Shown in pieces: positions 1 through 64,000 of a stretch of 64,000 bases of DNA. The stretch's first letter is position 1. Every line of letters begins with the position of its first letter. A model generated the notes under the pieces. The model did not search any database. It was not told the origin of the DNA and saw only the letters and a list, made by a program, of their open reading frames with translations. Both the position numbers and the translations under genes were made by a program. Source of the DNA: Arthrobacter sp. FW306-07-I. Its GTDB lineage: Bacteria; Actinomycetota; Actinomycetes; Actinomycetales; Micrococcaceae. The stretch spans positions 1,488,001 through 1,552,000 of the forward strand of contig NZ_CP084550.1 in NCBI RefSeq assembly GCF_021800405.1, given 5' to 3'.

Positions 1-611
1 CAGCCCAAGCACCCCAGGCACCTGCGCCGTCGGCCGCCCTGCCATCCCAGACCATGCCGTACACCTCGCCGGCATCCTTCGCGCCGCCGGCCGGTGGCAC
101 GCCCGCCGATAGCGCCCCTGCTGCTGGTGCCCAGGTTTCGCCGGCAGGCTTCGAGCAGGCTAGCGCGCAGTCCTTTGTGCCTGCCGGCGCTGCCTCCGGT
201 CACCGGATGCCCCCACCGCATGTGGACGACGACGTCGAACGCACCCAGGTGCGCCCCGGCACCAATCGGCCGGCCCAGGCCGCAGTCCTGCGCATCCGCC
301 TCGACGACGGCAGGGACTTCCAGCTGGACCGCAGCGTCCTAGTGGGCCGCAACCCCGTGGGACAGGTCGGGGAACAGCATGCCCAGCTGCTGGCCGTGGA
401 CGATCCCGGCCGCTCCATTTCGAAGACGCACCTGCACCTGCTCACCGACGGCGCAGGCATCTGGGTGACGGACCGGCACTCAACCAACGGAAGCGCCGTC
501 ACCACCCCGGACGGGCTGCGCACCCCGCTGGTGCCGGGCGTCCCCACCTTTGTTACCCCGGGATCCAGCGTGAATTTTGGAGACCGTACCTTTTACCTAG
601 GACAGGCATGA
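1..611 (+). CDS. FHA domain protein, 5' truncated by the window edge
   Basis: The reading frame is open from the first codon (bases 3-5), so the gene starts upstream and only its C-terminal part is visible. The first ~90 residues are Ala/Pro-rich linker. The last ~100 residues form a forkhead-associated fold with GR near LVGRNP, a SISKTHLHL strand (the S-x-x-H phosphothreonine-binding signature) and the DRHSTNGS turn. FHA domains bind phosphothreonine, so it is a likely target or partner of the Ser/Thr kinase at 3599. Its stop overlaps the next start by 4 nt (ATGA), indicating one operon. In related gene clusters such a tail is often attached to an RDD membrane domain, but that part cannot be seen here. 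Confidence 0.85.
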   Translation, partial: AQAPQAPAPSAALPSQTMPYTSPASFAPPAGGTPADSAPAAGAQVSPAGFEQASAQSFVPAGAASGHRMPPPHVDDDVERTQVRPGTNRPAQAAVLRIRLDDGRDFQLDRSVLVGRNPVGQVGEQHAQLLAVDDPGRSISKTHLHLLTDGAGIWVTDRHSTNGSAVTTPDGLRTPLVPGVPTFVTPGSSVNFGDRTFYLGQA

Positions 612-1579
612 ACCAGCACCCCGCCAGTGTTTCCTCCACCATCCAGCCGGGGCCGGGCCTTAGCCTCTCCTGCGGCTACGGGACGGACAGGGGGCTCCGC
701 CGGGAGCTGAATGAGGATTCGTACATAGCCGCCGATCCAGTCTTCGCCGTGGCCGACGGCATGGGCGGCCACGAAGCCGGCGAGATTGCCAGCGGCCTGT
801 GCGTGCGTGCCCTGGCCGAGATGCCCCAGGTCACCACGGGGGAGCGGAACATCACTGCGTCCGTCCTCCAGCAGCACCTGGTCCGCGCCGACGCCTCCAT
901 CCGTGAAGCCGCCGGTGCCCGCGCCGGTACCACGCTGACGGGCGCGGTCATTGTGGAACAGATGGGCATGCCGTACTGGCTGGTGATGAACATCGGCGAC
1001 TCCCGCACCTACCGGCTCAGCCTGGGACGCTTCGAGCAGATCAGCGTGGACCACTCGGAAGTCCAGGAACTGGTGGACGCCGGTGAAATCACCCCCCAGG
1101 AAGCCACCGTCCACCCGCGCCGGCATGTGGTGACGCGGGCCTTGGGCACCGGGGATGAGACGGAGGCGGACTACTGGCTCCTCCCCGTCGAGGAAGGCGA
1201 CCGCGTGCTGGTCTGTTCCGACGGCCTGACCGGCGAACTGGCAGACGATGACATCCTCCGGATCCTCAGCACCGTGCCAGACCCGCAGGACGCCGTGGAC
1301 GCCCTGATCCAGGCGGCCCTGCGCAACGGCGGCCGTGACAACGTCACCGCCATCGTGGTGGACGCCCGCAACGTGGCGAACGACGACGGCGCGGGCACCA
1401 CGGCGCCCCGCCACACCACCGCTGACGGGGACGAAGTGACGCTGCCGCGCCCGCAGTCCTCCGAGGCCGTGACAGAACCGTTGCCCGAACCGCTGGTGGA
1501 CGGCACGGCATTGGAAGCAAGGACCGCGCTGACTGACGGCACTTCGCTCGAGGAAGAGCCGGGCGATGACCGGCGCTAG
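608..1579 (+). CDS. PP2C-family Ser/Thr protein phosphatase
   Basis: A 323-residue protein with the full PP2C (PPM) motif series: RRELNEDSY and VADGMGGHEAGE (metal-binding aspartates), GTTLTG, NIGDSRTYRL, DHSEVQELV, LVCSDGLTGEL and GGRDNVTAIVV near residue 250. This predicts a Mn/Mg-dependent phosphatase removing phosphate from Ser/Thr. No membrane segment is visible, so it is likely cytosolic. The last ~70 residues are a low-complexity acidic tail outside the catalytic domain. It lies between two FHA genes and upstream of a membrane Ser/Thr kinase, forming a kinase/phosphatase pair. The start overlaps the previous stop by 4 nt and the end overlaps the next start by 14 nt, suggesting translational coupling. 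Confidence 0.95.
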   Translation: MNQHPASVSSTIQPGPGLSLSCGYGTDRGLRRELNEDSYIAADPVFAVADGMGGHEAGEIASGLCVRALAEMPQVTTGERNITASVLQQHLVRADASIREAAGARAGTTLTGAVIVEQMGMPYWLVMNIGDSRTYRLSLGRFEQISVDHSEVQELVDAGEITPQEATVHPRRHVVTRALGTGDETEADYWLLPVEEGDRVLVCSDGLTGELADDDILRILSTVPDPQDAVDALIQAALRNGGRDNVTAIVVDARNVANDDGAGTTAPRHTTADGDEVTLPRPQSSEAVTEPLPEPLVDGTALEARTALTDGTSLEEEPGDDRR

Positions 1580-3602
1580 CTACATTCCCGGCGGCTGGTT
1601 GGGCATCGTCCGGTCCCGCACCGCAGTCCTGCTGGGACCGGAGGCGCCCGCTGAACTGGCCGGTGCACTGTGGGAACTCCTGGCCGGCCGGCCCGAACCG
1701 CACGAGGTCCTCGCTGCCGTGACCAGCAGCTCCGGCGGGTCCCTTACTCGCATTCCGTCCTTCGCCATCCTCGATTTCAACGGATCGCTGCGAGTGTTCC
1801 TGCGCGGCGCCGTCGACCTCACCATCGAACAGCCCGGCGGAGCGGTGGACCTTGACGGCAGGGACGTGACCACCTGGAACGAACGCAAGTTCGTGGTGCC
1901 CGGCACGTGCAGGGTCGGCATTGCGGACGGCGGCACCGAAGGCAACGGTGGTCCACAGAACGCTGCGGGCCCCGAACTGCCGCTGGGCGAGGGCGTGGTG
2001 CTGCTGCGGTCCCTGACCTTTGGAGCGCCCTCTGGTCCGGCTGCCGTCGATGGCCCCGCCGCCGTGGATGGCGCGGCGGACGGGAAAGGCCCGGCGGCTG
2101 CGAACGGTAAGGACGCAGCCCAGAGTTCCACCGCTCCCGACGGGCCATTCGCAGTGAACGCTGCCGGGGAAGTGGACGGCATGGGCGAAGTGAACGGTAT
2201 CGCCGACGCCATCCATGGTAACGAGACAGTGGTGGGAGTCATTGACGAGGACCTGGACACGGACCAGCCCGAGGACCCTGCCCCTGACTTTAACGACGAA
2301 CTGGACGCTGATGCTGACTTGAACGACGACTTGGAGGGGGAACGCGCGGAAGAAGCGAACCTGCCCCAGGCATTCGCCGCCGAGGCTCTAGACCCCGAGG
2401 CTCTTGACCCAGACGGCCTTGACCCAGACGCCACCATCGCTCCGGGCGCCATCATCGACGCTGATGATGAACTGCTGGGAGCACCTGCCACTTTGGGACC
2501 GGTTAGCGACGGAACGGCGGGGCCGGAAAGCGAGCCCATCGACGCCGCTCCGGCGGAGGAACTCACCAGCTCCTACGACCACCTCTGGGACCGCACTGTT
2601 ATGCGGAACATTGAGGACGCAGCGGTGCGCGAGGAACCCGACGCCGACTCCGGCCACGTGGTCCCGCAGCAACCACCGGCCCTGCCCGCGGCCGAACCGC
2701 TGGCCGCCCTTGGTTCGGCGGAGGATGCCAGCCCGCAACTCCCGGCAGCCGGCTCCGGGTCCGCAGGGGACCCCCGCGCTGGCACCCGCGCTGACGACCC
2801 GGCAGCAATTGGCCCGGACACCGGAGCAGCGCCTCCCACGCCCCGCCCTGCTTCCACGGGCCTCATCGATTCCGTGCCCTGGCGTACCGGCGGAGCAGCG
2901 TCAACACCCACCCCGGAAACTGCCCCATCGCCAAGCCCCGGCACGACACCGTCACCGGCAGCTGGGCCCCCCGCTTCAACCGACGGCGGACCCGCCGGCG
3001 CAACCCAGGGACCACATCAGGCCCAGCCGGAGGTTGGCTTCGATCCCGACCACGATGGCCAGACGGTCATGAAGAGCAGCCTCCCGGGAGCAGGTCCGGG
3101 CCTGGCCGCGAACCCGTCGGCCGCGCAGCGGGATGCAGGCGACGGCCCGGTGGTACTGGCCCGCGTATGTTCACAAGGCCACGCCAACCCGCCCACCCGT
3201 GCCCAGTGCAGCGCCTGCGGTGCCGCACTGCTGCCCGATGCCGTTCAAGTGGCACGTCCCCGGCTGGGCCGGATGCGGCTGTCCACCGGCGAACTGCTGG
3301 ACCTGGACCAGTCAATGGTCATCGGCCGCCAGCCCTCCGTCTCCCGGGTCCAGGGCGGGATCATGCCGCGCCTGGTCCAGGTGGCAAGTCCCGGCGGTGA
3401 CATCTCACGGTCCCATGTTGAGGTGCGGCTCGAGGGCTGGCACGTCATGCTTTGCGACCTCAAAGCCACCAACGGCACCGTCCTGGTCCGCGAAGGCCAG
3501 CCGCCGCGCCGGCTGGCCCAAAACGAGATGGCCATCCTGCTCGACGGCGACATCGCGGAGCTGGGCGACAACATCTCACTGCGTTTTGAGGAGATTCCGT
3601 GA
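1566..3602 (+). CDS. FHA protein with zinc-ribbon-like motif and long acidic linker
   Basis: A 678-residue protein. The first ~140 residues form a compact domain not recognised here. A low-complexity linker of nearly 400 residues rich in Ala, Asp, Glu and Pro follows, including short repeats such as ALDPEALDPDGLDPD. Around residues 525-550 a CSQGH...CSACG pattern suggests a small zinc ribbon. The last ~110 residues are an FHA domain with VIGRQPS, DISRSHVEV and LKATNGTV. The long disordered spacer would let the FHA end reach phosphorylated partners. The start lies inside the end of the phosphatase gene and the stop overlaps the kinase start by 4 nt. The N-terminal domain function is unknown. 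Confidence 0.88.
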   Translation: MTGASYIPGGWLGIVRSRTAVLLGPEAPAELAGALWELLAGRPEPHEVLAAVTSSSGGSLTRIPSFAILDFNGSLRVFLRGAVDLTIEQPGGAVDLDGRDVTTWNERKFVVPGTCRVGIADGGTEGNGGPQNAAGPELPLGEGVVLLRSLTFGAPSGPAAVDGPAAVDGAADGKGPAAANGKDAAQSSTAPDGPFAVNAAGEVDGMGEVNGIADAIHGNETVVGVIDEDLDTDQPEDPAPDFNDELDADADLNDDLEGERAEEANLPQAFAAEALDPEALDPDGLDPDATIAPGAIIDADDELLGAPATLGPVSDGTAGPESEPIDAAPAEELTSSYDHLWDRTVMRNIEDAAVREEPDADSGHVVPQQPPALPAAEPLAALGSAEDASPQLPAAGSGSAGDPRAGTRADDPAAIGPDTGAAPPTPRPASTGLIDSVPWRTGGAASTPTPETAPSPSPGTTPSPAAGPPASTDGGPAGATQGPHQAQPEVGFDPDHDGQTVMKSSLPGAGPGLAANPSAAQRDAGDGPVVLARVCSQGHANPPTRAQCSACGAALLPDAVQVARPRLGRMRLSTGELLDLDQSMVIGRQPSVSRVQGGIMPRLVQVASPGGDISRSHVEVRLEGWHVMLCDLKATNGTVLVREGQPPRRLAQNEMAILLDGDIAELGDNISLRFEEIP

Positions 3603-5377
3603 ATTCCAAACGGCCCGTCGCGCCGCCGCCCCGCATCCCGGGGTTCACTTACATCAGCCTGCTGGGATCCGGCGGCTTCTCCGACGTCTACCTGTACGAA
3701 CAGGACAGGCCGCGCCGGAAGGTGGCGGTCAAGGTACTGCTCTCCGACCTGAAGACGGAGGGCGCCCGCCGGCGGTTCGAGTCCGAGGCCAACCTGATGG
3801 CCCAGCTGTCCTCGCACCCGTACATCGTCACCATCTTTGAAGCGGAAGTAACCGACGACGGGCACTCCTACCTTGCCATGGAGTACTGCTCCCGGCCCAG
3901 CCTGGATGTCCGGTACCGGCGGCAGCGCTTCAGCGTCGACGAGGTCCTGGCGGTGGGCATCCAGGTGGCGTCCGCCGTCGAAACCGCCCACCGCGCCGGC
4001 ATCGCCCACCGCGACATCAAGCCAGCCAACATCCTGGTCACGGACTACAACCGCCCGGCCCTCACCGACTTCGGCATTTCCGGAACCCTGGCCGGGGACG
4101 CGGACGACGACTCCGGAATGTCCATCCCGTGGTCCCCGCCGGAGCAGTTCCGGGACGGCCCCGTAGACGGCATCATGGTGGACGTCTGGGCCCTGGGCGC
4201 CACGCTCTACACGCTGCTGGCCGGACGCTCGCCCTTCGTCATGCCCGGGGCGGACAATTCGCAGCGCGAGCTGATCAACCGGATCAGCAACACGGCCCTG
4301 CCGCGGCTGGGCCGGGCCGATGTGCCCGAGTCCCTGGAACTGGCGCTGGCCACGGCCATGGCCAAGTCACCGCAGTCCCGGTACTCGTCGGCCCACGCCT
4401 TCGCCCTGGCCCTGCAGCGCATCCAGGCCGAGCTCAACCTCTCGGTCACGCCCTTCGAGGTCCTGGAGGAGCCCCAGCAGGACGAGGGCCACCCGGACGA
4501 CGGCACCGAGGAGACCCGCGTCCGCAGCATCGCCGCGATCGACCCGGAAGGCACCGGCAGCGCCCCCACTTTCCCGGCACGCACCCGCCCCAACACGGCC
4601 GGGGCCAATCATCCTGGGGCCGCAACCGACGCGACGGGACGCAGGACAGGCGCCGTCCCGCCGTCGTCCTTCACCCCTGCAGCCCCCAGCCAATGGCGGC
4701 CTGCCCCGGCCGTTCCTTCCATCCCGGCAAGTCCGACAGGAGCACCGGGCTCCACCGGAACACCAGTAGCCGACGGCGACGGGCAGGGGGAGTGGGCCCA
4801 GTCCACCATCCTGCGCGGCAGCCCGGGAGCGGTGAACTACGGTGCGCCGGTAACCGACGCCGGGCAGGACGCCTACACTGCGGACGCAACAGTCCAGCGG
4901 GCCGTAAAAGTGGACGAGCCGCAGGCGGCACCGGAAGCAGACCACGGGAAACGCAACCTGTGGCTGGCAATCACCGGCGGCACCCTCCTGGCGCTGGCGG
5001 CGGTGGTGGGCATCGTGGTGGCCAACGCCGCCCCGGGCCCGCCCAAGACCGTGGCCACCCAGCAGGTGACCAAGCCCCCTGCGGACGCTTTGGACAACGG
5101 CACGGTGCCCGACGTCGAAGGCCTCAAGGGATCCATCGGCGGCGACGGGGAGGCCAGCTTCACCTGGACCAACCCGCAGCCCAAGGAAGGGGACACCTAC
5201 AAATGGAAGGTGTACACCATGGGCGGGAACAGCGCTGAATTCCACGCAGTGGATAAGCCACCGGTCAAGATCCGGCCCAACCCGACCGGGCAGACCTGCA
5301 TCCAGGTGATGATCGTCCGCTCCGACGGCGCATTCTCACCCATGGAGGGGAACTCCATCGCCTGCACCGGCCAGTGA
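3599..5377 (+). CDS. Membrane-anchored Ser/Thr protein kinase (PknB-like)
   Basis: A 592-residue protein with a GTG start overlapping the upstream stop by 4 nt. The N-terminal ~280 residues are a complete Hanks-type kinase: glycine loop GSGGFSDV, ATP-binding Lys45 (VAVKVL), catalytic HRDIKPAN with Asp139, and DFG at 157-159. A Pro/Ala/Thr-rich juxtamembrane linker of ~170 residues follows, then one transmembrane helix at about 455-478 and ~110 extracytoplasmic residues. The outer part has no obvious PASTA repeats and looks like a small beta-rich sensor. It probably phosphorylates FHA-binding partners in the same operon, countered by the PP2C protein. Confidence 0.95.
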   Translation: MNSKRPVAPPPRIPGFTYISLLGSGGFSDVYLYEQDRPRRKVAVKVLLSDLKTEGARRRFESEANLMAQLSSHPYIVTIFEAEVTDDGHSYLAMEYCSRPSLDVRYRRQRFSVDEVLAVGIQVASAVETAHRAGIAHRDIKPANILVTDYNRPALTDFGISGTLAGDADDDSGMSIPWSPPEQFRDGPVDGIMVDVWALGATLYTLLAGRSPFVMPGADNSQRELINRISNTALPRLGRADVPESLELALATAMAKSPQSRYSSAHAFALALQRIQAELNLSVTPFEVLEEPQQDEGHPDDGTEETRVRSIAAIDPEGTGSAPTFPARTRPNTAGANHPGAATDATGRRTGAVPPSSFTPAAPSQWRPAPAVPSIPASPTGAPGSTGTPVADGDGQGEWAQSTILRGSPGAVNYGAPVTDAGQDAYTADATVQRAVKVDEPQAAPEADHGKRNLWLAITGGTLLALAAVVGIVVANAAPGPPKTVATQQVTKPPADALDNGTVPDVEGLKGSIGGDGEASFTWTNPQPKEGDTYKWKVYTMGGNSAEFHAVDKPPVKIRPNPTGQTCIQVMIVRSDGAFSPMEGNSIACTGQ

Positions 5378-5480
5378 TGTCACTGCGCCGGCACATGGCA
5401 TGCCGGCATCGGCACGCGGCAACAGCACACCACCAGTACTCCGGTTACCGGAACAGTTCTGCCTTAAGGAGGCGTGGATC

Positions 5481-6185
5481 ATGGGGGATCTAGCAATAGA
5501 CTTCTGCGGCGAATGGTATGAGCCATCGGACGACGACATCTTCAACATCGGCCGCGAGGGCGACCTTGAAGTGGATGACAATCCGTACCTGCACCGGCAG
5601 TTCCTGCAGGTGGCCCGGTACGACGGGATCTGGTGGCTCAGCAACGTGGGCAGCATGCTCTCCGCCACCGTTGCCGACGCATCCGGCGGCATGCAGGCCT
5701 GGCTGTCACCCGGCGCCCGGATTCCGCTGGTGTTCAGCCACACCAACGTGATCTTCACCGCCGGACCCACCACGTACGAGTTCGCCGTGCACCTGAAGAC
5801 GCCCTCCTTCCGGCAGGAAGCCCGAGAAGGCGCCAGCAGCGGGGACACCACCATCGGCCCGGTGGTCTTCACCGACGCCCAGAAGGCGCTGATCGTGGCG
5901 CTCGCCGAGCCGGTGCTCCGGCGCGAAGGCACCGGCTTCAGCACCATCCCCTCCTCGGCGGCGGCCGCCAAGACCCTGGGATGGGCGCTGACCCGCTTCA
6001 ACCGCAAACTCGACAATGTCTGCGACAAGCTGGACCGGGTGGGCGTGGTGGGGCTGCGCGGCGGCGGCGGCAAGCTGGCCACCAACCGCCGTGCCCGCCT
6101 GGTGGAACACGCCGTCACCACCCACCTGGTGACACCCGATGACCTGTACCTGCTCGAAAAGATGAGGGGCGTGGACGAAGGATGA
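5481..6185 (+). CDS. FHA-like protein with C-terminal winged-helix-like region
   Basis: A 234-residue protein. The ATG at 5481 is chosen over an upstream ATG at 5400 because a strong AAGGAGG sits at 5467-5473. Residues ~15-110 resemble an FHA sandwich (FNIGREGDLEV, NPYLHRQFL), although the usual S-x-x-H is replaced by LHRQ. The C-terminal ~110 residues (FTDAQKALIVALAEPVL... onward) are helical, with a basic stretch GGGGKLATNRRAR that resembles a winged helix. It could couple phosphothreonine recognition to nucleic-acid or protein binding. The stop overlaps the next gene by 4 nt. The family is known only as an FHA-domain hypothetical, so the function is not established. Confidence 0.85.
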   Translation: MGDLAIDFCGEWYEPSDDDIFNIGREGDLEVDDNPYLHRQFLQVARYDGIWWLSNVGSMLSATVADASGGMQAWLSPGARIPLVFSHTNVIFTAGPTTYEFAVHLKTPSFRQEAREGASSGDTTIGPVVFTDAQKALIVALAEPVLRREGTGFSTIPSSAAAAKTLGWALTRFNRKLDNVCDKLDRVGVVGLRGGGGKLATNRRARLVEHAVTTHLVTPDDLYLLEKMRGVDEG

Positions 6186-9100
6186 GGATCCGGCTGACAC
6201 TCCGCCGTGAACCCGCCGACGCCAAGGACCTGGCCGTCACGGTGGACGGCATGGCCACCGTGGCCGATATCGCCACCGTGTTGTGGGCGGCAGACCCGGA
6301 CCGCAAGGGCACGCCCGCGCCGGACAACCTGTCCCTGCGGATCGATGAGGCCTTCGTGGGCGCCGGCATCAGCGGAAACATCCTGGCCCGCCAGGACAAC
6401 CTCCTCGAATCGGGCCTGCGCCCCGGCTCTGTGGTCTCCCTGGCCCAGGTGAGCGAACAGTTCCACGAACCAGGGGCGAACCGGGGCCCGGCAGCTGCCA
6501 CCCTGCGGGTGCTGTCCGGGCCCGACGTCGGCCGCGAATTTTCGCTGCCCACCGGCACCAGCTACATCGGCCGGGACAGGGACGTGGACATCCGGTTGAC
6601 GGACCCACTCACGTCAAAGCGGCACGCCCGGATCACGGTGGGCGAGAGCATCGAAATCGTGGACACCAACTCCGCCAACGGGCTCCTCATGGACGGCCTG
6701 CCCGTCACGCGCGCCACCCTCAACTCCTCCGACACGGTGACCCTGGGGGACACCACTGTCACCGTGGTGCCGCTGGGGCACAACCATGCGGCAGCACCGA
6801 CGTCGCCCCTGGTGGATTTCAACCGCTCCCCGCGGGTGGTGCCCCGGTTCGAGGTACCCAAGCGGGTCCTTCCCGCCGGGCCCAAGCGTCCGGAGGACCA
6901 GCCCTTCCCCTACATCATGCTGGTGGCGCCCCTGATGATGGGCGCGGTCATCTTCGCGGTGACGCAGAACGTGCTCTCCATGGTGTTCATGCTGATGATG
7001 CCCCTGTTCATCGTGGGCCACTACGTGGACACGAAGATGCGGACCCGGAAGCAGCAGAAGGAGCAGCTCAAGCAGTTCCGTGCCTCCATGGCTGCCTTCC
7101 GGCAGGACCTCACCGAGCTTCAGCAGGTGGAACGGGCGGTCCGGCTGCAGGAAGCGCCGTCCGTCAGCGACACGGTGGATGCCATCTATAAGCTTGGGCC
7201 GCTGCTGTGGACGCACCGGCCGGAGCACTCGTCCTTCCTGGGCCTGCGCTTTGGGCTTGGAACGGCGCCGTCGCGCATCCCGCTGGAAGAACCCTCCAAC
7301 AACGACACCGAGGTCCAGTACGCCCGCGAGATCCAGGACTGCATCAAGCAGTTCAGCGAGATCGAAGGCGTTCCCCTGGTCTCCCAGCTGCGCACCTCCG
7401 GCGCCCTGGGCATCGCAGGGGCCCGCGGCCTGGTGGACGACGTTGCCCGCGGCATGGTCCTGCAGCTGGTGGGCCTGCATTCCCCGGCCGAGGTGGTCCT
7501 CACCGCCATCACGTCCGCCCAGTCGCGGGAACGCTGGAACTGGCTGCAATGGCTGCCGCACGTCGGATCCGGCCACAGCCCGCTGGGCGGGGACCACCTG
7601 GCGGCCGGTTCGGCCGGCGGGTCCTCCCTGGTGGCCAGGCTCGAGGACCTGGTCGACGCGCGTGAAGCAGCAGCCAAGCGGACCGCGCCGGACCTGCGGC
7701 CCGGCATCGACCCCGTCAAGCACGAGCTGGAAGAGCCGGTCCTGCCCTCCGTGCTGGTCATCGTGGAAGACGACGCCCCGGTGGACCGCGGCCGCCTCAC
7801 CCGGCTGGCCGAGCGTGGCCCGGATTCCGGCGTCCACGTCCTGTGGGTGGCCACCGACATCCAGGCCCTTCCTGCAGCCTGCCGCGACTTCATGGTGGTG
7901 GACGGCGACCACGGCACCACCACCGGCCAGGTCCGCCTGGGCCGCCACACCTACCCGGTCAGCTGCGAAAGCGTGGACGCGGAACTCGCCGGCCAGCTGG
8001 CCAGGATGCTTGCGCCCGTGGTGGACGTGGGCAAGCCCGTCAATGACGACTCCGACCTGCCCAGGGCTGTTTCCTACGCCACGCTGATCGGCAAGGACTT
8101 CCTGGACAACCCGCAGGCCGTGGCCGAACGCTGGACCGAAAACAACTCCGTGCACGCTAGTGCCGTGGCCAACCGCAAGGACAACGGCACGCTGCGGGCC
8201 CTGGTGGGGTCCAAAGGCATCGAACCGCTGTACCTGGACCTGAAAAACGAAGGACCGCACGCGCTGGTGGGTGGCACCACCGGCGCCGGCAAATCCGAAT
8301 TCCTGCAGTCCTGGGTCATGGGCATGGCCGCGGCGTACAGCCCGGACCGGGTCAGCTTCCTGTTCGTGGACTACAAGGGCGGGGCCGCGTTCGCGGACTG
8401 CATCAACCTTCCGCACACCGTGGGCCTGGTGACCGACCTGTCCCCGCATCTGGTACGCCGCGCCCTCACGTCGCTGCGCGCCGAGCTGCACTACCGGGAA
8501 CAGCTGCTGAACCGGAAGAAAGCCAAGGACCTGCTGGCCCTGCAGCGGGAGGCCGATCCCGAGGCGCCGCCGTACCTGATCATCATCGTGGACGAGTTCG
8601 CGGCCCTGGCCAACGACGTTCCCGAGTTCGTGGACGGCGTGGTGGACGTGGCTGCCCGTGGCCGCTCCCTGGGCCTGCACCTGATCCTTGCCACGCAGCG
8701 GCCAGCCGGCGTCATCAAGGACAACCTGCGCGCCAACACCAACCTCCGCGTGGCACTTCGCATGGCGGACGAGGATGCCACCGACATCCTGGGTGTCCCG
8801 GATGCCGCCTACTTCGACCCCGCCATACCCGGCCGCGGCGCCGCCAAGACCGGCCCCGGCCGCATCCAAGGGTTCCAGACCGGCTACGCGGGGGGCTGGA
8901 CTACGGACAAGCCGCAACGCCCGCAAATCGACATCGTGGAGATGGCCTTCGGTTCCGGTCCCAGCTGGGAAGCGCCGGCCCCCGACAAGCCGGTGGCCCA
9001 GGAACCGGCCGGACCCAACGACATCGCCAGGATGACCTCAACCATCGTGCACGCCGCGGACACCCTGGCCATCCAGCCGCCGCGCAAGCCGTGGCTGGAT

Positions 9101-10624
9101 GAGCTGGCCAAGACCTACGACTTCTCCAAGCTCCCCAACCCCCGCACCGACGAACAGCTCCTGCTCGGGGTGGCCGACGATCCCGTCCACCAGGACCAGC
9201 CCACCGTGTTCTACGAACCGGACCGGGACGGCAACATGGCCATCTATGGCACCGGCGGTTCCGGCAAGTCCGCGGCCCTGCGCGGCATCGCCATCGCAGC
9301 CGCGGTCACCCCGCGCGGCGGCCCGGTCCACGTGTACGGCATCGATTGCGGTTCTTCGGGGCTGCGGATGCTTGAGGAGCTTCCGCACGTGGGCGAGATC
9401 ATCAACGGCGACGACGTGGAACGCGTCGGGCGCCTGCTGCGGCTCCTGCGGGACATCGCCGAACTGCGCTCGGCCCAGTTCGCCGAGGTCCGTGCCTCCA
9501 CCATCGTGGAGTACCGGAAGCTGGCCAACCGGCCGGATGAGAAGCGCATCTTCGTGCTGGTGGACGGCATGTCCGCCTTCCGGGAGGCGTACGAGCACAG
9601 CAAGCTCTCCGGGCTCTGGGACATCTTCCTGCAGCTGGCAACGGACGGCCGCACCCTGGGCATCCACCTGGTGGTCACGGGGGACCGGCCCAACGCGGTC
9701 CCCGCATCGCTCCTGGCCTCCATCCAGCGCCGGCTGGTCCTGCGGCTCTCCAACGAGGACGACTACATTTCCATGGATGTGCCCAGGGACGTCCTCACCG
9801 CCAACTCGCCTCCGGGCCGCGGACTCCTGGACGGACTCGAAGTCCAGCTGGCAGTCCTGGGCGGCAACTCGAACCTGGCCCTGCAGGCCAGGGAAGTCCA
9901 CAAGCTCAGCGAAGCGATGCTCCGGCAGGGGCTGGGCAGTGCTCCCGGCATCGAGCGGCTTCCGGAGCAGGTGGACCTGGACGTCCTGCCCGCCGGCAGC
10001 CCGGACCTGCCCGTCGTCGGCGTGGACGACGAGTCACTGCAGCCCGCCGAGATCATGGCCCGCGGCCCGCTGCTGCTGGCCGGCCCGCCCGGCGCCGGAC
10101 GGACCGTAGCCCTGGTCACCCTGGCCTACGCGCTGCGGCGGTCCAACCCCGCCACTGAGCTGATCTACCTCGGATCCCGCCGGTCCGCCGTCGCCTCCCT
10201 CCCCATCTGGAACCGCTCGGTAGTGGGGCCGGACGACCTCGCCGAGGTGGTGGAGGACCTGGTCGAGCACTCCACCGGAAATCCGGGGACCGTGGCCTTC
10301 TTCATCGAAGGCCTGACCGAGTTCACCGACACCATCGCCGAGTCGGGCATGGCGCAGCTGGTCACCGCCTCGCTGAAGGCGGACCAATGGGTGGTGGGCG
10401 AGTCTGAATCCTCCACCTGGTCCAGTGCCTGGCAGCTGGCCCAGCCCTTCAAATCCGGGCGCCGCGGGCTGCTGCTCAACCCGGGGGACATCGAGGGCGA
10501 CAGCCTGCTCAACACCTCGCTGGGCCGCGTCAGTCCCGAGTTCATCCCCGGCCGCGGCTACGTGGTGGGACGCGGCAAGGCGCGGAAGATCCAGGTGGCG
10601 CTGCCGCCTGAAAACCGGGACTGA
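6182..10624 (+). CDS. EssC/EccC-like FtsK/SpoIIIE ATPase with N-terminal FHA domain
   Basis: A 1480-residue protein with the layout of type VII secretion motor ATPases. Residues 1-95 form a ubiquitin-like/FHA-like domain and ~105-200 a clear FHA domain (YIGRDRDVDI, SKRHARI, TNSANGLL). Two adjacent membrane helices lie at ~240-285. Three ATPase modules follow. D1 has Walker A GGTTGAGKS (Lys704) and Walker B IIIVDEF (Asp804-Glu805). D2 has GTGGSGKS (Lys1029). D3 has GPPGAGRT, where Arg1307 replaces the Walker lysine, so D3 is probably inactive. The FHA-first arrangement is closer to Firmicutes EssC than to mycobacterial EccC. No WXG100 substrate gene is seen in the window. Confidence 0.92.
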   Translation: MRIRLTLRREPADAKDLAVTVDGMATVADIATVLWAADPDRKGTPAPDNLSLRIDEAFVGAGISGNILARQDNLLESGLRPGSVVSLAQVSEQFHEPGANRGPAAATLRVLSGPDVGREFSLPTGTSYIGRDRDVDIRLTDPLTSKRHARITVGESIEIVDTNSANGLLMDGLPVTRATLNSSDTVTLGDTTVTVVPLGHNHAAAPTSPLVDFNRSPRVVPRFEVPKRVLPAGPKRPEDQPFPYIMLVAPLMMGAVIFAVTQNVLSMVFMLMMPLFIVGHYVDTKMRTRKQQKEQLKQFRASMAAFRQDLTELQQVERAVRLQEAPSVSDTVDAIYKLGPLLWTHRPEHSSFLGLRFGLGTAPSRIPLEEPSNNDTEVQYAREIQDCIKQFSEIEGVPLVSQLRTSGALGIAGARGLVDDVARGMVLQLVGLHSPAEVVLTAITSAQSRERWNWLQWLPHVGSGHSPLGGDHLAAGSAGGSSLVARLEDLVDAREAAAKRTAPDLRPGIDPVKHELEEPVLPSVLVIVEDDAPVDRGRLTRLAERGPDSGVHVLWVATDIQALPAACRDFMVVDGDHGTTTGQVRLGRHTYPVSCESVDAELAGQLARMLAPVVDVGKPVNDDSDLPRAVSYATLIGKDFLDNPQAVAERWTENNSVHASAVANRKDNGTLRALVGSKGIEPLYLDLKNEGPHALVGGTTGAGKSEFLQSWVMGMAAAYSPDRVSFLFVDYKGGAAFADCINLPHTVGLVTDLSPHLVRRALTSLRAELHYREQLLNRKKAKDLLALQREADPEAPPYLIIIVDEFAALANDVPEFVDGVVDVAARGRSLGLHLILATQRPAGVIKDNLRANTNLRVALRMADEDATDILGVPDAAYFDPAIPGRGAAKTGPGRIQGFQTGYAGGWTTDKPQRPQIDIVEMAFGSGPSWEAPAPDKPVAQEPAGPNDIARMTSTIVHAADTLAIQPPRKPWLDELAKTYDFSKLPNPRTDEQLLLGVADDPVHQDQPTVFYEPDRDGNMAIYGTGGSGKSAALRGIAIAAAVTPRGGPVHVYGIDCGSSGLRMLEELPHVGEIINGDDVERVGRLLRLLRDIAELRSAQFAEVRASTIVEYRKLANRPDEKRIFVLVDGMSAFREAYEHSKLSGLWDIFLQLATDGRTLGIHLVVTGDRPNAVPASLLASIQRRLVLRLSNEDDYISMDVPRDVLTANSPPGRGLLDGLEVQLAVLGGNSNLALQAREVHKLSEAMLRQGLGSAPGIERLPEQVDLDVLPAGSPDLPVVGVDDESLQPAEIMARGPLLLAGPPGAGRTVALVTLAYALRRSNPATELIYLGSRRSAVASLPIWNRSVVGPDDLAEVVEDLVEHSTGNPGTVAFFIEGLTEFTDTIAESGMAQLVTASLKADQWVVGESESSTWSSAWQLAQPFKSGRRGLLLNPGDIEGDSLLNTSLGRVSPEFIPGRGYVVGRGKARKIQVALPPENRD

Positions 10625-10639
10625 ACAGCCCGGACAACC

Positions 10640-10674
10640 GCGGGGCCGGCACCGTTGCGGATTTGCGGCCCCGC
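10640..10674 (+). terminator. Weak hairpin after the EssC-like gene
   Basis: An 8-bp perfect stem (GCGGGGCC / GGCCCCGC) with a 19-nt loop, 15 nt past the EssC-like stop. There is no T-tract, so it may be a partial or factor-dependent terminator, or chance pairing in GC-rich DNA. Confidence 0.25.
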
Positions 10675-10745
10675 AGGGCGCTGTAGAAGACTACCGGGGA
10701 CACCAGAAAGCCGTGGTGGGGGGCTGCGCGCATCGAAAGGTAGCA

Positions 10746-11378
10746 ATGACCCCGTCCGCACCGTTCCGCCACGCCGTTTCGACGACGGCACCCGCAGCCG
10801 TCCTGGCCCTCGCCTTTGGCTTCTTCCCAGCAGGCTCGGCACTCGCTGCAACCACTGCACCCTCGCCCGCTCCGGCGTCCGGCACGCAGGCCACCGACTG
10901 CGGGCTGATCTGCCTTCCCATCCTTGCCAGCAGCCCGGACACGGGCCAGAACGGGCGGCCGCGGAAATCCAAGGAACCGGCTCCGCCGCCCGCCCAGCCG
11001 GCACCCCCTGCCGAGCCGCCCGCCCAGCCTGCCCAGCCCCAGCCTCCGCAGGCAGATACAGCCCCGCAGCCCGCTGCCCCGGCACCTGGTCCCGCCGCGA
11101 TCCCTGCCACCGCAGGGGCGGACCTGGATGAGCCCCCGCCTGGCACCGCCTCGGCCGCAGCCGGTTACCGGCCTCCAACCGGTCCGTCCAGCGGCCAGGA
11201 CTGGAACAGCCCCGTCACCCGGTCCGCCGCGCCAGCGCAGTTGGCTGCCGCAGCCCCTGTCCGGGGCCAGGCCCCCGGCGGCCCGGCCCTGCTGCCCATC
11301 GCCGCCGGAACGGTGCTGCTGGCCGTGTCAGCCGGCGCCTTTGCCTGGTGGACGCGCAACCGGCTCCGGTCGCACTGA
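10746..11378 (+). CDS. Secreted Pro/Ala-rich protein with C-terminal membrane anchor
   Basis: A 210-residue protein. The ATG at 10746 follows a GAAAGG. Residues ~1-34 form a signal peptide (hydrophobic AAVLALAFGFF, cleavage likely after ALA). Two cysteines follow (DCGLICLP), then ~110 residues of Pro/Ala/Gln low-complexity sequence. A single C-terminal transmembrane helix at ~180-200 is followed by a short basic tail. There is no LPXTG sortase motif, so it is probably a membrane-anchored surface stalk. It lies 121 nt after the EssC-like gene on the same strand and could be an accessory or substrate of that system. No known family is recognised. Confidence 0.75.
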   Translation: MTPSAPFRHAVSTTAPAAVLALAFGFFPAGSALAATTAPSPAPASGTQATDCGLICLPILASSPDTGQNGRPRKSKEPAPPPAQPAPPAEPPAQPAQPQPPQADTAPQPAAPAPGPAAIPATAGADLDEPPPGTASAAAGYRPPTGPSSGQDWNSPVTRSAAPAQLAAAAPVRGQAPGGPALLPIAAGTVLLAVSAGAFAWWTRNRLRSH

Positions 11379-14590
<3,212 letters not shown>

Positions 14591-14687
14591 GGGCGGGTTC
14601 CCGGCAGCGGCACGTGCTCCCGTCGCCCGTAGTGATAGTTCGATCACGGAAAGCGCTGTTCCGCCCGAGGGCAGGCACGGGAGCTAC

Positions 14688-14693
14688 TACCAT
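14688..14693 (+). promoter_or_regulatory. Putative -10 box for leaderless GNAT transcript
   Basis: TACCAT matches the TANNNT pattern and lies exactly 6 nt before the GTG at 14700. No Shine-Dalgarno sequence is present. Confidence 0.5.
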
Positions 14694-14699
14694 TGACGG

Positions 14700-15203
14700 G
14701 TGCACAAGCAGTTGACCATCCGTCCCGCCGTCAAGGCCGATTTCGCGGCCGTCGCCCGCATCACCGGCGACTCCTACCTTTCCGCAGGCTACTTTGACGA
14801 CCCCGCCCACCCGTACATGGTCAAGATCATGGACGTTGCGGCCCGCGCCCAGCAGGCCACCATCTGGGTGGCAGAACGGGAAGGAACCGTCATCGGTTCA
14901 GTCACGCTGGCGCTGGCCGGGGAACCGTACGCGGACATCGCCCTGCAGGATGAGCTTGAATTCCGCATGCTGGTGGTGGACCCGGCCGTCCAGCGGAGCG
15001 GTGCCGGCCAGGCCATGGTGGACGCCATCCTTAATCACGCGAAAACCCTTCCCGGTATCAAGGCAGTGTCCCTCACCACCGGCCAGGCCTGGGAAAGCGC
15101 GCACGGCCTGTACCGCAAGACCGGGTTCCAGCGCGTGCCCGAGCGGGACTGGTTCGTTCCCGGCACCGACACAAAACTGCTGGTTTATCGGCGCGACCTG
15201 TAG
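14700..15203 (+). CDS. GNAT family N-acetyltransferase
   Basis: A 167-residue single-domain GNAT fold. The N-terminal strand and helix (TIRPAVKADFAAVARIT) are followed by the acetyl-CoA-binding core FRMLVVDPAVQRSGAGQAM (the R/Q-x-x-G-x-A-like loop, residues ~88-103) and the C-terminal GLYRKTGFQRVPER segment. It transfers an acetyl group from acetyl-CoA to an amine; the substrate is unknown. The start is GTG with a TACCAT hexamer 6 nt upstream, consistent with a leaderless message. It stands alone between the IMPase-family gene and ridA. Confidence 0.9.
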   Translation: MHKQLTIRPAVKADFAAVARITGDSYLSAGYFDDPAHPYMVKIMDVAARAQQATIWVAEREGTVIGSVTLALAGEPYADIALQDELEFRMLVVDPAVQRSGAGQAMVDAILNHAKTLPGIKAVSLTTGQAWESAHGLYRKTGFQRVPERDWFVPGTDTKLLVYRRDL

Positions 15204-15250
15204 CAGCCCTACAGTGGTGGCGACCCATTCCAGCTTTGAAAGGCCCACCC

Positions 15251-15631
15251 ATGCGCAAAACCTTCGGCAGCGGATCCGTCTGGGAACAGACCCTCGGTTA
15301 CTCCCGTGCCGTCCAGGTGGACAACACCCTCTACATCTCCGCCACTGCGGCCAGCGGCGAGGACGGAGTGGTGGGCGATGACTTCTACACACAGACCCAG
15401 TACATCCTGCAGAAACTGGGCAAGGTCCTGGCCGACGCCGGCTTCGCCTACGAGGACGTGGTGCAGTCCAAGCTGTACCTGACGGACATCAGCAAATGGG
15501 AAGAAGCCGGCCGGGCGCACGGCGAGGTGTTCGCAAACATCCGCCCCACCCTCTCCCTGGTCCATGTGCTCCCGTTCCTGGACCCGAAGATGCTCGTAGA
15601 GATCGAACTGGTCGCCCAGAAGAGCGCCTAG
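15251..15631 (+). CDS. RidA/YjgF-family protein
   Basis: A 126-residue Rid-family protein. Members typically hydrolyse reactive enamine/imine intermediates from PLP enzymes. Visible family features are the N-terminal Tyr/Ser region (GYSRAVQVDNTLYIS), a central LADAGFAYEDVVQSKLYLTD helix-strand and the C-terminal MLVEIELVA. The usual catalytic Arg of RidA (the N-V-x-R context) is not clear, so it may be a non-archetypal Rid subgroup. The ATG at 15251 follows GAAAGG, and a TACAGT hexamer at 15210 could be its -10 box. Its TAG stop (15629-15631) lies inside the CCTAGG target duplication of the adjacent IS element and was left intact by the insertion. Confidence 0.93.
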   Translation: MRKTFGSGSVWEQTLGYSRAVQVDNTLYISATAASGEDGVVGDDFYTQTQYILQKLGKVLADAGFAYEDVVQSKLYLTDISKWEEAGRAHGEVFANIRPTLSLVHVLPFLDPKMLVEIELVAQKSA

Positions 15632-15632
15632 G
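15627..15632. repeat. Left target-site duplication of the IS481-family element
   Basis: CCTAGG, identical to 16705-16710. It fits the NCTAGN 6-bp target described for IS481. It contains the ridA TAG on the plus strand and the transposase TAG on the minus strand. Confidence 0.9.
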
Positions 15633-16596
15633 TGTATTGACCTGAGAGGTTGGTGACGCGGCTGGCCGGTGGCTGACCGTTGAGTGAGGTGTGGCCTCGA
15701 TGATGATTGTAATGATGGAGCCAGTCGGCGAAAGCGGCAACACGCTCGGCCTCGGAGGCGTAGGGACGGGCGTAGGCCCATTCGTCGAGCATGGTGCGGT
15801 TGTAGCGCTCGACTTTGCCGTTTGTCTGAGGCCTGTAGGGGCGGGTGCGTTTGTGCTTGATGTCCGGGCCCAGAGCGTCTTTGAATGCGTAGGAGCGGTA
15901 GCAGGATCCGTTATCGGTCAGGACCCGTTTGACAGTGATCCCGTGGGACTCGAAGTAGGCATTGGCGCGTTCCCAGAATCCGGCCGCAGTGTCCTTTTTC
16001 TCATCGGTCAGGATCTCCGTGTAGGCGAGCCTGGAGTGATCATCGACGGCGTTGTGCAAGAAGGCGTGACCCGGTCTCCGGTTCGCCGCGGTACCGGTCT
16101 TGTTCCGGTTTCCGGCGGCCCTGCCGACACTGCGGTGTCCGCCGCCGTCAGGGATCCGTCCAAGTTTCTTGATGTCGACGTGGACCAGGTCCCCGGGGCT
16201 GTGGTGCTCGTACCGGCGAATCACCCGGCCCGTGGCCCGGTCCATCCACGCCAGCCTCGCCAGCCCAAACCGGGACAGCACCCGGTGCACCGTGGAGGGG
16301 TGAATGCCCAGCAGATAGCCGATCCGTGCCGGGCCCCAGCGCCGGTTGACTCTGATCGCGACGATCCGCCGCTCCCGCCGCGTGGAGGTCCGACGCGGGG
16401 AGTTGATGGGCCGGCTGGAACGATCACCCGTCCCGTGCTCCCCGTGCTCCCGGTAACGGGCCGCCCACCGCGCTGCGGTCGTCACCGACACCTGGAACCG
16501 CTCAGCAGCACGGCGCAGCGGCCACCCGTCATCGACGATGCACCGGGCCAGCCGGAGCCGTCCCTTCGGCGTCAGAAGCGCGTTAGCATGGGACAT
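15628..16596 (-). CDS. IS481-family transposase
   Basis: A 322-residue DDE transposase. An N-terminal helix-turn-helix pair (residues ~12-110, WPLRRAAERFQVSVTTAARW and IHPSTVHRVLSRFG) recognises the element ends. The rve integrase core follows with Asp141 (VHVDIKK), Asp228 (TDNGS) and Glu263 (KVERYN), a 34-residue D-E spacing typical of the family. An AAGGAGG lies just upstream of the ATG at 16596. The reading frame has no stop inside the element: it ends ...TAC A at the IS tip and reaches TAG only in the CCTAGG target duplication, which supplies the last two bases of the final Thr codon and the stop. Confidence 0.95.
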   Translation of the reverse strand: MSHANALLTPKGRLRLARCIVDDGWPLRRAAERFQVSVTTAARWAARYREHGEHGTGDRSSRPINSPRRTSTRRERRIVAIRVNRRWGPARIGYLLGIHPSTVHRVLSRFGLARLAWMDRATGRVIRRYEHHSPGDLVHVDIKKLGRIPDGGGHRSVGRAAGNRNKTGTAANRRPGHAFLHNAVDDHSRLAYTEILTDEKKDTAAGFWERANAYFESHGITVKRVLTDNGSCYRSYAFKDALGPDIKHKRTRPYRPQTNGKVERYNRTMLDEWAYARPYASEAERVAAFADWLHHYNHHRGHTSLNGQPPASRVTNLSGQYT

Positions 16597-16704
16597 TGAA
16601 GACCTCCTTGTGGATCGGACTCTTAGACAAGCCCCACTCCACTTGGAGGTCTTCTTTTTGTCACCTAACCACGCCGCATGTTCCTAACCTCCGTGGTCAA
16701 TACA
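15633..16704 (-). mobile_element. IS481-family insertion sequence, intact, 1072 bp
   Basis: The element is bounded by terminal inverted repeats starting TGTATTGACC at both ends: 10 perfect bp, then about 19 of 25 matching. It is flanked by identical CCTAGG copies. It carries one transposase on the minus strand and an AAGGAGG ribosome binding site. It sits between the convergent genes ridA and the response regulator and breaks neither. Intact ORF, perfect target repeats and good end repeats suggest recent insertion. Confidence 0.93.
16680..16704. repeat. Right terminal inverted repeat of the IS
   Basis: Read inward it begins TGTATTGACC and shares GGAGGTT with the left end at 15633-15657 (about 19 of 25 bases match). 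Confidence 0.8.
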
Positions 16705-16710
16705 CCTAGG
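16705..16710. repeat. Right target-site duplication
   Basis: CCTAGG, the second copy of the 6-bp palindromic target. It leaves a 9-nt gap before the end of the response regulator gene. Confidence 0.9.
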
Positions 16711-16719
16711 CTTCCTGCC

Positions 16720-17382
16720 CTACCTTCCCGGCAGGCCATAGCGGTGCTCCGGCCTCCCGGTGGTCCCGTAGCGGAGCTGGATATCCACTGCGCCGTCGTC
16801 GGCCAGCGAAGACAGGTAGCGCTGGGCGGTTGCCCGCGAGACGCCCACGCGGGAGGCCACCTCTGCGGCAGAGTACTGCTCGCCCGGGGCCAGTGACTCC
16901 AGCACCGCCGCCTCGGTTGCCGAGCGGGGTTTCGACGACGGCGTGACGTCGCCCGGAATCAGCGACCGTTTGGCACGTTCCACCGCATCCTGGTCCAGTG
17001 CGCCCGGCTGGGCCAGGAGGCGCCGGTACCGGGCGTAGGAGCGCAGCTGCTGGGACAGCGACTCGGACGTAAAGGGCTTGAGCAGGTACCCCAGGGCGCC
17101 GCGGCGGAATGCCACCCGGACGGATGCGGCGTCGGAGGCAGCGCTGAGGATAATCGTGTCCACATCCAGCTGCTGGAGCAGGTCCAGGCCGGAGGCATCG
17201 GGAAGGTAGACGTCCAGCAGCACCATGTCAGGCCGCAGGCTGTGGATGGCCTGCAGCGCCAGCGACGCCGTGCCAACCGGGGCCAGGGCAAGGAAGCCCG
17301 CCACCGAGTCCACATAGGCGGCGTGCAGCTTGGCCACATGGAAGTCGTCGTCCACGATCAGAACCCGAAAATCGTCAGCCAT
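16720..17382 (-). CDS. Response regulator, CitB/DctR (DpiA) family
   Basis: A 220-residue protein. The N-terminal receiver domain (residues 1-125) has the acidic pair VDDD, the phospho-acceptor Asp in VLLDVYLPD (around residue 57), a Ser switch (ILSAAS) and LKPF Lys. The C-terminal ~60 residues form an unusual helix-turn-helix (YSAAEVASRVGVSRATAQRYL) as in DcuR/CitB-type regulators. It pairs with the sensor kinase gene, whose end overlaps its start by 8 nt. It likely activates the divergent CitMHS transporter in response to a di- or tricarboxylate. Confidence 0.94.
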   Translation of the reverse strand: MADDFRVLIVDDDFHVAKLHAAYVDSVAGFLALAPVGTASLALQAIHSLRPDMVLLDVYLPDASGLDLLQQLDVDTIILSAASDAASVRVAFRRGALGYLLKPFTSESLSQQLRSYARYRRLLAQPGALDQDAVERAKRSLIPGDVTPSSKPRSATEAAVLESLAPGEQYSAAEVASRVGVSRATAQRYLSSLADDGAVDIQLRYGTTGRPEHRYGLPGR

Positions 17383-19117
17383 TTCCGTCCTTTCCGGCTG
17401 CCCCCGAATTACTGTTGGCAGGGTTGCCTGCCGTGGTGTGCGGAAGGGTGGCCATGAACACGGCTCCCGGCCCGCCCTTCGTCCCGCGTTCGAGCACCCT
17501 CACGTCACCGCCGCGGCGCCGGGCCAGCTGGCGAGCCAGGGCAAGCCCGAAGCCCTGGCCGCCGCCGGCGCGGACGGAACCGGAAGAGGTGGTGAAGCCC
17601 TCGGCAAACACGTGCTCCGTAGCCGTTCCCTCTGCCAGCCCGTCACCAGAGTCCGCGACCACCACGTGCAGTGTGCCGCCGTCGTCGCCTGGCTCGTCCA
17701 GCACCTCCAGCTCAACCCACCGGTCCGTCGCTGAGCCCGCCACAGCCGCATTGACGGCATTGTCGATCAGGTTCCCCAGCACCGTGGTGACATCCTGGGC
17801 ATCTGTGACCTGTCCGCGGACCAGGGTTTCCGGGCCAATGCGCAGCGTGACGCCGCGCTCGTCGGCCTCCACGCCCTTGGCGCCTACGAACGCCTGCAGG
17901 TACGGGTCCTGGAGCAGCTCGGCCTGGTCCACCGGAAACTTCAGCGGACCGGTGGCCGCCAGCGTGGCCAGGTAATCGCGTGCTTCCTGGTGCTGCCCGA
18001 TGCCCAGGAAGCCGGCGAGCGTGTGCAGCTGATTGGCGAACTCGTGGCGTTGTGCCCGCAGCGCGGTGGACATGGTCCCTACCGCATCCAGTTGCCGCGT
18101 CAGCCCCTGCAGTTCCGTCCGGTCGCGCAGCATGATCACCCAGCCCAGGTCCTCCCGCCGGTGCAGCGCCTTGCGGGCGTTCACCACCAGCACCCGGCCG
18201 CCGGCCACCAGCTCCAGGGCATTAAGTGTTGAACCTGCGGCGCCGGTTACGCGGGGGACCGACCGGGTGAGCGTCTTCAGCTGCTCCGGCACCGGCGCAT
18301 TCTCCCACCGCGTGCCGGACAGGTCGGGCAGTCCCAGGAGTCGCTGCGCGGCGGCATTGAACACGCTGATCCGGCCGTCGGCACTGACGCCAATGACGCC
18401 GTCGTCCACGCCCTGCAGCACCGCCACCTGGTCGTGCACCAGCGTGCTGATCTCCTCCGGTTCCAACCCCAGGGTGAGGCGTTGCAGCCGGCGGCGCAGC
18501 AGAAAGGAGCCCAGGACCCCGGCGAGCAGGGCGCCCGCGGCCGTCAGGGCCACCGGTCCGATGTCGCGGGCCACGCTCTGTGCCACGGTTTCCATGGAGT
18601 AGCCCACGCTCACCTCACCCACCACCGTGCCAGTGCCCGGAGCGTACACCGGAACCTTCGCCCCGGCGGAGGGGCCAAGCGTCCCGGTGTTCCGCGTGGT
18701 GACCTCCTGCCCGGACAACGCCTCGGACGGGTCGGTGCTGACCTTTTCACCAAGCCGCTGCGGATCAGGATGGGCCAGTCGGATGCCGGTTTCGTCGGTA
18801 ATCACCACGAACAGTGCTCCGGTCCGGGAACGGGCAGCCTCGGCCGATGACTGAAGGGGCCCGGCCAGGAGTTCGGCGGGCGGGGGAGTGCCGGGCTGTT
18901 CACTGATGGCTTGCACGTTGGCGCGGGTTTCCGGGTCGGAGGCCACGGTCCGGGCCAGGGTGAGCGCCTGGTTCTCCGCGTCGCTGCCTACCCGGTCATA
19001 GGTGAGCCAGGCGTGCACGGCGGCGCTGAGCAGCACCACCAACAGCACTACCGCCAGCTGCAGCAGCAGCGTCTGGGTGGAAAACCGCAGCGGCTGCCGG
19101 GGCGCGGGACGCTGCAT
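17375..19117 (-). CDS. Sensor histidine kinase, CitA/DctS/DcuS type
   Basis: A 580-residue membrane kinase. TM1 is at ~15-40. An extracytoplasmic PAS-like sensor (residues ~45-180) contains RLAHPDPQRLGEKV, resembling the ligand-binding R-x-x-H-P of CitA/DcuS. TM2 is at ~190-210, followed by a cytoplasmic PAS (~225-330), a dimerisation box with RHEFANQLH and an HATPase domain with NLIDNAVNAA and the G-boxes near 520-545. It is predicted to sense citrate or a C4-dicarboxylate outside the cell and phosphorylate the response regulator encoded immediately downstream. The ATG at 19117 is preceded by AAGGAGG. Confidence 0.95.
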   Translation of the reverse strand: MQRPAPRQPLRFSTQTLLLQLAVVLLVVLLSAAVHAWLTYDRVGSDAENQALTLARTVASDPETRANVQAISEQPGTPPPAELLAGPLQSSAEAARSRTGALFVVITDETGIRLAHPDPQRLGEKVSTDPSEALSGQEVTTRNTGTLGPSAGAKVPVYAPGTGTVVGEVSVGYSMETVAQSVARDIGPVALTAAGALLAGVLGSFLLRRRLQRLTLGLEPEEISTLVHDQVAVLQGVDDGVIGVSADGRISVFNAAAQRLLGLPDLSGTRWENAPVPEQLKTLTRSVPRVTGAAGSTLNALELVAGGRVLVVNARKALHRREDLGWVIMLRDRTELQGLTRQLDAVGTMSTALRAQRHEFANQLHTLAGFLGIGQHQEARDYLATLAATGPLKFPVDQAELLQDPYLQAFVGAKGVEADERGVTLRIGPETLVRGQVTDAQDVTTVLGNLIDNAVNAAVAGSATDRWVELEVLDEPGDDGGTLHVVVADSGDGLAEGTATEHVFAEGFTTSSGSVRAGGGQGFGLALARQLARRRGGDVRVLERGTKGGPGAVFMATLPHTTAGNPANSNSGAAGKDGNG

Positions 19118-19189
19118 TCATCCTCCTTGACGGTTCTGGCGCGGGTTTAGCGGGTTGTGGCGCTGCGCTCCAAGGGTGCCGTGGCAGCA

Positions 19190-19206
19190 CGAAAAGTGCG
19201 AAAAGT
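19190..19206. promoter_or_regulatory. Direct repeat, possible response-regulator site
   Basis: Two copies of CGAAAAGT at 19190-19197 and 19199-19206, 9 bp apart centre to centre, in the divergent region between the kinase and CitMHS genes. The placement suits a regulator site, but binding is inferred only. Confidence 0.35.
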
Positions 19207-19291
19207 CCGGTGAGCACAATGAGCAAAATGTTCCCAATAAGCAGTATGCCAATCAATTGAGCCAAAGGCACTGCCGTGACGGCCGCCACCC

Positions 19292-19302
19292 TACAGTCTG
19301 TA
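19292..19302 (+). promoter_or_regulatory. TACAGTCTGTA palindrome, -10/operator candidate
   Basis: A perfect 11-bp palindrome whose left part TACAGT could be the -10 box of the CitMHS transporter 47 nt downstream. An overlapping repressor or response-regulator site is possible. Confidence 0.35.
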
Positions 19303-19348
19303 GCACGCATCACACCGCCGTGGTGCTGTTCACAAGAAGGAGCCGGCT

Positions 19349-20830
19349 GTGCTGGTAATACTTGGATTCGCCATGATCGCGGTATTCATGGTGCTGATCA
19401 TGACGAAGAAGTTGACGCCAGTGCTGGCGTTGATCATTGTCCCTACTGTTTTTGGCCTCTTCGCCGGCGCCGGCCTGGGCATCGGCGATATGGTGATGGA
19501 CTCCATGAAGTCCATGACGTCCACCGCGGCCCTGCTGATGTTCGCCATCATCTACTTCGGCCTGATGATCGACGTTGGGCTGTTTGACCCGCTGGTGAAG
19601 TTCATCCTCCGCAAGCTGGGCAATGACCCCGCCAAGGTCGTCCTGGGCACCGCCATCCTGGCCGCTGCCGTATCGCTGGACGGCGACGGTTCCACCACCT
19701 TCATCCTCACCACCGCGGCCATGCTGCCGGTCTACCTGCGCCTCAAGATGAGCCCCGTGGTCCTCACCTGCGTGGCCGGCCTGGCCAACGGCACCATGAA
19801 CATCCTGCCGTGGGGCGGCCCCACGGCCCGCGCCGCCACCGCCCTCAAGATCGACGTCAACGACGTCTTCGTTCCCATGATCCCTTCCCTGGTGGCCGGC
19901 CTGGTCGTGGTCTTCGCCTTCGCCTGGCTGCTCGGCCTGCAGGAACGAAACCGGCTCCGCGCCACTGCGCCGGAGATCTGGAGCGTGCCGGACACAGCGG
20001 AAGAGTTCGACGGCGGCAGCCCGGCGGGTGCCGCGGGCACCGGTGTTGGCATTGGCCGACGCAAGGGCGGCAACCCCGGCGGAGCAGCCCCCGCCGTCGA
20101 CGGCTTCCCGGCAGGATCCTCCGTGGCCGTGCTGGAGCGCAACGACACCGCTACTGAAAACGGCGGCGCCGGACTTGCCGACACCGCCCTTGATCCCAAC
20201 CGCAGCACCCTGCGGCCCAAGCTGTTCTGGTTCAACCTGGCCCTGACGGTCGTCGTCATGGTGGTGCTCGTGGCCAACGTCATCCCGCTGCCGTTCGTGT
20301 TCATGGTTGGCGCCGCGATCGCCCTGCTGGTCAACTTCCCCAAGGTCAAGGACCAGGGCGCCCAGCTGATTGCGCACGCACCGTCCATCGTGGCCGTGGT
20401 CAGCATGGTCATGGCCGCCGCCGTCCTCACCGGCGTCCTCAAAGGCACCGGCATGGTGGAAGCCATGTCCGCCTGGCTGGTCCAGATCATCCCGTCCTCC
20501 ATGGGCCCGTTCATGGCCGTCATCACCGGCGTGCTCAGCATCCCCATGACGTTCTTCATGAGCAACGACGCGTTCTACTTCGGCGTCCTGCCGGTCCTCA
20601 GCGAGACCGCCGCCCACTACGGCGTCGGAGCCGCGGACATGGCCCGTGCCTCCATCACCGGCCAGCCTTTCCACCTGCAGAGCCCGCTGGTTCCGGCCAT
20701 CCTGCTGCTGGTGTCACTGGCCAAGGTAGACCTCGGTGACCACCACAAGAAGGTCCTCTGGCGCACCGCCGTGATCTCGCTTGTAATGCTCGGGGTCGGG
20801 ATGCTGACCGGAGCCATTGGGATCGGTTAG
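19349..20830 (+). CDS. CitMHS-family citrate/metal transporter
   Basis: A 493-residue polytopic membrane protein of the CitMHS family, which takes up citrate complexed with Mg or Ca in symport with protons. About 12 hydrophobic segments are visible. The first begins at the start (MLVILGFAMIAVFMVLIMT); family-like motifs include SLDGDGSTTFILTTAA (residues ~110-125) and GLANGTMNILPWGGPTARA. A ~90-residue hydrophilic loop (~210-285) rich in Gly/Asp splits the two halves. The GTG start at 19349 is preceded by AAGAAGGAG. It is divergent from the CitA-like kinase, which probably controls it. Confidence 0.95.
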   Translation: MLVILGFAMIAVFMVLIMTKKLTPVLALIIVPTVFGLFAGAGLGIGDMVMDSMKSMTSTAALLMFAIIYFGLMIDVGLFDPLVKFILRKLGNDPAKVVLGTAILAAAVSLDGDGSTTFILTTAAMLPVYLRLKMSPVVLTCVAGLANGTMNILPWGGPTARAATALKIDVNDVFVPMIPSLVAGLVVVFAFAWLLGLQERNRLRATAPEIWSVPDTAEEFDGGSPAGAAGTGVGIGRRKGGNPGGAAPAVDGFPAGSSVAVLERNDTATENGGAGLADTALDPNRSTLRPKLFWFNLALTVVVMVVLVANVIPLPFVFMVGAAIALLVNFPKVKDQGAQLIAHAPSIVAVVSMVMAAAVLTGVLKGTGMVEAMSAWLVQIIPSSMGPFMAVITGVLSIPMTFFMSNDAFYFGVLPVLSETAAHYGVGAADMARASITGQPFHLQSPLVPAILLLVSLAKVDLGDHHKKVLWRTAVISLVMLGVGMLTGAIGIG

Positions 20831-20880
20831 TCTGTAGCTGCCCGCGCTCCCGTCCCCGTGACCGGACCGGGCATCGAAGG

Positions 20881-20918
20881 TGCCCGTCTGACGCCCGCTG
20901 GGGGATGTCAGACGGGCA
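20881..20918 (+). terminator. Intrinsic terminator-like hairpin after the citrate transporter
   Basis: A perfect 12-bp stem (TGCCCGTCTGAC / GTCAGACGGGCA) with a 14-nt loop, 50 nt past the transporter stop. It is followed by only a short T-containing stretch (TCTGCGTTT), so termination strength is uncertain. Confidence 0.65.
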
Positions 20919-20933
20919 TCTGCGTTTCCGCAC

Positions 20934-20939
20934 TAGACT
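20934..20939 (+). promoter_or_regulatory. Putative -10 box of the gatCAB operon
   Basis: TAGACT, a strong actinobacterial TANNNT match, 37 nt before the gatC ATG. It leaves a short leader that includes the AGGGGAGA ribosome binding site. Confidence 0.55.
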
Positions 20940-20976
20940 GGATCGGAAAACAATTCGAACTTTGCAGGGGAGATCC

Positions 20977-21273
20977 ATGGCTGCGATCAACCGTGACGAC
21001 GTCGCGCATCTCGCGCGTCTCGCTCACATCGAGATGAGTGCCGAAGAGCTGGACAGGATGGCCGGCGAGCTCGCCGTCATTGTCGATTCGGTCAAGTCCG
21101 TCAGCGAGGCCGCCGGGGACGACGTTCCGGCCACCTCGCACCCCATTCCGCTCACCAACGTGTTCCGCGACGACGTCGTGGGGCACACCTTCACGGCGGA
21201 ACAGGCCCTCTCCGGCGCCCCGGATTCCGATGAAAACCGTTTCAAGGTCCCGGCCATCCTGGATGAGGCATAA
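20977..21273 (+). CDS. gatC: Asp/Glu-tRNA amidotransferase subunit C
   Basis: A 98-residue protein that wraps and stabilises the GatA-GatB interface in the transamidosome. It has the conserved N-terminal [19 protein letters not shown] segment and the C-terminal RDDVV...FKVPAIL pattern. The ATG at 20977 follows AGGGGAGA; upstream in-frame starts lie in the terminator region. It is the first gene of gatCAB, which converts misacylated Glu-tRNA(Gln) and/or Asp-tRNA(Asn) to the amidated forms using glutamine and ATP. Confidence 0.96.
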
Positions 21274-21275
21274 CC

Positions 21276-22847
21276 ATGACTGAACAAAACTCCACCGGCA
21301 CCAGCGCCGACGCCCTGGTCCGACTGTCCGCCGCGCAGCTGGCCGAAAAGCTCGCCGCCCGCGAGGTCACCGCCGTCGAAGTGACCCAGGCTTACCTGGA
21401 CCGCATCGCCGCCGTTGACGGCAAGGTCAACGCCTTCCTGCACGTTAACGCCGAGGAAGCCCTGGCCGTCGCGGCCGAGGTGGACGCGATCCGTGCCGCC
21501 GGGGGTGCCGAAGCCGAGGCCCTGCACGTCCTGGCCGGTGTTCCCATCGCCGTCAAGGACCTGATTGTCACCATCGGCCAGCCCACCACGGCAGGCTCCA
21601 AGATCCTCGAGGGCTGGCAGAGCCCCTACGACGCAACGGTCGTGGAACGCCTGCGCGCCGCCAAGATGCCCATCCTGGGCAAGACCAACCTGGACGAATT
21701 CGCCATGGGCTCCTCCACCGAGCACTCGGCCTTCGGCCCCACCCGCAACCCGTGGGACCTTGACCGGATCCCCGGCGGTTCCGGCGGCGGTTCCGCGGCC
21801 GCCGTTGCCGCCTTCGAAGCGCCCCTGGCCCTGGGAACGGACACCGGCGGCTCCATCCGCCAGCCCGGTGCCGTTACCGGAACCGTCGGCGTGAAGCCCA
21901 CCTACGGCAGCGTCTCCCGCTACGGCGCCATCGCCATGGCCTCCTCGCTGGACCAGATCGGTCCCGTCACCCGCACGGTGCTGGACTCCGCCCTGCTGCA
22001 TCAGGTCATCGGCGGGCACGATCCCCGTGACTCCACCTCCCTGCCCGAACCCCTGGCTGACCTCGTTGCCGCCGCGAAGACCGGCAACGTGGAGGGACTG
22101 CGGATCGGCATTATCAAGGAACTGCACGGCGAGGGCTACCAGGCCGGCGTCGAAAACCGCTTCAACGACGCCCTGGAGCTGCTCAAGGAAGCCGGCGCCG
22201 AGATCGTTGAGGTCTCCTGCCCCAACTTCCAGTACGCCCTGGGCGCCTACTACCTGATCATGCCTTCCGAGGCCTCTTCCAACCTGGCCAAGTTCGACGG
22301 CGTCCGGTACGGCCTGCGCGTCCTCCCCGAAGAGGGCCCCATGACCATTGAACGCGTCATGGGTGCCACCCGCGCCGCCGGCTTCGGCGACGAGGTCAAG
22401 CGCCGCATCATCCTGGGCACGTACGCCCTGTCCGCGGGCTACTACGATGCCTACTACGGCTCCGCCCAAAAGGTCCGCACCCTGGTGCAGCGGGACTTCG
22501 AGGCTGCCTTCGCGCAGGCCGACGTCCTGATCTCGCCCACCGCCCCCACCACGGCCTTCCCGCTCGGTGAAAAACTGGACGATCCGCTGGCCATGTACCT
22601 CAACGACGTCGCCACCATCCCGGCCAACCTGGCCGGCGTGCCCGGCCTGTCGCTGCCCGGCGGGCTGGCGGACGAGGACGGGCTGCCCGTTGGCATCCAG
22701 CTGCTGGCCCCGGCCCGCGAGGATGCCCGCCTGTACCGGGTGGGTGCGGTCCTGGAGTCGCTGCTCGAAGCGAAGTGGGGCGGCCCGCTGCTGGCCCAGG
22801 CTCCCGACCTTGCGGCTGAAACCCTCGAAACCCAGGAGGCAAAATAA
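21276..22847 (+). CDS. gatA: Asp/Glu-tRNA amidotransferase subunit A (amidase)
   Basis: A 523-residue amidase-signature enzyme releasing ammonia from glutamine for GatB. The Ser-cisSer-Lys triad is readable: Lys94 (AVKD), Ser169 in GGSGGGS and nucleophile Ser193 in [10 protein letters not shown]. The spacing matches the Staphylococcus enzyme (Lys79/Ser154/Ser178) with a constant offset of 15. It starts 2 nt after gatC and ends with a TAATG overlap with gatB. Confidence 0.98.
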
Positions 22848-24355
22848 TGAGCACTGACGAAATCCTGAGCTTCGATGAGGCCATGGAGAAGTACGATCCC
22901 GTCCTGGGGTTCGAGGTCCATGTGGAGCTGAACACCAAGACCAAGATGTTCTCCTCCGCCCCGAACGTCTTCGGCGATGAGCCCAACACCAACGTCAATG
23001 AAGTGGATCTGGGCATGCCCGGCGTCCTGCCCGTGGTGAACAAGACCGCCGTGGAATCCTCCATCAAGATCGGCCTGGCACTGAACTGCAAGATCGCCGA
23101 ATCCTGCCGCTTCGCCCGGAAGAACTACTTCTACCCGGACACCCCCAAGAACTTCCAGACCTCCCAGTACGACGAGCCCATCGCGTACGACGGCTACCTG
23201 GACATCGAGCTTGAGGACGGCACCGTGTTCCGCGTTGAGATCGAGCGCGCGCACATGGAGGAGGATGCCGGCAAGCTGACCCACATGGGCGGCGCCACCG
23301 GCCGCATCCACGGCGCCGACTTCTCCCTGGTGGACTACAACCGTGCCGGCGTGCCGCTGGTGGAAATCGTCACCAAGCCCATCGAGGGCGCAGGCTCGCG
23401 CGCGCCGGAGCTGGCCAAGGCGTACGTGGCCGCTGTCCGGGAGATCGTGAAGAACCTGGGTGTGTCCGACGCGAAGATGGAACGCGGCAACGTCCGCTGC
23501 GACGCCAACGTCTCGCTCCGCCCGCACGGCCGCGAACGGTTCGGCATCCGCTCCGAAACCAAGAACGTGAACTCGCTGCGCGCCGTCGAACACGCGGTCC
23601 GCTACGAGATCCAGCGCCACGCAGCCGTCCTGGATTCCGGCAACCCGGTTGTCCAGGAAACCCGGCACTGGCACGAGGACACCCGGACCACCACCTCGGG
23701 CCGGCCCAAGTCCGACGCCGACGACTACCGGTACTTCCCGGAACCGGACCTGGTCCCCGTGGTTGCCTCCCGGGAATGGGTGGAGGAGCTGCGCGCCACC
23801 CTGCCCGAGCCTCCGGCCGAGCGCCGCAAGCGCCTCAAGGCTGACTGGGGCTACTCCGATCTCGAGTTCCGTGACGTGGTGAACGCCGGGGTCCTGGACG
23901 AGATAGAGGAAACCATTGCCGCCGGCGCCTCGGCCTCCGTGGCCCGCAAATGGTGGATGGGCGAGATCGTGGGACGCGCCAAGGCCGCCGACGTTGACCC
24001 CGGCCAGCTGGGCGTCGAGCCGGCCACCATCGTGGAGCTCGCCCGCATGGTGGAGGCCGGCAAGATCAACAACAAGATGGCCACGCAGGTGCTGGACGGC
24101 GTGCTCGCCGGCGAAGGCACCCCGGAAGAGGTTGTCGCAAAACGCGGCCTCGCCGTGGTGTCCGACGACGGCCCCCTCCTGGAAGCCATCGACGCCGCGC
24201 TCGCCGCCCAGCCCGACGTTGCGGAGAAGATCCGCGGCGGCAAGGTCCAGGCCATCGGCGCAATCGTTGGCGGGGTCATGAAGGCCACCCGCGGCCAGGC
24301 CGACGCCGGCCGCGTCCGCGAACTGATCCTGGAGAAGCTGGGCGTCACCGTCTAG
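22847..24355 (+). CDS. gatB: Asp/Glu-tRNA amidotransferase subunit B
   Basis: A 502-residue protein that binds the misacylated tRNA, phosphorylates the side-chain carboxylate and amidates it with ammonia channelled from GatA. Family signatures: [16 protein letters not shown] (residues ~20-35), [19 protein letters not shown], the metal-binding region [17 protein letters not shown] and the C-terminal YqeY-like tRNA-binding domain (~350-500). AGGAGG at 22834-22839 precedes the ATG, which overlaps the gatA TAA by one base. A long palindrome follows the stop. Confidence 0.98.
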
Positions 24356-24365
24356 CAAACCCACC

Positions 24366-24427
24366 CAACTGGGTCGCAGTTGTTGTCGTTTTGAGCCCTC
24401 ATAACGACAACAACTGCGACCCAGTTG
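24366..24427. repeat. 25-bp perfect palindrome downstream of gatB
   Basis: The arms at 24366-24390 and 24403-24427 are perfect reverse complements (25 of 25), separated by a 12-nt loop at 24391-24402. The arm begins CAACTGGGTCGCAG and ends GTTGTCGTT. It is far longer than an ordinary terminator stem and is followed by only a short CTTT. It may act as terminator for gatCAB, or be a dispersed REP-like element. No second copy occurs in the window. Confidence 0.85.
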
Positions 24428-24489
24428 CGCTTTAAGTACTCAGGCGGCCGTCACAGAAAGTACCCGTGGTTGAGCGTGCGCATCACCCT

Positions 24490-24495
24490 TACACT
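24490..24495 (+). promoter_or_regulatory. Putative -10 box of the secreted DUF5666-like gene
   Basis: TACACT lies 65 nt upstream of the ATG at 24560, in the short region between the palindrome and the gene. No clear -35 is seen. Confidence 0.35.
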
Positions 24496-24559
24496 TGAGG
24501 CCAGGTGAGCCGGTGCCCCGGGCGGGGAGTTGCGGCGCGAAGGTGCGGGAGGAACAACC

Positions 24560-25267
24560 ATGGTGGTCCGGGAATCAATGAGGGTGCGCAAGGCCGCGCT
24601 TGCCGGGGCGGTGGCCCTTGCGCTGACCGGCACGGGGGCTGCCCTTGCCTGGTCGGCCACGGGCACGCCCACCCCCTCGCCGTCACAATCGGCACCGCAA
24701 TCCGCCCCAGGCCATTCAGGCAGCGCGCCCGGACAGCAAAACAAGCAGGACAAGAAAGCCCAGCGTCCCCAGCCACTTCATGGCGAGGAGGTGGTCAAGA
24801 ACGCGGATGGCACCTTCCAGACCGTCCTGGAACAGCGGGGGACGGTGGAATCGGTCAGCGGCTCGGCCATCACGGTCAAGAGCGAGGACGGCTTCATCCA
24901 GACCTACACCGTCAACGGCGACACGAGAATCACCAGGATTCCTCCGGCAGCAGCGGATGGTTCCGCGCCTACTGCCAGCCCGGACGCGCCAGCCAGCCCA
25001 CGCATGCCGGCCAGCCCGGGAGCAAAGCGCGACGACGGCAAGAGGCTTAAGCCGACGGACGGAACCATCGCGGACATTGCCGCAGGGGATGCCGTCCGCA
25101 TTGCAGGCGTCAAGGACGGGGACAATGCCACGGCCAAGCGGATCGTGAAGGGCGCCGGTGACAAGCCCGGCCCTGGGCTGGGGCATGGTTTGGGCGGCGC
25201 GCCGGGACACGGTCAAGGCCTTGGCCACAAGATGGGCAAAGACCACCAGGACGACCAGGGCGCCTGA
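24560..25267 (+). CDS. Secreted protein with DUF5666-like domain
   Basis: A 235-residue protein. The ATG at 24560 is chosen because GGGAGGA lies 8 nt upstream. Residues ~1-38 form a signal peptide (ALAGAVALALTGTGAALAW). A Gln/Lys/Ser-rich linker follows. At ~93-130 there is a small beta unit, RGTVESVSGSAITVKSEDG followed by TYTVNGDTRITR, like DUF5666. A Pro/Ala spacer leads to a second half-unit (DIAAGDAVRIAGVKDG). The C-terminus is a Gly/His-rich tail (GLGHGLGG, GHGQGLGHK), possibly able to bind metal ions. The function is unknown; an extracellular role is inferred from the signal peptide. Confidence 0.8.
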   Translation: MVVRESMRVRKAALAGAVALALTGTGAALAWSATGTPTPSPSQSAPQSAPGHSGSAPGQQNKQDKKAQRPQPLHGEEVVKNADGTFQTVLEQRGTVESVSGSAITVKSEDGFIQTYTVNGDTRITRIPPAAADGSAPTASPDAPASPRMPASPGAKRDDGKRLKPTDGTIADIAAGDAVRIAGVKDGDNATAKRIVKGAGDKPGPGLGHGLGGAPGHGQGLGHKMGKDHQDDQGA

Positions 25268-25290
25268 CTTTTTCAGCCCCGCTGCACTTT

Positions 25291-26202
25291 TCAGCCCTGG
25301 CGCACCAGCCCCGCCATGATGTCCTCAAGTGCCTCGCACACCATCACCACCGCCCGCCGCTTCAGGTTCTCCGGCCGGGCCAGCAGGTCGATCCTGCGCC
25401 GGGTGCTGATCCCCGCCAGCGGGCGCAGCACGATGTCCGGGTTAAGCACCGGCCCTGCCGTGTACCTGGGGAGCAGTCCCACCACGCCGCCGGTGGCCAC
25501 CAAGGCCGCCACCGTCGAGTAGTCGTTGATGCGGTGGACGATGTTCGGTTCCCGGCTGGAAACGGCAGCGACGGCGGCAAGAACGTCGGCGGGGGAGTAG
25601 CCAGGGTGGCTGGTCACCCAGGCTTCGGCGCCGACGTCGTCCGCTGTCACCGTGTCCTTCTGCGCCAAGGGGTGGCCGGCGGGCAGTGCCACGTCGAGGG
25701 GTTCGTGCGCCAGGGGGATGACGGCTACCCGTTCCGCCGGCCACCGCGGGCTGTGGTCCATGCGGTGCGCCAGCACCAGGTCGTAACGGGCAGTGAGGGC
25801 GGGAAAGTCCTGCTGCGCAACATCCTCGTCGGAGAGCTCGATCCGCGGATGCTCCGGCCGGTCCAGCATCCTGGCCAGCGGCGCGAACAAAGCCTGTCCC
25901 GCGCTGTGGAACCCGCTGACCGTCACCCTGCCGGCGGGAGAGCCATGATAGGTCCGCAGCGCGCCGCGGGCCTCGGCCATGGCGCTGACGACGGCGGCAC
26001 CGGCGTCGGCGAGGACCTGGCCGGCTTCGGTGAGCACCAGGTTCCGGCCCTCCTTGCGCGTCAGGGGCACCTCCACGCTGCGCTGCAGGTGGGCCAGTTG
26101 CTGCGACACTGCCGACGGGGTGACCATGAGCGTGTCGGCCACCGCCTTCACGCTGCCCAGGGCACCGAGTTCCCGCAGAATTTCGAGTTGATGAACCTCC
26201 AT
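25291..26202 (-). CDS. LysR-family transcriptional regulator
   Basis: A 303-residue protein with an N-terminal winged helix-turn-helix (residues ~3-62: LEILRELGALGSVKAVADTL, TPSAVSQQLAHLQ) and a C-terminal LysR effector-binding domain. It is transcribed divergently from tdh-kbl with 130 nt between the starts, so it may regulate threonine degradation and itself. A perfect palindrome CTAATCATTAG lies 10 nt upstream of its ATG. Its coinducer is unknown; threonine, glycine or a related amino acid is a reasonable guess from context. Confidence 0.92.
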   Translation of the reverse strand: MEVHQLEILRELGALGSVKAVADTLMVTPSAVSQQLAHLQRSVEVPLTRKEGRNLVLTEAGQVLADAGAAVVSAMAEARGALRTYHGSPAGRVTVSGFHSAGQALFAPLARMLDRPEHPRIELSDEDVAQQDFPALTARYDLVLAHRMDHSPRWPAERVAVIPLAHEPLDVALPAGHPLAQKDTVTADDVGAEAWVTSHPGYSPADVLAAVAAVSSREPNIVHRINDYSTVAALVATGGVVGLLPRYTAGPVLNPDIVLRPLAGISTRRRIDLLARPENLKRRAVVMVCEALEDIMAGLVRQG

Positions 26203-26211
26203 GGCTCCAGT

Positions 26212-26222
26212 CTAATCATTAG
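26212..26222. promoter_or_regulatory. CTAATCATTAG palindrome in the LysR/tdh divergent region
   Basis: A perfect 11-bp palindrome just upstream of the LysR start. The position suits autoregulation. The region is clearly more AT-rich than its surroundings, consistent with promoters. Confidence 0.4.
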
Positions 26223-26332
26223 CTATTGCTACATCGTTGATTGAGAAAAATGCTGTTGTTCTTACGCGTGCTCGGCGCTTCAATGGGGATGACATACCCC
26301 GCAAACGTGAACCCCAATCAGTAAGGATGCCA

Positions 26333-27379
26333 ATGAAGGCCCTTTATAAGGCTGGCCCGCAGGCCGGTTTCGAACTCGTCGAGCGGCCCGAACCAGAGGC
26401 CGGGCCGGCGGACGTGAAGATCCGGGTCATGACCACCGGCATTTGCGGCACGGACCTGCACATCCAGTCCTGGGATCCATGGGCGCAGGGGATCATCGAG
26501 GCTCCCCTCATTGCCGGCCATGAGTTTTATGGCGAAGTGGTGGAGGTGGGCGACGACGTCCGGGAGGTCAAGGTAGGCGACCGGGTCTCGGGCGAAGGGC
26601 ACGTGGTGTGCGGCATCTGCCGGAACTGCCGCGCAGGACGCCGCCAGATGTGCATCCACACCGTCAGTGTGGGTGTCCAGCGTGACGGTGCCTTTGCCGA
26701 GTACGTGGTGATCCCCGAAACCAACGTCTGGGTCCACCACGACCCTTCAGTCACCCCGGAGCTTGGCGCCATCTTCGACCCGTTCGGCAACGCCACCCAC
26801 ACCGCGCTGAGCTTCCCGCTGGTGGGCGAGGACGTCCTGATCACCGGCGCCGGCCCCATTGGACTGATGGCCATCGCCGTCGCCCGCCACGCGGGTGCAC
26901 GCAAAATCGCCATCACGGACGTTTCCAAGCCACGGCTCGACCTGGCCCGGCAGCTCGGAGCCGACCTTGCCATCGACGTCTCCACCACCCGGGTGCGCGA
27001 CGCCCAACGTGAGCTGGGCATGCGCGAAGGCTTCGACGTCGGAATGGAAATGTCCGGGCACCCTTCCGCGCTGCCTGAGATGATCGACAACATGAACCAC
27101 GGTGGCCGGATCGCCATGCTGGGGCTGCCCAGCCAGGAGATCACCATCGACTGGGGCAAGGTGGTCACCCACATGCTCACGCTCAAGGGCATCTATGGCC
27201 GCGAGATGTACGAAACCTGGTACGCCATGAGCGCCATGCTCTCGTCCAACCCGGTGCTCCACGCCGGAATCTCCGCCGTGGTCACGGACGCACTGCCGGC
27301 CGCGGACTGGGAGAAGGGCTTCGAGATTGCCCGCAGCGGCGTGGGCGGCAAGGTTGTCCTGGACTGGACCCGACTCTAA
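26333..27379 (+). CDS. tdh: L-threonine 3-dehydrogenase
   Basis: A 348-residue zinc MDR enzyme oxidising L-threonine to 2-amino-3-ketobutyrate with NAD. It aligns end to end with E. coli Tdh: MKALYKAGP start, catalytic zinc Cys in [12 protein letters not shown], the structural zinc cysteines [15 protein letters not shown], the signature [13 protein letters not shown], the NAD-binding GAGPIGLMA and [15 protein letters not shown] 26333 is chosen because AAGGA lies 6-10 nt upstream and it matches the family N-terminus; ATG 26327 is possible. kbl follows 21 nt later, giving the two-step threonine to glycine pathway. Confidence 0.97.
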
Positions 27380-27400
27380 GACCCGATACTAAGGAACCCC

Positions 27401-28597
27401 ATGTACACCTCCATGAAGGATCAGCTCCACGACGAGCTGGAAGAAATCCGCGCGGCCGGGCTCTACAAGACCGAACGCAGCATCAGCTCACCGCAGTCCA
27501 GCCACATCACCGCCGGACAGATCGGCGGCCCCGGCGCCGACGTGCTGAACTTCTGCGCCAACAACTACCTGGGACTGGCTGACCATCCTGACATCATCAG
27601 CACCGCCAAGGCCGCCATGGACGAGCGCGGTTTCGGGATGGCCAGCGTCCGTTTCATCTGCGGCACCCAGGACCTGCACCTGGAACTGGAAGCCCGGGTC
27701 GCCAAGTTCCTGGGTACCGAGGACACCATTCTGTTCTCCAGCTGCTTCGACGCCAACGGCGGGGTGTTCGAGTCCCTCTTCGGGGCCGAGGACGCCGTCA
27801 TCTCCGATGCCCTGAACCACGCCTCCATCATCGACGGAATCCGCCTGTGCAAGGCACAGCGGTACCGGTACGCCAACCAGGACATGGCGGACCTGGAAGC
27901 CAAGCTGGTGGAAGCGAAGGACGCCCGCCGGAAGATCATCGTCACCGATGGCGTGTTCTCGATGGACGGCTACCTTGCCCCGCTCGAGGCCATCTGCGAC
28001 CTCGCCGACAAGTACGGCGCCCTGGTGATGGTGGACGACTCCCATGCCGTGGGCTTCATGGGTGCCACAGGTGCGGGTACTCCCGAACACGCCGGTGTCA
28101 GTGACCGCGTGGACATCTACACGGGCACCTTCGGCAAGGCGCTGGGCGGAGCCTCGGGCGGTTACGTGTCCGGCCGCAGGGAGATTGTCGCCATGCTCCG
28201 CCAGAAGGCACGGCCCTACCTGTTCTCCAATTCCCTGGCTCCGGCCATCGTTGCAGCCACGCTCAAGGCGCTGGACCTGGTGGAAAGCTCCGGTGACCTG
28301 CGGCGCAGGCTGTTCGAAAACGCCGAACTCTTCCGCCGCCGCATGACCGAGGAGGGGTTCGACCTGCTTCCGGGCGAGCACGCCATCGTCCCGGTGATGT
28401 TCGGTGATGCCGTGATGGCCGCCAAGGTGGCCGACCGGATGCTGCAGCACGGAGTCTTCGTCACCGCCTTCAGCTTCCCCGTGGTTCCGCGGGGTGCCGC
28501 AAGGATCCGGGTGCAGCTTTCCGCCGCACATTCAGCGGACGACGTCGAAGCGTGCGTTCGTGCCTTCGTCGCCAGCCGTGACGAGGCGGCAGCCTGA
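27401..28597 (+). CDS. kbl: Glycine C-acetyltransferase (2-amino-3-ketobutyrate CoA ligase)
   Basis: A 398-residue PLP enzyme of the alpha-oxoamine synthase family. It cleaves the unstable Tdh product with CoA into glycine and acetyl-CoA. Signatures: [37 protein letters not shown] and the PLP lysine in GTFGKALGG (Lys246, near E. coli Lys244). The length matches the family (397-400). It is co-transcribed with tdh. Its product glycine could be a substrate for the downstream DAO-type oxidase, though this is only a suggestion from gene order. Confidence 0.97.
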
Positions 28598-28637
28598 CAC
28601 CTGCCGCACCCCAGCTGAATTCTGCAAGGATGGACCG

Positions 28638-29768
28638 ATGGCAGCTCATTACGATGTCCTGATCGTGGGCGGCGGCATTGCCGGCCTCTCCCTTGCGTCC
28701 GCGCTCGCGGGCCGCTGCAGTGTTGTCCTGGTGGAGGCGGAGCAGGAGCTGGCGTACCACACGTCCTCCCGCTCCGCCCGACAGCTGATCCCCAGCTACG
28801 GGCCGCCGGTGGTCCAGGAACTCACCGTCCGGACCCTGGAGCTGCTCGCGGCCCGGGACGCGGAACTCCCGGAACCGGTCCTGACGCCGCGCAGCTTCAT
28901 GCTGATCGGCTCCGAGGCTGAGGTGGCCGCGGAAGCCAGTGGGCACATGCAGCCCATCTCCGTGGAGCGCGCCCTGGAGCTCTGCCCGGCCCTGAAGCCC
29001 GGAACCTTTGCTGCCGCGGGACTAGATACTGGATCCTTTGGCTGCAACGCCCCGCTGCTCCTGGAAGAACATCGCAAGCGGGCGCTCGCCGCCGGCGCCG
29101 ACATCATCACCGGCGCCCGGGTCCATTCGGCGCAACGGCTGGGTTCGGGCTGGCGGGTGGGTGCCGGTGCCGAGGGGTTCGAAGTGGGAGTGATGGTCAA
29201 CGCCGCGGGAGCCTGGGCGGACGAGCTCGCGGTGATCAGCGGCGTCGAAAAGCTGGGCCTGCAGCCGTACCGGCGCACCGCGGCGATTGCCGCCGTCGAA
29301 CGTCCCCTTCCTGGCGCCACTCCAATGGTGGCTGCCGCAGACAACACGTTCTATTTCCGCCCCGACGGCCGCGACGTCCTGATTTCGCCGTCGGAGACCG
29401 TTCCCAGTGGCCCCGAGGATGCACGCCCGCGCCCCGGAGACGTGGAACGCCTGGTGGAGAAACTGAACGCCTTCACCAGCCTGGGGATTACGGAAGTCCG
29501 GCGGGCGTGGACGGGGCTGCGCACCGAAGCCGCGGACGGAGTTCCGGTTGCGGGATTCGACGCCGAAGCGGCAGGGTTCTATTGGCTGGCGGGGCAGGGC
29601 GGATATGGGTTCCAGACCTCGGCAGCCCTGGCGGAGTTCGCGGCCGCCCAGATCCTGGCCGGGCAGGACTCCTCCGGAAGTACTGCCTTCGTTGCCGGCG
29701 CAGCCGACGGTCCGGCATCCCGGACAGCGCAGGCCCTGGCCGCCACGCGCTGGTCCATCCGGCGTTGA
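28638..29768 (+). CDS. FAD-dependent oxidoreductase, DAO family
   Basis: A 376-residue protein starting at ATG 28638 behind CAAGGA. The N-terminal Rossmann FAD motif is VLIVGGGIAGLSLAS, with an acidic VLVEAEQ end. The middle contains VMVNAAGAWADEL and the C-terminus GFYWLAGQGGYGFQTS, both typical of D-amino acid, glycine or sarcosine oxidases and dehydrogenases. It probably oxidises a secondary or D-amino acid. The exact substrate is unknown; its position between kbl and hutI suggests amino acid catabolism. It starts 41 nt after kbl and is followed by hutI after 11 nt, so one long operon is plausible. Confidence 0.9.
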   Translation: MAAHYDVLIVGGGIAGLSLASALAGRCSVVLVEAEQELAYHTSSRSARQLIPSYGPPVVQELTVRTLELLAARDAELPEPVLTPRSFMLIGSEAEVAAEASGHMQPISVERALELCPALKPGTFAAAGLDTGSFGCNAPLLLEEHRKRALAAGADIITGARVHSAQRLGSGWRVGAGAEGFEVGVMVNAAGAWADELAVISGVEKLGLQPYRRTAAIAAVERPLPGATPMVAAADNTFYFRPDGRDVLISPSETVPSGPEDARPRPGDVERLVEKLNAFTSLGITEVRRAWTGLRTEAADGVPVAGFDAEAAGFYWLAGQGGYGFQTSAALAEFAAAQILAGQDSSGSTAFVAGAADGPASRTAQALAATRWSIRR

Positions 29769-29779
29769 AGAATGGTCCC

Positions 29780-30991
29780 ATGAGTACCCTGATCACCAAT
29801 ATTGCCGAGCTGATGACGCAGGACCTTGAGCAGCGGGTCCTGAAGGACGCGGCGGTGGTCATCGAGGGGGAACGGATCTCATGGATCGGTGCCGCAGCCG
29901 ATGCCCCCGCAGCCGACGACGCCGTCGACGCTGGAGGCCGGGCCATGCTGCCAGGCTGGGTGGACTCGCACACCCACCTGCTCTTCGCCGGCGACCGCAC
30001 CGCCGAGTTCGAAGCCCGGATGGCGGGCGAGGCTTACGCCGCCGGCGGCATCGCCGTCACCATGGAAGCCACGCGCGCCACCTCCGACTTCGACCTCACA
30101 CGGTTGGCCATGGGCCGGGTGGCCGAGGCCGTCTCGCAGGGAACCACGTACCTGGAAACCAAAACCGGCTACGGCCTGGACGTCGAGAATGAGGCCCGCA
30201 GCGCCCGCATCGCGTCCACGGTGGCAGACCAGGTGACCTACCTCGGCGCCCATCTGGTTCCCGCCGGCCAGGACCCGGACGAGTACACCGACCTGGTCTG
30301 CGGACCCATGCTCGACGCCGTTCGCCCGTACGTACAGTGGGCCGACGTCTTCTGCGAAGAGGGCGCGTTCACCGCTGAACAGTCCCGCCGGGTACTGCTG
30401 GCCTGCCGGGACGCGGGCCTGGGCCTCCGCGTGCACGGCAATCAGCTCGGTGAGGGGCCTGGCGTGCAGCTTGCCGTGGAGCTGGGAGCGGCGAGCGTGG
30501 ACCACGTGAACTACCTCTCGGGGCAGGACGTCAAAGCCTTGGCTGCTTCCTGGTCCGGGTGGGACGCGGTGAGCGGTGCGGGGGAGCGCGGCACTGTGGC
30601 CACCTGCCTCCCGGCCTGCGACCTCTCCACCCGCCAGCCGCTGGCTCCTGCCCGCGAGCTTCTCGATGCCGGAGTGCAGGTGGCAATTGCTTCCAACTGC
30701 AATCCCGGTACGTCCTACACGAGCTCCATGGCGTTTTGCGTGACCACTGCTGTCCTGCAGATGCACCTCTCCGTGCATGAGGCAGTACGGGCCGCCACTT
30801 ATGGCGGTGCCCTGGCGTTGCACAAGGACACCGGGCAGGATGCGGACGGTGAACGCGCCGTGGGGTCAATCGCCGTCGGTCACCGTGCCGACCTGCACCT
30901 GCTGAATGCGCCTTCGGCCACGCACCTCGCTTACCGCCCGGGCGTGCCCTTGACGTACGCTGTGTGGCGGGCCGGAGCCAGAGAGCGATAG
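29780..30991 (+). CDS. hutI: Imidazolonepropionase
   Basis: A 403-residue amidohydrolase-superfamily enzyme of histidine degradation, hydrolysing 4-imidazolone-5-propionate to N-formimino-glutamate. Family features: metal-binding DSHTHLLFAGDR (HxH), YLETKTGYGLD, the metal His in LRVHGNQL, VDHVNYLS and the catalytic region CNPGTSYTSSM. The ATG at 29780 is the natural start; upstream in-frame sequence is antisense to none and overlaps the previous gene in another frame. No other hut gene is in the window, so the rest of the pathway must lie elsewhere. Confidence 0.95.
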   Translation: MSTLITNIAELMTQDLEQRVLKDAAVVIEGERISWIGAAADAPAADDAVDAGGRAMLPGWVDSHTHLLFAGDRTAEFEARMAGEAYAAGGIAVTMEATRATSDFDLTRLAMGRVAEAVSQGTTYLETKTGYGLDVENEARSARIASTVADQVTYLGAHLVPAGQDPDEYTDLVCGPMLDAVRPYVQWADVFCEEGAFTAEQSRRVLLACRDAGLGLRVHGNQLGEGPGVQLAVELGAASVDHVNYLSGQDVKALAASWSGWDAVSGAGERGTVATCLPACDLSTRQPLAPARELLDAGVQVAIASNCNPGTSYTSSMAFCVTTAVLQMHLSVHEAVRAATYGGALALHKDTGQDADGERAVGSIAVGHRADLHLLNAPSATHLAYRPGVPLTYAVWRAGARER

Positions 30992-31006
30992 CTTCAGTAC
31001 GCTCAC

Positions 31007-31056
31007 ATGATTGTTTCTGATCATATGATGTACGTTATAGTCAGAAAACGTCATCA
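31007..31056 (+). promoter_or_regulatory. DeoR-type gene promoter with two overlapping dyads
   Basis: An AT-rich region. One dyad is ATGAT (31007-31011), 8 nt, ATCAT (31020-31024). The second is TGATGTACGTT (31026-31036) facing AACGTCATCA (31047-31056), matching apart from one inserted base. A TATAGT -10 box at 31036-31041 lies between the arms of the second dyad, so a bound repressor would block the promoter. This suits autoregulation by the DeoR-type protein. Confidence 0.5.
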
Positions 31057-31092
31057 GGGATGGTGGCTGCTTTGATTGAGAGGCCCACTTGA

Positions 31093-31881
31093 ATGACGCG
31101 CACTGACCGGCTTACGGCAATTCTCGACCTGCTGGCGAAGACGGGACAGGTAGAGGTTGACGAGATTGTCAGCACCCTCAATGTTTCCCCGGCCACTGCC
31201 CGGCGCGACCTGGACAGCCTCGCCAAGCGCCGACTTTTGACGAGGACGCGCGGCGGGGCGACCACGGGTGCCCTGGCTTACGACCTGCCAGGCCGCTACA
31301 ACCGCGACGACCATGCCGAAGCCAAAGAGCAGATTGCGCAGTGTGCGTCGGCCTTGATCCGTCCCGGTGCGGTGATCGGTCTCTGCGGGGGTACCACCAG
31401 CACCGCCCTTGCACAGATTCTCGCCACCCGGGAGGACCTGAACGCACCCTCCAACCAGCCCACCCTCACTGTGGTGACCAATGCGATTAATATTGCCGGC
31501 CAGTTGGCGGTCCGACCCAACATCAAGGTGATGGTTACCGGCGGGATCCTCAACCCGCGGTCCTACGAACTGGTGGGGCCTTACACGGACATCATCATGC
31601 AGAAGGTAGTGCTGGACATCGCCTTTATTGGCGTCAACGGCATCGATCCCGAGGTGGGGCCCACCAATACGGGCGAGGGGGAGGCCTCGGTCAATGCCCT
31701 TTTGGCCTCCCGTGCCCGGGTGTCCTATGTCATCGCGGATTCCTCCAAGGTAGGAGTGCGCGCCTTCGCCACCATGGACGGCTACGACTTCAACAGGCTG
31801 ATCACGGATTCCGGCATTTCTGCCCGTGACAAGGCTGCGTTCGAGGCCAACGGCACGGAAGTGATCGTCGCGCCCGCCTGA
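31093..31881 (+). CDS. DeoR/GlpR-family transcriptional repressor
   Basis: A 262-residue protein. The N-terminal DeoR helix-turn-helix (residues ~4-58: RLTAILDLLAKTGQVEVDEI, SPATARRDLDSLAKR, LTRTRGG) is followed by the sugar-phosphate-sensing ISOCOT-fold domain with GLCGGTTSTALAQ, VVTNAINIA, MVTGGILNPRSYELVGP, FIGVNGID and VIADSSKVG. Such proteins bind phosphorylated sugars and repress a catabolic operon. No sugar operon is adjacent, so its target may be distant or only itself. A palindromic promoter lies upstream. Confidence 0.93.
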   Translation: MTRTDRLTAILDLLAKTGQVEVDEIVSTLNVSPATARRDLDSLAKRRLLTRTRGGATTGALAYDLPGRYNRDDHAEAKEQIAQCASALIRPGAVIGLCGGTTSTALAQILATREDLNAPSNQPTLTVVTNAINIAGQLAVRPNIKVMVTGGILNPRSYELVGPYTDIIMQKVVLDIAFIGVNGIDPEVGPTNTGEGEASVNALLASRARVSYVIADSSKVGVRAFATMDGYDFNRLITDSGISARDKAAFEANGTEVIVAPA

Positions 31882-31937
31882 TGTTGCGGAGCTGGGTGCA
31901 TCGGCAGTTCCATCAGGCCGGATCCAGAAACTGAAGG

Positions 31938-31943
31938 CAAGAT
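31938..31943 (+). promoter_or_regulatory. Putative -10 box for leaderless CPBP-protease transcript
   Basis: CAAGAT, exactly 6 nt before the ATG at 31950. It is the same hexamer and spacing as at ligA and the VOC gene. Confidence 0.45.
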
Positions 31944-31949
31944 GGGAAC

Positions 31950-32729
31950 ATGCTGGTTCCCTCCCGCCGCCGCCTGCGGCTCGAAGTCTGGATCGTCCTG
32001 GGCCTGTCCCTGGGCCAGTCGGCCGTCTACTCCGTGGTGCAGTTGCTCGACAAGATGACCCGCGCCCCGCTGGCGGAGGGCACGTCCACCCTGAACCGTT
32101 CCCGAAGTACCCGCGAGTACTTTGACCTGACGTACCAGCTGCTGGATATCGTCTTTGCGCTGGTGCCGGTACTGCTGGTTTTCTACTTCCTTACTGAGGA
32201 CCGCCCCGCCGCGCCCGGTGAGCCCGGCACCTCCAGGTCCGCGTTCCAGAAGCTCGGGTTCGATTTCGCCCGGCCCGGAAAGGACCTGCTTCAGGGGCTG
32301 GGGCTGGCTGCACTGATCGGCATCCCCTCGCTGGGCCTGTATGCGGCCGGCAGGGCGCTCGGGATCACCACGGCCATCATTCCCAGTGCATTGGATGCCT
32401 ACTGGTGGACGGTTCCCGTCCTCATCCTGTCGGCCGTCCGCCATGCGGTGCTCGAGGAAGTCATTGTGGTGGGTTATCTGCTCGACCGGTTTGGGAAATT
32501 CGGATGGAGCATGCCGCTGGCCATCGCCGTGAGCTCGGTGCTGCGCGGCAGCTACCACCTGTACCAGGGCTTCGGTCCATTCATTGGCAACGCAGTGATG
32601 GGCATTGTCTTTGCCTGGCTGTATACCCGGACACGTCGGGTCATGCCACTGGTGATAGCCCACGCACTGCTGGATATCGTGGCGTTCGTCGGGTTCAGCC
32701 TTTTCGGGAAAGCGGTGGGGTTGGGGTAG
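31950..32729 (+). CDS. CPBP family intramembrane metalloprotease
   Basis: A 259-residue polytopic membrane protein with about six hydrophobic helices. The CPBP (CAAX protease and bacteriocin-processing, Abi) motifs are present in the second half: AVLEEVIVVGYLLDRFG (EE catalytic pair, residues ~168-182), LRGSYHLYQG (His) and IAHALLD (His, Asp). Bacterial members cleave membrane peptides or provide immunity to bacteriocins; the substrate here is unknown. No RBS is visible before ATG 31950; a CAAGAT -10-like box lies 6 nt upstream. Confidence 0.9.
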   Translation: MLVPSRRRLRLEVWIVLGLSLGQSAVYSVVQLLDKMTRAPLAEGTSTLNRSRSTREYFDLTYQLLDIVFALVPVLLVFYFLTEDRPAAPGEPGTSRSAFQKLGFDFARPGKDLLQGLGLAALIGIPSLGLYAAGRALGITTAIIPSALDAYWWTVPVLILSAVRHAVLEEVIVVGYLLDRFGKFGWSMPLAIAVSSVLRGSYHLYQGFGPFIGNAVMGIVFAWLYTRTRRVMPLVIAHALLDIVAFVGFSLFGKAVGLG

Positions 32730-32807
32730 ATACCCCACATCCTCAGTCTGGGCTGCCCGGACTGACCGGTATGACGATGGAGGGCGTTACTGGCGTGATA
32801 GCTGCCC

Positions 32808-34577
32808 TCAGATGAACGACAGCAGCAACCAGGAGTCCGCTTCTGGGTCCGGTGGCAGAATGAAGGGCTGCGCGTAGAAGTCCTCCCACAGTGGATCTGT
32901 CGGGCATAGTTCGCCCGGCTCGAGCAGGTTTTCACCGGGTGGATCTTCGGGTGGTGGATCGGCCCAATCAGGCATGTCCGCGAGCAGCTGCTGCCACTGT
33001 GGAGCGTCCACCGACATGGCAGCCACGATAGTTTCCGCCGGCAGGACTCCCGGTGGCCAGTACGGGGGTTCTGGGTTGGGTTGTTCGGGTTTGTAGTGGC
33101 GGCCGGTGGGTGAGGTCCAGCCGGGTGATTCGTTGTTGGTGGCCGGGTCTGGTGTCCATTGGGTGTGGTGTTTGAGCCGGTGGTGTTTGGGGCAGAGTTG
33201 TGCCAGGTTGCTGGCCCCGGTGGTTCCGCCGGATTCCCAGGCTTGCAGGTGGTCGGTGTCGTTGTCCGGGGTGCGGTTGGTGCAGCCGGGGAAGGTGCAT
33301 TTGGCGTCGCGCATTCTGATCCAGCGTTTGATGGTTTCGGTGAGCCGGTAGTTCTTCCGGCCGATCTCCAAGGGTGCCCCGTCTCTCGGGTCGACCAGGA
33401 CGCGGTAGAAGGAGTTCGCGCCGTCGGCGACGAGTTTGCGGGCGGTGGATGCCGGGATGGGGCCGAGCCCGTCGAGCATGGCTGGCTCGTCCGTGAGTCC
33501 GAGGAGGGAGAACACCGGCACCGTGACCAGGACGTCGGCCCGCGGGGTGGGGACCTTGCCGGGTTCCGTCACGGCCGACGAACTGATGGCGTTGCCGGTT
33601 CCTTCGTCGATGCTGGCCGGCTTCGCCGCGGTGGTGGTGCCCGTGGCTGTCAGGGTGGTCCCGGTCCCGGTCCCGGTCCCGGTCCCGGTCCCGGTGCCGG
33701 TGGTGTTGCCGGCGCTGAGGAGCAGGGATGCTGCGATGTCGGGGCGGAGTTGGGTGATGGTGCGTGGTTCGTTGGGGCCTTGGAGGCCGCGGGCGGTGGC
33801 GGTGGTGCGGTTCCAGATGGCGCAGGCGGTGTCGCCGGGGAGGTAGAGCGAGACCCAGGCCATGCCGTCCCGGTCCGGGGTGTATTCCATTCGCCGGTCC
33901 GTCACCCCTTTGGCGTGGCGTTTCTGCAGTGTCTCGGGGTGGTGGCGTTCGCGCCAGGCGCGGACTTTGGCCCGGAAGCGGGAGGGGACGAGTTCGCCAG
34001 GGGCTGCGCCGCGGGCGGGGTGGGGTGCGTCGGGGTCGAAGAAGTGCGCCACCAGCGCGGCAGCGCCGGCCGGATCGAGGCCCTCGGTTTCGTCCGCAAT
34101 GATGCGGGCGTGCTGCCAGGACATGGCACCGGCGGTCAGGGCCTGGAACACCGGCGGGAGGGAGCAGATTTTTCGGGACTGTTCCACCAGGGCACCTGCG
34201 GCGGCGGAACTGACGGTGAGGACGCCTGCGATCTCTTCCACCACGGACATCTCGGCGTAGGTGCGGTCCTGCATGGACGCGTCGGGCGGGGTCATGGCAA
34301 GCTGAAACCCAATCGCCTCGGCTGCATCCCGCGCCTTCATCGCCGCGAGCTGCGCCTCCAACCGGGCCGTGAGTTCCAGCCGCTCCAGCCGGATCTCGTA
34401 CCGCCGCTGCAACACATCAACACCCGAACCAACACCAACCCCGGAGGCCAGGAACGCATCCTCCCGCTCCAGCGCACTTATGGCATCCAGCGCACCAAGT
34501 GCAGTGCGCGCATCAAGGGCGGCCACAGAGGCATGAACACCCTCCGCACCTGCCCCAACACCACCGCTGATTCCCAT
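32808..34577 (-). CDS. DUF222/13E12-repeat protein with C-terminal HNH endonuclease domain
   Basis: A 589-residue protein. An N-terminal DUF222 region (residues ~15-300, helical) is followed by a low-complexity TG-repeat linker, then an HNH nuclease domain near 465-515: CTFPGCTNRTPDNDTDHLQAW...NLAQLCPKHHRLKHH, with the zinc-binding Cys pairs and catalytic His. This family is abundant and multi-copy in actinobacteria; its role is unknown, with links to mobile DNA or recombination only suspected. The linker is encoded by a hexanucleotide tandem repeat. The start is uncertain: ATG 34577 has a GATGAT box 6 nt upstream; ATG 34622 and GTG 34658 are in frame. Confidence 0.88.
   Translation of the reverse strand: MGISGGVGAGAEGVHASVAALDARTALGALDAISALEREDAFLASGVGVGSGVDVLQRRYEIRLERLELTARLEAQLAAMKARDAAEAIGFQLAMTPPDASMQDRTYAEMSVVEEIAGVLTVSSAAAGALVEQSRKICSLPPVFQALTAGAMSWQHARIIADETEGLDPAGAAALVAHFFDPDAPHPARGAAPGELVPSRFRAKVRAWRERHHPETLQKRHAKGVTDRRMEYTPDRDGMAWVSLYLPGDTACAIWNRTTATARGLQGPNEPRTITQLRPDIAASLLLSAGNTTGTGTGTGTGTGTGTTLTATGTTTAAKPASIDEGTGNAISSSAVTEPGKVPTPRADVLVTVPVFSLLGLTDEPAMLDGLGPIPASTARKLVADGANSFYRVLVDPRDGAPLEIGRKNYRLTETIKRWIRMRDAKCTFPGCTNRTPDNDTDHLQAWESGGTTGASNLAQLCPKHHRLKHHTQWTPDPATNNESPGWTSPTGRHYKPEQPNPEPPYWPPGVLPAETIVAAMSVDAPQWQQLLADMPDWADPPPEDPPGENLLEPGELCPTDPLWEDFYAQPFILPPDPEADSWLLLSFI
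33661..33702. repeat. Hexanucleotide tandem repeat inside the DUF222-HNH gene
   Basis: Five perfect CCGGTC units at 33661-33690 followed by two CCGGTG units. On the coding strand they give alternating Gly-Thr. Copy-number change would alter the linker length without breaking the frame. Confidence 0.9.
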
Positions 34578-34583
34578 ATGAAG

Positions 34584-34589
34584 ATCATC
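34584..34589 (-). promoter_or_regulatory. Putative -10 box for leaderless DUF222-HNH transcript
   Basis: On the minus strand GATGAT lies 6 nt before ATG 34577. It is a weaker TANNNT match, listed because the spacing equals that of other starts in the window. Confidence 0.3.
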
Positions 34590-34667
34590 CAACAGGGGTC
34601 TGACATTTGAACCTGGAGGCATGGGCAGAAGCACGAGTACCAAAAACGCGGGTACCACTTAAACGAA

Positions 34668-34719
34668 TTCGGCCGCCATGAGGTGGTGACGCCGTTGTCA
34701 CCACCTCATGGCGGCCGAA
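34668..34719. repeat. 23-bp perfect palindrome between VOC and DUF222-HNH genes
   Basis: The arms at 34668-34690 and 34697-34719 match 23 of 23 around a 6-nt loop (GCCGTT). The arm begins TTCGGCCGCCATGAGG. It lies past the end of the minus-strand VOC gene and may terminate it, although only a weak T-run (CGTTT) follows in that direction. No second copy is in the window. Confidence 0.8.
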
Positions 34720-34778
34720 GATTATCCGGGCGTGGACCCGGCACACCCATCTCCCAAAAAGAGACTAGGGCTGGCTCG

Positions 34779-35417
34779 TCAGATAGTGACGGCCCCGTTG
34801 GCGGTCTCAAAGGTGACCGACAGGATGCCCGGCGTTCCGTGCGGGGCGACCCACTCGACCGCAACATCTTCGAGCGGCTTCTCCACCGGCTCGCCCAGCC
34901 ATTCCGTGACCCTCGACGCGGAGCCGGCGATGGTCAGGCAGCTCATCTTGAGGCTGCTCTGGTAGGCGTTGGACGGGTGAAGCGAGGGATCGCCCTCCCA
35001 CTTGAGCATGTACGGGACCTGGGGATCAGCGATGAGGCCCAGGATGCCAATCTGCTTCCAGACCAGCTCGCGGCCGTCCGGGAACTTGCGGTTGCCGTTG
35101 ACGGCGGAGCGGCCAAGGCGTTCCTCGAAGGGGGCGAGGTCGTCCACTTCGACGCACCAGCCCATCCAGCCGCCGCCGGCCGCGGAACGGGCCCGTACGG
35201 CCTGTCCAAACGGTGCCTTGTCAGAAGCGGGGTGGTCCAGGACCTCCACGACCTCCAGGTACTTGTGACCGGCCAGCGGGATGATCATATTCCGGGTTCC
35301 GAACCGGGGGTGCACCCCGCCCTTCACTGCCTCAACGCCGAGGGCAGTTGCAATACGTTCGGTAGTGGCCGCGAGGCCGTCGTGTTCACAGGCGTAAGAG
35401 ACGTGATCCATGCGCAT
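34779..35417 (-). CDS. VOC-superfamily (glyoxalase-like domain) protein
   Basis: A 212-residue protein with a glyoxalase-like fold: N-terminal strand MDHVSYACEHDGLAATTERIATALGV, then GGVHPRFGTRNMIIPL and HKYLEVVEVLDHPA, and a second half-domain. VOC proteins are metal-dependent dioxygenases, isomerases or resistance proteins; this subgroup is uncharacterised. The start is ATG 35417, where CAAGAT lies 6 nt upstream (leaderless pattern); an upstream extension to 35540 overlaps the protease gene and lacks family similarity. A dyad TAAGGATACCCTTA (35454-35467) lies near the -35 position and could be an operator. Confidence 0.85.
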   Translation of the reverse strand: MRMDHVSYACEHDGLAATTERIATALGVEAVKGGVHPRFGTRNMIIPLAGHKYLEVVEVLDHPASDKAPFGQAVRARSAAGGGWMGWCVEVDDLAPFEERLGRSAVNGNRKFPDGRELVWKQIGILGLIADPQVPYMLKWEGDPSLHPSNAYQSSLKMSCLTIAGSASRVTEWLGEPVEKPLEDVAVEWVAPHGTPGILSVTFETANGAVTI

Positions 35418-35423
35418 GGCAAC

Positions 35424-35429
35424 ATCTTG
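35424..35429 (-). promoter_or_regulatory. Putative -10 box for leaderless VOC transcript
   Basis: CAAGAT on the minus strand, exactly 6 nt before ATG 35417. The imperfect dyad TAAGGATACCCTTA lies 24 nt further upstream. Confidence 0.45.
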
Positions 35430-35532
35430 GCACTTTGTGATGCGGCTCTCAGCTAAGGATACCCTTACTGGAATTTCCTTCGTGGATTCGGGCTGTTTTC
35501 CTGCCTCCCAGCTGACCAGGATCGGCATCTGA

Positions 35533-37878
35533 TCAGCCACCGATGTAGTAGCCGGAGGTGTCGGCGGTGAGGTGGACGGTGCCGTTGGAGTTGTTGGTCA
35601 GGGCGATGGTTCCGTCACTGCCGACGGGGGTGATGACGAGGTTGGGCACGGTTTGGGCTGCGGCGAAGTTCAGGTTGGAGGTTCCCGGTGGGGTGGTGCC
35701 TCCGGCGTGGACGGTGATGAATCCGTTGCTGGTGGGCTCGGTGACAGTGACGTTTACGGCCACGGCTGACACGCCTGTTGCCGGGATGCCGCCCCGTCCG
35801 GTTACCGGGACCTTGATGGTGGCTCCGGGAGCGACTGGCCCGCTGGTGCCTCCGGTGCCGTTGCGCGTATCAAGCTGCCGGAACGGGGTCTGGGAGGAAA
35901 ACGCGCCAGGGTCTACAGCGGTTCCAGCGATGTAGTAGCCGGAGGTGTCGGCGGTGAGGTGGACGGTGCCGTTGGAGTTGTTGGTCAGGGCGATGGTTCC
36001 GTCACTGCCGACGGGGGTGATGACGAGGTTGGGCACGGTTTGGGCTGCGGCGAAGTTCAGGTTGGAGGTTCCCGGTGGGGTGGTGCCTCCGGCGTGGACG
36101 GTGATGAATCCGTTGCTGGTGGGCTCGGTGACAGTGACGTTTACGGCCACGGCTGACACGCCTGTTGCCGGGATGCCGCCCCGTCCGGTTACCGGGACCT
36201 TGATGGTGGCTCCGGGAGCGACTGGTCCGCTGGTGCCTCCGGTGCCGTTGCGCGTATCAAGCTGCCGGAACGGGGTCTGGGAGGAAAACGCGCCAGGGTC
36301 TACGGCGGTTCCAGCGATGTAGTAGCCGGAGGTGTCGGCGGTGAGGTGGACGGTGCCGTTGGAGTTGTTGGTCAGGGCGATGGTTCCGTCACTGCCGACG
36401 GGGGTGATGACGAGGTTGGGCACGGTTTGGGCTGCGGCGAAGTTCAGGTTGGAGGTTCCCGGTGGGGTGGTGCCTCCGGCGTGGACGGTGATGAATCCGT
36501 TGCTGGTGGGCTCGGTGACAGTGACGTTCACGGCCACGGCTGATACGCCTGTTGCCGGGATGCCGCCCCGTCCGGTTACCGGGACCTTAATGGTGGCTCC
36601 GGGAGCGACTGGCCCGCTGGTGCCTCCGGTGCCGTTGCGCGTATCAAGCTGCCGGAACGGTGCCTGGGAGGAAAACGAGCCAGGGTTCGACGGATTGCTG
36701 GTTCCTGCCGGTGACGCAACTTGCAGCAATCGGTTTAGGGTTCCCGGGCTGGCGTTGGAGATCTTGCCGCTGGCTGAGGAAGAATTCAGTGCGTCTCCTA
36801 TCTGGGCAGGGGAGAGCAGCGGGTTCTGCGAGAGCATGAGGGCAGCAGCGCCTGCCACATGGGGAGTGGCCATTGAGGTCCCGCTTAGAGATGCGGTGGC
36901 GGCCGGGGAGGTGTACCAATCGGATGTGATGCCAACGCCGGGGGCGTAAAGATCCACGCAACTGCCGAAGTTTGAGAAGCTGGCCTGGTGGTCCGTGGAA
37001 TCGCTGGCAGCGACCGTGATTGCCGCCGGAATCCTGGCGGGGGAAGCCGTGCATGCATCGGTGGCACTGTTACCTGCAGCAACAACCGCGGAAATACCGT
37101 CGGCGATTACCGCCTCCACGGCAGCGTCCAAGGTGCTGCTCGTGGGGCCGCCAATGCTGAGGTTCACCACAGCCGGAGTCCCGGCACGGTGGTCCCCTGC
37201 AATCCAATCGAGTCCTGCAATAACGTCCGAGTAGAGGCCTGTGCCGTCACAGGCCAGTGCCCGCACCGGGATCAAAGTCGCGAGTTTTGCCACGCCATAG
37301 GTTGAACCGCCGATAGTGCCGGCGACATGGGTGCCATGTCCGTTGCAGTCGCTGGACCCGAGGCCGTCGGACTTCGCCGTCCAACCTGCCGCAACCCGGC
37401 CGCCGAAGTCGACGTGGGATGCGAGGATCCCAGTGTCGAGTACATAGACGCTCACGCCTTGCCCGGTGCCGGAGGGCGTGTACGTGCTGGATAGGGGCAG
37501 CGATTGTTGATCTATCCGGTCCAGTCCCCATGGCGCCTGCTCCTGGGTTGTGCTGTAGACCGTGACGGGTTGGTCCGGCTCAACGGCAACGGCTTTGCCG
37601 GACCGCATCAGGGCTGAGGCTTGCGCCGGGGTGGCTTTTATCGCAGCTCCCTTGATCGCATTCTCGAACATACGGCTAACGCCAATACCTTGGCCGCGCA
37701 GTGCACTGCTCTCTTGCCTGACGTCCGCTGCCGCGGGGAACCGGACAATGTAATCACCCTTGTCAGCCCCCGCGGCGCTGGCGATGGGAGCAGGGAGAAG
37801 CACCGCTCCCAGCATTGAACAGACCAATGCAATGTATAGAGCAGTGGCACGTGCGGCAGGGCGCAGAATCGGAGGCAA
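35533..37878 (-). CDS. Secreted subtilisin-like (S8) serine protease with triple C-terminal repeat
   Basis: A 781-residue protein from TTG 37878; TTG 37932 is an in-frame alternative. TTG 37878 gives a ~36-residue signal peptide ([19 protein letters not shown], cleavage near ASA) and has AAGGA upstream. An I9-type inhibitor propeptide (residues ~40-105) precedes a proteinase K-like S8 catalytic domain with Asp148 (VYVLDTGI), His181 (NGHGTHVAG), oxyanion Asn270 (AAGN) and Ser335 (SGTSMATPH). After residue ~400 come three 129-residue beta-rich repeats ([12 protein letters not shown] ... TSGYYI), a module found in many secreted actinobacterial hydrolases. It is likely an extracellular protease. 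Confidence 0.93.
35541..36690. repeat. Three tandem 387-bp repeats in the S8 protease gene
   Basis: The units start at 35541, 35928 and 36315 (period 387 bp = 129 codons) and differ at only a handful of positions, some synonymous (GTTTACGG against GTTCACGG). The third unit, N-terminal in the protein, diverges after about 36690. Near-identity at the DNA level suggests recent duplication or gene conversion. Confidence 0.95.
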
Positions 37879-38093
37879 CGGAACGTCCGTCCTTTTTTGA
37901 CTGTGAGAAACGAGGGGGTTTTCCCCGTTCAAATCTATCGGGGACGGGAACCCGATCTTCCGAAGCTCGGGCGATCCTTCGCATTCCCTGTGCGAATCTT
38001 CGCAAACCTACGCTGCAGTCCTGGCGGTGTGTTTCCACGTCCAGGCTTTTGTCACGACCCGTCATACTCATGGCGTTGGGCGCCCCCGCTTCC

Positions 38094-38099
38094 TAGACT
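38094..38099 (+). promoter_or_regulatory. Putative -10 box of metY
   Basis: TAGACT places the transcript start near 38106, at the first stem of the riboswitch. The gap 37933-38265 (~330 bp) otherwise holds divergent leader sequence for the protease and the riboswitch. Confidence 0.55.
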
Positions 38100-38104
38100 T
38101 GGCG

Positions 38105-38210
38105 AAGGTCATGAGTGCCAGCGCCAAGCCCCGGCTCGCTGGCCGGCAACCCTCCATCCGCGGTGGGGTGCCCCGGGTGAGGACCTGGCTGTCCGGCACG
38201 AGCCGACAGC
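38105..38210 (+). ncRNA. SAM-IV riboswitch upstream of metY
   Basis: It begins GGTCATGAGTGCCAGCG and contains CCGGCAACCCTCC and GGTGGGGTGCCCCGGGTGA, with GGTC (38107-38110) pairing with GACC (38182-38185) as P1. A hairpin follows (GCTGTCCGGC / GCCGACAGC, ~38188-38210). This matches the SAM-IV class described from actinobacteria, which binds S-adenosylmethionine and lowers expression of sulfur-assimilation genes. The mode of control (transcription or translation) is not visible. Confidence 0.88.
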
Positions 38211-38265
38211 AAGCGCGGCCCGCACTGCCCCTGAGCATGCCGGGCCCATGTCAAAGGAGATTTGG

Positions 38266-39582
38266 ATGTCCAACGCTTGGTCCTTCGAAACCCGCCAGAT
38301 CCACGCCGGCCAGGAAGTGGACAGTGCAACGGGAGCCCGTGCCCTGCCCATCTACCAAACCACGTCCTTTGTTTTCCCAACGGCCGAGAGCGCAGCCAAC
38401 CGCTTTGCACTCTCCGAACTGGCGCCCATCTACACCCGCATCGGCAACCCGACGCAGGACGCCGTCGAACAGCGGATTGCCAGCCTTGAAGGCGGCCTGG
38501 CCGCGCTGCTGCTGAGTTCCGGCCAGGCCGCCGAAACGTTCGCGGTCCTGAACATTGCGGAGGCCGGCGACCACATCGTAGCCAGCCCCAGCCTCTACGG
38601 CGGCACCTACAACCTTTTCGCCCACACCCTGAAAAAATTCGGCATCTCCGTCACGTTCGTGGACGACCCCGACAACCTGGACCAGTGGCGCAACGCCGTC
38701 CGGCCCAACACCAAGCTTTTCTTCGGTGAAGTGGTCTCCAACCCGCGCCAGGACGTCCTGGACATCGAGGGCATCTCCGAAGTCGCCCACCAGGCCGGCG
38801 TGCCCCTCATCGTGGACAACACCCTCTCGACGCCGTACCTGATCCGGCCGCTGGAGTGGGGAGCGGACATCGTGATCCACTCGGCCACCAAGTACCTGGG
38901 CGGCCACGGCACAGCCATCGCCGGCGTGATCGTCGATTCCGGCAAGTTCGATTTCAGCAAGGACCCGGAACGGTTCCCCGGCTTCAACACCCCGGATCCC
39001 ACGTACAACGGATTGGTCTACGCCCGCGACCTGGGAGCCGATGGAGCGCTCGGTGCCAATCTCTCCTACATCCTCAAGGCGCGGGTCCAGCTCCTGCGGG
39101 ACCTGGGCTCGGCGGTTTCGCCGTTCAACGCCTTCCTGATTTCCCAGGGCCTGGAGACATTGAGCCTGCGGGTGGAGCGCCATGTTGCAAACGCGGCGGA
39201 GGTTGCGCGGTGGCTTGAAGCAAGGGACGACGTCGAATCGGTCGCCTACGCCGGGCTGCCGTCCAGCCCCTGGTACGAGCGTGGCCGCAAGTATGGGCCC
39301 AAGGGGACGGGCGCCGTCGTCGCCTTCAACCTGGCCGGCGGAGCGGAGGCGGGCAAACGCTTCGTCGACGCTTTGGAATTGCACTCCCATGTGGCCAACA
39401 TCGGCGACGTGCGCTCCCTGGTCATCCACCCGGCGTCGACCACCCACAGCCAGCTCTCGCCGGAGCAGCAGGTGGTGGCCGGGGTGCACCCGGGACTTGT
39501 CAGGCTTTCCGTGGGCCTGGAACACATCGACGACATCCTCGCCGACCTTGAAGCAGGCTTCAGGGCTGCGAAGGACGCCTAG
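38266..39582 (+). CDS. metY: O-acetylhomoserine sulfhydrylase (aminocarboxypropyltransferase)
   Basis: A 438-residue PLP enzyme of the Cys/Met-metabolism family. It combines O-acetylhomoserine with sulfide to form homocysteine. Signatures: RQIHAGQEVD N-terminus, YTRIGNPTQDAVEQRIASLEGG, SSGQAAETFA, the PLP site HSATKYLGGHG (Lys209) and SVGLEHIDDILADL at the end. The ATG at 38266 has AAAGGAG at 38253-38259. The length (~430-440) is typical of MetY rather than MetB/MetZ (~380-400). It is controlled by the upstream SAM riboswitch; metX follows 250 nt later with a separate riboswitch. Confidence 0.96.
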   Translation: MSNAWSFETRQIHAGQEVDSATGARALPIYQTTSFVFPTAESAANRFALSELAPIYTRIGNPTQDAVEQRIASLEGGLAALLLSSGQAAETFAVLNIAEAGDHIVASPSLYGGTYNLFAHTLKKFGISVTFVDDPDNLDQWRNAVRPNTKLFFGEVVSNPRQDVLDIEGISEVAHQAGVPLIVDNTLSTPYLIRPLEWGADIVIHSATKYLGGHGTAIAGVIVDSGKFDFSKDPERFPGFNTPDPTYNGLVYARDLGADGALGANLSYILKARVQLLRDLGSAVSPFNAFLISQGLETLSLRVERHVANAAEVARWLEARDDVESVAYAGLPSSPWYERGRKYGPKGTGAVVAFNLAGGAEAGKRFVDALELHSHVANIGDVRSLVIHPASTTHSQLSPEQQVVAGVHPGLVRLSVGLEHIDDILADLEAGFRAAKDA

Positions 39583-39691
39583 AAGCCTAAAGTACGACGC
39601 CGGGGCGCCACTTAGGCGGCAGGGCAGGGCAGGCAGCAAGTCGGGAAGTCACAACCAGTCACACTCTTGGCTTGGACCGGGTGGTGTTTCG

Positions 39692-39697
39692 TACACT
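39692..39697 (+). promoter_or_regulatory. Putative -10 box of metX
   Basis: TACACT lies 7 nt before the first riboswitch stem at 39705, so metX has its own promoter. Confidence 0.5.
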
Positions 39698-39702
39698 CGA
39701 TC

Positions 39703-39812
39703 CAGGTCATGAGTGCCAGCGACAGCCCCGGCTTGCTGGCCGGCAACCCTCCTTCCGCGGTGGGGTGCCCCGGGTGAGGACCTGGCCTGCCGGTCAATTG
39801 ACGGCGGGCAAG
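39703..39812 (+). ncRNA. SAM-IV riboswitch upstream of metX
   Basis: A near copy of the metY element: GGTCATGAGTGCCAGCGACA, CCGGCTTGCTGGCCGGCAAC and GGTGGGGTGCCCCGGGTGAG, with GGTC (39705-39708) pairing with GACC (39779-39782). A downstream hairpin lies around 39786-39810 (GCCTGCCGGTC / GACGGCGGGC). It lies 21 nt upstream of the metX ATG, close enough for effects on ribosome access. Confidence 0.88.
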
Positions 39813-39832
39813 CGCGTAGAAGAGGTCTTGCC

Positions 39833-40948
39833 ATGACGGTTTCCGTCGCCCCAACCACCATCCCCGAACACGGAATCGTCCGCTACGCCTCCATTGGGGA
39901 ACTGGAGCTCGAGGCCGGGGGATACCTGCCCGACGTTACGCTGGCCTACGAAACCTGGGGCACCCTCAACGCAGACGCCAGCAACGCCATCCTGATCGAG
40001 CACGCGCTCACGGGCAGCACTCACGTAACCCGCGGAGACACCGACGAGGAAGGCTGGTGGGAGCAGCTGGCCGGGCCCGGTGCCCCCGTGGACACGGACC
40101 GTTTCTTCGTGGTGTCCATCAACATTGTGGGCGGCTGCTACGGCTCCACCGGCCCCTCATCGCCCGCCCCCGACGGATCGCCCTGGGGTTCCCGCTTCCC
40201 CCTGGTCACGCTGCGGGACAGCACCGTGGCGGAGGCCCGGCTGGCGGACCAGTTGGGGATCAAGAGCTGGTTCGCGGTTCTTGGCGGCTCCATGGGCGGC
40301 GCCCGGGCGCTGGAATGGGCAGTGACCTACCCGGAAAGGGTGCAGCGCTGTGCCGTCATCGCCGTGGGGGCTGCGAGCACGGCAGAACAAATCGCCTTTG
40401 CCCAGGCCCAGACCCTGGCCATTCGGCAGGATCCAAACTTCAACGGCGGCGACTACTACGGCGGTCCCTGTCCTGAAGAGGGCCTGGCCCTTGCCCGGCG
40501 CATCGCCCACATCACCTACCGGTCCGCCGCCGAACTGGAAGGCCGCTTCGGCCGGGCGGCCCAGGCATCCGAGTCGCCCCTTCAGGGGGAAGTACTGGCA
40601 GCCCGTGGCCGCTACCAGGTGGAAAGCTACCTGGACCACCAGGGCAACAAGCTCGTGAAGCGCTTTGACGCCAACAGCTACATCGCCCTGACCGAAGCGT
40701 TGATGAGCCACGACGTCTGCCGCGGACGGGGAACCCTGGCCGAAACCCTGGCCGGTGCTACTGCACGCTTCTTCGTGGCCGCCGTCGACTCCGACCGACT
40801 CTACTTCCCGTCCCAGTCCCGGGAACTGGCGCAGGCGCTGCCCGGCGAGGTGGACGTCCACGTCATCCAGGCACCCATCGGCCACGACGGGTTCCTCACC
40901 GAGATAGGCCAACTGGGGGCGCAGCTGCGGGGCAGCTTCCTGGTCTAG
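39833..40948 (+). CDS. metX: Homoserine O-acetyltransferase
   Basis: A 371-residue alpha/beta-hydrolase-fold enzyme that acetylates homoserine with acetyl-CoA, the first committed step to methionine. Signatures: LAYETWGTLN, LIEHALTGSTHV, INIVGGCYGSTGPSS, the nucleophile elbow GGSMGGARALEW (Ser153), and catalytic Asp and His in the C-terminal AAVDSDRLYFP and IGHDGFL. The ATG at 39833 follows AGAGG. The product is the substrate of MetY encoded upstream, so both steps respond to SAM. Confidence 0.97.
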   Translation: MTVSVAPTTIPEHGIVRYASIGELELEAGGYLPDVTLAYETWGTLNADASNAILIEHALTGSTHVTRGDTDEEGWWEQLAGPGAPVDTDRFFVVSINIVGGCYGSTGPSSPAPDGSPWGSRFPLVTLRDSTVAEARLADQLGIKSWFAVLGGSMGGARALEWAVTYPERVQRCAVIAVGAASTAEQIAFAQAQTLAIRQDPNFNGGDYYGGPCPEEGLALARRIAHITYRSAAELEGRFGRAAQASESPLQGEVLAARGRYQVESYLDHQGNKLVKRFDANSYIALTEALMSHDVCRGRGTLAETLAGATARFFVAAVDSDRLYFPSQSRELAQALPGEVDVHVIQAPIGHDGFLTEIGQLGAQLRGSFLV

Positions 40949-41188
40949 GCACTCCTGGACCAGGCAGTTTTGGTCCACACGTTCCTGGTCAAAGCCTCCG
41001 AGGTTCAGCCAGCTCCAAGGAAACCTCCAGCAGTGTGCATTCCTGCAGATGCCTTCTGCACTAATGGTCGTTGAGGTTGCACCGGCAAGCAGACCATACT
41101 CATCGAAGCCGGTTTTCGTGGTGTACATCACATCCGGCTGCCATCGACTGTCCCCGTGGTGTCGACGACGACGCCGAAGGAGTTCGCA

Positions 41189-42571
41189 TTGAGTACGGAA
41201 CGCTCCGCCGCAAGGCGCACCGAGGAAACCGACGTCAAGGCATCAGGCCTGAAGAAAGTGGTGACGGCCTCCATGGCCGGCACCGTCGTGGAGTGGTACG
41301 AGTTCTTCCTCTACGCATCCGCAGCCACCCTGGTGTTCGGGAAAGCCTTCTTCCCCAACGCCGGGACAGAACTGGATGGCATCATCGCCGCCTTCCTCAC
41401 CTACGCCGTCGGTTTCGTGGCCCGTCCCATCGGCGGCATCGTGTTCGGCCACTTCGGCGATAAGTTCGGCCGCAAGCAACTGCTGCAGCTCAGCATCATC
41501 CTGGTGGGCGTCTCCACCTTCCTCATGGGCTGCCTGCCCACGTTCGGGCAGATCGGCTACTGGGCTCCCGCGCTGCTGGTCATCCTCCGGTTTGCCCAAG
41601 GATTCGCCGTCGGCGGGGAATGGGGCGGCGCCGTCCTCCTCGTGGCGGAACACAGCCCCAGTAAGTCCCGCGGGTTCTGGGCCAGCTGGCCGCAGTCCGC
41701 GGTGCCCCTGGGCAACCTCCTCGCCACGGCCGTGCTGTTCATCCTGTCCTCCACCCTGACCCAGGAAGCCTTCCTCGGGTGGGGCTGGCGTGTTGCCTTC
41801 TGGCTGTCCGCGGTGATCGTGCTGATCGGCTACTACATCCGGACCAAGGTCAACGACGCCCCCATCTTCCTTGAAGCGCGTAAGGAAGTGGACGCCGGCC
41901 ACAAGGGCTACGGCGTGGCCGAGGTCTTCCGCCGCTACCCGCGCGGCGTCTTCACCGCCATGGGCCTGCGCTTTGCGGAGAACATCCTGTACTACCTGGT
42001 GGTGACGTTCTCCATCACCTACCTGAAGACCGTGGTCCAGGCCGACACCACGCGCATCCTCCTGCTGCTGCTCCTGGCCCACGCCCTGCACTTTGCCGTG
42101 GTGCCCATGGTCGGCAAGCTCTCGGACCGGTTCGGCCGCAAGCCCGTCTACATGGCCGGCGCCATTATGGGCGCCACCTGGGGCTTCTTCGCGTTCCCCA
42201 TGATGGACACGAAGAACGACTTCATTATCCTGGCGGCCATCATGATCGGCCTGGTGTTCCACGCCTTCATGTACGCTGGGCAGCCTGCCATCATGGCGGA
42301 GATGTTCCCCACCCGGATGCGTTACTCGGGCGTCTCCCTGGGCTACCAGGTGACGTCGATCGTGGCCGGCTCCCTGGCCCCGATCATCGCCGCCTCGCTT
42401 TTGGGCACCTACAAGTCCTCGGTCCCCGTGGCCGTCTACCTGCTCATCGCCTGCGCCATTACCGCCGTCGCGGTCTTCTTCCTGAAGGAAACCCGCGGCG
42501 TCTCGCTGCATGACGTGGACGCAGCCGACGCCAAGGGCACGGCCGACCTGCTGGCCGCCAGCAAGAAGTAG
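41189..42571 (+). CDS. MFS transporter, metabolite:H+ symporter (MHS) family
   Basis: A 460-residue membrane protein with ~12 helices. The start is TTG 41189 behind GAAGGAG at 41176-41182. MHS/ProP-like features: ASMAGTVVEWYEFFLYA at the first helix, PIGGIVFGHFGDKFGRKQ (the MFS loop 2-3 motif), RFAQGFAVGGEWGGA and GKLSDRFGRKP in the middle. It imports organic acids, betaines or similar compounds with protons; the substrate is unknown. It is followed after 5 nt by a zinc alcohol dehydrogenase, suggesting uptake and oxidation of the same compound. The 240-nt upstream gap holds no recognised element apart from a 7-bp inverted repeat near 40956. Confidence 0.93.
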   Translation: MSTERSAARRTEETDVKASGLKKVVTASMAGTVVEWYEFFLYASAATLVFGKAFFPNAGTELDGIIAAFLTYAVGFVARPIGGIVFGHFGDKFGRKQLLQLSIILVGVSTFLMGCLPTFGQIGYWAPALLVILRFAQGFAVGGEWGGAVLLVAEHSPSKSRGFWASWPQSAVPLGNLLATAVLFILSSTLTQEAFLGWGWRVAFWLSAVIVLIGYYIRTKVNDAPIFLEARKEVDAGHKGYGVAEVFRRYPRGVFTAMGLRFAENILYYLVVTFSITYLKTVVQADTTRILLLLLLAHALHFAVVPMVGKLSDRFGRKPVYMAGAIMGATWGFFAFPMMDTKNDFIILAAIMIGLVFHAFMYAGQPAIMAEMFPTRMRYSGVSLGYQVTSIVAGSLAPIIAASLLGTYKSSVPVAVYLLIACAITAVAVFFLKETRGVSLHDVDAADAKGTADLLAASKK

Positions 42572-42576
42572 GGCCC

Positions 42577-43713
42577 ATGAAAGCCGCCGTCCTGTACGCC
42601 ACCGTCCCCGCCACTGGAAACGCCTCTGGTAAAAGCAGCTTCGCCGACGCCCGGCCACTGGTCGTGGAGGAACTCGAGCAGCCGGAGCCCCGCACCGGTG
42701 AGCTTGGTGTTGCCATCACCTATTCGAGCCTCTGCCATTCGGACCTCTCGGTGGTGGACGGCTCACGGGTCCGGCCACTCCCCATGGCCCTAGGCCACGA
42801 GGCGGTGGGGCGCGTGGTGTCCGTGGGCCAGGGCGTAGGAGACATCTCCGTGGGCGACCACGTGGTGCTGGTGTTCGTGCCCAGCTGTGGCCACTGCCGG
42901 GCCTGCCTGGCCGGCCGGCCCGCGCTTTGCCACCGGGCAGCGGAGGTCAACGGCTCAGGAGACCTGCTGCACGGGCCTGCCCTGTTGCGGACGCCGGAAG
43001 GGAAGCGCATCAACCATCACCTGGGCGTCTCGGCGTTCGCGGACTACGCAGTGGTTGCGCGGGAATCGGTGGTGGTGATTGACGACGACGTCCCGGACAC
43101 GGTCGCCGCGATGTTTGGTTGCGCCGTGCTCACCGGAATGGGCGCGGTGTTCAACACCGCCGAGGTCAGTCCCGGCCAGTCCGTGGCAGTTTTCGGCCTG
43201 GGGGCGGTGGGGCTCTCCGCGGTAATGGCGGCACGCCTGGCCGGAGCTGCCAGCGTGATTGCCATTGATCCGAACCAGGGCAAACACCAGCTGGCCCGTG
43301 ACGCCGGTGCCACCGCGGTGGGTACGCCGGACGACGCGGGGCGCCTCATTCAGGAAGCGTCCGGCGACGGAGTGGATGTTGCCGTCGAGGCGGTGGGCTC
43401 GGCAGGCGTGATCGCGTCCTGCCTGGAACGGGTGACCCGGGGCGGGGCAGTGGTCTCGGTGGGCCTGCCGCACCCGTCCGCCGAGTTGACCGTTCCGGCC
43501 CTCCAGTTCGCCGGCGCCGGCAAGCGCCTGCTGGGCTCCTATATGGGTGATGCCGTTCCCGCCCGCGACATCCCGAGGTACCTGGCTTACTGGCGGGAGG
43601 GCAAGCTGCCGGTTGAGCTGCTGCACACCGACACGCGGCCACTGAACGAGATCAACGAGGGGCTGGATGCGCTTGCCGCCGGGAAGGTGGTGCGGCGGCT
43701 CTTCCAGGCCTGA
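42577..43713 (+). CDS. Zinc-dependent alcohol dehydrogenase (MDR family)
   Basis: A 378-residue MDR protein. Catalytic zinc ligands are Cys in SLCHSDLSVV and GHEAVG; structural zinc cysteines are CGHCRACLAGRPALC; the NAD-binding Rossmann motif is FGLGAVGLSAV, near residues 205-215. It oxidises an alcohol (possibly an aryl or short-chain alcohol, or S-hydroxymethyl adduct) with NAD. It starts 5 nt after the MHS transporter, so the two are co-transcribed. The length is similar to class III/aryl-alcohol enzymes (~370). The substrate cannot be assigned. Confidence 0.93.
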   Translation: MKAAVLYATVPATGNASGKSSFADARPLVVEELEQPEPRTGELGVAITYSSLCHSDLSVVDGSRVRPLPMALGHEAVGRVVSVGQGVGDISVGDHVVLVFVPSCGHCRACLAGRPALCHRAAEVNGSGDLLHGPALLRTPEGKRINHHLGVSAFADYAVVARESVVVIDDDVPDTVAAMFGCAVLTGMGAVFNTAEVSPGQSVAVFGLGAVGLSAVMAARLAGAASVIAIDPNQGKHQLARDAGATAVGTPDDAGRLIQEASGDGVDVAVEAVGSAGVIASCLERVTRGGAVVSVGLPHPSAELTVPALQFAGAGKRLLGSYMGDAVPARDIPRYLAYWREGKLPVELLHTDTRPLNEINEGLDALAAGKVVRRLFQA

Positions 43714-43744
43714 CCCGTCGTCTGCTCCTACGGCTGGGCCAGCC

Positions 43745-44653
43745 TCAGCCTGCCAGCAGTCCGGCCCGCTCCTTCAGCTCCTCCTTCAGGGCCGCGATCA
43801 CCGCCTGCACCCGGGCCGACCGAAGCGACTCCGGGCGGGCCACGGCCCAGATAGGGAGCTGGCGTTCGAAATCCGCAGGCAGGACTGGAACAAAATCTTC
43901 CCGGTCCGCCACCATGAAGTTGGGCAGCAGCCCGATGCCGGCGCCCTGCCGAACGGCCTCCACCTGTGCGAATATGCTGGTGGCCTGAAAGCTTGTCCGG
44001 GGCATCGGCAGCTGCGATGACCAGCGGGGGCCCAGTTCCGCCACCTGGAGCGCAGACTCGACGTACGAGACAAACGCGTGCTGCCGCACGTCGTCGAGCG
44101 TTTCCGGGAGGCCGTGCCGGCCTGCATAGTCGGCGCTGGCGTAGAGGCGCAGGTAGTAGTTGCTCAGGAAAATGGTCTGTGCGGTGCTGACGTCGGCCCG
44201 GCCCACCACGATCTCCAGGTCCACCCCTGACCGGTTCTGGCTGACTTTCCGGGTGGCGCTCAGCATTTCGATGTTCAGTTGCGGGTTCTGCTGCTGGAGC
44301 CGCACCAGCGATGGAGTGACGAACACCGCTCCCACTGCGTCGGTGGTGGCCACGCGGACCAGGCCCGCAAGGGCGCTATTGTCCTGGCTGATCAGGCCCG
44401 ACAGGGAGCCGAGTGTACTCTCGATCGCCTCCGCCGCGTCCACCGCGGCCGCACCGAGCTGCGTCAGTTCCCAGCCGTGCGGGCTGCGCTCCAGCGTGCG
44501 GCCGCCCAGCTGCTTGTCCAGCGCGAGGATCCGGCGCGAAATCGTGGTGTGGGTGGTCCCCAGGCTCTCGGCCACGGCATTGAAACGGCCCAGGCGTGCA
44601 ACCGTCAAAAGGATAAGCAGGTCGTCGGGGCTCGGCAGCCGTCTGGCGTCCAC
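43745..44653 (-). CDS. LysR-family transcriptional regulator
   Basis: A 302-residue regulator. GTG 44653 is preferred because GGAAGG lies 6 nt upstream; ATG 44677 is an in-frame alternative. The N-terminal helix-turn-helix reads LLILLTVARLGRFNAVAESLGTT-type (residues ~10-60), with THTTISRRILALDKQLG; the effector domain follows. It is divergent from mmsB-mmsA and probably controls valine or 3-hydroxyisobutyrate catabolism. Two dyads lie in the shared region (44667-44680 and 44711-44733). Confidence 0.92.
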   Translation of the reverse strand: MDARRLPSPDDLLILLTVARLGRFNAVAESLGTTHTTISRRILALDKQLGGRTLERSPHGWELTQLGAAAVDAAEAIESTLGSLSGLISQDNSALAGLVRVATTDAVGAVFVTPSLVRLQQQNPQLNIEMLSATRKVSQNRSGVDLEIVVGRADVSTAQTIFLSNYYLRLYASADYAGRHGLPETLDDVRQHAFVSYVESALQVAELGPRWSSQLPMPRTSFQATSIFAQVEAVRQGAGIGLLPNFMVADREDFVPVLPADFERQLPIWAVARPESLRSARVQAVIAALKEELKERAGLLAG

Positions 44654-44666
44654 GTTGGACCTTCCG

Positions 44667-44680
44667 TTGATGTGCATCAA
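44667..44680. promoter_or_regulatory. TTGATG-TG-CATCAA inverted repeat
   Basis: A perfect 6-bp inverted repeat with a 2-nt spacer, 13 nt upstream of the LysR GTG. It could be an autoregulatory site. Confidence 0.35.
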
Positions 44681-44710
44681 TGCACAGAGTGTCTGTGATT
44701 TTTCCCCTTG

Positions 44711-44733
44711 ATTGCACCCTAACACGGTGTGAT
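44711..44733. promoter_or_regulatory. Imperfect dyad, LysR-box candidate for mmsBA
   Basis: ATTGCACC and GGTGTGAT face each other across 7 nt (6 of 8 pairs). It is centred in the divergent region; a TTGACA follows at 44736-44741. Confidence 0.35.
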
Positions 44734-44788
44734 GGTTGACACAGGCATGCCGGCAGAAGCGCCGGAATGAAAGCAAAGGAGCTTACGC

Positions 44789-45706
44789 ATGGCAGTTATC
44801 GGTTGGATTGGCCTGGGCAACATGGGCGGCCACATGTCGGTGAACCTGGTGAAGGCGGGGCATGACGTCCGCGGCTTTGACCTCAACCCCGCAGCCCTGG
44901 ATGCGGCTGCAGCGGGCGGCGTCAAGCGGGCCGGCAGCATCGCCGAAGCCGTGGATGGCGCGGACGCCGTGTTCACCATGCTCCCCAAGGGCGAGCACGC
45001 CCGCGCGGTGTATCTCGGCGCGGACGGGGTGCTGGCGCACGCGGATACGCGCACGCTGCTCATCGACTCCTCCACCATCGACATCGCCTCTGCCCAGGAA
45101 CTGCACGACGCCGCTGCTGCCGCCGGTTTCCGGTTCGTGGACGCGCCGGTGTCCGGCGGAATGAGCGGGGCCGAGGCTGGAACTCTGACGTTCATGGTGG
45201 GCGGGGAAGAAGGCGCCGTCAAGGACGCTGCCGGCTACATCGGCCCCATGTCCGGCAACATCATCCCCACGGGCGGCCCCACCACGGGGCAGGCAGCCAA
45301 GATCTGCAACAACCTGATGCTTTTCATCAACCTTGCCTCCACCGCTGAGGGCGCGGTGCTCGCAGACCGGCTGGGCCTGGACAAGCAGGTCTTTTGGGAC
45401 ATCGCCTCGGTTTCCTCGGGAGACTCATGGGCGCTCCGGACCTGGTACCCCGTGCCCGGTGTGGTTCCCACAGCGGCCTCCAACAACGACTTCGCACCTA
45501 CCTTCACCACCGAGCTCGCGAACAAGGACATCGGCCTGGCGATCAGCGCCGCCGAAGACACCGGCACACCCCTGGAGATCGGCAAGCACGTCCAGCAGTT
45601 GTTCCAGCGGCTCGTCGACGCCGGGGACGCGGGCAAGGACTGCTCCATGATCATCAAGCTCGTGGACGGCTCGCTCGAGGCCGCTGACCGGGCGCCGTCC
45701 AACTAA
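44789..45706 (+). CDS. mmsB: 3-hydroxyisobutyrate dehydrogenase
   Basis: A 305-residue NAD-dependent beta-hydroxyacid dehydrogenase of valine degradation, converting 3-hydroxyisobutyrate to methylmalonate semialdehyde. N-terminal signature IGWIGLGNMGGHMSVNLVKAG (dinucleotide fold), substrate loop VDAPVSGGMSGAEAGTL, catalytic Lys in GQAAKICNNL (around residue 171) and C-terminal NKDIGLAIS. AAAGGAG precedes the ATG. Its product is the substrate of the next gene. Confidence 0.94.
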   Translation: MAVIGWIGLGNMGGHMSVNLVKAGHDVRGFDLNPAALDAAAAGGVKRAGSIAEAVDGADAVFTMLPKGEHARAVYLGADGVLAHADTRTLLIDSSTIDIASAQELHDAAAAAGFRFVDAPVSGGMSGAEAGTLTFMVGGEEGAVKDAAGYIGPMSGNIIPTGGPTTGQAAKICNNLMLFINLASTAEGAVLADRLGLDKQVFWDIASVSSGDSWALRTWYPVPGVVPTAASNNDFAPTFTTELANKDIGLAISAAEDTGTPLEIGKHVQQLFQRLVDAGDAGKDCSMIIKLVDGSLEAADRAPSN

Positions 45707-45757
45707 CCACGCCGTCCAACCAACCACCCGGCAAGCACCGCAGGAAAAGAGACTCTT

Positions 45758-47242
45758 TTGGAAACCATCCCGCACTACATCAACGGCGCCCGCGTCACCG
45801 ATGCCGACCGCTTCGGTCCGGTCTTCAACCCCGCCACCGGCCAACAGGAAAAGCAGGTGGCACTTGCCTCCACGGCCCGGACAGAGGAAGCCATCGCGGC
45901 AGCCCGCGCCGCGCTGCCTGCATGGCGGGCAACCAGCCTTGCCAAGCGCACCACCATCTTCTTCAAGGTCCGCGAAATCCTGAACCAGCGCAAATCCGAA
46001 CTCGCCGCGATTCTGACCAGCGAGCACGGCAAGGTCCTCTCCGACGCGGAAGGGGAAATCGCCCGCGGCTTGGAGAACATCGATTTCGCCACCGGCCTGT
46101 CGCACATGCTGAAAGGCGAGCGGTCGGAGCAGGTCTCCAGCGGCATCGACGTCCATTCCATCCGCCAGCCGGTGGGGGTCGTGGCCTGCATCACCCCGTT
46201 CAACTTTCCGGCCATGGTGCCGCTGTGGATGATCGGCAGCGCCCTGGCCTGCGGCAACACCGTCCTGCTGAAGCCGAGCGAAAAGGACCCGTCGGCTGCA
46301 GTCTTCATCGCCGAAGCGTTCGCCGAAGCAGGGTTGCCGGCCGGCGTCCTGAACGTGGTCCAGGGGGACAAGGAAGCCGTGGACGTCCTGCTGGAGCACC
46401 CTGACGTTAAGGCCGTGAGTTTCGTCGGGTCCACCCCGGTGGCCCAGTCCATCTACAAGCGGGCAGCTGAGCACGGCAAGCGGGTGCAGGCCCTGGGCGG
46501 TGCAAAGAACCACATGGTGGTGCTTCCCGACGCCGACCTGGACATGGCTGCCGATGCAGCGGTTTCCGCCGCGTACGGTTCCGCCGGCGAGCGCTGCATG
46601 GCTGTCAGCGTCCTGGTGGCCGTGGGGAACATCGCTGACGACCTGGTGAAGGCGATCTCAAGCCGCATGGCGGACCTCAAGATTGGTGACGGCACCGATC
46701 CGGCCTCGCAGATGGGTCCCTTGATCACCGCGGAGCACCGGGAGCGCGTGGCCTCGTACGTTGCGGGAGCGGAAGGTGAAGGCGCAACCGTGGTGGTGGA
46801 TGGGCGCTCGCAGCAGTTCGACTCCGGCGGGTTCTTCATCGGCGTCAGCCTGGTGGACCACGTCAAGCCCGGCATGAAGGTGTACGACGACGAAATCTTC
46901 GGCCCCGTCCTGTCCGTGGTCCGCGTGGATACCTACAACGACGCAGTCCGGCTGGTCAACGAGAACCAGTTCGGCAACGGCACTGCCATCTTCACCCGCG
47001 ACGGCGGCGCAGCGAGGCAGTTCGAGTTCGACGCCGAAGCGGGCATGGTGGGCGTTAACGTGCCCATCCCGGTTCCGGTGGGCACCTTCTCGTTCGGCGG
47101 CTGGAAGAACTCCCTGTTCGGCGACACCCACATGTACGGGCCGGACAGCATCCGCTTCTACACCCGGGGCAAAGTGGTGACCACGCGTTGGCCCGACCCA
47201 TCAACCTCGGTGATCGACCTGGGCTTCCCCCAGGTGGACTAG
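45758..47242 (+). CDS. mmsA: Methylmalonate-semialdehyde dehydrogenase (CoA-acylating)
   Basis: A 494-residue aldehyde dehydrogenase giving propionyl-CoA, CO2 and NADH from methylmalonate semialdehyde. Signatures: GVVACITPFNFPAMVPLWM, FVGSTPVAQSIYKRA, the N-terminal part of the active site GGAKNHMVVLPDAD and the nucleophile Cys280 in GSAGERCMAVSVLV. The C-terminus has MVGVNVPIPVPVGTFSFGGWK, typical of MmsA/IolA. The start is TTG 45758 with AGGAAAAGAG upstream, an unusual codon for a metabolic gene. It follows mmsB by 51 nt. Confidence 0.95.
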   Translation: METIPHYINGARVTDADRFGPVFNPATGQQEKQVALASTARTEEAIAAARAALPAWRATSLAKRTTIFFKVREILNQRKSELAAILTSEHGKVLSDAEGEIARGLENIDFATGLSHMLKGERSEQVSSGIDVHSIRQPVGVVACITPFNFPAMVPLWMIGSALACGNTVLLKPSEKDPSAAVFIAEAFAEAGLPAGVLNVVQGDKEAVDVLLEHPDVKAVSFVGSTPVAQSIYKRAAEHGKRVQALGGAKNHMVVLPDADLDMAADAAVSAAYGSAGERCMAVSVLVAVGNIADDLVKAISSRMADLKIGDGTDPASQMGPLITAEHRERVASYVAGAEGEGATVVVDGRSQQFDSGGFFIGVSLVDHVKPGMKVYDDEIFGPVLSVVRVDTYNDAVRLVNENQFGNGTAIFTRDGGAARQFEFDAEAGMVGVNVPIPVPVGTFSFGGWKNSLFGDTHMYGPDSIRFYTRGKVVTTRWPDPSTSVIDLGFPQVD

Positions 47243-47289
47243 TTCGGTGGATTGAACCGGCGGGTTACGCCAAATGAGATTGATAAAGA

Positions 47290-47324
47290 GCAGGTCGGGG
47301 ACCGGAAACCGGTCCCCGACCTGC
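47290..47324. terminator. Bidirectional terminator between mmsA and the SHOCT-like gene
   Basis: A perfect 16-bp stem (47290-47305 and 47309-47324) with a 3-nt AAA loop, between convergent genes. On the minus strand it is followed by a T-rich stretch (TCTTTATC). Confidence 0.8.
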
Positions 47325-47337
47325 CTGCTTACCAGAG

Positions 47338-47928
47338 TCAGCCGTTCATGATGTCGCCGCGGCGCTTCATGTACTCCTCCATGGACAGTTCGCCGTTGCT
47401 GTATTGCTGGTCCAGTTCGGCGAGCTTGCGTGCGCGGAACCCCTGCGGTGCCGAGGGCGGTGGGGGAGTGGCAGGCCCGGAGGGCTGCCCGGGGCCTGGC
47501 CGGCCAAGCTGGGGCTGCTGGTACCCCGGCTGCTGGAGCGGCGGTTCCTGCCCGAATTCCTGTGGCGCACCACCGAACCGGGGGTCCGGCATGGGCGCCT
47601 GTCCGTGCTGGTACGGCGGCAGTTGCTGCCCGCCATAGGGCTGCGGCGGCTGGCTTGGCTGGCGGAAGCCGCCGGAAAAGTAGTCCTGCTGGGTGTAGCC
47701 GTCGCGGGGCTGGCGGTTCTGCGGCCCGGCCGAACCGGGGAACTGGCCATAACCTGGGTACTGGTCCGAACCGGGGAACTGGTTCGGCCCCGGAAACTGC
47801 CCGGGCCCCGAAAACGGACCGGGCAAGCCCTGGTCCCGGTCCCGCCGCGCCATGGAGCGCCGGTACGCCCGCATGGCCATGGGGACCACGAAGGACAGGA
47901 TGATGATCCAGAAAAACAAGCTGCTCAC
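47338..47928 (-). CDS. Membrane-anchored Gln/Pro-rich protein with C-terminal SHOCT-like motif
   Basis: A 196-residue protein from GTG 47928. One N-terminal membrane helix (FFWIIILSFVVPMAMRA) is followed by a basic stretch and ~110 residues of Pro/Gln/Gly/Phe-rich repeats (GPGQFPGPNQFPG-like). The C-terminal ~35 residues (RKLAELDQQYSNGELSMEEYMKRRGDI) match a SHOCT-type short helical motif, often oligomerising. The repeat-rich linker resembles a tether. No enzymatic role is evident; it could position the SHOCT end near the membrane. Confidence 0.8.
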   Translation of the reverse strand: MSSLFFWIIILSFVVPMAMRAYRRSMARRDRDQGLPGPFSGPGQFPGPNQFPGSDQYPGYGQFPGSAGPQNRQPRDGYTQQDYFSGGFRQPSQPPQPYGGQQLPPYQHGQAPMPDPRFGGAPQEFGQEPPLQQPGYQQPQLGRPGPGQPSGPATPPPPSAPQGFRARKLAELDQQYSNGELSMEEYMKRRGDIMNG

Positions 47929-47976
47929 GGTGCCGCGCCTCTCGTGTGGTGTCCTTCCAGCGTAACCCCGGCAGCC

Positions 47977-48846
47977 CTAGCGGCGGCTGGGCTCGGAGGT
48001 ACCAAGGGGGCCTTCGCCGGATCCCAACGGAACGCCCGGGCCGAAGACGGGACCCGGCGTCGGCCGTTTTGCCGTGATGCCGTCCCCGGACGACTGGTGG
48101 CGCAATCGGCGCAGCACCCATGGGACGAAGTATTCACGCGCCCACACGAGGTCCCCGCTCCTTGCCTCGCGCCAGGTGCGCGGCGGCAGCGGCTTGGGCT
48201 GCAGCGGTTCCAGGGAGTGCTCCACGTTGAGCGCATCCAGCACCATGGCCGCAATGGTGTGGTGTCCCAGCGGGGAGAAGTGCAGACGGTCCTGGTCCCA
48301 CATCTGCGGGTCGCTCAGCTGCCGCAGCGACCACATGTCAGCGATGACGGCATCGTGGCGCGCGGCAACCGTGCGCAGGTTCTCGTTGTAGATGGCCACC
48401 TTGCTGCGGATCCGGCTGAGCACCGAGGAGCCCGTATCCGGCCCGTTGAACAGGACCACGGTGGCTCCGCCCATGGACAGGATCTGGACCACGGAATCGA
48501 GCTTCTCGGCCAGCGCGTCGGGATCGCCGCCGGGACGGATCAGGTCGTTGCCGCCGGCGGACAGGGTGACCAGGTCCGGCTTCAGTTCCAGGGCCGGGGC
48601 AAGCTGCTGGTCCACGATCTGTTGGAGCAGCCGGCCGCGCACGGCAAGGTTGGCATAGGCGAAGTCCGGCTGGGTTCGGCCCAGCTCTTCCGCCACCCTG
48701 TCGGCCCAGCCGCGGTGGCCGCCGGGGCTTGAGGGTTCGGGGTCGCCGATGCCTTCGGTGAAGGAGTCTCCCATCGCCACGTACCGGGTCCAGGGGTGGG
48801 AACCGGGGTGGGCGGACGGGGTCTGGAGGGCACTTGCGTCAGTCAC
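47977..48846 (-). CDS. SGNH/GDSL-type hydrolase
   Basis: A 289-residue esterase or lipase-like protein from GTG 48846, with a CAGGAT box exactly 6 nt upstream (leaderless pattern). Catalytic motifs of the SGNH fold: YVAMGDSFTEG (nucleophile Ser), NLAVRG (Gly block), SAGGNDL (Asn) and the C-terminal DRLHFSPLGH (Asp/His). No signal peptide is seen. The substrate is unknown. The last ~60 residues (ITAKRPTPGPVFG...) are a low-complexity tail. Confidence 0.9.
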   Translation of the reverse strand: MTDASALQTPSAHPGSHPWTRYVAMGDSFTEGIGDPEPSSPGGHRGWADRVAEELGRTQPDFAYANLAVRGRLLQQIVDQQLAPALELKPDLVTLSAGGNDLIRPGGDPDALAEKLDSVVQILSMGGATVVLFNGPDTGSSVLSRIRSKVAIYNENLRTVAARHDAVIADMWSLRQLSDPQMWDQDRLHFSPLGHHTIAAMVLDALNVEHSLEPLQPKPLPPRTWREARSGDLVWAREYFVPWVLRRLRHQSSGDGITAKRPTPGPVFGPGVPLGSGEGPLGTSEPSRR

Positions 48847-48852
48847 GGTCCT

Positions 48853-48858
48853 ATCCTG
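48853..48858 (-). promoter_or_regulatory. Putative -10 box for leaderless SGNH-hydrolase transcript
   Basis: CAGGAT on the minus strand, exactly 6 nt before GTG 48846. Confidence 0.4.
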
Positions 48859-48924
48859 CCTTCCGCTTCGCTGCCTACGCGAACGTAGGTTGTTACTTCC
48901 GGGTAACTGGTATGAATGGAAACC

Positions 48925-49575
48925 ATGACTGACGCCGAAGTATTTCCTGCCCCCGTTGTCCTGTGGTCCCACCCGGAAGACCAGCGCGCCGGTAAACCGC
49001 TACTGGTCCTGCTCCACGGCTACGGTGCCAATGAGCAGGACCTGCTCAGCCTTGCCGACATGCTGCCAAGGGATTTCGCCGTCGCGTCCATACGGGCGCC
49101 CATCGCCATGGGCCCCGGCTTTACCTGGTTCCCGCTTACCGCGTCCATCGAGTACTCGCTGGAGCGGGTCAAGAAGGCCTCGGCCTACGTGCTGGACTGG
49201 ATCGACGCCATCAGGCCCGGCCACCCTTCGGTGACTCTCCTGGGCTTCTCCATGGGCATGGCCATGGCCACCACGCTCCTGCGCCAGCGGCCCACGGACT
49301 TTGCCGCCGTCGTCGGACTCTCAGGCTTTGTGGTGGACGCGGCCGGCGACCCCACGTTCAAAGACGACGAGCTGGACGGCACCGTGCCCATGTTCTGGGG
49401 CCGGGACCAGCAGGATCCGGTGATCACCCAGGACAAGATTGAGTTCACCATGGGCTGGGTCCGCAAGCACGTCAAGCTCACCAAGGTGCTCTACACCGGC
49501 ATGTGGCACGGCATTAACCAGCAGGAGATCGGGCACGTGGGGGAGTTCCTCACGCATGAGGTGCTGAACAAGTAG
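48925..49575 (+). CDS. Alpha/beta hydrolase (carboxylesterase/phospholipase-like)
   Basis: A 216-residue alpha/beta hydrolase of the YpfH/carboxylesterase 2 group. LLVLLHGYGANEQDLL near the N-terminus supplies the oxyanion region, LLGFSMGMAMA contains the nucleophile Ser, and the C-terminal WHGINQQEI holds the catalytic His. The start is ambiguous: ATG 48925, or ATG 48916 three codons upstream. TATGAA at 48911-48916 could be a -10 box giving a leaderless transcript from 48925. The divergent neighbour is the SGNH hydrolase. Confidence 0.88.
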   Translation: MTDAEVFPAPVVLWSHPEDQRAGKPLLVLLHGYGANEQDLLSLADMLPRDFAVASIRAPIAMGPGFTWFPLTASIEYSLERVKKASAYVLDWIDAIRPGHPSVTLLGFSMGMAMATTLLRQRPTDFAAVVGLSGFVVDAAGDPTFKDDELDGTVPMFWGRDQQDPVITQDKIEFTMGWVRKHVKLTKVLYTGMWHGINQQEIGHVGEFLTHEVLNK

Positions 49576-49609
49576 GACGTACGACGGCGGCGGGCCAGCC
49601 GGTGCGGGG

Positions 49610-49843
49610 TTAGTCCGCCTGGGGTGCCACCACGCGGACGGTCTGGCCGTTCACCGTGACGGTATCCCCGTTGTGCAGCTGCCGGCCGCGGCGGTCGTCG
49701 ATCTCGCCGTTGACCTTGACCAGCCCGTTCTTGATGAGCTCCGCCGCCTCCACGCCGTCCTCCACGAGGTTGGCGAGCTTTAGCAGCTGACCCAGCCGGA
49801 TCATGCTGTCGCGGATGGGGACGTCGTCAATGGGGTTGCTCAT
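49610..49843 (-). CDS. Small S4-domain RNA-binding protein
   Basis: A 77-residue protein consisting of one S4 RNA-binding fold: IRLGQLLKLANLVEDGVEAAELIKNGLVKVNGEIDDRRGRQL, like YbcJ/RqcP-type proteins. Members bind rRNA or tRNA and act in ribosome quality control or biogenesis; the exact role here is unknown. The start is ATG 49843 with CATTAT exactly 6 nt upstream. It is convergent with the hydrolase and divergent from the DMT transporter. Confidence 0.9.
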   Translation of the reverse strand: MSNPIDDVPIRDSMIRLGQLLKLANLVEDGVEAAELIKNGLVKVNGEIDDRRGRQLHNGDTVTVNGQTVRVVAPQAD

Positions 49844-49849
49844 ACAGCA

Positions 49850-49855
49850 ATAATG
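49850..49855 (-). promoter_or_regulatory. Putative -10 box for leaderless S4-protein transcript
   Basis: CATTAT on the minus strand, 6 nt before ATG 49843. The 6-nt spacer TGCTGT is the same as at dnaG. Confidence 0.4.
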
Positions 49856-49875
49856 CCTGAACTAAGGTGGATTCA

Positions 49876-50865
49876 ATGACCTCCCCTTCGCGCCTGCCGG
49901 TACTCGCAGGCCTGCCCCTGGCCGTGGGATCCGGCCTTGCCATCCCCGTCCAAGGCCGGATCAACGGGGCGTTGGGTACGCGGCTCAACGATGGAATCGC
50001 AGCCGCGGCCGTGAGTTTCAGCACAGGCCTGCTGGTCATGATCATCATTTCCCTGGTGTTGCCGCGCGGACGGGCCGGGCTGGCAAACATCCTCCCGGCT
50101 GTCCGGAACCGGGCCTTCCCCCGGATCTACGTGGTGGCAGGCGCCATCGGCGCGCTGTTTGTCTTTGCCCAGTCCTTCACCGTCGGCATCCTTGGAGTAG
50201 CGCTCTTCACCGTCGCCACCGTCACCGGGCAGACCGTAAGCGGCCTGCTGGTGGACCGGCTGGGAATCGGCCCGGCCGGAAAGAAATCCGTGACGGGCAT
50301 CCGCATCATCGGCTGCATCCTGACCATCGCCGCCGTTGCGTGGGCGGTGTCCCCGCGGTTCAGCAGCGGGGGCCCCGGGGACGGCGCGGCCGGACTGCTC
50401 CTTCCCCTCCTCCTGCCGGTGGCGGCGGGCTTCCTCATGAGTTTCCAGCAGGCCATGAACGGCACCGCCACGGTCCACTACGGGACGCCCATCGCGGCCA
50501 CGTTGGTCAACTTCGTGGCCGGCTGCATCGTGCTGTGGGCAGCGTTCGCGGTGAAGCTGGCCGTGGCCGGTCCCGCCAACCCCCTGCCGGGGGAGTGGTG
50601 GTACTACCTGGGCGGCCCAATGGGCTGCGTCTTCATCGGCCTGGGGGCCCTCCTGGTCCGCAGCCTGGGCGTGCTGGTCACGGGCCTGGGCATGATCGCC
50701 GGCCAGTTGCTCGGCTCGCTGGGCCTGGACCTGGTGCTCCCCGCGCCGGGCACCATCGTGGCTCCCGCCACCGTCCTGGGGACCCTGTTGACCCTCGCCG
50801 CGATCATCCTGGCAACCCTGCCCTGGCCGCGGGGCGCGCTGCGCAGGCAGCGGCCGGTACGCTAG
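49876..50865 (+). CDS. DMT-superfamily transporter, DUF606 (YdcZ-like)
   Basis: A 329-residue membrane protein with about ten helices arranged as two homologous five-helix halves (first half ~10-155, second ~175-320), each containing the motif GLxxxxxxxxQ ([26 protein letters not shown]). DUF606 proteins are putative small-metabolite exporters of the drug/metabolite superfamily. ATG 49876 follows AAGGTGG at 49864-49870. No substrate can be named. It precedes glyS by 131 nt. Confidence 0.88.
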
Positions 50866-50996
50866 GACACGAGCTTTCCACCGTCTTCCTTCATCCGCCC
50901 CGACGCATCGCCCGCTGTGCCCAGGCACGCAGGGGCCGGGGCCCGAACAACCCGCGGACCGCACCCAGCGGCCCTGTAGAAAATTGGAGTTATCCC

Positions 50997-52382
50997 ATGG
51001 CAGCAAAATCCGTCCTCGACCAGGTCATTTCCCTCTCCAAGCGGAGGGGCTTCGTGTTCCAGGCCGGTGAGATCTACGGAGGCTCGCGGTCTGCCTGGGA
51101 CTACGGCCCCCTCGGCGCCGAGCTGAAGGAAAACATCAAGCGCCAGTGGTGGCAGTCCATGGTCCGCGGCCGCGAGGACGTGGTGGGCCTGGACTCCTCC
51201 GTGATCCTGCCCCGCCAGGTCTGGGAAGCCTCCGGACACGTGGAGGTCTTCTCCGACCCGCTGGTGGAGTGCCTCTCCTGCCACAAGCGCTACCGTGCGG
51301 ACCACCTCGAGGAAGAATACGAGGAAAAGAAGGGCCGCCCGGCGGAGAACGGCCTGAAGGACATCGCCTGCGCCAACTGCGGCACCCGCGGCCAGTGGAC
51401 CGAACCGCAGGAGTTCTCCGGCCTGCTCAAGACCTACCTGGGCCCGGTGGCCAATGAGGAAGGCCTGCACTACCTGCGCCCCGAGACCGCGCAGGGCATC
51501 TTCGTGAACTTCAACAACGTCCTCACCACGTCCCGGAAGAAGCCGCCGTTCGGCATCGGCCAGATCGGCAAGTCCTTCCGCAACGAGATCACGCCCGGCA
51601 ACTTCATCTTCCGCACCCGCGAGTTCGAGCAGATGGAGATGGAATTCTTCGTGGAGCCCGGCACGGACGAAGAGTGGCACAAGTACTGGATGAACGAGCG
51701 CATGGCCTGGTACACCGGCCTGGGCATCCGCGAGGAGAACCTGCGCTTCTACGAGCACCCCAAGGAGAAGCTGAGCCACTACTCCAAGGGCACCACGGAC
51801 ATCGAGTACCGCTTCGGCTTCCAGGGCTCGGAATGGGGCGAGCTGGAAGGCATCGCCAACCGCACCGACTTCGACCTCTCCACCCACGCCAAGGCCTCCG
51901 GCACGGACCTGAGCTACTTCAACCAGGCCACCAATGAGCGCTACACCCCGTACGTGATCGAGCCTGCGGCCGGCCTGACCCGTTCCTTCATGGCGTTCCT
52001 GGTGGACGCCTACACCGAGGACGAGGCCCCCAACGCCAAGGGCGGCGTGGACGTCCGCACCGTGCTGAAGCTGGACCCGCGCCTGGCCCCGGTCAAGGCC
52101 GCCGTGCTGCCGCTGAGCCGCAACGAGGACCTGTCCCCGAAGGCCAAGGCCCTGGGTGCCCAGCTGCGGAAGAACTGGAACATTGACTTCGATGATGCCG
52201 GTGCCATCGGCCGCCGCTACCGCCGCCAGGACGAGATCGGCACCCCGTTCTGCATCACGGTGGACTTCGACACCCTCGAGGACCAGGCCGTCACCATCCG
52301 CGAGCGGGACACCATGAGCCAGGAACGCGTCTCCCTGGACAAGGTGGAGGGCTACCTGGCGGCACGGCTGGTCGGCGCCTGA
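50997..52382 (+). CDS. glyS: Glycyl-tRNA synthetase (homodimeric type)
   Basis: A 461-residue class II aminoacyl-tRNA synthetase charging tRNA(Gly). Family features: [23 protein letters not shown]-terminal block, a zinc-ribbon insertion ([11 protein letters not shown]...CANCGTRG), motif 2 [18 protein letters not shown] and motif 3 [17 protein letters not shown], then an anticodon-binding domain at the end. ATG 50997 follows a GGAG. The length fits the bacterial alpha2 form, not the alpha/beta tetramer. The GNAT-like gene starts 2 nt after its stop. Confidence 0.97.
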
Positions 52383-52384
52383 GC

Positions 52385-53437
52385 ATGGCCATCGAATACC
52401 GTGAATGGCGCGACGGCGACGACCTGGCGCTCCTGGAAATCTGGGGTGACCCGGACACCGCCCAGGCCCGCCAGTTCCGTGGCGCGCTCGCAGTGTCCTC
52501 CAACGGCAGGGACGGCATGCCCTGGCGCCGCTGCATCGTGGCGGAAGATGTCGTTGACGGCGTGGGCATTCCCGTGGCCGCCGGCGTCGTCTATGAAGCC
52601 TCGCTGCACCCCGAGCGCCTGTGGACGTACATCGAAGTGGCAAAGGACCACCGCCGGGCGGGCATTGGGGCCAGCCTCCTGACCATGTTGCGGCGCGAAG
52701 CCGGGAACGCGCCGTCGGGCGTCAGCAGGCTCCGTGCCAAGGTGGAACCCGGCAGCGCAGGTGCCGCGTTCGCTGAAGAATCCGGGCTGGCGCCGATCCA
52801 GCGCTCCCGGCTGGTCATCGTGGAACCCGGAGCCCTGAAGCTGCCCGTCTTCCCGGACAAGGACCACGGCGGCCGCCCCATTGACGGTGAAAACGCCGGC
52901 TCCGACATTGTGATGGACCTGGCCACCGGCTCGGTGGAGCTGACGGACGTGGTGGGCCGGTACTACACCTCCATCCACGGCTGGGACTCCCCGGGCGTCC
53001 TGTCCGTCGGCCAGGTGCAGAGGCTGTTCCTGGACGAGCTCACCGGAGCCCACGGAGCCATCGTCCTGCGGGCCCAGCCGGAATCCGCGTTCGGCCAGGG
53101 AGTGGCGCCCAGCAAAAAGGGCCGCATCCGCGCATTCGCGGTCAGCTACGCCGCGCCCGCGGACCCGGATGCCGCGCCGGCCCATCTGGACAGCTCGGGC
53201 GCAGAGGCAACGGGTGCCGACACCCCCACGGACGTGTTCGTGGGGCACGAGCCATCCCTCGCCGCTGACGATGCCGCCGAAGCCGTCCGCGACATCCTTG
53301 CCCTGATCGCCTACCAGCACCCGGTCATGCTGGAACTGGACGATTCCATGACTGCCCTGCGCGCCGCCGTCGAGCCCCTCCTGGAGAGCGGCAAAGCCCG
53401 GCTGGCGGGCGCCGAAACCCTGGTGGTTTCGGACTAG
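52385..53437 (+). CDS. GNAT-like acetyltransferase with C-terminal extension
   Basis: A 350-residue protein. The N-terminal GNAT domain (residues ~1-145) has EYREWRDGDDLALLEIW, the acetyl-CoA loop VAKDHRRAGIGASLL and EESGLAPIQRSRLVI. A second partially degenerate GNAT-like region of ~150 residues follows (VMLELDDSMTALRAA near the end), so it may be a tandem GNAT. The substrate is unknown. It begins 2 nt after glyS, suggesting translational coupling, and ends before a perfect hairpin terminator. Confidence 0.88.
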   Translation: MAIEYREWRDGDDLALLEIWGDPDTAQARQFRGALAVSSNGRDGMPWRRCIVAEDVVDGVGIPVAAGVVYEASLHPERLWTYIEVAKDHRRAGIGASLLTMLRREAGNAPSGVSRLRAKVEPGSAGAAFAEESGLAPIQRSRLVIVEPGALKLPVFPDKDHGGRPIDGENAGSDIVMDLATGSVELTDVVGRYYTSIHGWDSPGVLSVGQVQRLFLDELTGAHGAIVLRAQPESAFGQGVAPSKKGRIRAFAVSYAAPADPDAAPAHLDSSGAEATGADTPTDVFVGHEPSLAADDAAEAVRDILALIAYQHPVMLELDDSMTALRAAVEPLLESGKARLAGAETLVVSD

Positions 53438-53465
53438 CGACTGCCGGTCCACATCATCACCGCCG

Positions 53466-53498
53466 TGCCACGCGCCGTCCCTGGGACGGCGCGTGGCA
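53466..53498. terminator. Bidirectional terminator between the GNAT and acyltransferase genes
   Basis: A perfect 15-bp stem (53466-53480 and 53484-53498) with loop CTG, between convergent genes, followed by a TT-containing stretch. Confidence 0.75.
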
Positions 53499-53514
53499 TT
53501 GCCGTTTAAGCCGG

Positions 53515-54339
53515 CTACTTTGTGCGGGGAGCACGACGGCGGCCCGCGGCTGCGTCAGCCGCGTCCAGCAGTTGCCGCTCGGCGTCGGTGGGGGCGCTGC
53601 CGCCCAGGTGTGCGGGCATCCACCACGCCCCTGGTCCGGGCTGAAGGGGGAAGCCGGCGATGCAGCGGTCAATCCCCGCCTGGAGCGTGGTGCGCAGCCT
53701 CTTCGTGGCAGTGTCCGCGTCAACGTCCGGCGGATACACTATCGGCCCGCCAACCCGGACCTGGATGGGAGCGCGCCAGCTGCGCCGCAGGGAGAAGCCA
53801 TGGCCGCGGGTCAGGATCCGGTGTGCGCCCCAGACAGCCACCGGGATGACCGGGACGCCCGCCTCCGCCGCCATGCGTACAGCCCCGGTCTGGCACTCGC
53901 GGACCGTGAAGCTGCGGCTCACGCCCGCTTCGGGGAACACGGCCAGGTACTCGCCGGCGCGCAGCTTGGCCACGGCGGTGCCGTAGGCATCGGAGCGATC
54001 GGTGTATCCCACCACCACCTGGCCGGAGGCGCTGATGGCGGGGCCGGCCAGCCAATGGTCCGCGGCGCCCTGGTGGACCAGGAACCGCAGCTGGGCACGG
54101 CTGCGGTGCCACAGGAGCAGCTCAAGGACGGCGAAGTCCAGGTAGCTGAAGTGCGTGACTGCGAACACCGCGCCTCCGCCGGGGGTCACCTGCCGGGTCG
54201 GGCCGGCCGGGGGTGGTGCCGCCGGGAGGTGCTCCAGGCCCTCTGCGCGGATGTCCAGTTGCAGGGCCCAGCGGAGGAACAACCCGGTGCGGACGATCAG
54301 CCGGTAGAAGCGGTCGTTGGATGGAGGACGCCAGGGCAT
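53515..54339 (-). CDS. 1-acyl-glycerol-phosphate acyltransferase (PlsC-like)
   Basis: A 274-residue lysophospholipid acyltransferase. HX4D is present as THFSYLD (His63, Asp68), followed by the block III FPEAGVS and block IV VIPVAVWGAHRI. No clear transmembrane helix is visible; such enzymes are typically peripheral membrane proteins acylating lysophosphatidate for phospholipid synthesis. It ends with a short Arg/Ala-rich tail. It is followed 11 nt upstream by the hydrolase gene on the same strand, so the two may be co-transcribed. Confidence 0.9.
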   Translation of the reverse strand: MPWRPPSNDRFYRLIVRTGLFLRWALQLDIRAEGLEHLPAAPPPAGPTRQVTPGGGAVFAVTHFSYLDFAVLELLLWHRSRAQLRFLVHQGAADHWLAGPAISASGQVVVGYTDRSDAYGTAVAKLRAGEYLAVFPEAGVSRSFTVRECQTGAVRMAAEAGVPVIPVAVWGAHRILTRGHGFSLRRSWRAPIQVRVGGPIVYPPDVDADTATKRLRTTLQAGIDRCIAGFPLQPGPGAWWMPAHLGGSAPTDAERQLLDAADAAAGRRRAPRTK

Positions 54340-54350
54340 GGCCGGGCGGC

Positions 54351-55136
54351 CTAGAGGGTGACCTGGACGGACGAGTCCGGCAGCAGCTGGGTGAAGGCCC
54401 GGGCCGGCTGGACCGCCGCCCCTGTGCTCTCGGCAAAGGACTTGATGAGGAAACCGGTGGCGAGGGTATGCCAGATGCGGACCTTGCGAAGCATGAAGTG
54501 CCCCACGCCCCTAAGGGACACGTACTGCATGCTGGCTGCGTCGGGGGCAGCGCGCCGGGCGAAGGCAAGGGACTGCCTGGGGCTGGTCATATGGTCCGTG
54601 GTCCCGTGGATAATCAGGACTTTCCGGCCCGTGACCCTGTCCGCAGGGGTTTGCGGGTCCAGCCAGGGGGCCAGTGCCACCACGGCCTCCACCTGCGGGT
54701 GGTCTGCGGCGCAGATGGCGGTCAGGCCGCCCATGGAGTGGCCCAGCAGGAACACTGGAACATCGGGGTGGCGTTCCGCGATCTGCCGGAGCGCCCACCG
54801 CGCGTCCTGCAAGGGGGACATGTCCGGCCCGTTCCAGCCGCGGACACTGTTGCGCAGGGACCAGACGGCCAGCCCGTGTTTCCGGCCCGCGCGGTGCAGG
54901 TGCCGGGCGAAGGGCACCATGCGTGCCGGGCTCAGGTGCCGGGCCTCCACCGGCTCCCGGCTGTGGGCCTTGCCACCGTGAAGGACCAGGACCACGCCCT
55001 TGGTGCCACCGGACGCCTCCAGGACGCTGAGCACGGGCTGGTGGGCCGGAACCACCGGCACCTGTCCACCCTCCACGGCCCCGCCGTTGTCCGCTGCGCC
55101 ACGAATACCGGCCCCACCCCTGCCATGGTTGTCCAT
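54351..55136 (-). CDS. Alpha/beta fold hydrolase (lysophospholipase-like)
   Basis: A 261-residue hydrolase. ATG 55136 is preferred over 55166 because GGGAGGA sits 8 nt upstream. Features: VVLVLHGGKAHS (oxyanion), FLLGHSMGGLTA (nucleophile Ser), IIHGTTDHMT (Asp) and GVGHFMLRK (His). It probably cleaves an ester of a small lipid or metabolite. It is co-oriented with the PlsC-like gene, so a role in lipid turnover is plausible but not shown. Confidence 0.88.
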   Translation of the reverse strand: MDNHGRGGAGIRGAADNGGAVEGGQVPVVPAHQPVLSVLEASGGTKGVVLVLHGGKAHSREPVEARHLSPARMVPFARHLHRAGRKHGLAVWSLRNSVRGWNGPDMSPLQDARWALRQIAERHPDVPVFLLGHSMGGLTAICAADHPQVEAVVALAPWLDPQTPADRVTGRKVLIIHGTTDHMTSPRQSLAFARRAAPDAASMQYVSLRGVGHFMLRKVRIWHTLATGFLIKSFAESTGAAVQPARAFTQLLPDSSVQVTL

Positions 55137-55190
55137 GCCTGGTTCCTCCCCATCCCGATGGTCCATTTATCAACCCTATGGCGCCGCACG

Positions 55191-55196
55191 TAGAGT
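55191..55196 (+). promoter_or_regulatory. -10 box upstream of the YibE/F gene and its mini-ORF
   Basis: TAGAGT, a clear TANNNT match, exactly 6 nt before ATG 55203. TTATCA at 55167-55172 is a possible -35 with an 18-nt spacing. Confidence 0.5.
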
Positions 55197-55202
55197 TCAA
55201 CC

Positions 55203-55220
55203 ATGAGGTTGTACTGCTGA
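55203..55220 (+). CDS. Putative five-codon leader ORF (MRLYC) before YibE/F
   Basis: ATG AGG TTG TAC TGC TGA; its stop overlaps the ATG of the next gene as TGATG. It is positioned as the first codon of a leaderless transcript from the TAGAGT box. Ending in Cys, it resembles the leaderless Cys-containing leader peptides described in mycobacteria. There is no direct evidence of translation. Confidence 0.25.
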   Translation: MRLYC

Positions 55221-56701
55221 TGGGCGCCGGTCACTCCCACGCTTCCTTGGATCATTCGGAGCCGACGCCCCAGGCGATGGCTGCCCGCAGCAAGGCGAAC
55301 CGCATCCTTGCCGCAGTGCTGATTCCCCTGGCGCTGCTGACGCTCGCCGGGATGGCCGCGCTCTGGCCGTCGGGAAGCAAGGAGGGCATCTCGCTCGCCA
55401 ACCCGTACTCCACCGCCCCGGGGGTTACCTTCGATACGGGCACCATCCAGAGCGTGCTGACCGGGAGCTGCATGCAGGGTTCCGGGCAGCAGGGTTCAAA
55501 CCAACAGGGTTCCGGTCAGCCAAGCACCACGCAGCAGCCGCCAAGCCAGGGCTCCGAGTGCACCTTCGCCGTCACCGAACCGGACAAGGGCGGAAGCCCG
55601 GTGAAGGTGGTCATCAACCCGGACGTCGCCTCCTCCCATGGAGTGAAGCCCGGGGACCAGATCCGGTACCTGAACCTCTCCAACGTCCAGGGCGCCACGG
55701 GATCACAGGGATCGCCGGCCTACATTTTCGTGGACTTCGTCCGCACCCTGCCGATCATCCTGCTGGCCGTGCTCTACGCCGTGGTGGTCATCGCCGTCGC
55801 AAGGTGGCGCGGGTTGCGCGCCCTGATCGGGCTGGTAGGCGCGTATTTCGTGCTCGCGAACTTCCTGCTCCCGGGCCTGGTGGAAGGCAAGCCGCCGCTG
55901 CTGCTGGCCCTGGTGGGGTCCACGGTGATCATGATCGGGGTGCTGTACTTCGCCCACGGCTTCTCGGCGCGCACATCCACTGCGCTCCTGGGCACCATTT
56001 TCGGGCTGGCCATCACCGCCCTGCTGGCAGCCTGGGCCACGGACGCAGCAAATCTGGCCGGCGTGGGCAGCCACGACGCCGCCACCCTGGTGAACACGTC
56101 GTCCAACATCTCCATCTCCGGGGTGATCCTCTGCGGACTCATCATCTCCGGCCTGGGCGTCCTCAATGACGTCACCATCACGCAGTCCTCCGCCGTCTGG
56201 GAACTCTACGAACTGGCACCGGCCAGCAGTGCCCGGAAGCTGTTCACCTCGGCCATGCGGATCGGCCGCGACCACATCGCCTCCACCGTGTACACCATTG
56301 CCTTTGCCTACGCCGGCGCCGCGCTGCCCATCCTGATCATCGTCATGCTCTACGACCGGCCCCTGATGGACACCCTCACCAGTGCCGAACTCTCAGAGGA
56401 AGTCATCCGGACCCTGGTCGGTTCCATCGGGCTGGTCCTGGCCATCCCCGTCACCACGCTGATCGCCGTGCTGGTGGTCAAGGCAACCGGCATCAGGCCG
56501 GCAGAGGTCCACGCAGTGAATGCCGGACATCAGGACGGAACGCACGACGGCGGGCACCGCCAAGCAGACGATGTTGCGGACACCGGGGCGCTCGCCGCAG
56601 CCGCGCTTGAGGAACGCAGCCGGCGCGCCGCCGTCGAACCCGCCGCGGAACCTGCAGCGGAGCCGGGCACCCGGCGGGGACGCCGGGCCGACCGCGGCTG
56701 A
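55220..56701 (+). CDS. YibE/F-family membrane protein
   Basis: A 493-residue protein from ATG 55220 (MGAGHSHAS); ATG 55178 is in frame but lies upstream of the predicted promoter. TM1 is at ~30-52, followed by an outer domain of ~120 residues with Gln/Gly/Ser repeats (GSGQQGSNQQGSGQ) and a small CTFAV region. Then come seven membrane helices of the YibE/F domain (LPIILLAVLYAVVVIAVARWRG onward) with NDVTITQSSAVWEL and FAYAGAALPILIIV. YibE/F proteins are putative transporters; their substrate is unknown. The C-terminal ~60 residues are an Ala/Arg/Glu-rich cytosolic tail. A His-rich start may bind metal. Confidence 0.9.
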   Translation: MGAGHSHASLDHSEPTPQAMAARSKANRILAAVLIPLALLTLAGMAALWPSGSKEGISLANPYSTAPGVTFDTGTIQSVLTGSCMQGSGQQGSNQQGSGQPSTTQQPPSQGSECTFAVTEPDKGGSPVKVVINPDVASSHGVKPGDQIRYLNLSNVQGATGSQGSPAYIFVDFVRTLPIILLAVLYAVVVIAVARWRGLRALIGLVGAYFVLANFLLPGLVEGKPPLLLALVGSTVIMIGVLYFAHGFSARTSTALLGTIFGLAITALLAAWATDAANLAGVGSHDAATLVNTSSNISISGVILCGLIISGLGVLNDVTITQSSAVWELYELAPASSARKLFTSAMRIGRDHIASTVYTIAFAYAGAALPILIIVMLYDRPLMDTLTSAELSEEVIRTLVGSIGLVLAIPVTTLIAVLVVKATGIRPAEVHAVNAGHQDGTHDGGHRQADDVADTGALAAAALEERSRRAAVEPAAEPAAEPGTRRGRRADRG

Positions 56702-56758
56702 CTGCTGCCGCGGGGGAGCCGGCGGGGACCGGCAAAATCCCGATTTGCCCGGCTTTGC

Positions 56759-56764
56759 AACAAT
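56759..56764 (+). promoter_or_regulatory. Putative -10 box for leaderless dusB transcript
   Basis: AACAAT, 6 nt before GTG 56771. It lacks the initial T but keeps the A and terminal T. Confidence 0.35.
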
Positions 56765-56770
56765 GGACAG

Positions 56771-57949
56771 GTGACTGTTGCAGCAACCCCTCCCGCCCCC
56801 AAGCTGGAACTCCCGCCCCTGAAGCTGGGACCCATCACGGTTGACACCCCCGTGATCCTCGCTCCCATGGCCGGCATCACCAACTCCGCCTTCCGCAGGC
56901 TCTGCCGCGAGTACGGCGGCGGTATGTACGTGGCGGAGATGGTGACCTCCCGTGCGCTGGTGGAGCGCACTCCCGAATCCCTCCGCATCATCTCGCACGA
57001 CGATGACGAGAAGGTGCGCTCCGTGCAGCTGTACGGCGTGGACCCGGTCACGGTGGGTGCCGCGGTGCGGATGCTCGTTGAGGAGGACCGCGCGGACCAC
57101 ATCGACCTCAACTTCGGCTGCCCCGTCCCCAAGGTGACCCGTCGCGGCGGCGGCTCTGCGCTGCCCTGGAAGATCGACCTCTTCACCTCCATCGTGCAGA
57201 CCGCCGTCAAGGAAGCATCCAAGGGCAACGTCCCGCTGACCATCAAGATGCGCAAGGGCATCGACGACGACCACCTGACGTACCTGGACGCCGGCCGGAT
57301 CGCCCGCGATGCCGGTGTTGCCGCCGTCGCGCTCCACGGCCGCACGGCCGCGCAGTTCTACTCGGGCAAGGCCGACTGGTCGGCCATCGCCCGCCTGCGT
57401 GAGGCACTGCCCGACATCCCCGTGCTGGGCAACGGTGACATCTGGTCCGCCGAGGACGCCGTCCGGATGGTCCGGGAGACCGGCGTTGACGGTGTGGTGG
57501 TGGGCCGTGGCTGCCAGGGCCGGCCCTGGCTCTTTGGCGACCTGCAGGCCGCATTCGAAGGCAGCGACGTCCGCCACCGCCCCAACCTGCGCCAGGTGGC
57601 CGAAGGCGTATACCGGCATGCCGAACTGATGGTGGAAACCTTCGGTGACGAAGGCAAGGCACTGCGCGAGATCCGCAAGCACATCGCCTGGTACTTCAAG
57701 GGCTACGTCGTGGGCGGCGATCTGCGCACCAGGCTGGCCCTGGTCACCAGCCTGGAGGTGCTCCGGGACACCCTCGCCGAGCTGGATCTGGACTCGCCCT
57801 ATCCGGGGGTGGACGCCGAAGGCCCGCGCGGCCGCGCCGGCTCGCCCAAGAAGCCCGCCCTGCCCAAGGACTGGCTGGACTCCCGCGCCCTCAACGATGA
57901 CCAGTCCCGGGATATCGCCGCTGCCGAACTGGACGTTTCCGGTGGCTGA
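56771..57949 (+). CDS. dusB: tRNA-dihydrouridine synthase
   Basis: A 392-residue FMN enzyme reducing uridine to dihydrouridine in tRNA D-loops. Signatures: VILAPMAGITNSAFRRLC, GGGMYVAEMVTSRAL, the catalytic Cys in DLNFGCPVPKVTRRGGGSAL, the Lys in KMRKGIDD and GVAAVALHGRTAAQFYSG; the C-terminus is a helical tRNA-binding domain. The length is in the usual range plus a 30-residue tail. The GTG start at 56771 has AACAAT 6 nt upstream. It overlaps dgt by 8 nt. Confidence 0.95.
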   Translation: MTVAATPPAPKLELPPLKLGPITVDTPVILAPMAGITNSAFRRLCREYGGGMYVAEMVTSRALVERTPESLRIISHDDDEKVRSVQLYGVDPVTVGAAVRMLVEEDRADHIDLNFGCPVPKVTRRGGGSALPWKIDLFTSIVQTAVKEASKGNVPLTIKMRKGIDDDHLTYLDAGRIARDAGVAAVALHGRTAAQFYSGKADWSAIARLREALPDIPVLGNGDIWSAEDAVRMVRETGVDGVVVGRGCQGRPWLFGDLQAAFEGSDVRHRPNLRQVAEGVYRHAELMVETFGDEGKALREIRKHIAWYFKGYVVGGDLRTRLALVTSLEVLRDTLAELDLDSPYPGVDAEGPRGRAGSPKKPALPKDWLDSRALNDDQSRDIAAAELDVSGG

Positions 57950-59246
57950 AACACCTACCGCCGGAACCCCCACCGCCGCCCTGGCTCTGCCCGGCTACGA
58001 CGCCCATGATTCGGCGCGCTGGATGGAGGAGCCGCCCAAGAGCACCTACCGCTCCGACTTCGAACGGGACCGTGCCAGGGTGCTGCACTCCTCAGCCCTG
58101 CGCCGCCTGGGCGCCAAGACCCAGGTGGTGGCACCGGATACGGACGACTTCGTCCGCACCCGCCTCACGCACAGCCTGGAAGTGGCACAGGTGGGCCGCG
58201 AGCTGGGCCGGGCGCTGGGCTGCGACCCGGACGTGGTGGACACGGCCTGCCTCAGCCACGACCTGGGCCACCCGCCCTTCGGCCACAACGGCGAATCGGC
58301 ACTGAACGAGGTGGCGCATGCCATCGGCGGCTTCGAGGGCAACGCCCAGACCCTCCGCCTGCTCACCCGGCTGGAACCCAAGGTGCTCACGGCTGACGGC
58401 CGACCCGCCGGGCTGAACCTCACGCGCGCAAGCCTGGACGCGGCGTCGAAATACCCTTGGTCCGCCCTGGAAGCACCGGTGATCCACGGGCAGCGGACCA
58501 GCAAGTTCGGCGCCTACGAGGACGACCTCCCCATCTTCAACTGGATCCGTGAAGGAGCCCCGGAGCGCCGGACCTGCCTGGAAGCCCAGGTGATGGACCT
58601 CGCGGATGACATCTCCTACTCCGTGCACGACGTCGAGGACGCGATCGTTGCCGGCCACTTCCAGCTGCGCTGGATGGACAACCCGGACCACCGCGCCCGC
58701 GTGGTGGGCTACGCCAAGCAGTGGTACCTGCCGCACAACGACCCCGCCGCCATCGACGCCGCCCTGGCCCGGCTCGAGGCTACCGACGTCTGGGTGCGTG
58801 AGGCGGACGGCAGCCGCAAATCGATGGCAGCCCTCAAGAACATGACCAGCCAACTGATCGGCAGGTTCTGCCAGTCAGCCCTGGAAACCACCCGCGCCGT
58901 TTATGGGCCGGAAAACCTGACGCGGTACAACGCCGAACTCATGGTTCCGGATGAGACCGTCATGGAAATCGCGGTGATGAAGGGCCTTGCCACCACCTTC
59001 GTCATGACCACCGAACACCGGCAGCCCATCTACGAGCGCCAGCGCGAGGTGCTCCACGCCCTGGTCACTGCCCTCAGCGCCACCGGAGACCGGCACCTGG
59101 AGCCGATGTTCGCGGCGGACTGGCGGGCAGCGGACGACGACGGCGCACGCCTTCGCGTGGTCATCGATCAGGTGGCGTCCCTCACCGACGGGTCGGCCCT
59201 GGCCATGTACGAGCGCCTGGTGGGGAGCCTGCCCTCGCTCTGGTAG
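57942..59246 (+). CDS. dgt: Deoxyguanosinetriphosphate triphosphohydrolase-like protein
   Basis: A 434-residue HD-domain enzyme that hydrolyses dNTPs (dGTP) to the nucleoside and triphosphate. Metal-binding residues are in RTRLTHSLEVAQ and CLSHDLGHPPFGHNGE (HD), with DLADDISYSVHD and FAADW-like C-terminal conservation. The start is GTG 57942, inside dusB, since the family N-terminus (AGTPTAALALPGYDAHDSARW) follows. The bacterial type is allosterically controlled by dNTPs. It sits between dusB and the redox module that separates it from dnaG. Confidence 0.95.
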   Translation: MAETPTAGTPTAALALPGYDAHDSARWMEEPPKSTYRSDFERDRARVLHSSALRRLGAKTQVVAPDTDDFVRTRLTHSLEVAQVGRELGRALGCDPDVVDTACLSHDLGHPPFGHNGESALNEVAHAIGGFEGNAQTLRLLTRLEPKVLTADGRPAGLNLTRASLDAASKYPWSALEAPVIHGQRTSKFGAYEDDLPIFNWIREGAPERRTCLEAQVMDLADDISYSVHDVEDAIVAGHFQLRWMDNPDHRARVVGYAKQWYLPHNDPAAIDAALARLEATDVWVREADGSRKSMAALKNMTSQLIGRFCQSALETTRAVYGPENLTRYNAELMVPDETVMEIAVMKGLATTFVMTTEHRQPIYERQREVLHALVTALSATGDRHLEPMFAADWRAADDDGARLRVVIDQVASLTDGSALAMYERLVGSLPSLW

Positions 59247-59373
59247 CCGTCCTTCACTCCTGCCCTGGGAAACTCCTGGACACCCGCCTGATCAACAGCT
59301 TCCTTAAAGCATCTACACAGGAAGCAGGCGCACCATGGAGGGAAAGGCAGGCCGCCAGGAACGGGAGCAGGTC

Positions 59374-59739
59374 ATGAGTACTCGCAGCAGGGGCAAGCGC
59401 CTGGCCACCGGAATTACGGCAGCCGTAAGCGTTGGCAGCTTCGCTGCCGCAGGCGTGGCGGCGTCCGCTGTGTATGCCGCAACTCCGTCCGTCATTGCCA
59501 GGACAACTGCAGGTACGGACAGCAGCACGCAGGACCGCGGTGCGCAGGGGAGCACGCCCAAGTCCGGTTCCGGCCGCTCTGATGACGACGGTTCCGGCAC
59601 CCGGCAGGACAGTGGTGCCGGGCAGAACAAGGGCACGGGCCAAAATGGTGGCTCGCGGCGCTCCAAGAGCTACGGCAGCACCAGCCCAGTCCAGCCCGGC
59701 AACGGCGGCACAATCCACGGAAGGTCCTCCGGGTCCTGA
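59374..59739 (+). CDS. Small secreted Gly/Ser-rich protein
   Basis: A 121-residue protein from ATG 59374 behind GGGAG; an earlier ATG 59335 is in frame. Residues ~1-38 form a signal peptide (GITAAVSVGSFAAAGVAASAVYA). The mature part is nearly all Ser, Gly, Thr, Asp, Gln and Arg without cysteine, so it is probably disordered outside the membrane. It contains no FMN_bind domain and no Dgx(S/T)GA(S/T) flavinylation motif, although it directly precedes apbE (1-nt gap). An inverted repeat GCTTCCT / AGGAAGC (59298-59325) lies upstream. No family is recognised. Confidence 0.7.
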   Translation: MSTRSRGKRLATGITAAVSVGSFAAAGVAASAVYAATPSVIARTTAGTDSSTQDRGAQGSTPKSGSGRSDDDGSGTRQDSGAGQNKGTGQNGGSRRSKSYGSTSPVQPGNGGTIHGRSSGS

Positions 59740-59740
59740 C

Positions 59741-60841
59741 GTGGCCGGTTCAGACACCACCCACCGCACTGGTGGCCGCGATTCTGCAGCGGCCCCTGAA
59801 AGCGAAGCAGCTGTAGCTCCCACAGCACAATCCAGCTGGACGGTATGGGAACTCGAGGCAGCCATCACGGTGACGGTCCCCGGCTCGCTGGATGCCGCGG
59901 AAGAGATCGTTCGTCAGGTGCTGGCGGCGGTGGACCGTGCCTGCAGCCGCTTCCGCGCAGATTCGGAACTGGTGGCGCTCCAGCCGCGGATGGCATCCGG
60001 CGTCCGGGTGAGCCCCATGTGCCGGCTGCTCCTGGAGCGTGCCCTGGACGCCGCCAGGATGACCCACGGCGCTGTTGATCCCACCCTGGGAGCGGATCTG
60101 GCAGCCCTGGGCCACGGTCCGGCCCTAGCTGCCACGCCGGGGATCCGCAGCCTGCCGGTTTCGCCGGTGCACTCGGACCCGGTGGCCACCCGGGTGCCCG
60201 GTTGGTCCCGCCTCCGCCTCGACGACGACACGCTGACCCTGCCGCCCGGGCTTAGCCTCGACCTGGGCGCATCGGCCAAGGCCGTCGCAGCCGACCTTGC
60301 CGCCGCCGAGGTGCACCGGCGGCTGGGCTGCGGGGTACTCGTGAGCCTGGGCGGAGACCTGGCCAGCGCAGGACCTGGGCCGCACCAACAGCACATCCGG
60401 CAGGACGACCAGTCGGACGTGAACCCCGGCCAGTGGCAGATCGTGGTGCAGGACCTTCCCGCCGACCCCGCCCAGCACATCTCCCTGGCTCCGGGATTTG
60501 CCCTGGCAACATCCAGTACCCAAAAGCGCCGCTGGCTCCATCAGGGCAGCCAGGTCCACCACATCCTTGACCCCCGTTTCGGCCTGCCTGCCGAAGCGGT
60601 GTGGCGCTCGGTGACCGTGGCGGCGCCTACCTGCCTGGAAGCGAACGCCTTCAGCACCGCGGCCATCGTGCGCGGCTTCAAGTCCCTCGAGTGGTTCCGG
60701 GGCGAGGGCATATCCGCACGGTTCGTGGACAGCCGCGGCAGGGTGGCGACCACCGGGGGTTGGCCCGCCGAGAATTATCTCCCCGCCGAAAGCTTCCGCC
60801 CAGCCAAAGGCTCCGGAAGGGGAAGCCTGCGCCATGGATGA
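59741..60841 (+). CDS. apbE: FAD:protein FMN transferase (ApbE family)
   Basis: A 366-residue protein from GTG 59741. ApbE enzymes move FMN from FAD onto Thr/Ser of target proteins, using Mg. Visible motifs: the helix AVDRACSRFRADSEL, SLDLGASAKAVAADLAA (the D-x-G-x-x-A-K-G-like block), LVSLGGDLASAG, VHHILDPRFGLPAE and LEANAFSTAA. Unlike many ApbE proteins it has no signal peptide or lipobox, so it probably acts inside the cell. Gene order places it in a redox operon; no partner in the window carries a clear flavinylation motif. Confidence 0.9.
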   Translation: MAGSDTTHRTGGRDSAAAPESEAAVAPTAQSSWTVWELEAAITVTVPGSLDAAEEIVRQVLAAVDRACSRFRADSELVALQPRMASGVRVSPMCRLLLERALDAARMTHGAVDPTLGADLAALGHGPALAATPGIRSLPVSPVHSDPVATRVPGWSRLRLDDDTLTLPPGLSLDLGASAKAVAADLAAAEVHRRLGCGVLVSLGGDLASAGPGPHQQHIRQDDQSDVNPGQWQIVVQDLPADPAQHISLAPGFALATSSTQKRRWLHQGSQVHHILDPRFGLPAEAVWRSVTVAAPTCLEANAFSTAAIVRGFKSLEWFRGEGISARFVDSRGRVATTGGWPAENYLPAESFRPAKGSGRGSLRHG

Positions 60842-61391
60842 GGCAATGTGGGCTTTCGGGCGCGTCAGCGGCTTCGTGTCACTGGCACTGTTTACCGCGT
60901 CGGTACTGTTGGGCATCCTGAACCGGTCAGGCCGGCCCCTGCTGGTGCTGCCCCGGTTCTCCATCAGCCTCCTGCACCGGAACATTGCCCTGCTCGCCAC
61001 GGTCTTCCTGGGGCTGCACGTTGGAGCACTGCTCCTTGACTCTTTTGCCAAGCTAAGTCCCGTGGATATCGTGGTGCCATTCCTGGGGTCGTACCAGCCG
61101 TTCTGGCAGGGGCTGGGAACCGTCGCCCTGGACCTGGTCCTGGCCGTCGTGGTCACGGGGCTGCTGCGGCACCGGATCGGGCAACGTGCCTTCAAGGCCG
61201 TCCACTGGCTCAGCTATGGCGTCTGGCCGGTTGCCATGGCGCACGCCCTCGGAAACGGCACTGACGTGTCAAGCGGATGGTTCCTCCTCCTCGCTGCCGT
61301 GTCCGCGGTGGCCGTTGCCGCGGCCATGGTGTGGCGGCTGAGCCCGTCCTTTCTCGAAACCTTCCGCGCCAGGCAAGGAAACCTCCCGTGA
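60834..61391 (+). CDS. Ferric-reductase-like haem b membrane protein
   Basis: A 185-residue protein with five hydrophobic segments. Four histidines are placed as in the ferric reductase/cytochrome b transmembrane domain: His48 and His62, and His124 and His137 on helices separated by about 60 residues. These probably bind two haems b across the membrane. It lacks an FAD/NADPH-binding domain, so it relies on a partner, likely the NuoF-like and ferredoxin proteins. It overlaps apbE by 8 nt and the next gene by 4 nt, so a single operon is clear. Confidence 0.85.
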   Translation: MDEAMWAFGRVSGFVSLALFTASVLLGILNRSGRPLLVLPRFSISLLHRNIALLATVFLGLHVGALLLDSFAKLSPVDIVVPFLGSYQPFWQGLGTVALDLVLAVVVTGLLRHRIGQRAFKAVHWLSYGVWPVAMAHALGNGTDVSSGWFLLLAAVSAVAVAAAMVWRLSPSFLETFRARQGNLP

Positions 61392-62659
61392 GCCAACCGG
61401 GTGACAGCCACCGCCAGGAGCCGCGCCTCCTGGCGGCAGGCCCTGATGCAGGGTGGGCGCGGCACCTGGACACCTTCGGCCCGTGGGAGCCGCAGGCGGC
61501 AGGACCGGGCCTGCTGGAAGTGCTCGCTGAATCCGGACTAACCGGCCGGGGAGGAGCCGCATTCGAAACCTGGCGCAAGGCCACCGCCGCTGCCGGTTCC
61601 GGGCGGAAGGGTTTGTTTGCCGCCCGCCCCGTGGTGATTGCCAACGGTGCCGAGGGCGAACCGCTCAGCTTCAAGGACCGGACACTCCTCGCACACGCGC
61701 CCCACCTGGTCATTGACGGGCTGGTCGCGCTCGCCGCCGCCCTGGGCCAAACGGGCGGCAGAACAGGCAGCCAGACAAGTACGGGCGGCACCAGCATGTA
61801 CGTCTACGCGCCGGCGGCCAGCCTGCCCCGCCTTAGGCAAGCACTAGGGGAGCGTCCGGGCGGCAGGCGGATCCATGTGGTGCAGGCTCCCGAAACGTTC
61901 ATCTCCGGTGAGTCGAGCGCCGTCGTCAACATGATTGCGAACGGTACCGCCCTGCCTACGGACCAGCGCCGGCGCCTCAGCGAGTCGGGCCTGAACGGCC
62001 GCCCCACACTGGTGGTCAACGTCGAGACCCTGGCCCAGGTGGCCTTGATCGCCCGCTATGGCGCGCAGTGGTTCCGGCAGGCGGGCACCGCCGCAGACCC
62101 TGGCACCAGGCTGGTGTCCGTCTCCGGGCCAGCCCCGGTACGGGACGTGGTGCTGGAGGTACCCGGCGGGGTGCAACTTTCCGCCGTCCTGAAGGAAGCG
62201 GGAATGGATCCCGGTTACTTGTCCGCCGTCCTAGTGGGCGGGTACCACGGCCGGTGGGTGCGGCCGGCAGACCACGCCCTTGCACCCGCGGGACCGCCGG
62301 GCCGGACGGTCCGCCCCGGAGCGGGAGTGATCCACGCCCTGGACCTGCAGACCTGCGGCATCCAGGCCACGGCCGGGATCGTCAGCTACTTGGCCGGCCA
62401 GTCCGCCCGGCAGTGCGGCCCCTGCATGTTCGGCCTGCCGGCCATGGCATCAGTCCTCAACCGGATCGCGGGAGGGGAAACGAATCCGCGGCTTACCGTC
62501 GAGCTGGACCGCCTGGGGCGGCTGGTCTCCGGGCGGGGCGCATGCCGCCACCCGGAGGGGACCACGGGACTGGTCAGCAGCGCACTGGAGGTCTTCGCCG
62601 CTGACTTCCGCGCCCACCTGGCCGGGTACTGCGCAGGCCCGGGACGCGTGGCGGCATGA
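61388..62659 (+). CDS. NuoF-like (51-kDa/SLBB) flavoprotein
   Basis: A 423-residue protein from GTG 61388 (GTGA overlap). It carries the NuoF FMN-binding motifs GRGGAAF (residues ~53-59) and ANGAEGEPLSFKDR (~86-98), an SLBB-like segment (~245-290) and a C-terminal iron-sulfur region with Cys343, Cys346 and Cys386. In NuoF the cluster motif is SCGxCxPC; here the first Cys is replaced by Ala340 (SARQCGPC), so a normal [4Fe-4S] cluster is doubtful. It probably passes electrons between a pyridine nucleotide, FMN and the ferredoxin or membrane haem protein. It is not part of a complex I operon. Confidence 0.88.
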   Translation: MSQPGDSHRQEPRLLAAGPDAGWARHLDTFGPWEPQAAGPGLLEVLAESGLTGRGGAAFETWRKATAAAGSGRKGLFAARPVVIANGAEGEPLSFKDRTLLAHAPHLVIDGLVALAAALGQTGGRTGSQTSTGGTSMYVYAPAASLPRLRQALGERPGGRRIHVVQAPETFISGESSAVVNMIANGTALPTDQRRRLSESGLNGRPTLVVNVETLAQVALIARYGAQWFRQAGTAADPGTRLVSVSGPAPVRDVVLEVPGGVQLSAVLKEAGMDPGYLSAVLVGGYHGRWVRPADHALAPAGPPGRTVRPGAGVIHALDLQTCGIQATAGIVSYLAGQSARQCGPCMFGLPAMASVLNRIAGGETNPRLTVELDRLGRLVSGRGACRHPEGTTGLVSSALEVFAADFRAHLAGYCAGPGRVAA

Positions 62660-62916
62660 AAACGTACCTGCACATCGACTGGACCAGCTGCGATGGCCGC
62701 GGCCTGTGCTCGGAACTGCTTCCCGGTGTGCTCGACCGGGACGACTGGGGGTACCCCGTGGCGCGCGGCAAGGTGGGCGGTGAACGCACGGACGTTCCGC
62801 TGCGGGACGCTGACCTGGACGCGGCGCAGGAGGCCGTCTTCCTCTGCCCGAGGCTGGCACTCAGCCTGGTGCAGCGGACGGCGCCCGAACCGGGACAGCG
62901 GACACCCGGCAGGTAG
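62656..62916 (+). CDS. Ferredoxin, 3Fe-4S type
   Basis: An 86-residue ferredoxin with Cys12, Cys18 and Cys64-Pro: a C-x5-C-x45-C-P pattern like Streptomyces-type [3Fe-4S] ferredoxins (one cysteine fewer than [4Fe-4S]). The acidic surface (DADLDAAQEAV) is typical. It starts inside the NuoF-like stop (4-nt overlap) and is the last gene of the redox module. It likely shuttles electrons between the NuoF-like protein and the membrane haem protein. Confidence 0.9.
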   Translation: MKTYLHIDWTSCDGRGLCSELLPGVLDRDDWGYPVARGKVGGERTDVPLRDADLDAAQEAVFLCPRLALSLVQRTAPEPGQRTPGR

Positions 62917-62946
62917 GCCGGGCCAGTGGCACCAAGCCAGTGACAC

Positions 62947-62952
62947 TAAGAT
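62947..62952 (+). promoter_or_regulatory. Putative -10 box for leaderless dnaG transcript
   Basis: TAAGAT, exactly 6 nt before the GTG at 62959, with the spacer TGCTGT as at the S4 gene. This gives dnaG its own promoter after the ferredoxin gene. Confidence 0.5.
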
Positions 62953-62958
62953 TGCTGT

Positions 62959-64000
62959 GTGGCTGGGCTGATCAAACGTGAAGATATCGATGAAGTACGC
63001 CAGCGCACGGACATCAAGGAAGTTGTTGACGGCTACGTAACGCTGAAAGGCGCCGGGCTGGGAACCTTCAAGGGTCTGTGCCCCTTCCACGATGAGCGCT
63101 CGCCGTCCTTCACCGTCCGTCCCCAGGTGGGCCGGTACCACTGTTTCGGCTGCGGTGAGGACGGGGACGTCATCGCCTTCGTGCAGAAGCAGGACCACAG
63201 TTCCTTCCAGGAGGCTGTGGAAAAGCTCGCCGCGCGGATCGGGTACGAGCTGCGCTACGAGGACGGCGGAACCGGGCCTAACCGCGAGGAAGTGGGCCGG
63301 CGCCAGCGGCTGCTTGACGCGCACAAGATCGCCGACGAGTTCTTCCGCGCCCAGCTGCTCACCCCCGGCGCGGCCGAGGCCCGCAACTTCCTGTTCGGCC
63401 GGGGCTTCGACCGGGCAGCCGCGGAACACTTCGGCTGCGGCTACGCGCCGCAGGGCTGGGACGGGCTCCTGAAGCACCTGCGCGGCCGCGGCTTCACCGA
63501 TGCCGAACTCAAGCTCACCGGCATGTTCAGCGAGGGAAACCGGGGCATCTATGACCGCTTCCGTGGCCGCCTCATCTGGCCCATCAAGGACATCGCCGGC
63601 GACACCATCGGCTTCGGCGCCCGGAAGCTCTATGAGGACGACCAGGGCCCCAAGTACCTCAACACCCCGGAGACCACGCTCTACAAGAAATCCCAGGTCC
63701 TCTACGGTATCGACCTGGCCAAGAAGAGCATCGCCAAGGACCGCCAGCTGGTGGTGGTGGAGGGCTACACAGACGTCATGGCCTGCCACCTTGCAGGAAT
63801 CACGACGGCGGTGGCCACCTGCGGCACCGCGTTCGGCACCGAGCACATTAAGGTCGCCCGGCGGCTTCTGTCCGATGACGGCACCGGGGGAGAAGTGGTG
63901 TTCACCTTCGACGGCGACGCCGCCGGGCAGAAGGCAGCCCTGCGCGCCTTCGAGGAGGACCAGCGGTTCACCGCCCAGACCTTCGTGGCCGTGGAACCCA
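62959..64000 (+). CDS. dnaG: DNA primase, 3' truncated by the window edge
   Basis: A partial protein of 347 residues from GTG 62959 (MAGLIKREDIDEVRQ). The N-terminal CHC2 zinc-binding domain (residues ~35-65: CPFHDERSPSF, YHCFGCGEDGDVI) and the TOPRIM domain are visible, the latter with VVVEGYTDVMA (catalytic Glu) and FTFDGDAAGQKAA (Asp motif). It synthesises RNA primers for lagging-strand replication. The C-terminal helicase-binding domain lies beyond the window. A TAAGAT -10 box lies 6 nt before the start, and no ribosome binding site is evident. Confidence 0.97.
   Translation, partial: MAGLIKREDIDEVRQRTDIKEVVDGYVTLKGAGLGTFKGLCPFHDERSPSFTVRPQVGRYHCFGCGEDGDVIAFVQKQDHSSFQEAVEKLAARIGYELRYEDGGTGPNREEVGRRQRLLDAHKIADEFFRAQLLTPGAAEARNFLFGRGFDRAAAEHFGCGYAPQGWDGLLKHLRGRGFTDAELKLTGMFSEGNRGIYDRFRGRLIWPIKDIAGDTIGFGARKLYEDDQGPKYLNTPETTLYKKSQVLYGIDLAKKSIAKDRQLVVVEGYTDVMACHLAGITTAVATCGTAFGTEHIKVARRLLSDDGTGGEVVFTFDGDAAGQKAALRAFEEDQRFTAQTFVAVEP

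Follow-up and report, generated by a model that had tools for sequence, protein, structure and literature searches.

An insertion sequence (IS) in the window, by which we mean the whole 64-kb stretch of DNA that was analysed, raises the question of why one six-base target, CCTAGG, holds the stop codon of a host gene on one strand and that of the transposase on the other. A sequence-only reading of this locus had proposed that the target completes the transposase gene while keeping the host gene intact, which would make insertion at stop codons both harmless and self-completing. We examined the element in the window, its copies in the same genome, its relatives elsewhere, and the position of their insertions relative to host genes.

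The element, its target site and its copies in one genome

The IS sits in the short gap between a ridA-like gene and a convergent response-regulator gene (Table 1). Its junctions read host flank AAGAGCGCCTAGG, IS end TGTATTGACC, IS end GGTCAATACA and host flank CCTAGGCTTCC, in this order. The geometry given by the sequence-only reading, from the limits of the IS and its CCTAGG flanks to the two stop codons, was correct to the base. ORF reading confirmed that the transposase frame has no stop within the IS and that its stop lies in the flanking repeat. The C-terminus reads SGQYT and the frame closes with CAA TAC A/CC TAG, where the stroke marks the IS end; the target supplies two bases of the final Thr codon, ACC, and all three of the stop.

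Table 1 Features at the insertion locus (positions are those of the window)
Feature	Position	Strand	Description
ridA-like host gene (Rid/L-PSP family)	15251-15631	plus	intact, 126 aa and TAG within the left target copy; Pfam PF01042, E 2.8e-22
Target duplication CCTAGG, left copy	15627-15632	no strand	TAG at 15629-15631 ends ridA (plus); CTA at 15628-15630 is the transposase stop (minus)
Transposase ORF	15628-16596	minus	322 aa and stop; NF033577, rve, LZ_Tnp_IS481
IS481-family insertion sequence	15633-16704	minus	1,072 bp, ends TGTATTGACC / GGTCAATACA
Target duplication CCTAGG, right copy	16705-16710	no strand	perfect match to the left copy
Response-regulator gene, convergent	16720-17382	minus	220 aa

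Elements of the IS481 family are about 1 kb long and have terminal inverted repeats of the form TGT...ACA. The window element shows both traits, which were borne out among its relatives. Its inverted repeats are imperfect (26-nt arms, 88% identical, with 7 flanking bases included), and 16 of the terminal 20 bases of the IS match between the two ends. The transposase scored 361.9 bits against the NCBIfam model NF033577 (transpos_IS481; cut-off 224) and is a single ORF with the Pfam domains HTH_28, LZ_Tnp_IS481, rve and rve_3, that is, a helix-turn-helix part and a DDE/rve integrase core. The 6-bp NCTAGN duplication that marks the CTAG-targeting clade was found at six of six complete copies in this genome. 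By these sequence features the window element is placed in the CTAG-targeting clade of the IS481 family. Its target is scarce: the window holds 25 CTAG sites where dinucleotide composition predicts 72, about threefold fewer, and four CCTAGG sites against 8.15 expected.

The 4.56-Mb assembly contains six complete copies of the element, five identical and one with a single mismatch. Their 6-bp repeats, all with CTAG, are CCTAGG in three cases, CCTAGA or its complement TCTAGG in two and CCTAGC in one, and in all six the transposase stop begins 2 nt past the IS end. Each copy sits on a TAG that terminates a host gene, and for every one of these genes Pfam gave a match (P-II regulator, acyl-CoA thioesterase, RidA, DUF3846 protein, inositol-monophosphatase-family protein and deaminase); three of these genes are convergent with the transposase and three are co-directional. 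The claim that the target completes the transposase while the host stop stays intact was thus borne out at all six. The near-identical, multi-copy state suggests recent activity of the element, and its transposase is presumably active. Being so alike, the six copies do not test the frame six times over; independent tests come from divergent relatives. The closest named matches, among the best 80 of 556 kept, come from Arthrobacter and Pseudarthrobacter.

A seventh copy (L007/L008/L271, G000:C1:1134209-1137925) is interrupted, after position 872 of the transposase strand, by 2.6 kb of inserted DNA and still has CCTAGG on both flanks. The same genome carries at least two further IS481-type elements. 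One is present as five copies of a 54-56% relative (L267-L271), and all four copies analysed terminate the transposase in the target; the other is present as two copies of a 45-48% relative (L281-L282) with its own TGA stop.

The borrowed stop and its absence in some relatives

The sample of relatives comprised the best 80 of the 556 element matches and loci picked from further match listings; its plasmid part was 14 records hand-picked for spread from 60 listed of 360 matching. From 210 loci, the six own copies among them, we removed 13 duplicate places and eight loci with no stop in reach, which left 189 distinct readable loci. At 140 of these 189, again with the six own copies, the transposase ends in the target directly after ...ACA, at sites of the form NYTARN (131 CTAG, 5 CTAA, 3 TTAG and 1 TTAA). 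The expectation that every copy would end its transposase in a flanking CTAG held for the six complete own copies; over all readable loci, these six included, the count was 131 of 189. Non-CTAG targets, which the sequence-only reading had named as evidence against it where the transposase is functional, do occur at nine of the 140 loci, but CTAA, TTAG and TTAA all still yield TAG or TAA in frame. The target is proved by a 6-bp duplication in seven of these nine (L027, L031, L048, L241, L256, L259 and L320), and L079 and L323 have no 6-bp duplication. Borrowed stops were found down to about 41% transposase identity, including in Alpha- and Betaproteobacteria (L319, L322, L328, L324). Through its variable bases the target decides whether the protein ends in Thr, Ser, Ile or Asn (counts of the final codon: ACC 45, AGC 35, ATC 11, AAC 9, AGT 3).

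The other 49 loci fall into three groups. One locus (L043) has ATAG after the IS end and no direct repeat. Twenty-five stop inside the element and have CTAG adjoining its end, a class that in this tally needed CTAG by construction (L090, among them, is a frame-shifted copy). The remaining 23 are deep relatives, copies that are broken or have recombined ends, and the locus L295, which has its own TGA at a GGTAGC repeat.

Relatives with internal stops, the other counter-evidence that had been named in advance, exist close to the window element. In those of 82-83% identity (L207-L214, L233-L235) the frame meets a TAA within the IS, 7 nt short of its end; a 57-59% group (L225, L226, L244, L245) has TAG at that place, and the 43-46% relatives, L281 and L282 of the window's genome among them, have TGA 8 nt short of the end. 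One genome (G101) holds seven full-length copies of the 82-83% relative with the TAA stop, so the missing transposase tail seems dispensable for spread. That stop borrowing is needed, or designed, does not agree with these close relatives, which reach up to seven copies with an internal TAA and are still found on CTAG. As read from these loci, the borrowed stop is common within the CTAG clade and not obligatory.

The same relatives bear on whether stop supply drives target choice, with CTAG selected since only such sites complete the transposase, and stop and target forming one co-evolved device. Borrowing is widespread in the clade, nine of the nine non-CTAG borrower targets still give an in-frame stop, and the one internal-stop element with a 6-bp repeat outside the CTAG and YTAR sites of the clade's other repeat-defined insertions (L295, 46% identical, GGTAGC) looks as if the limit had been relaxed. 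Against this, an analysis in which ends were located by direct repeats placed the other internal-stop elements on CTAG in 20 of 20 insertions (or 21 of 21 if the frame-shifted L090 is counted). The borrowers' variant sites form the symmetric YTAR set, as recognition of a palindrome predicts, and a CTAA site has been reported for an IS481 copy in Bordetella (PMC3053399). ATAG and GTAG, which would also give TAG, are absent among borrowers with a 6-bp repeat; the ATAG of L043 comes without one. Taken with these sites, stop supply as the driver of target choice is very improbable.

A tree of 99 rows was built with the last ten residues omitted and with near-copies and L090 removed. Loci classed as 'other' were left out except six labelled internal, namely L295 and an outgroup of five deep relatives, of which L326 alone has a convincing end (a 5-bp repeat). 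On this tree most of the CTAG clade borrows its stop, and internal stops appear at several separate positions; some rows labelled internal (L330) may be broken copies. By this quick method, with several long branches unsure, borrowed and internal stops need at least six changes, four of them forced by well-supported branches.

A constraint on the frame from head-to-tail junctions was also considered and rejected. Across hypothetical abutted ends of 64 distinct elements no constraint was visible: 28 frames end within three codons, 34 run on for 7 to 18 codons before a stop, and 2 meet none in the bases read. The window element would meet a TGA at the third codon.

The principle is already in print. 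For ISLxc2 and ISLxx4 of Leifsonia xyli, also of the IS481 family, a 2008 paper that credits earlier work places the transposase stop within NCTAGN (PMC2516522); unlike the situation in the window, the part of that paper available to us does not state that a host gene's stop lies on the same CTAG. For ISRe46 and TnRErm46 of Rhodococcus equi, another IS481-family system, a 2019 report describes CTAG as giving TAG to the transposase and to some target genes, and states that the function of the target genes (parB is named) is uninterrupted (PMC6794481). TnRErm46 is a 6.9-kb cargo transposon whereas the window element is a simple IS, and the TnRErm46 plasmid record matches the window transposase at about 44%. 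The available part of the same report gives no count against a CTAG background (PMC6794481), and none for host-stop insertions was found in the limited library that we searched. In IS5564 (Tn5564) of Corynebacterium and relatives, the copy L317 has a transposase about 54% identical that likewise ends in the target (TCTAGC); it lies beside a cmx gene and, unlike the window element, has no direct repeat that we found at its ends. The IS1121-like L318 and the 43-46% same-genus relatives share the family, the CTAG adjoining the IS end and similar inverted repeats with the window element, but differ in carrying a TGA of their own within the IS, 8-12 nt from its end. As far as we searched, what is new here are the numbers on generality, the lineages that lack borrowing with CTAG choice mostly unchanged, and site availability with survival as the best explanation of host-stop residence.

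Residence at host stop codons

The site after ridA was surveyed in other genomes. The gene was matched in 144 of 150 same-genus genomes, and in the best 29 of the 144, the window's own genome aside, 40 nt past the stop were read. The ridA ORF has 126 or 127 codons in 28 of the 29, and L160 gave a stop at codon 76. The sequence-only reading had expected an undisrupted CCTAGG at the end of ridA in genomes without the IS. No IS followed the ridA stop within the 40 nt in any of the 29, and CTAG was present at the stop in nine of them, in partial agreement, but the exact CCTAGG was present in none of these 29.

Host stops were then counted at 123 of 166 loci; 42 were dropped for want of a 6-bp repeat, for a short flank or as duplicates, and L266 is a repeat of L006. 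Genes were called with a home-made caller that missed one of the six host genes of the own copies (L005). The caller puts 61 of the 123 insertions on a host stop, 56 between genes and six in coding sequence; the six include L005, where Pfam revealed a plus-strand host gene and hence a host stop. Among 394 other CTAGs in the same flanks, 63 lie at stops, 266 are intergenic (one more is at an edge) and 64 are coding. The excess at host stops persists under each of three caller settings, and permutation within each of 106 loci gave an expectation of 34.5 insertions at host stops where 52 were observed (p at most 5e-5). In random stretches of this genome 34 of 143 CTAGs are at stops, a higher share than the 63 of 394 in the IS flanks. 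The orientations at host stops are split 36 to 25.

Six of the 123 insertions (L024, L038, L078, L089, L097, L258) hit a CTAG in which two called convergent genes both terminate, against 2 of 394 in the background; at these six the duplication leaves one stop per gene.

That insertion at stops is tied to self-completion found no support in these counts, in which elements with their own stop are at host stops about as often (11 of 20, L090 left out) as borrowers (50 of 101), and short gaps show no excess. The counts do raise the possibility that, apart from the CTAG motif, the element is actively drawn to gene ends, be it to 3' ends, to convergent transcription or to stop codons. All six own copies lie on host stops, the overall share of 61 of 123 against 63 of 394 points the same way, and in convergent regions taken with no gap limit 37 of 49 insertions are at stops against 29 of 55 other CTAGs, a weak excess (p 0.024). 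We do not retain targeting of stop codons as such, as this excess was gone once the gap was limited. Where the gap between convergent genes is 150 bp or less, 26 of 30 insertions and 23 of 24 background sites, a small background, are at stops, with no difference between them, and with limits of 150 or 300 bp at three caller settings the odds ratios ran from 0.28 to 1.14 (p 0.37 to 1). The caller also places 56 of the 123 insertions in intergenic DNA. Short convergent gaps of at most 150 bp do hold more of the insertions, 30 of 123 against 24 of 394 other CTAGs, which would be expected from selection and from a preference for such gaps alike. A preference for convergent gaps as such is possible; active seeking of gene ends in general is improbable on these counts.

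Very probably, the locus holds an IS481 element of the CTAG clade that takes its stop from the duplicated target, and its residence on a host stop reflects CTAG preference together with the loss of harmful insertions. The transposase frame passes through the inverted repeat, leaves the element and enters the duplicated target, where N-CTAG-N completes the final codon with two bases and adds the TAG stop. Because CTAG reads the same on both strands and is duplicated, a host gene that ends in NC-TAG retains its stop whichever way the IS lies, and two convergent genes that end on one CTAG both keep theirs. The enzyme would favour CTAG and harmful insertions would be lost; in these GC-rich genomes, where CTAG is rare and, within short convergent gaps, is nearly always a stop codon, the harmless CTAGs would largely be gene stops. 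The host-stop excess is best explained by selection of this kind rather than by target choice.

Consequences for the IS481 family

The borrowed stop could also be read as an integration check, with a normal C-terminus made only from copies seated in a NYTARN site. Excised, rearranged or damaged junctions would then give an altered C-terminus and damped activity. A natural damaged copy cited with this reading is L229 (91% identical, full-length), whose right repeat lacks one base and whose frame reads through for nine codons beyond the usual end. We consider such a check most improbable.

With the stop taken from the duplicated target and residence ascribed to CTAG preference and selection, two easily fused ideas are separated. 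A target-supplied stop is a habit over most of the CTAG clade and is absent from several lineages. For the lack of harm to host genes, CTAG biology together with selection is the best explanation. In annotation, IS481-type transposases should not be called truncated for want of an internal stop, the ORF should not set the boundaries of the element, and a gene adjoining such an IS copy may be intact. Natural pairs of elements, 82% identical and with or without an internal stop, are available for testing the importance of the borrowed end.
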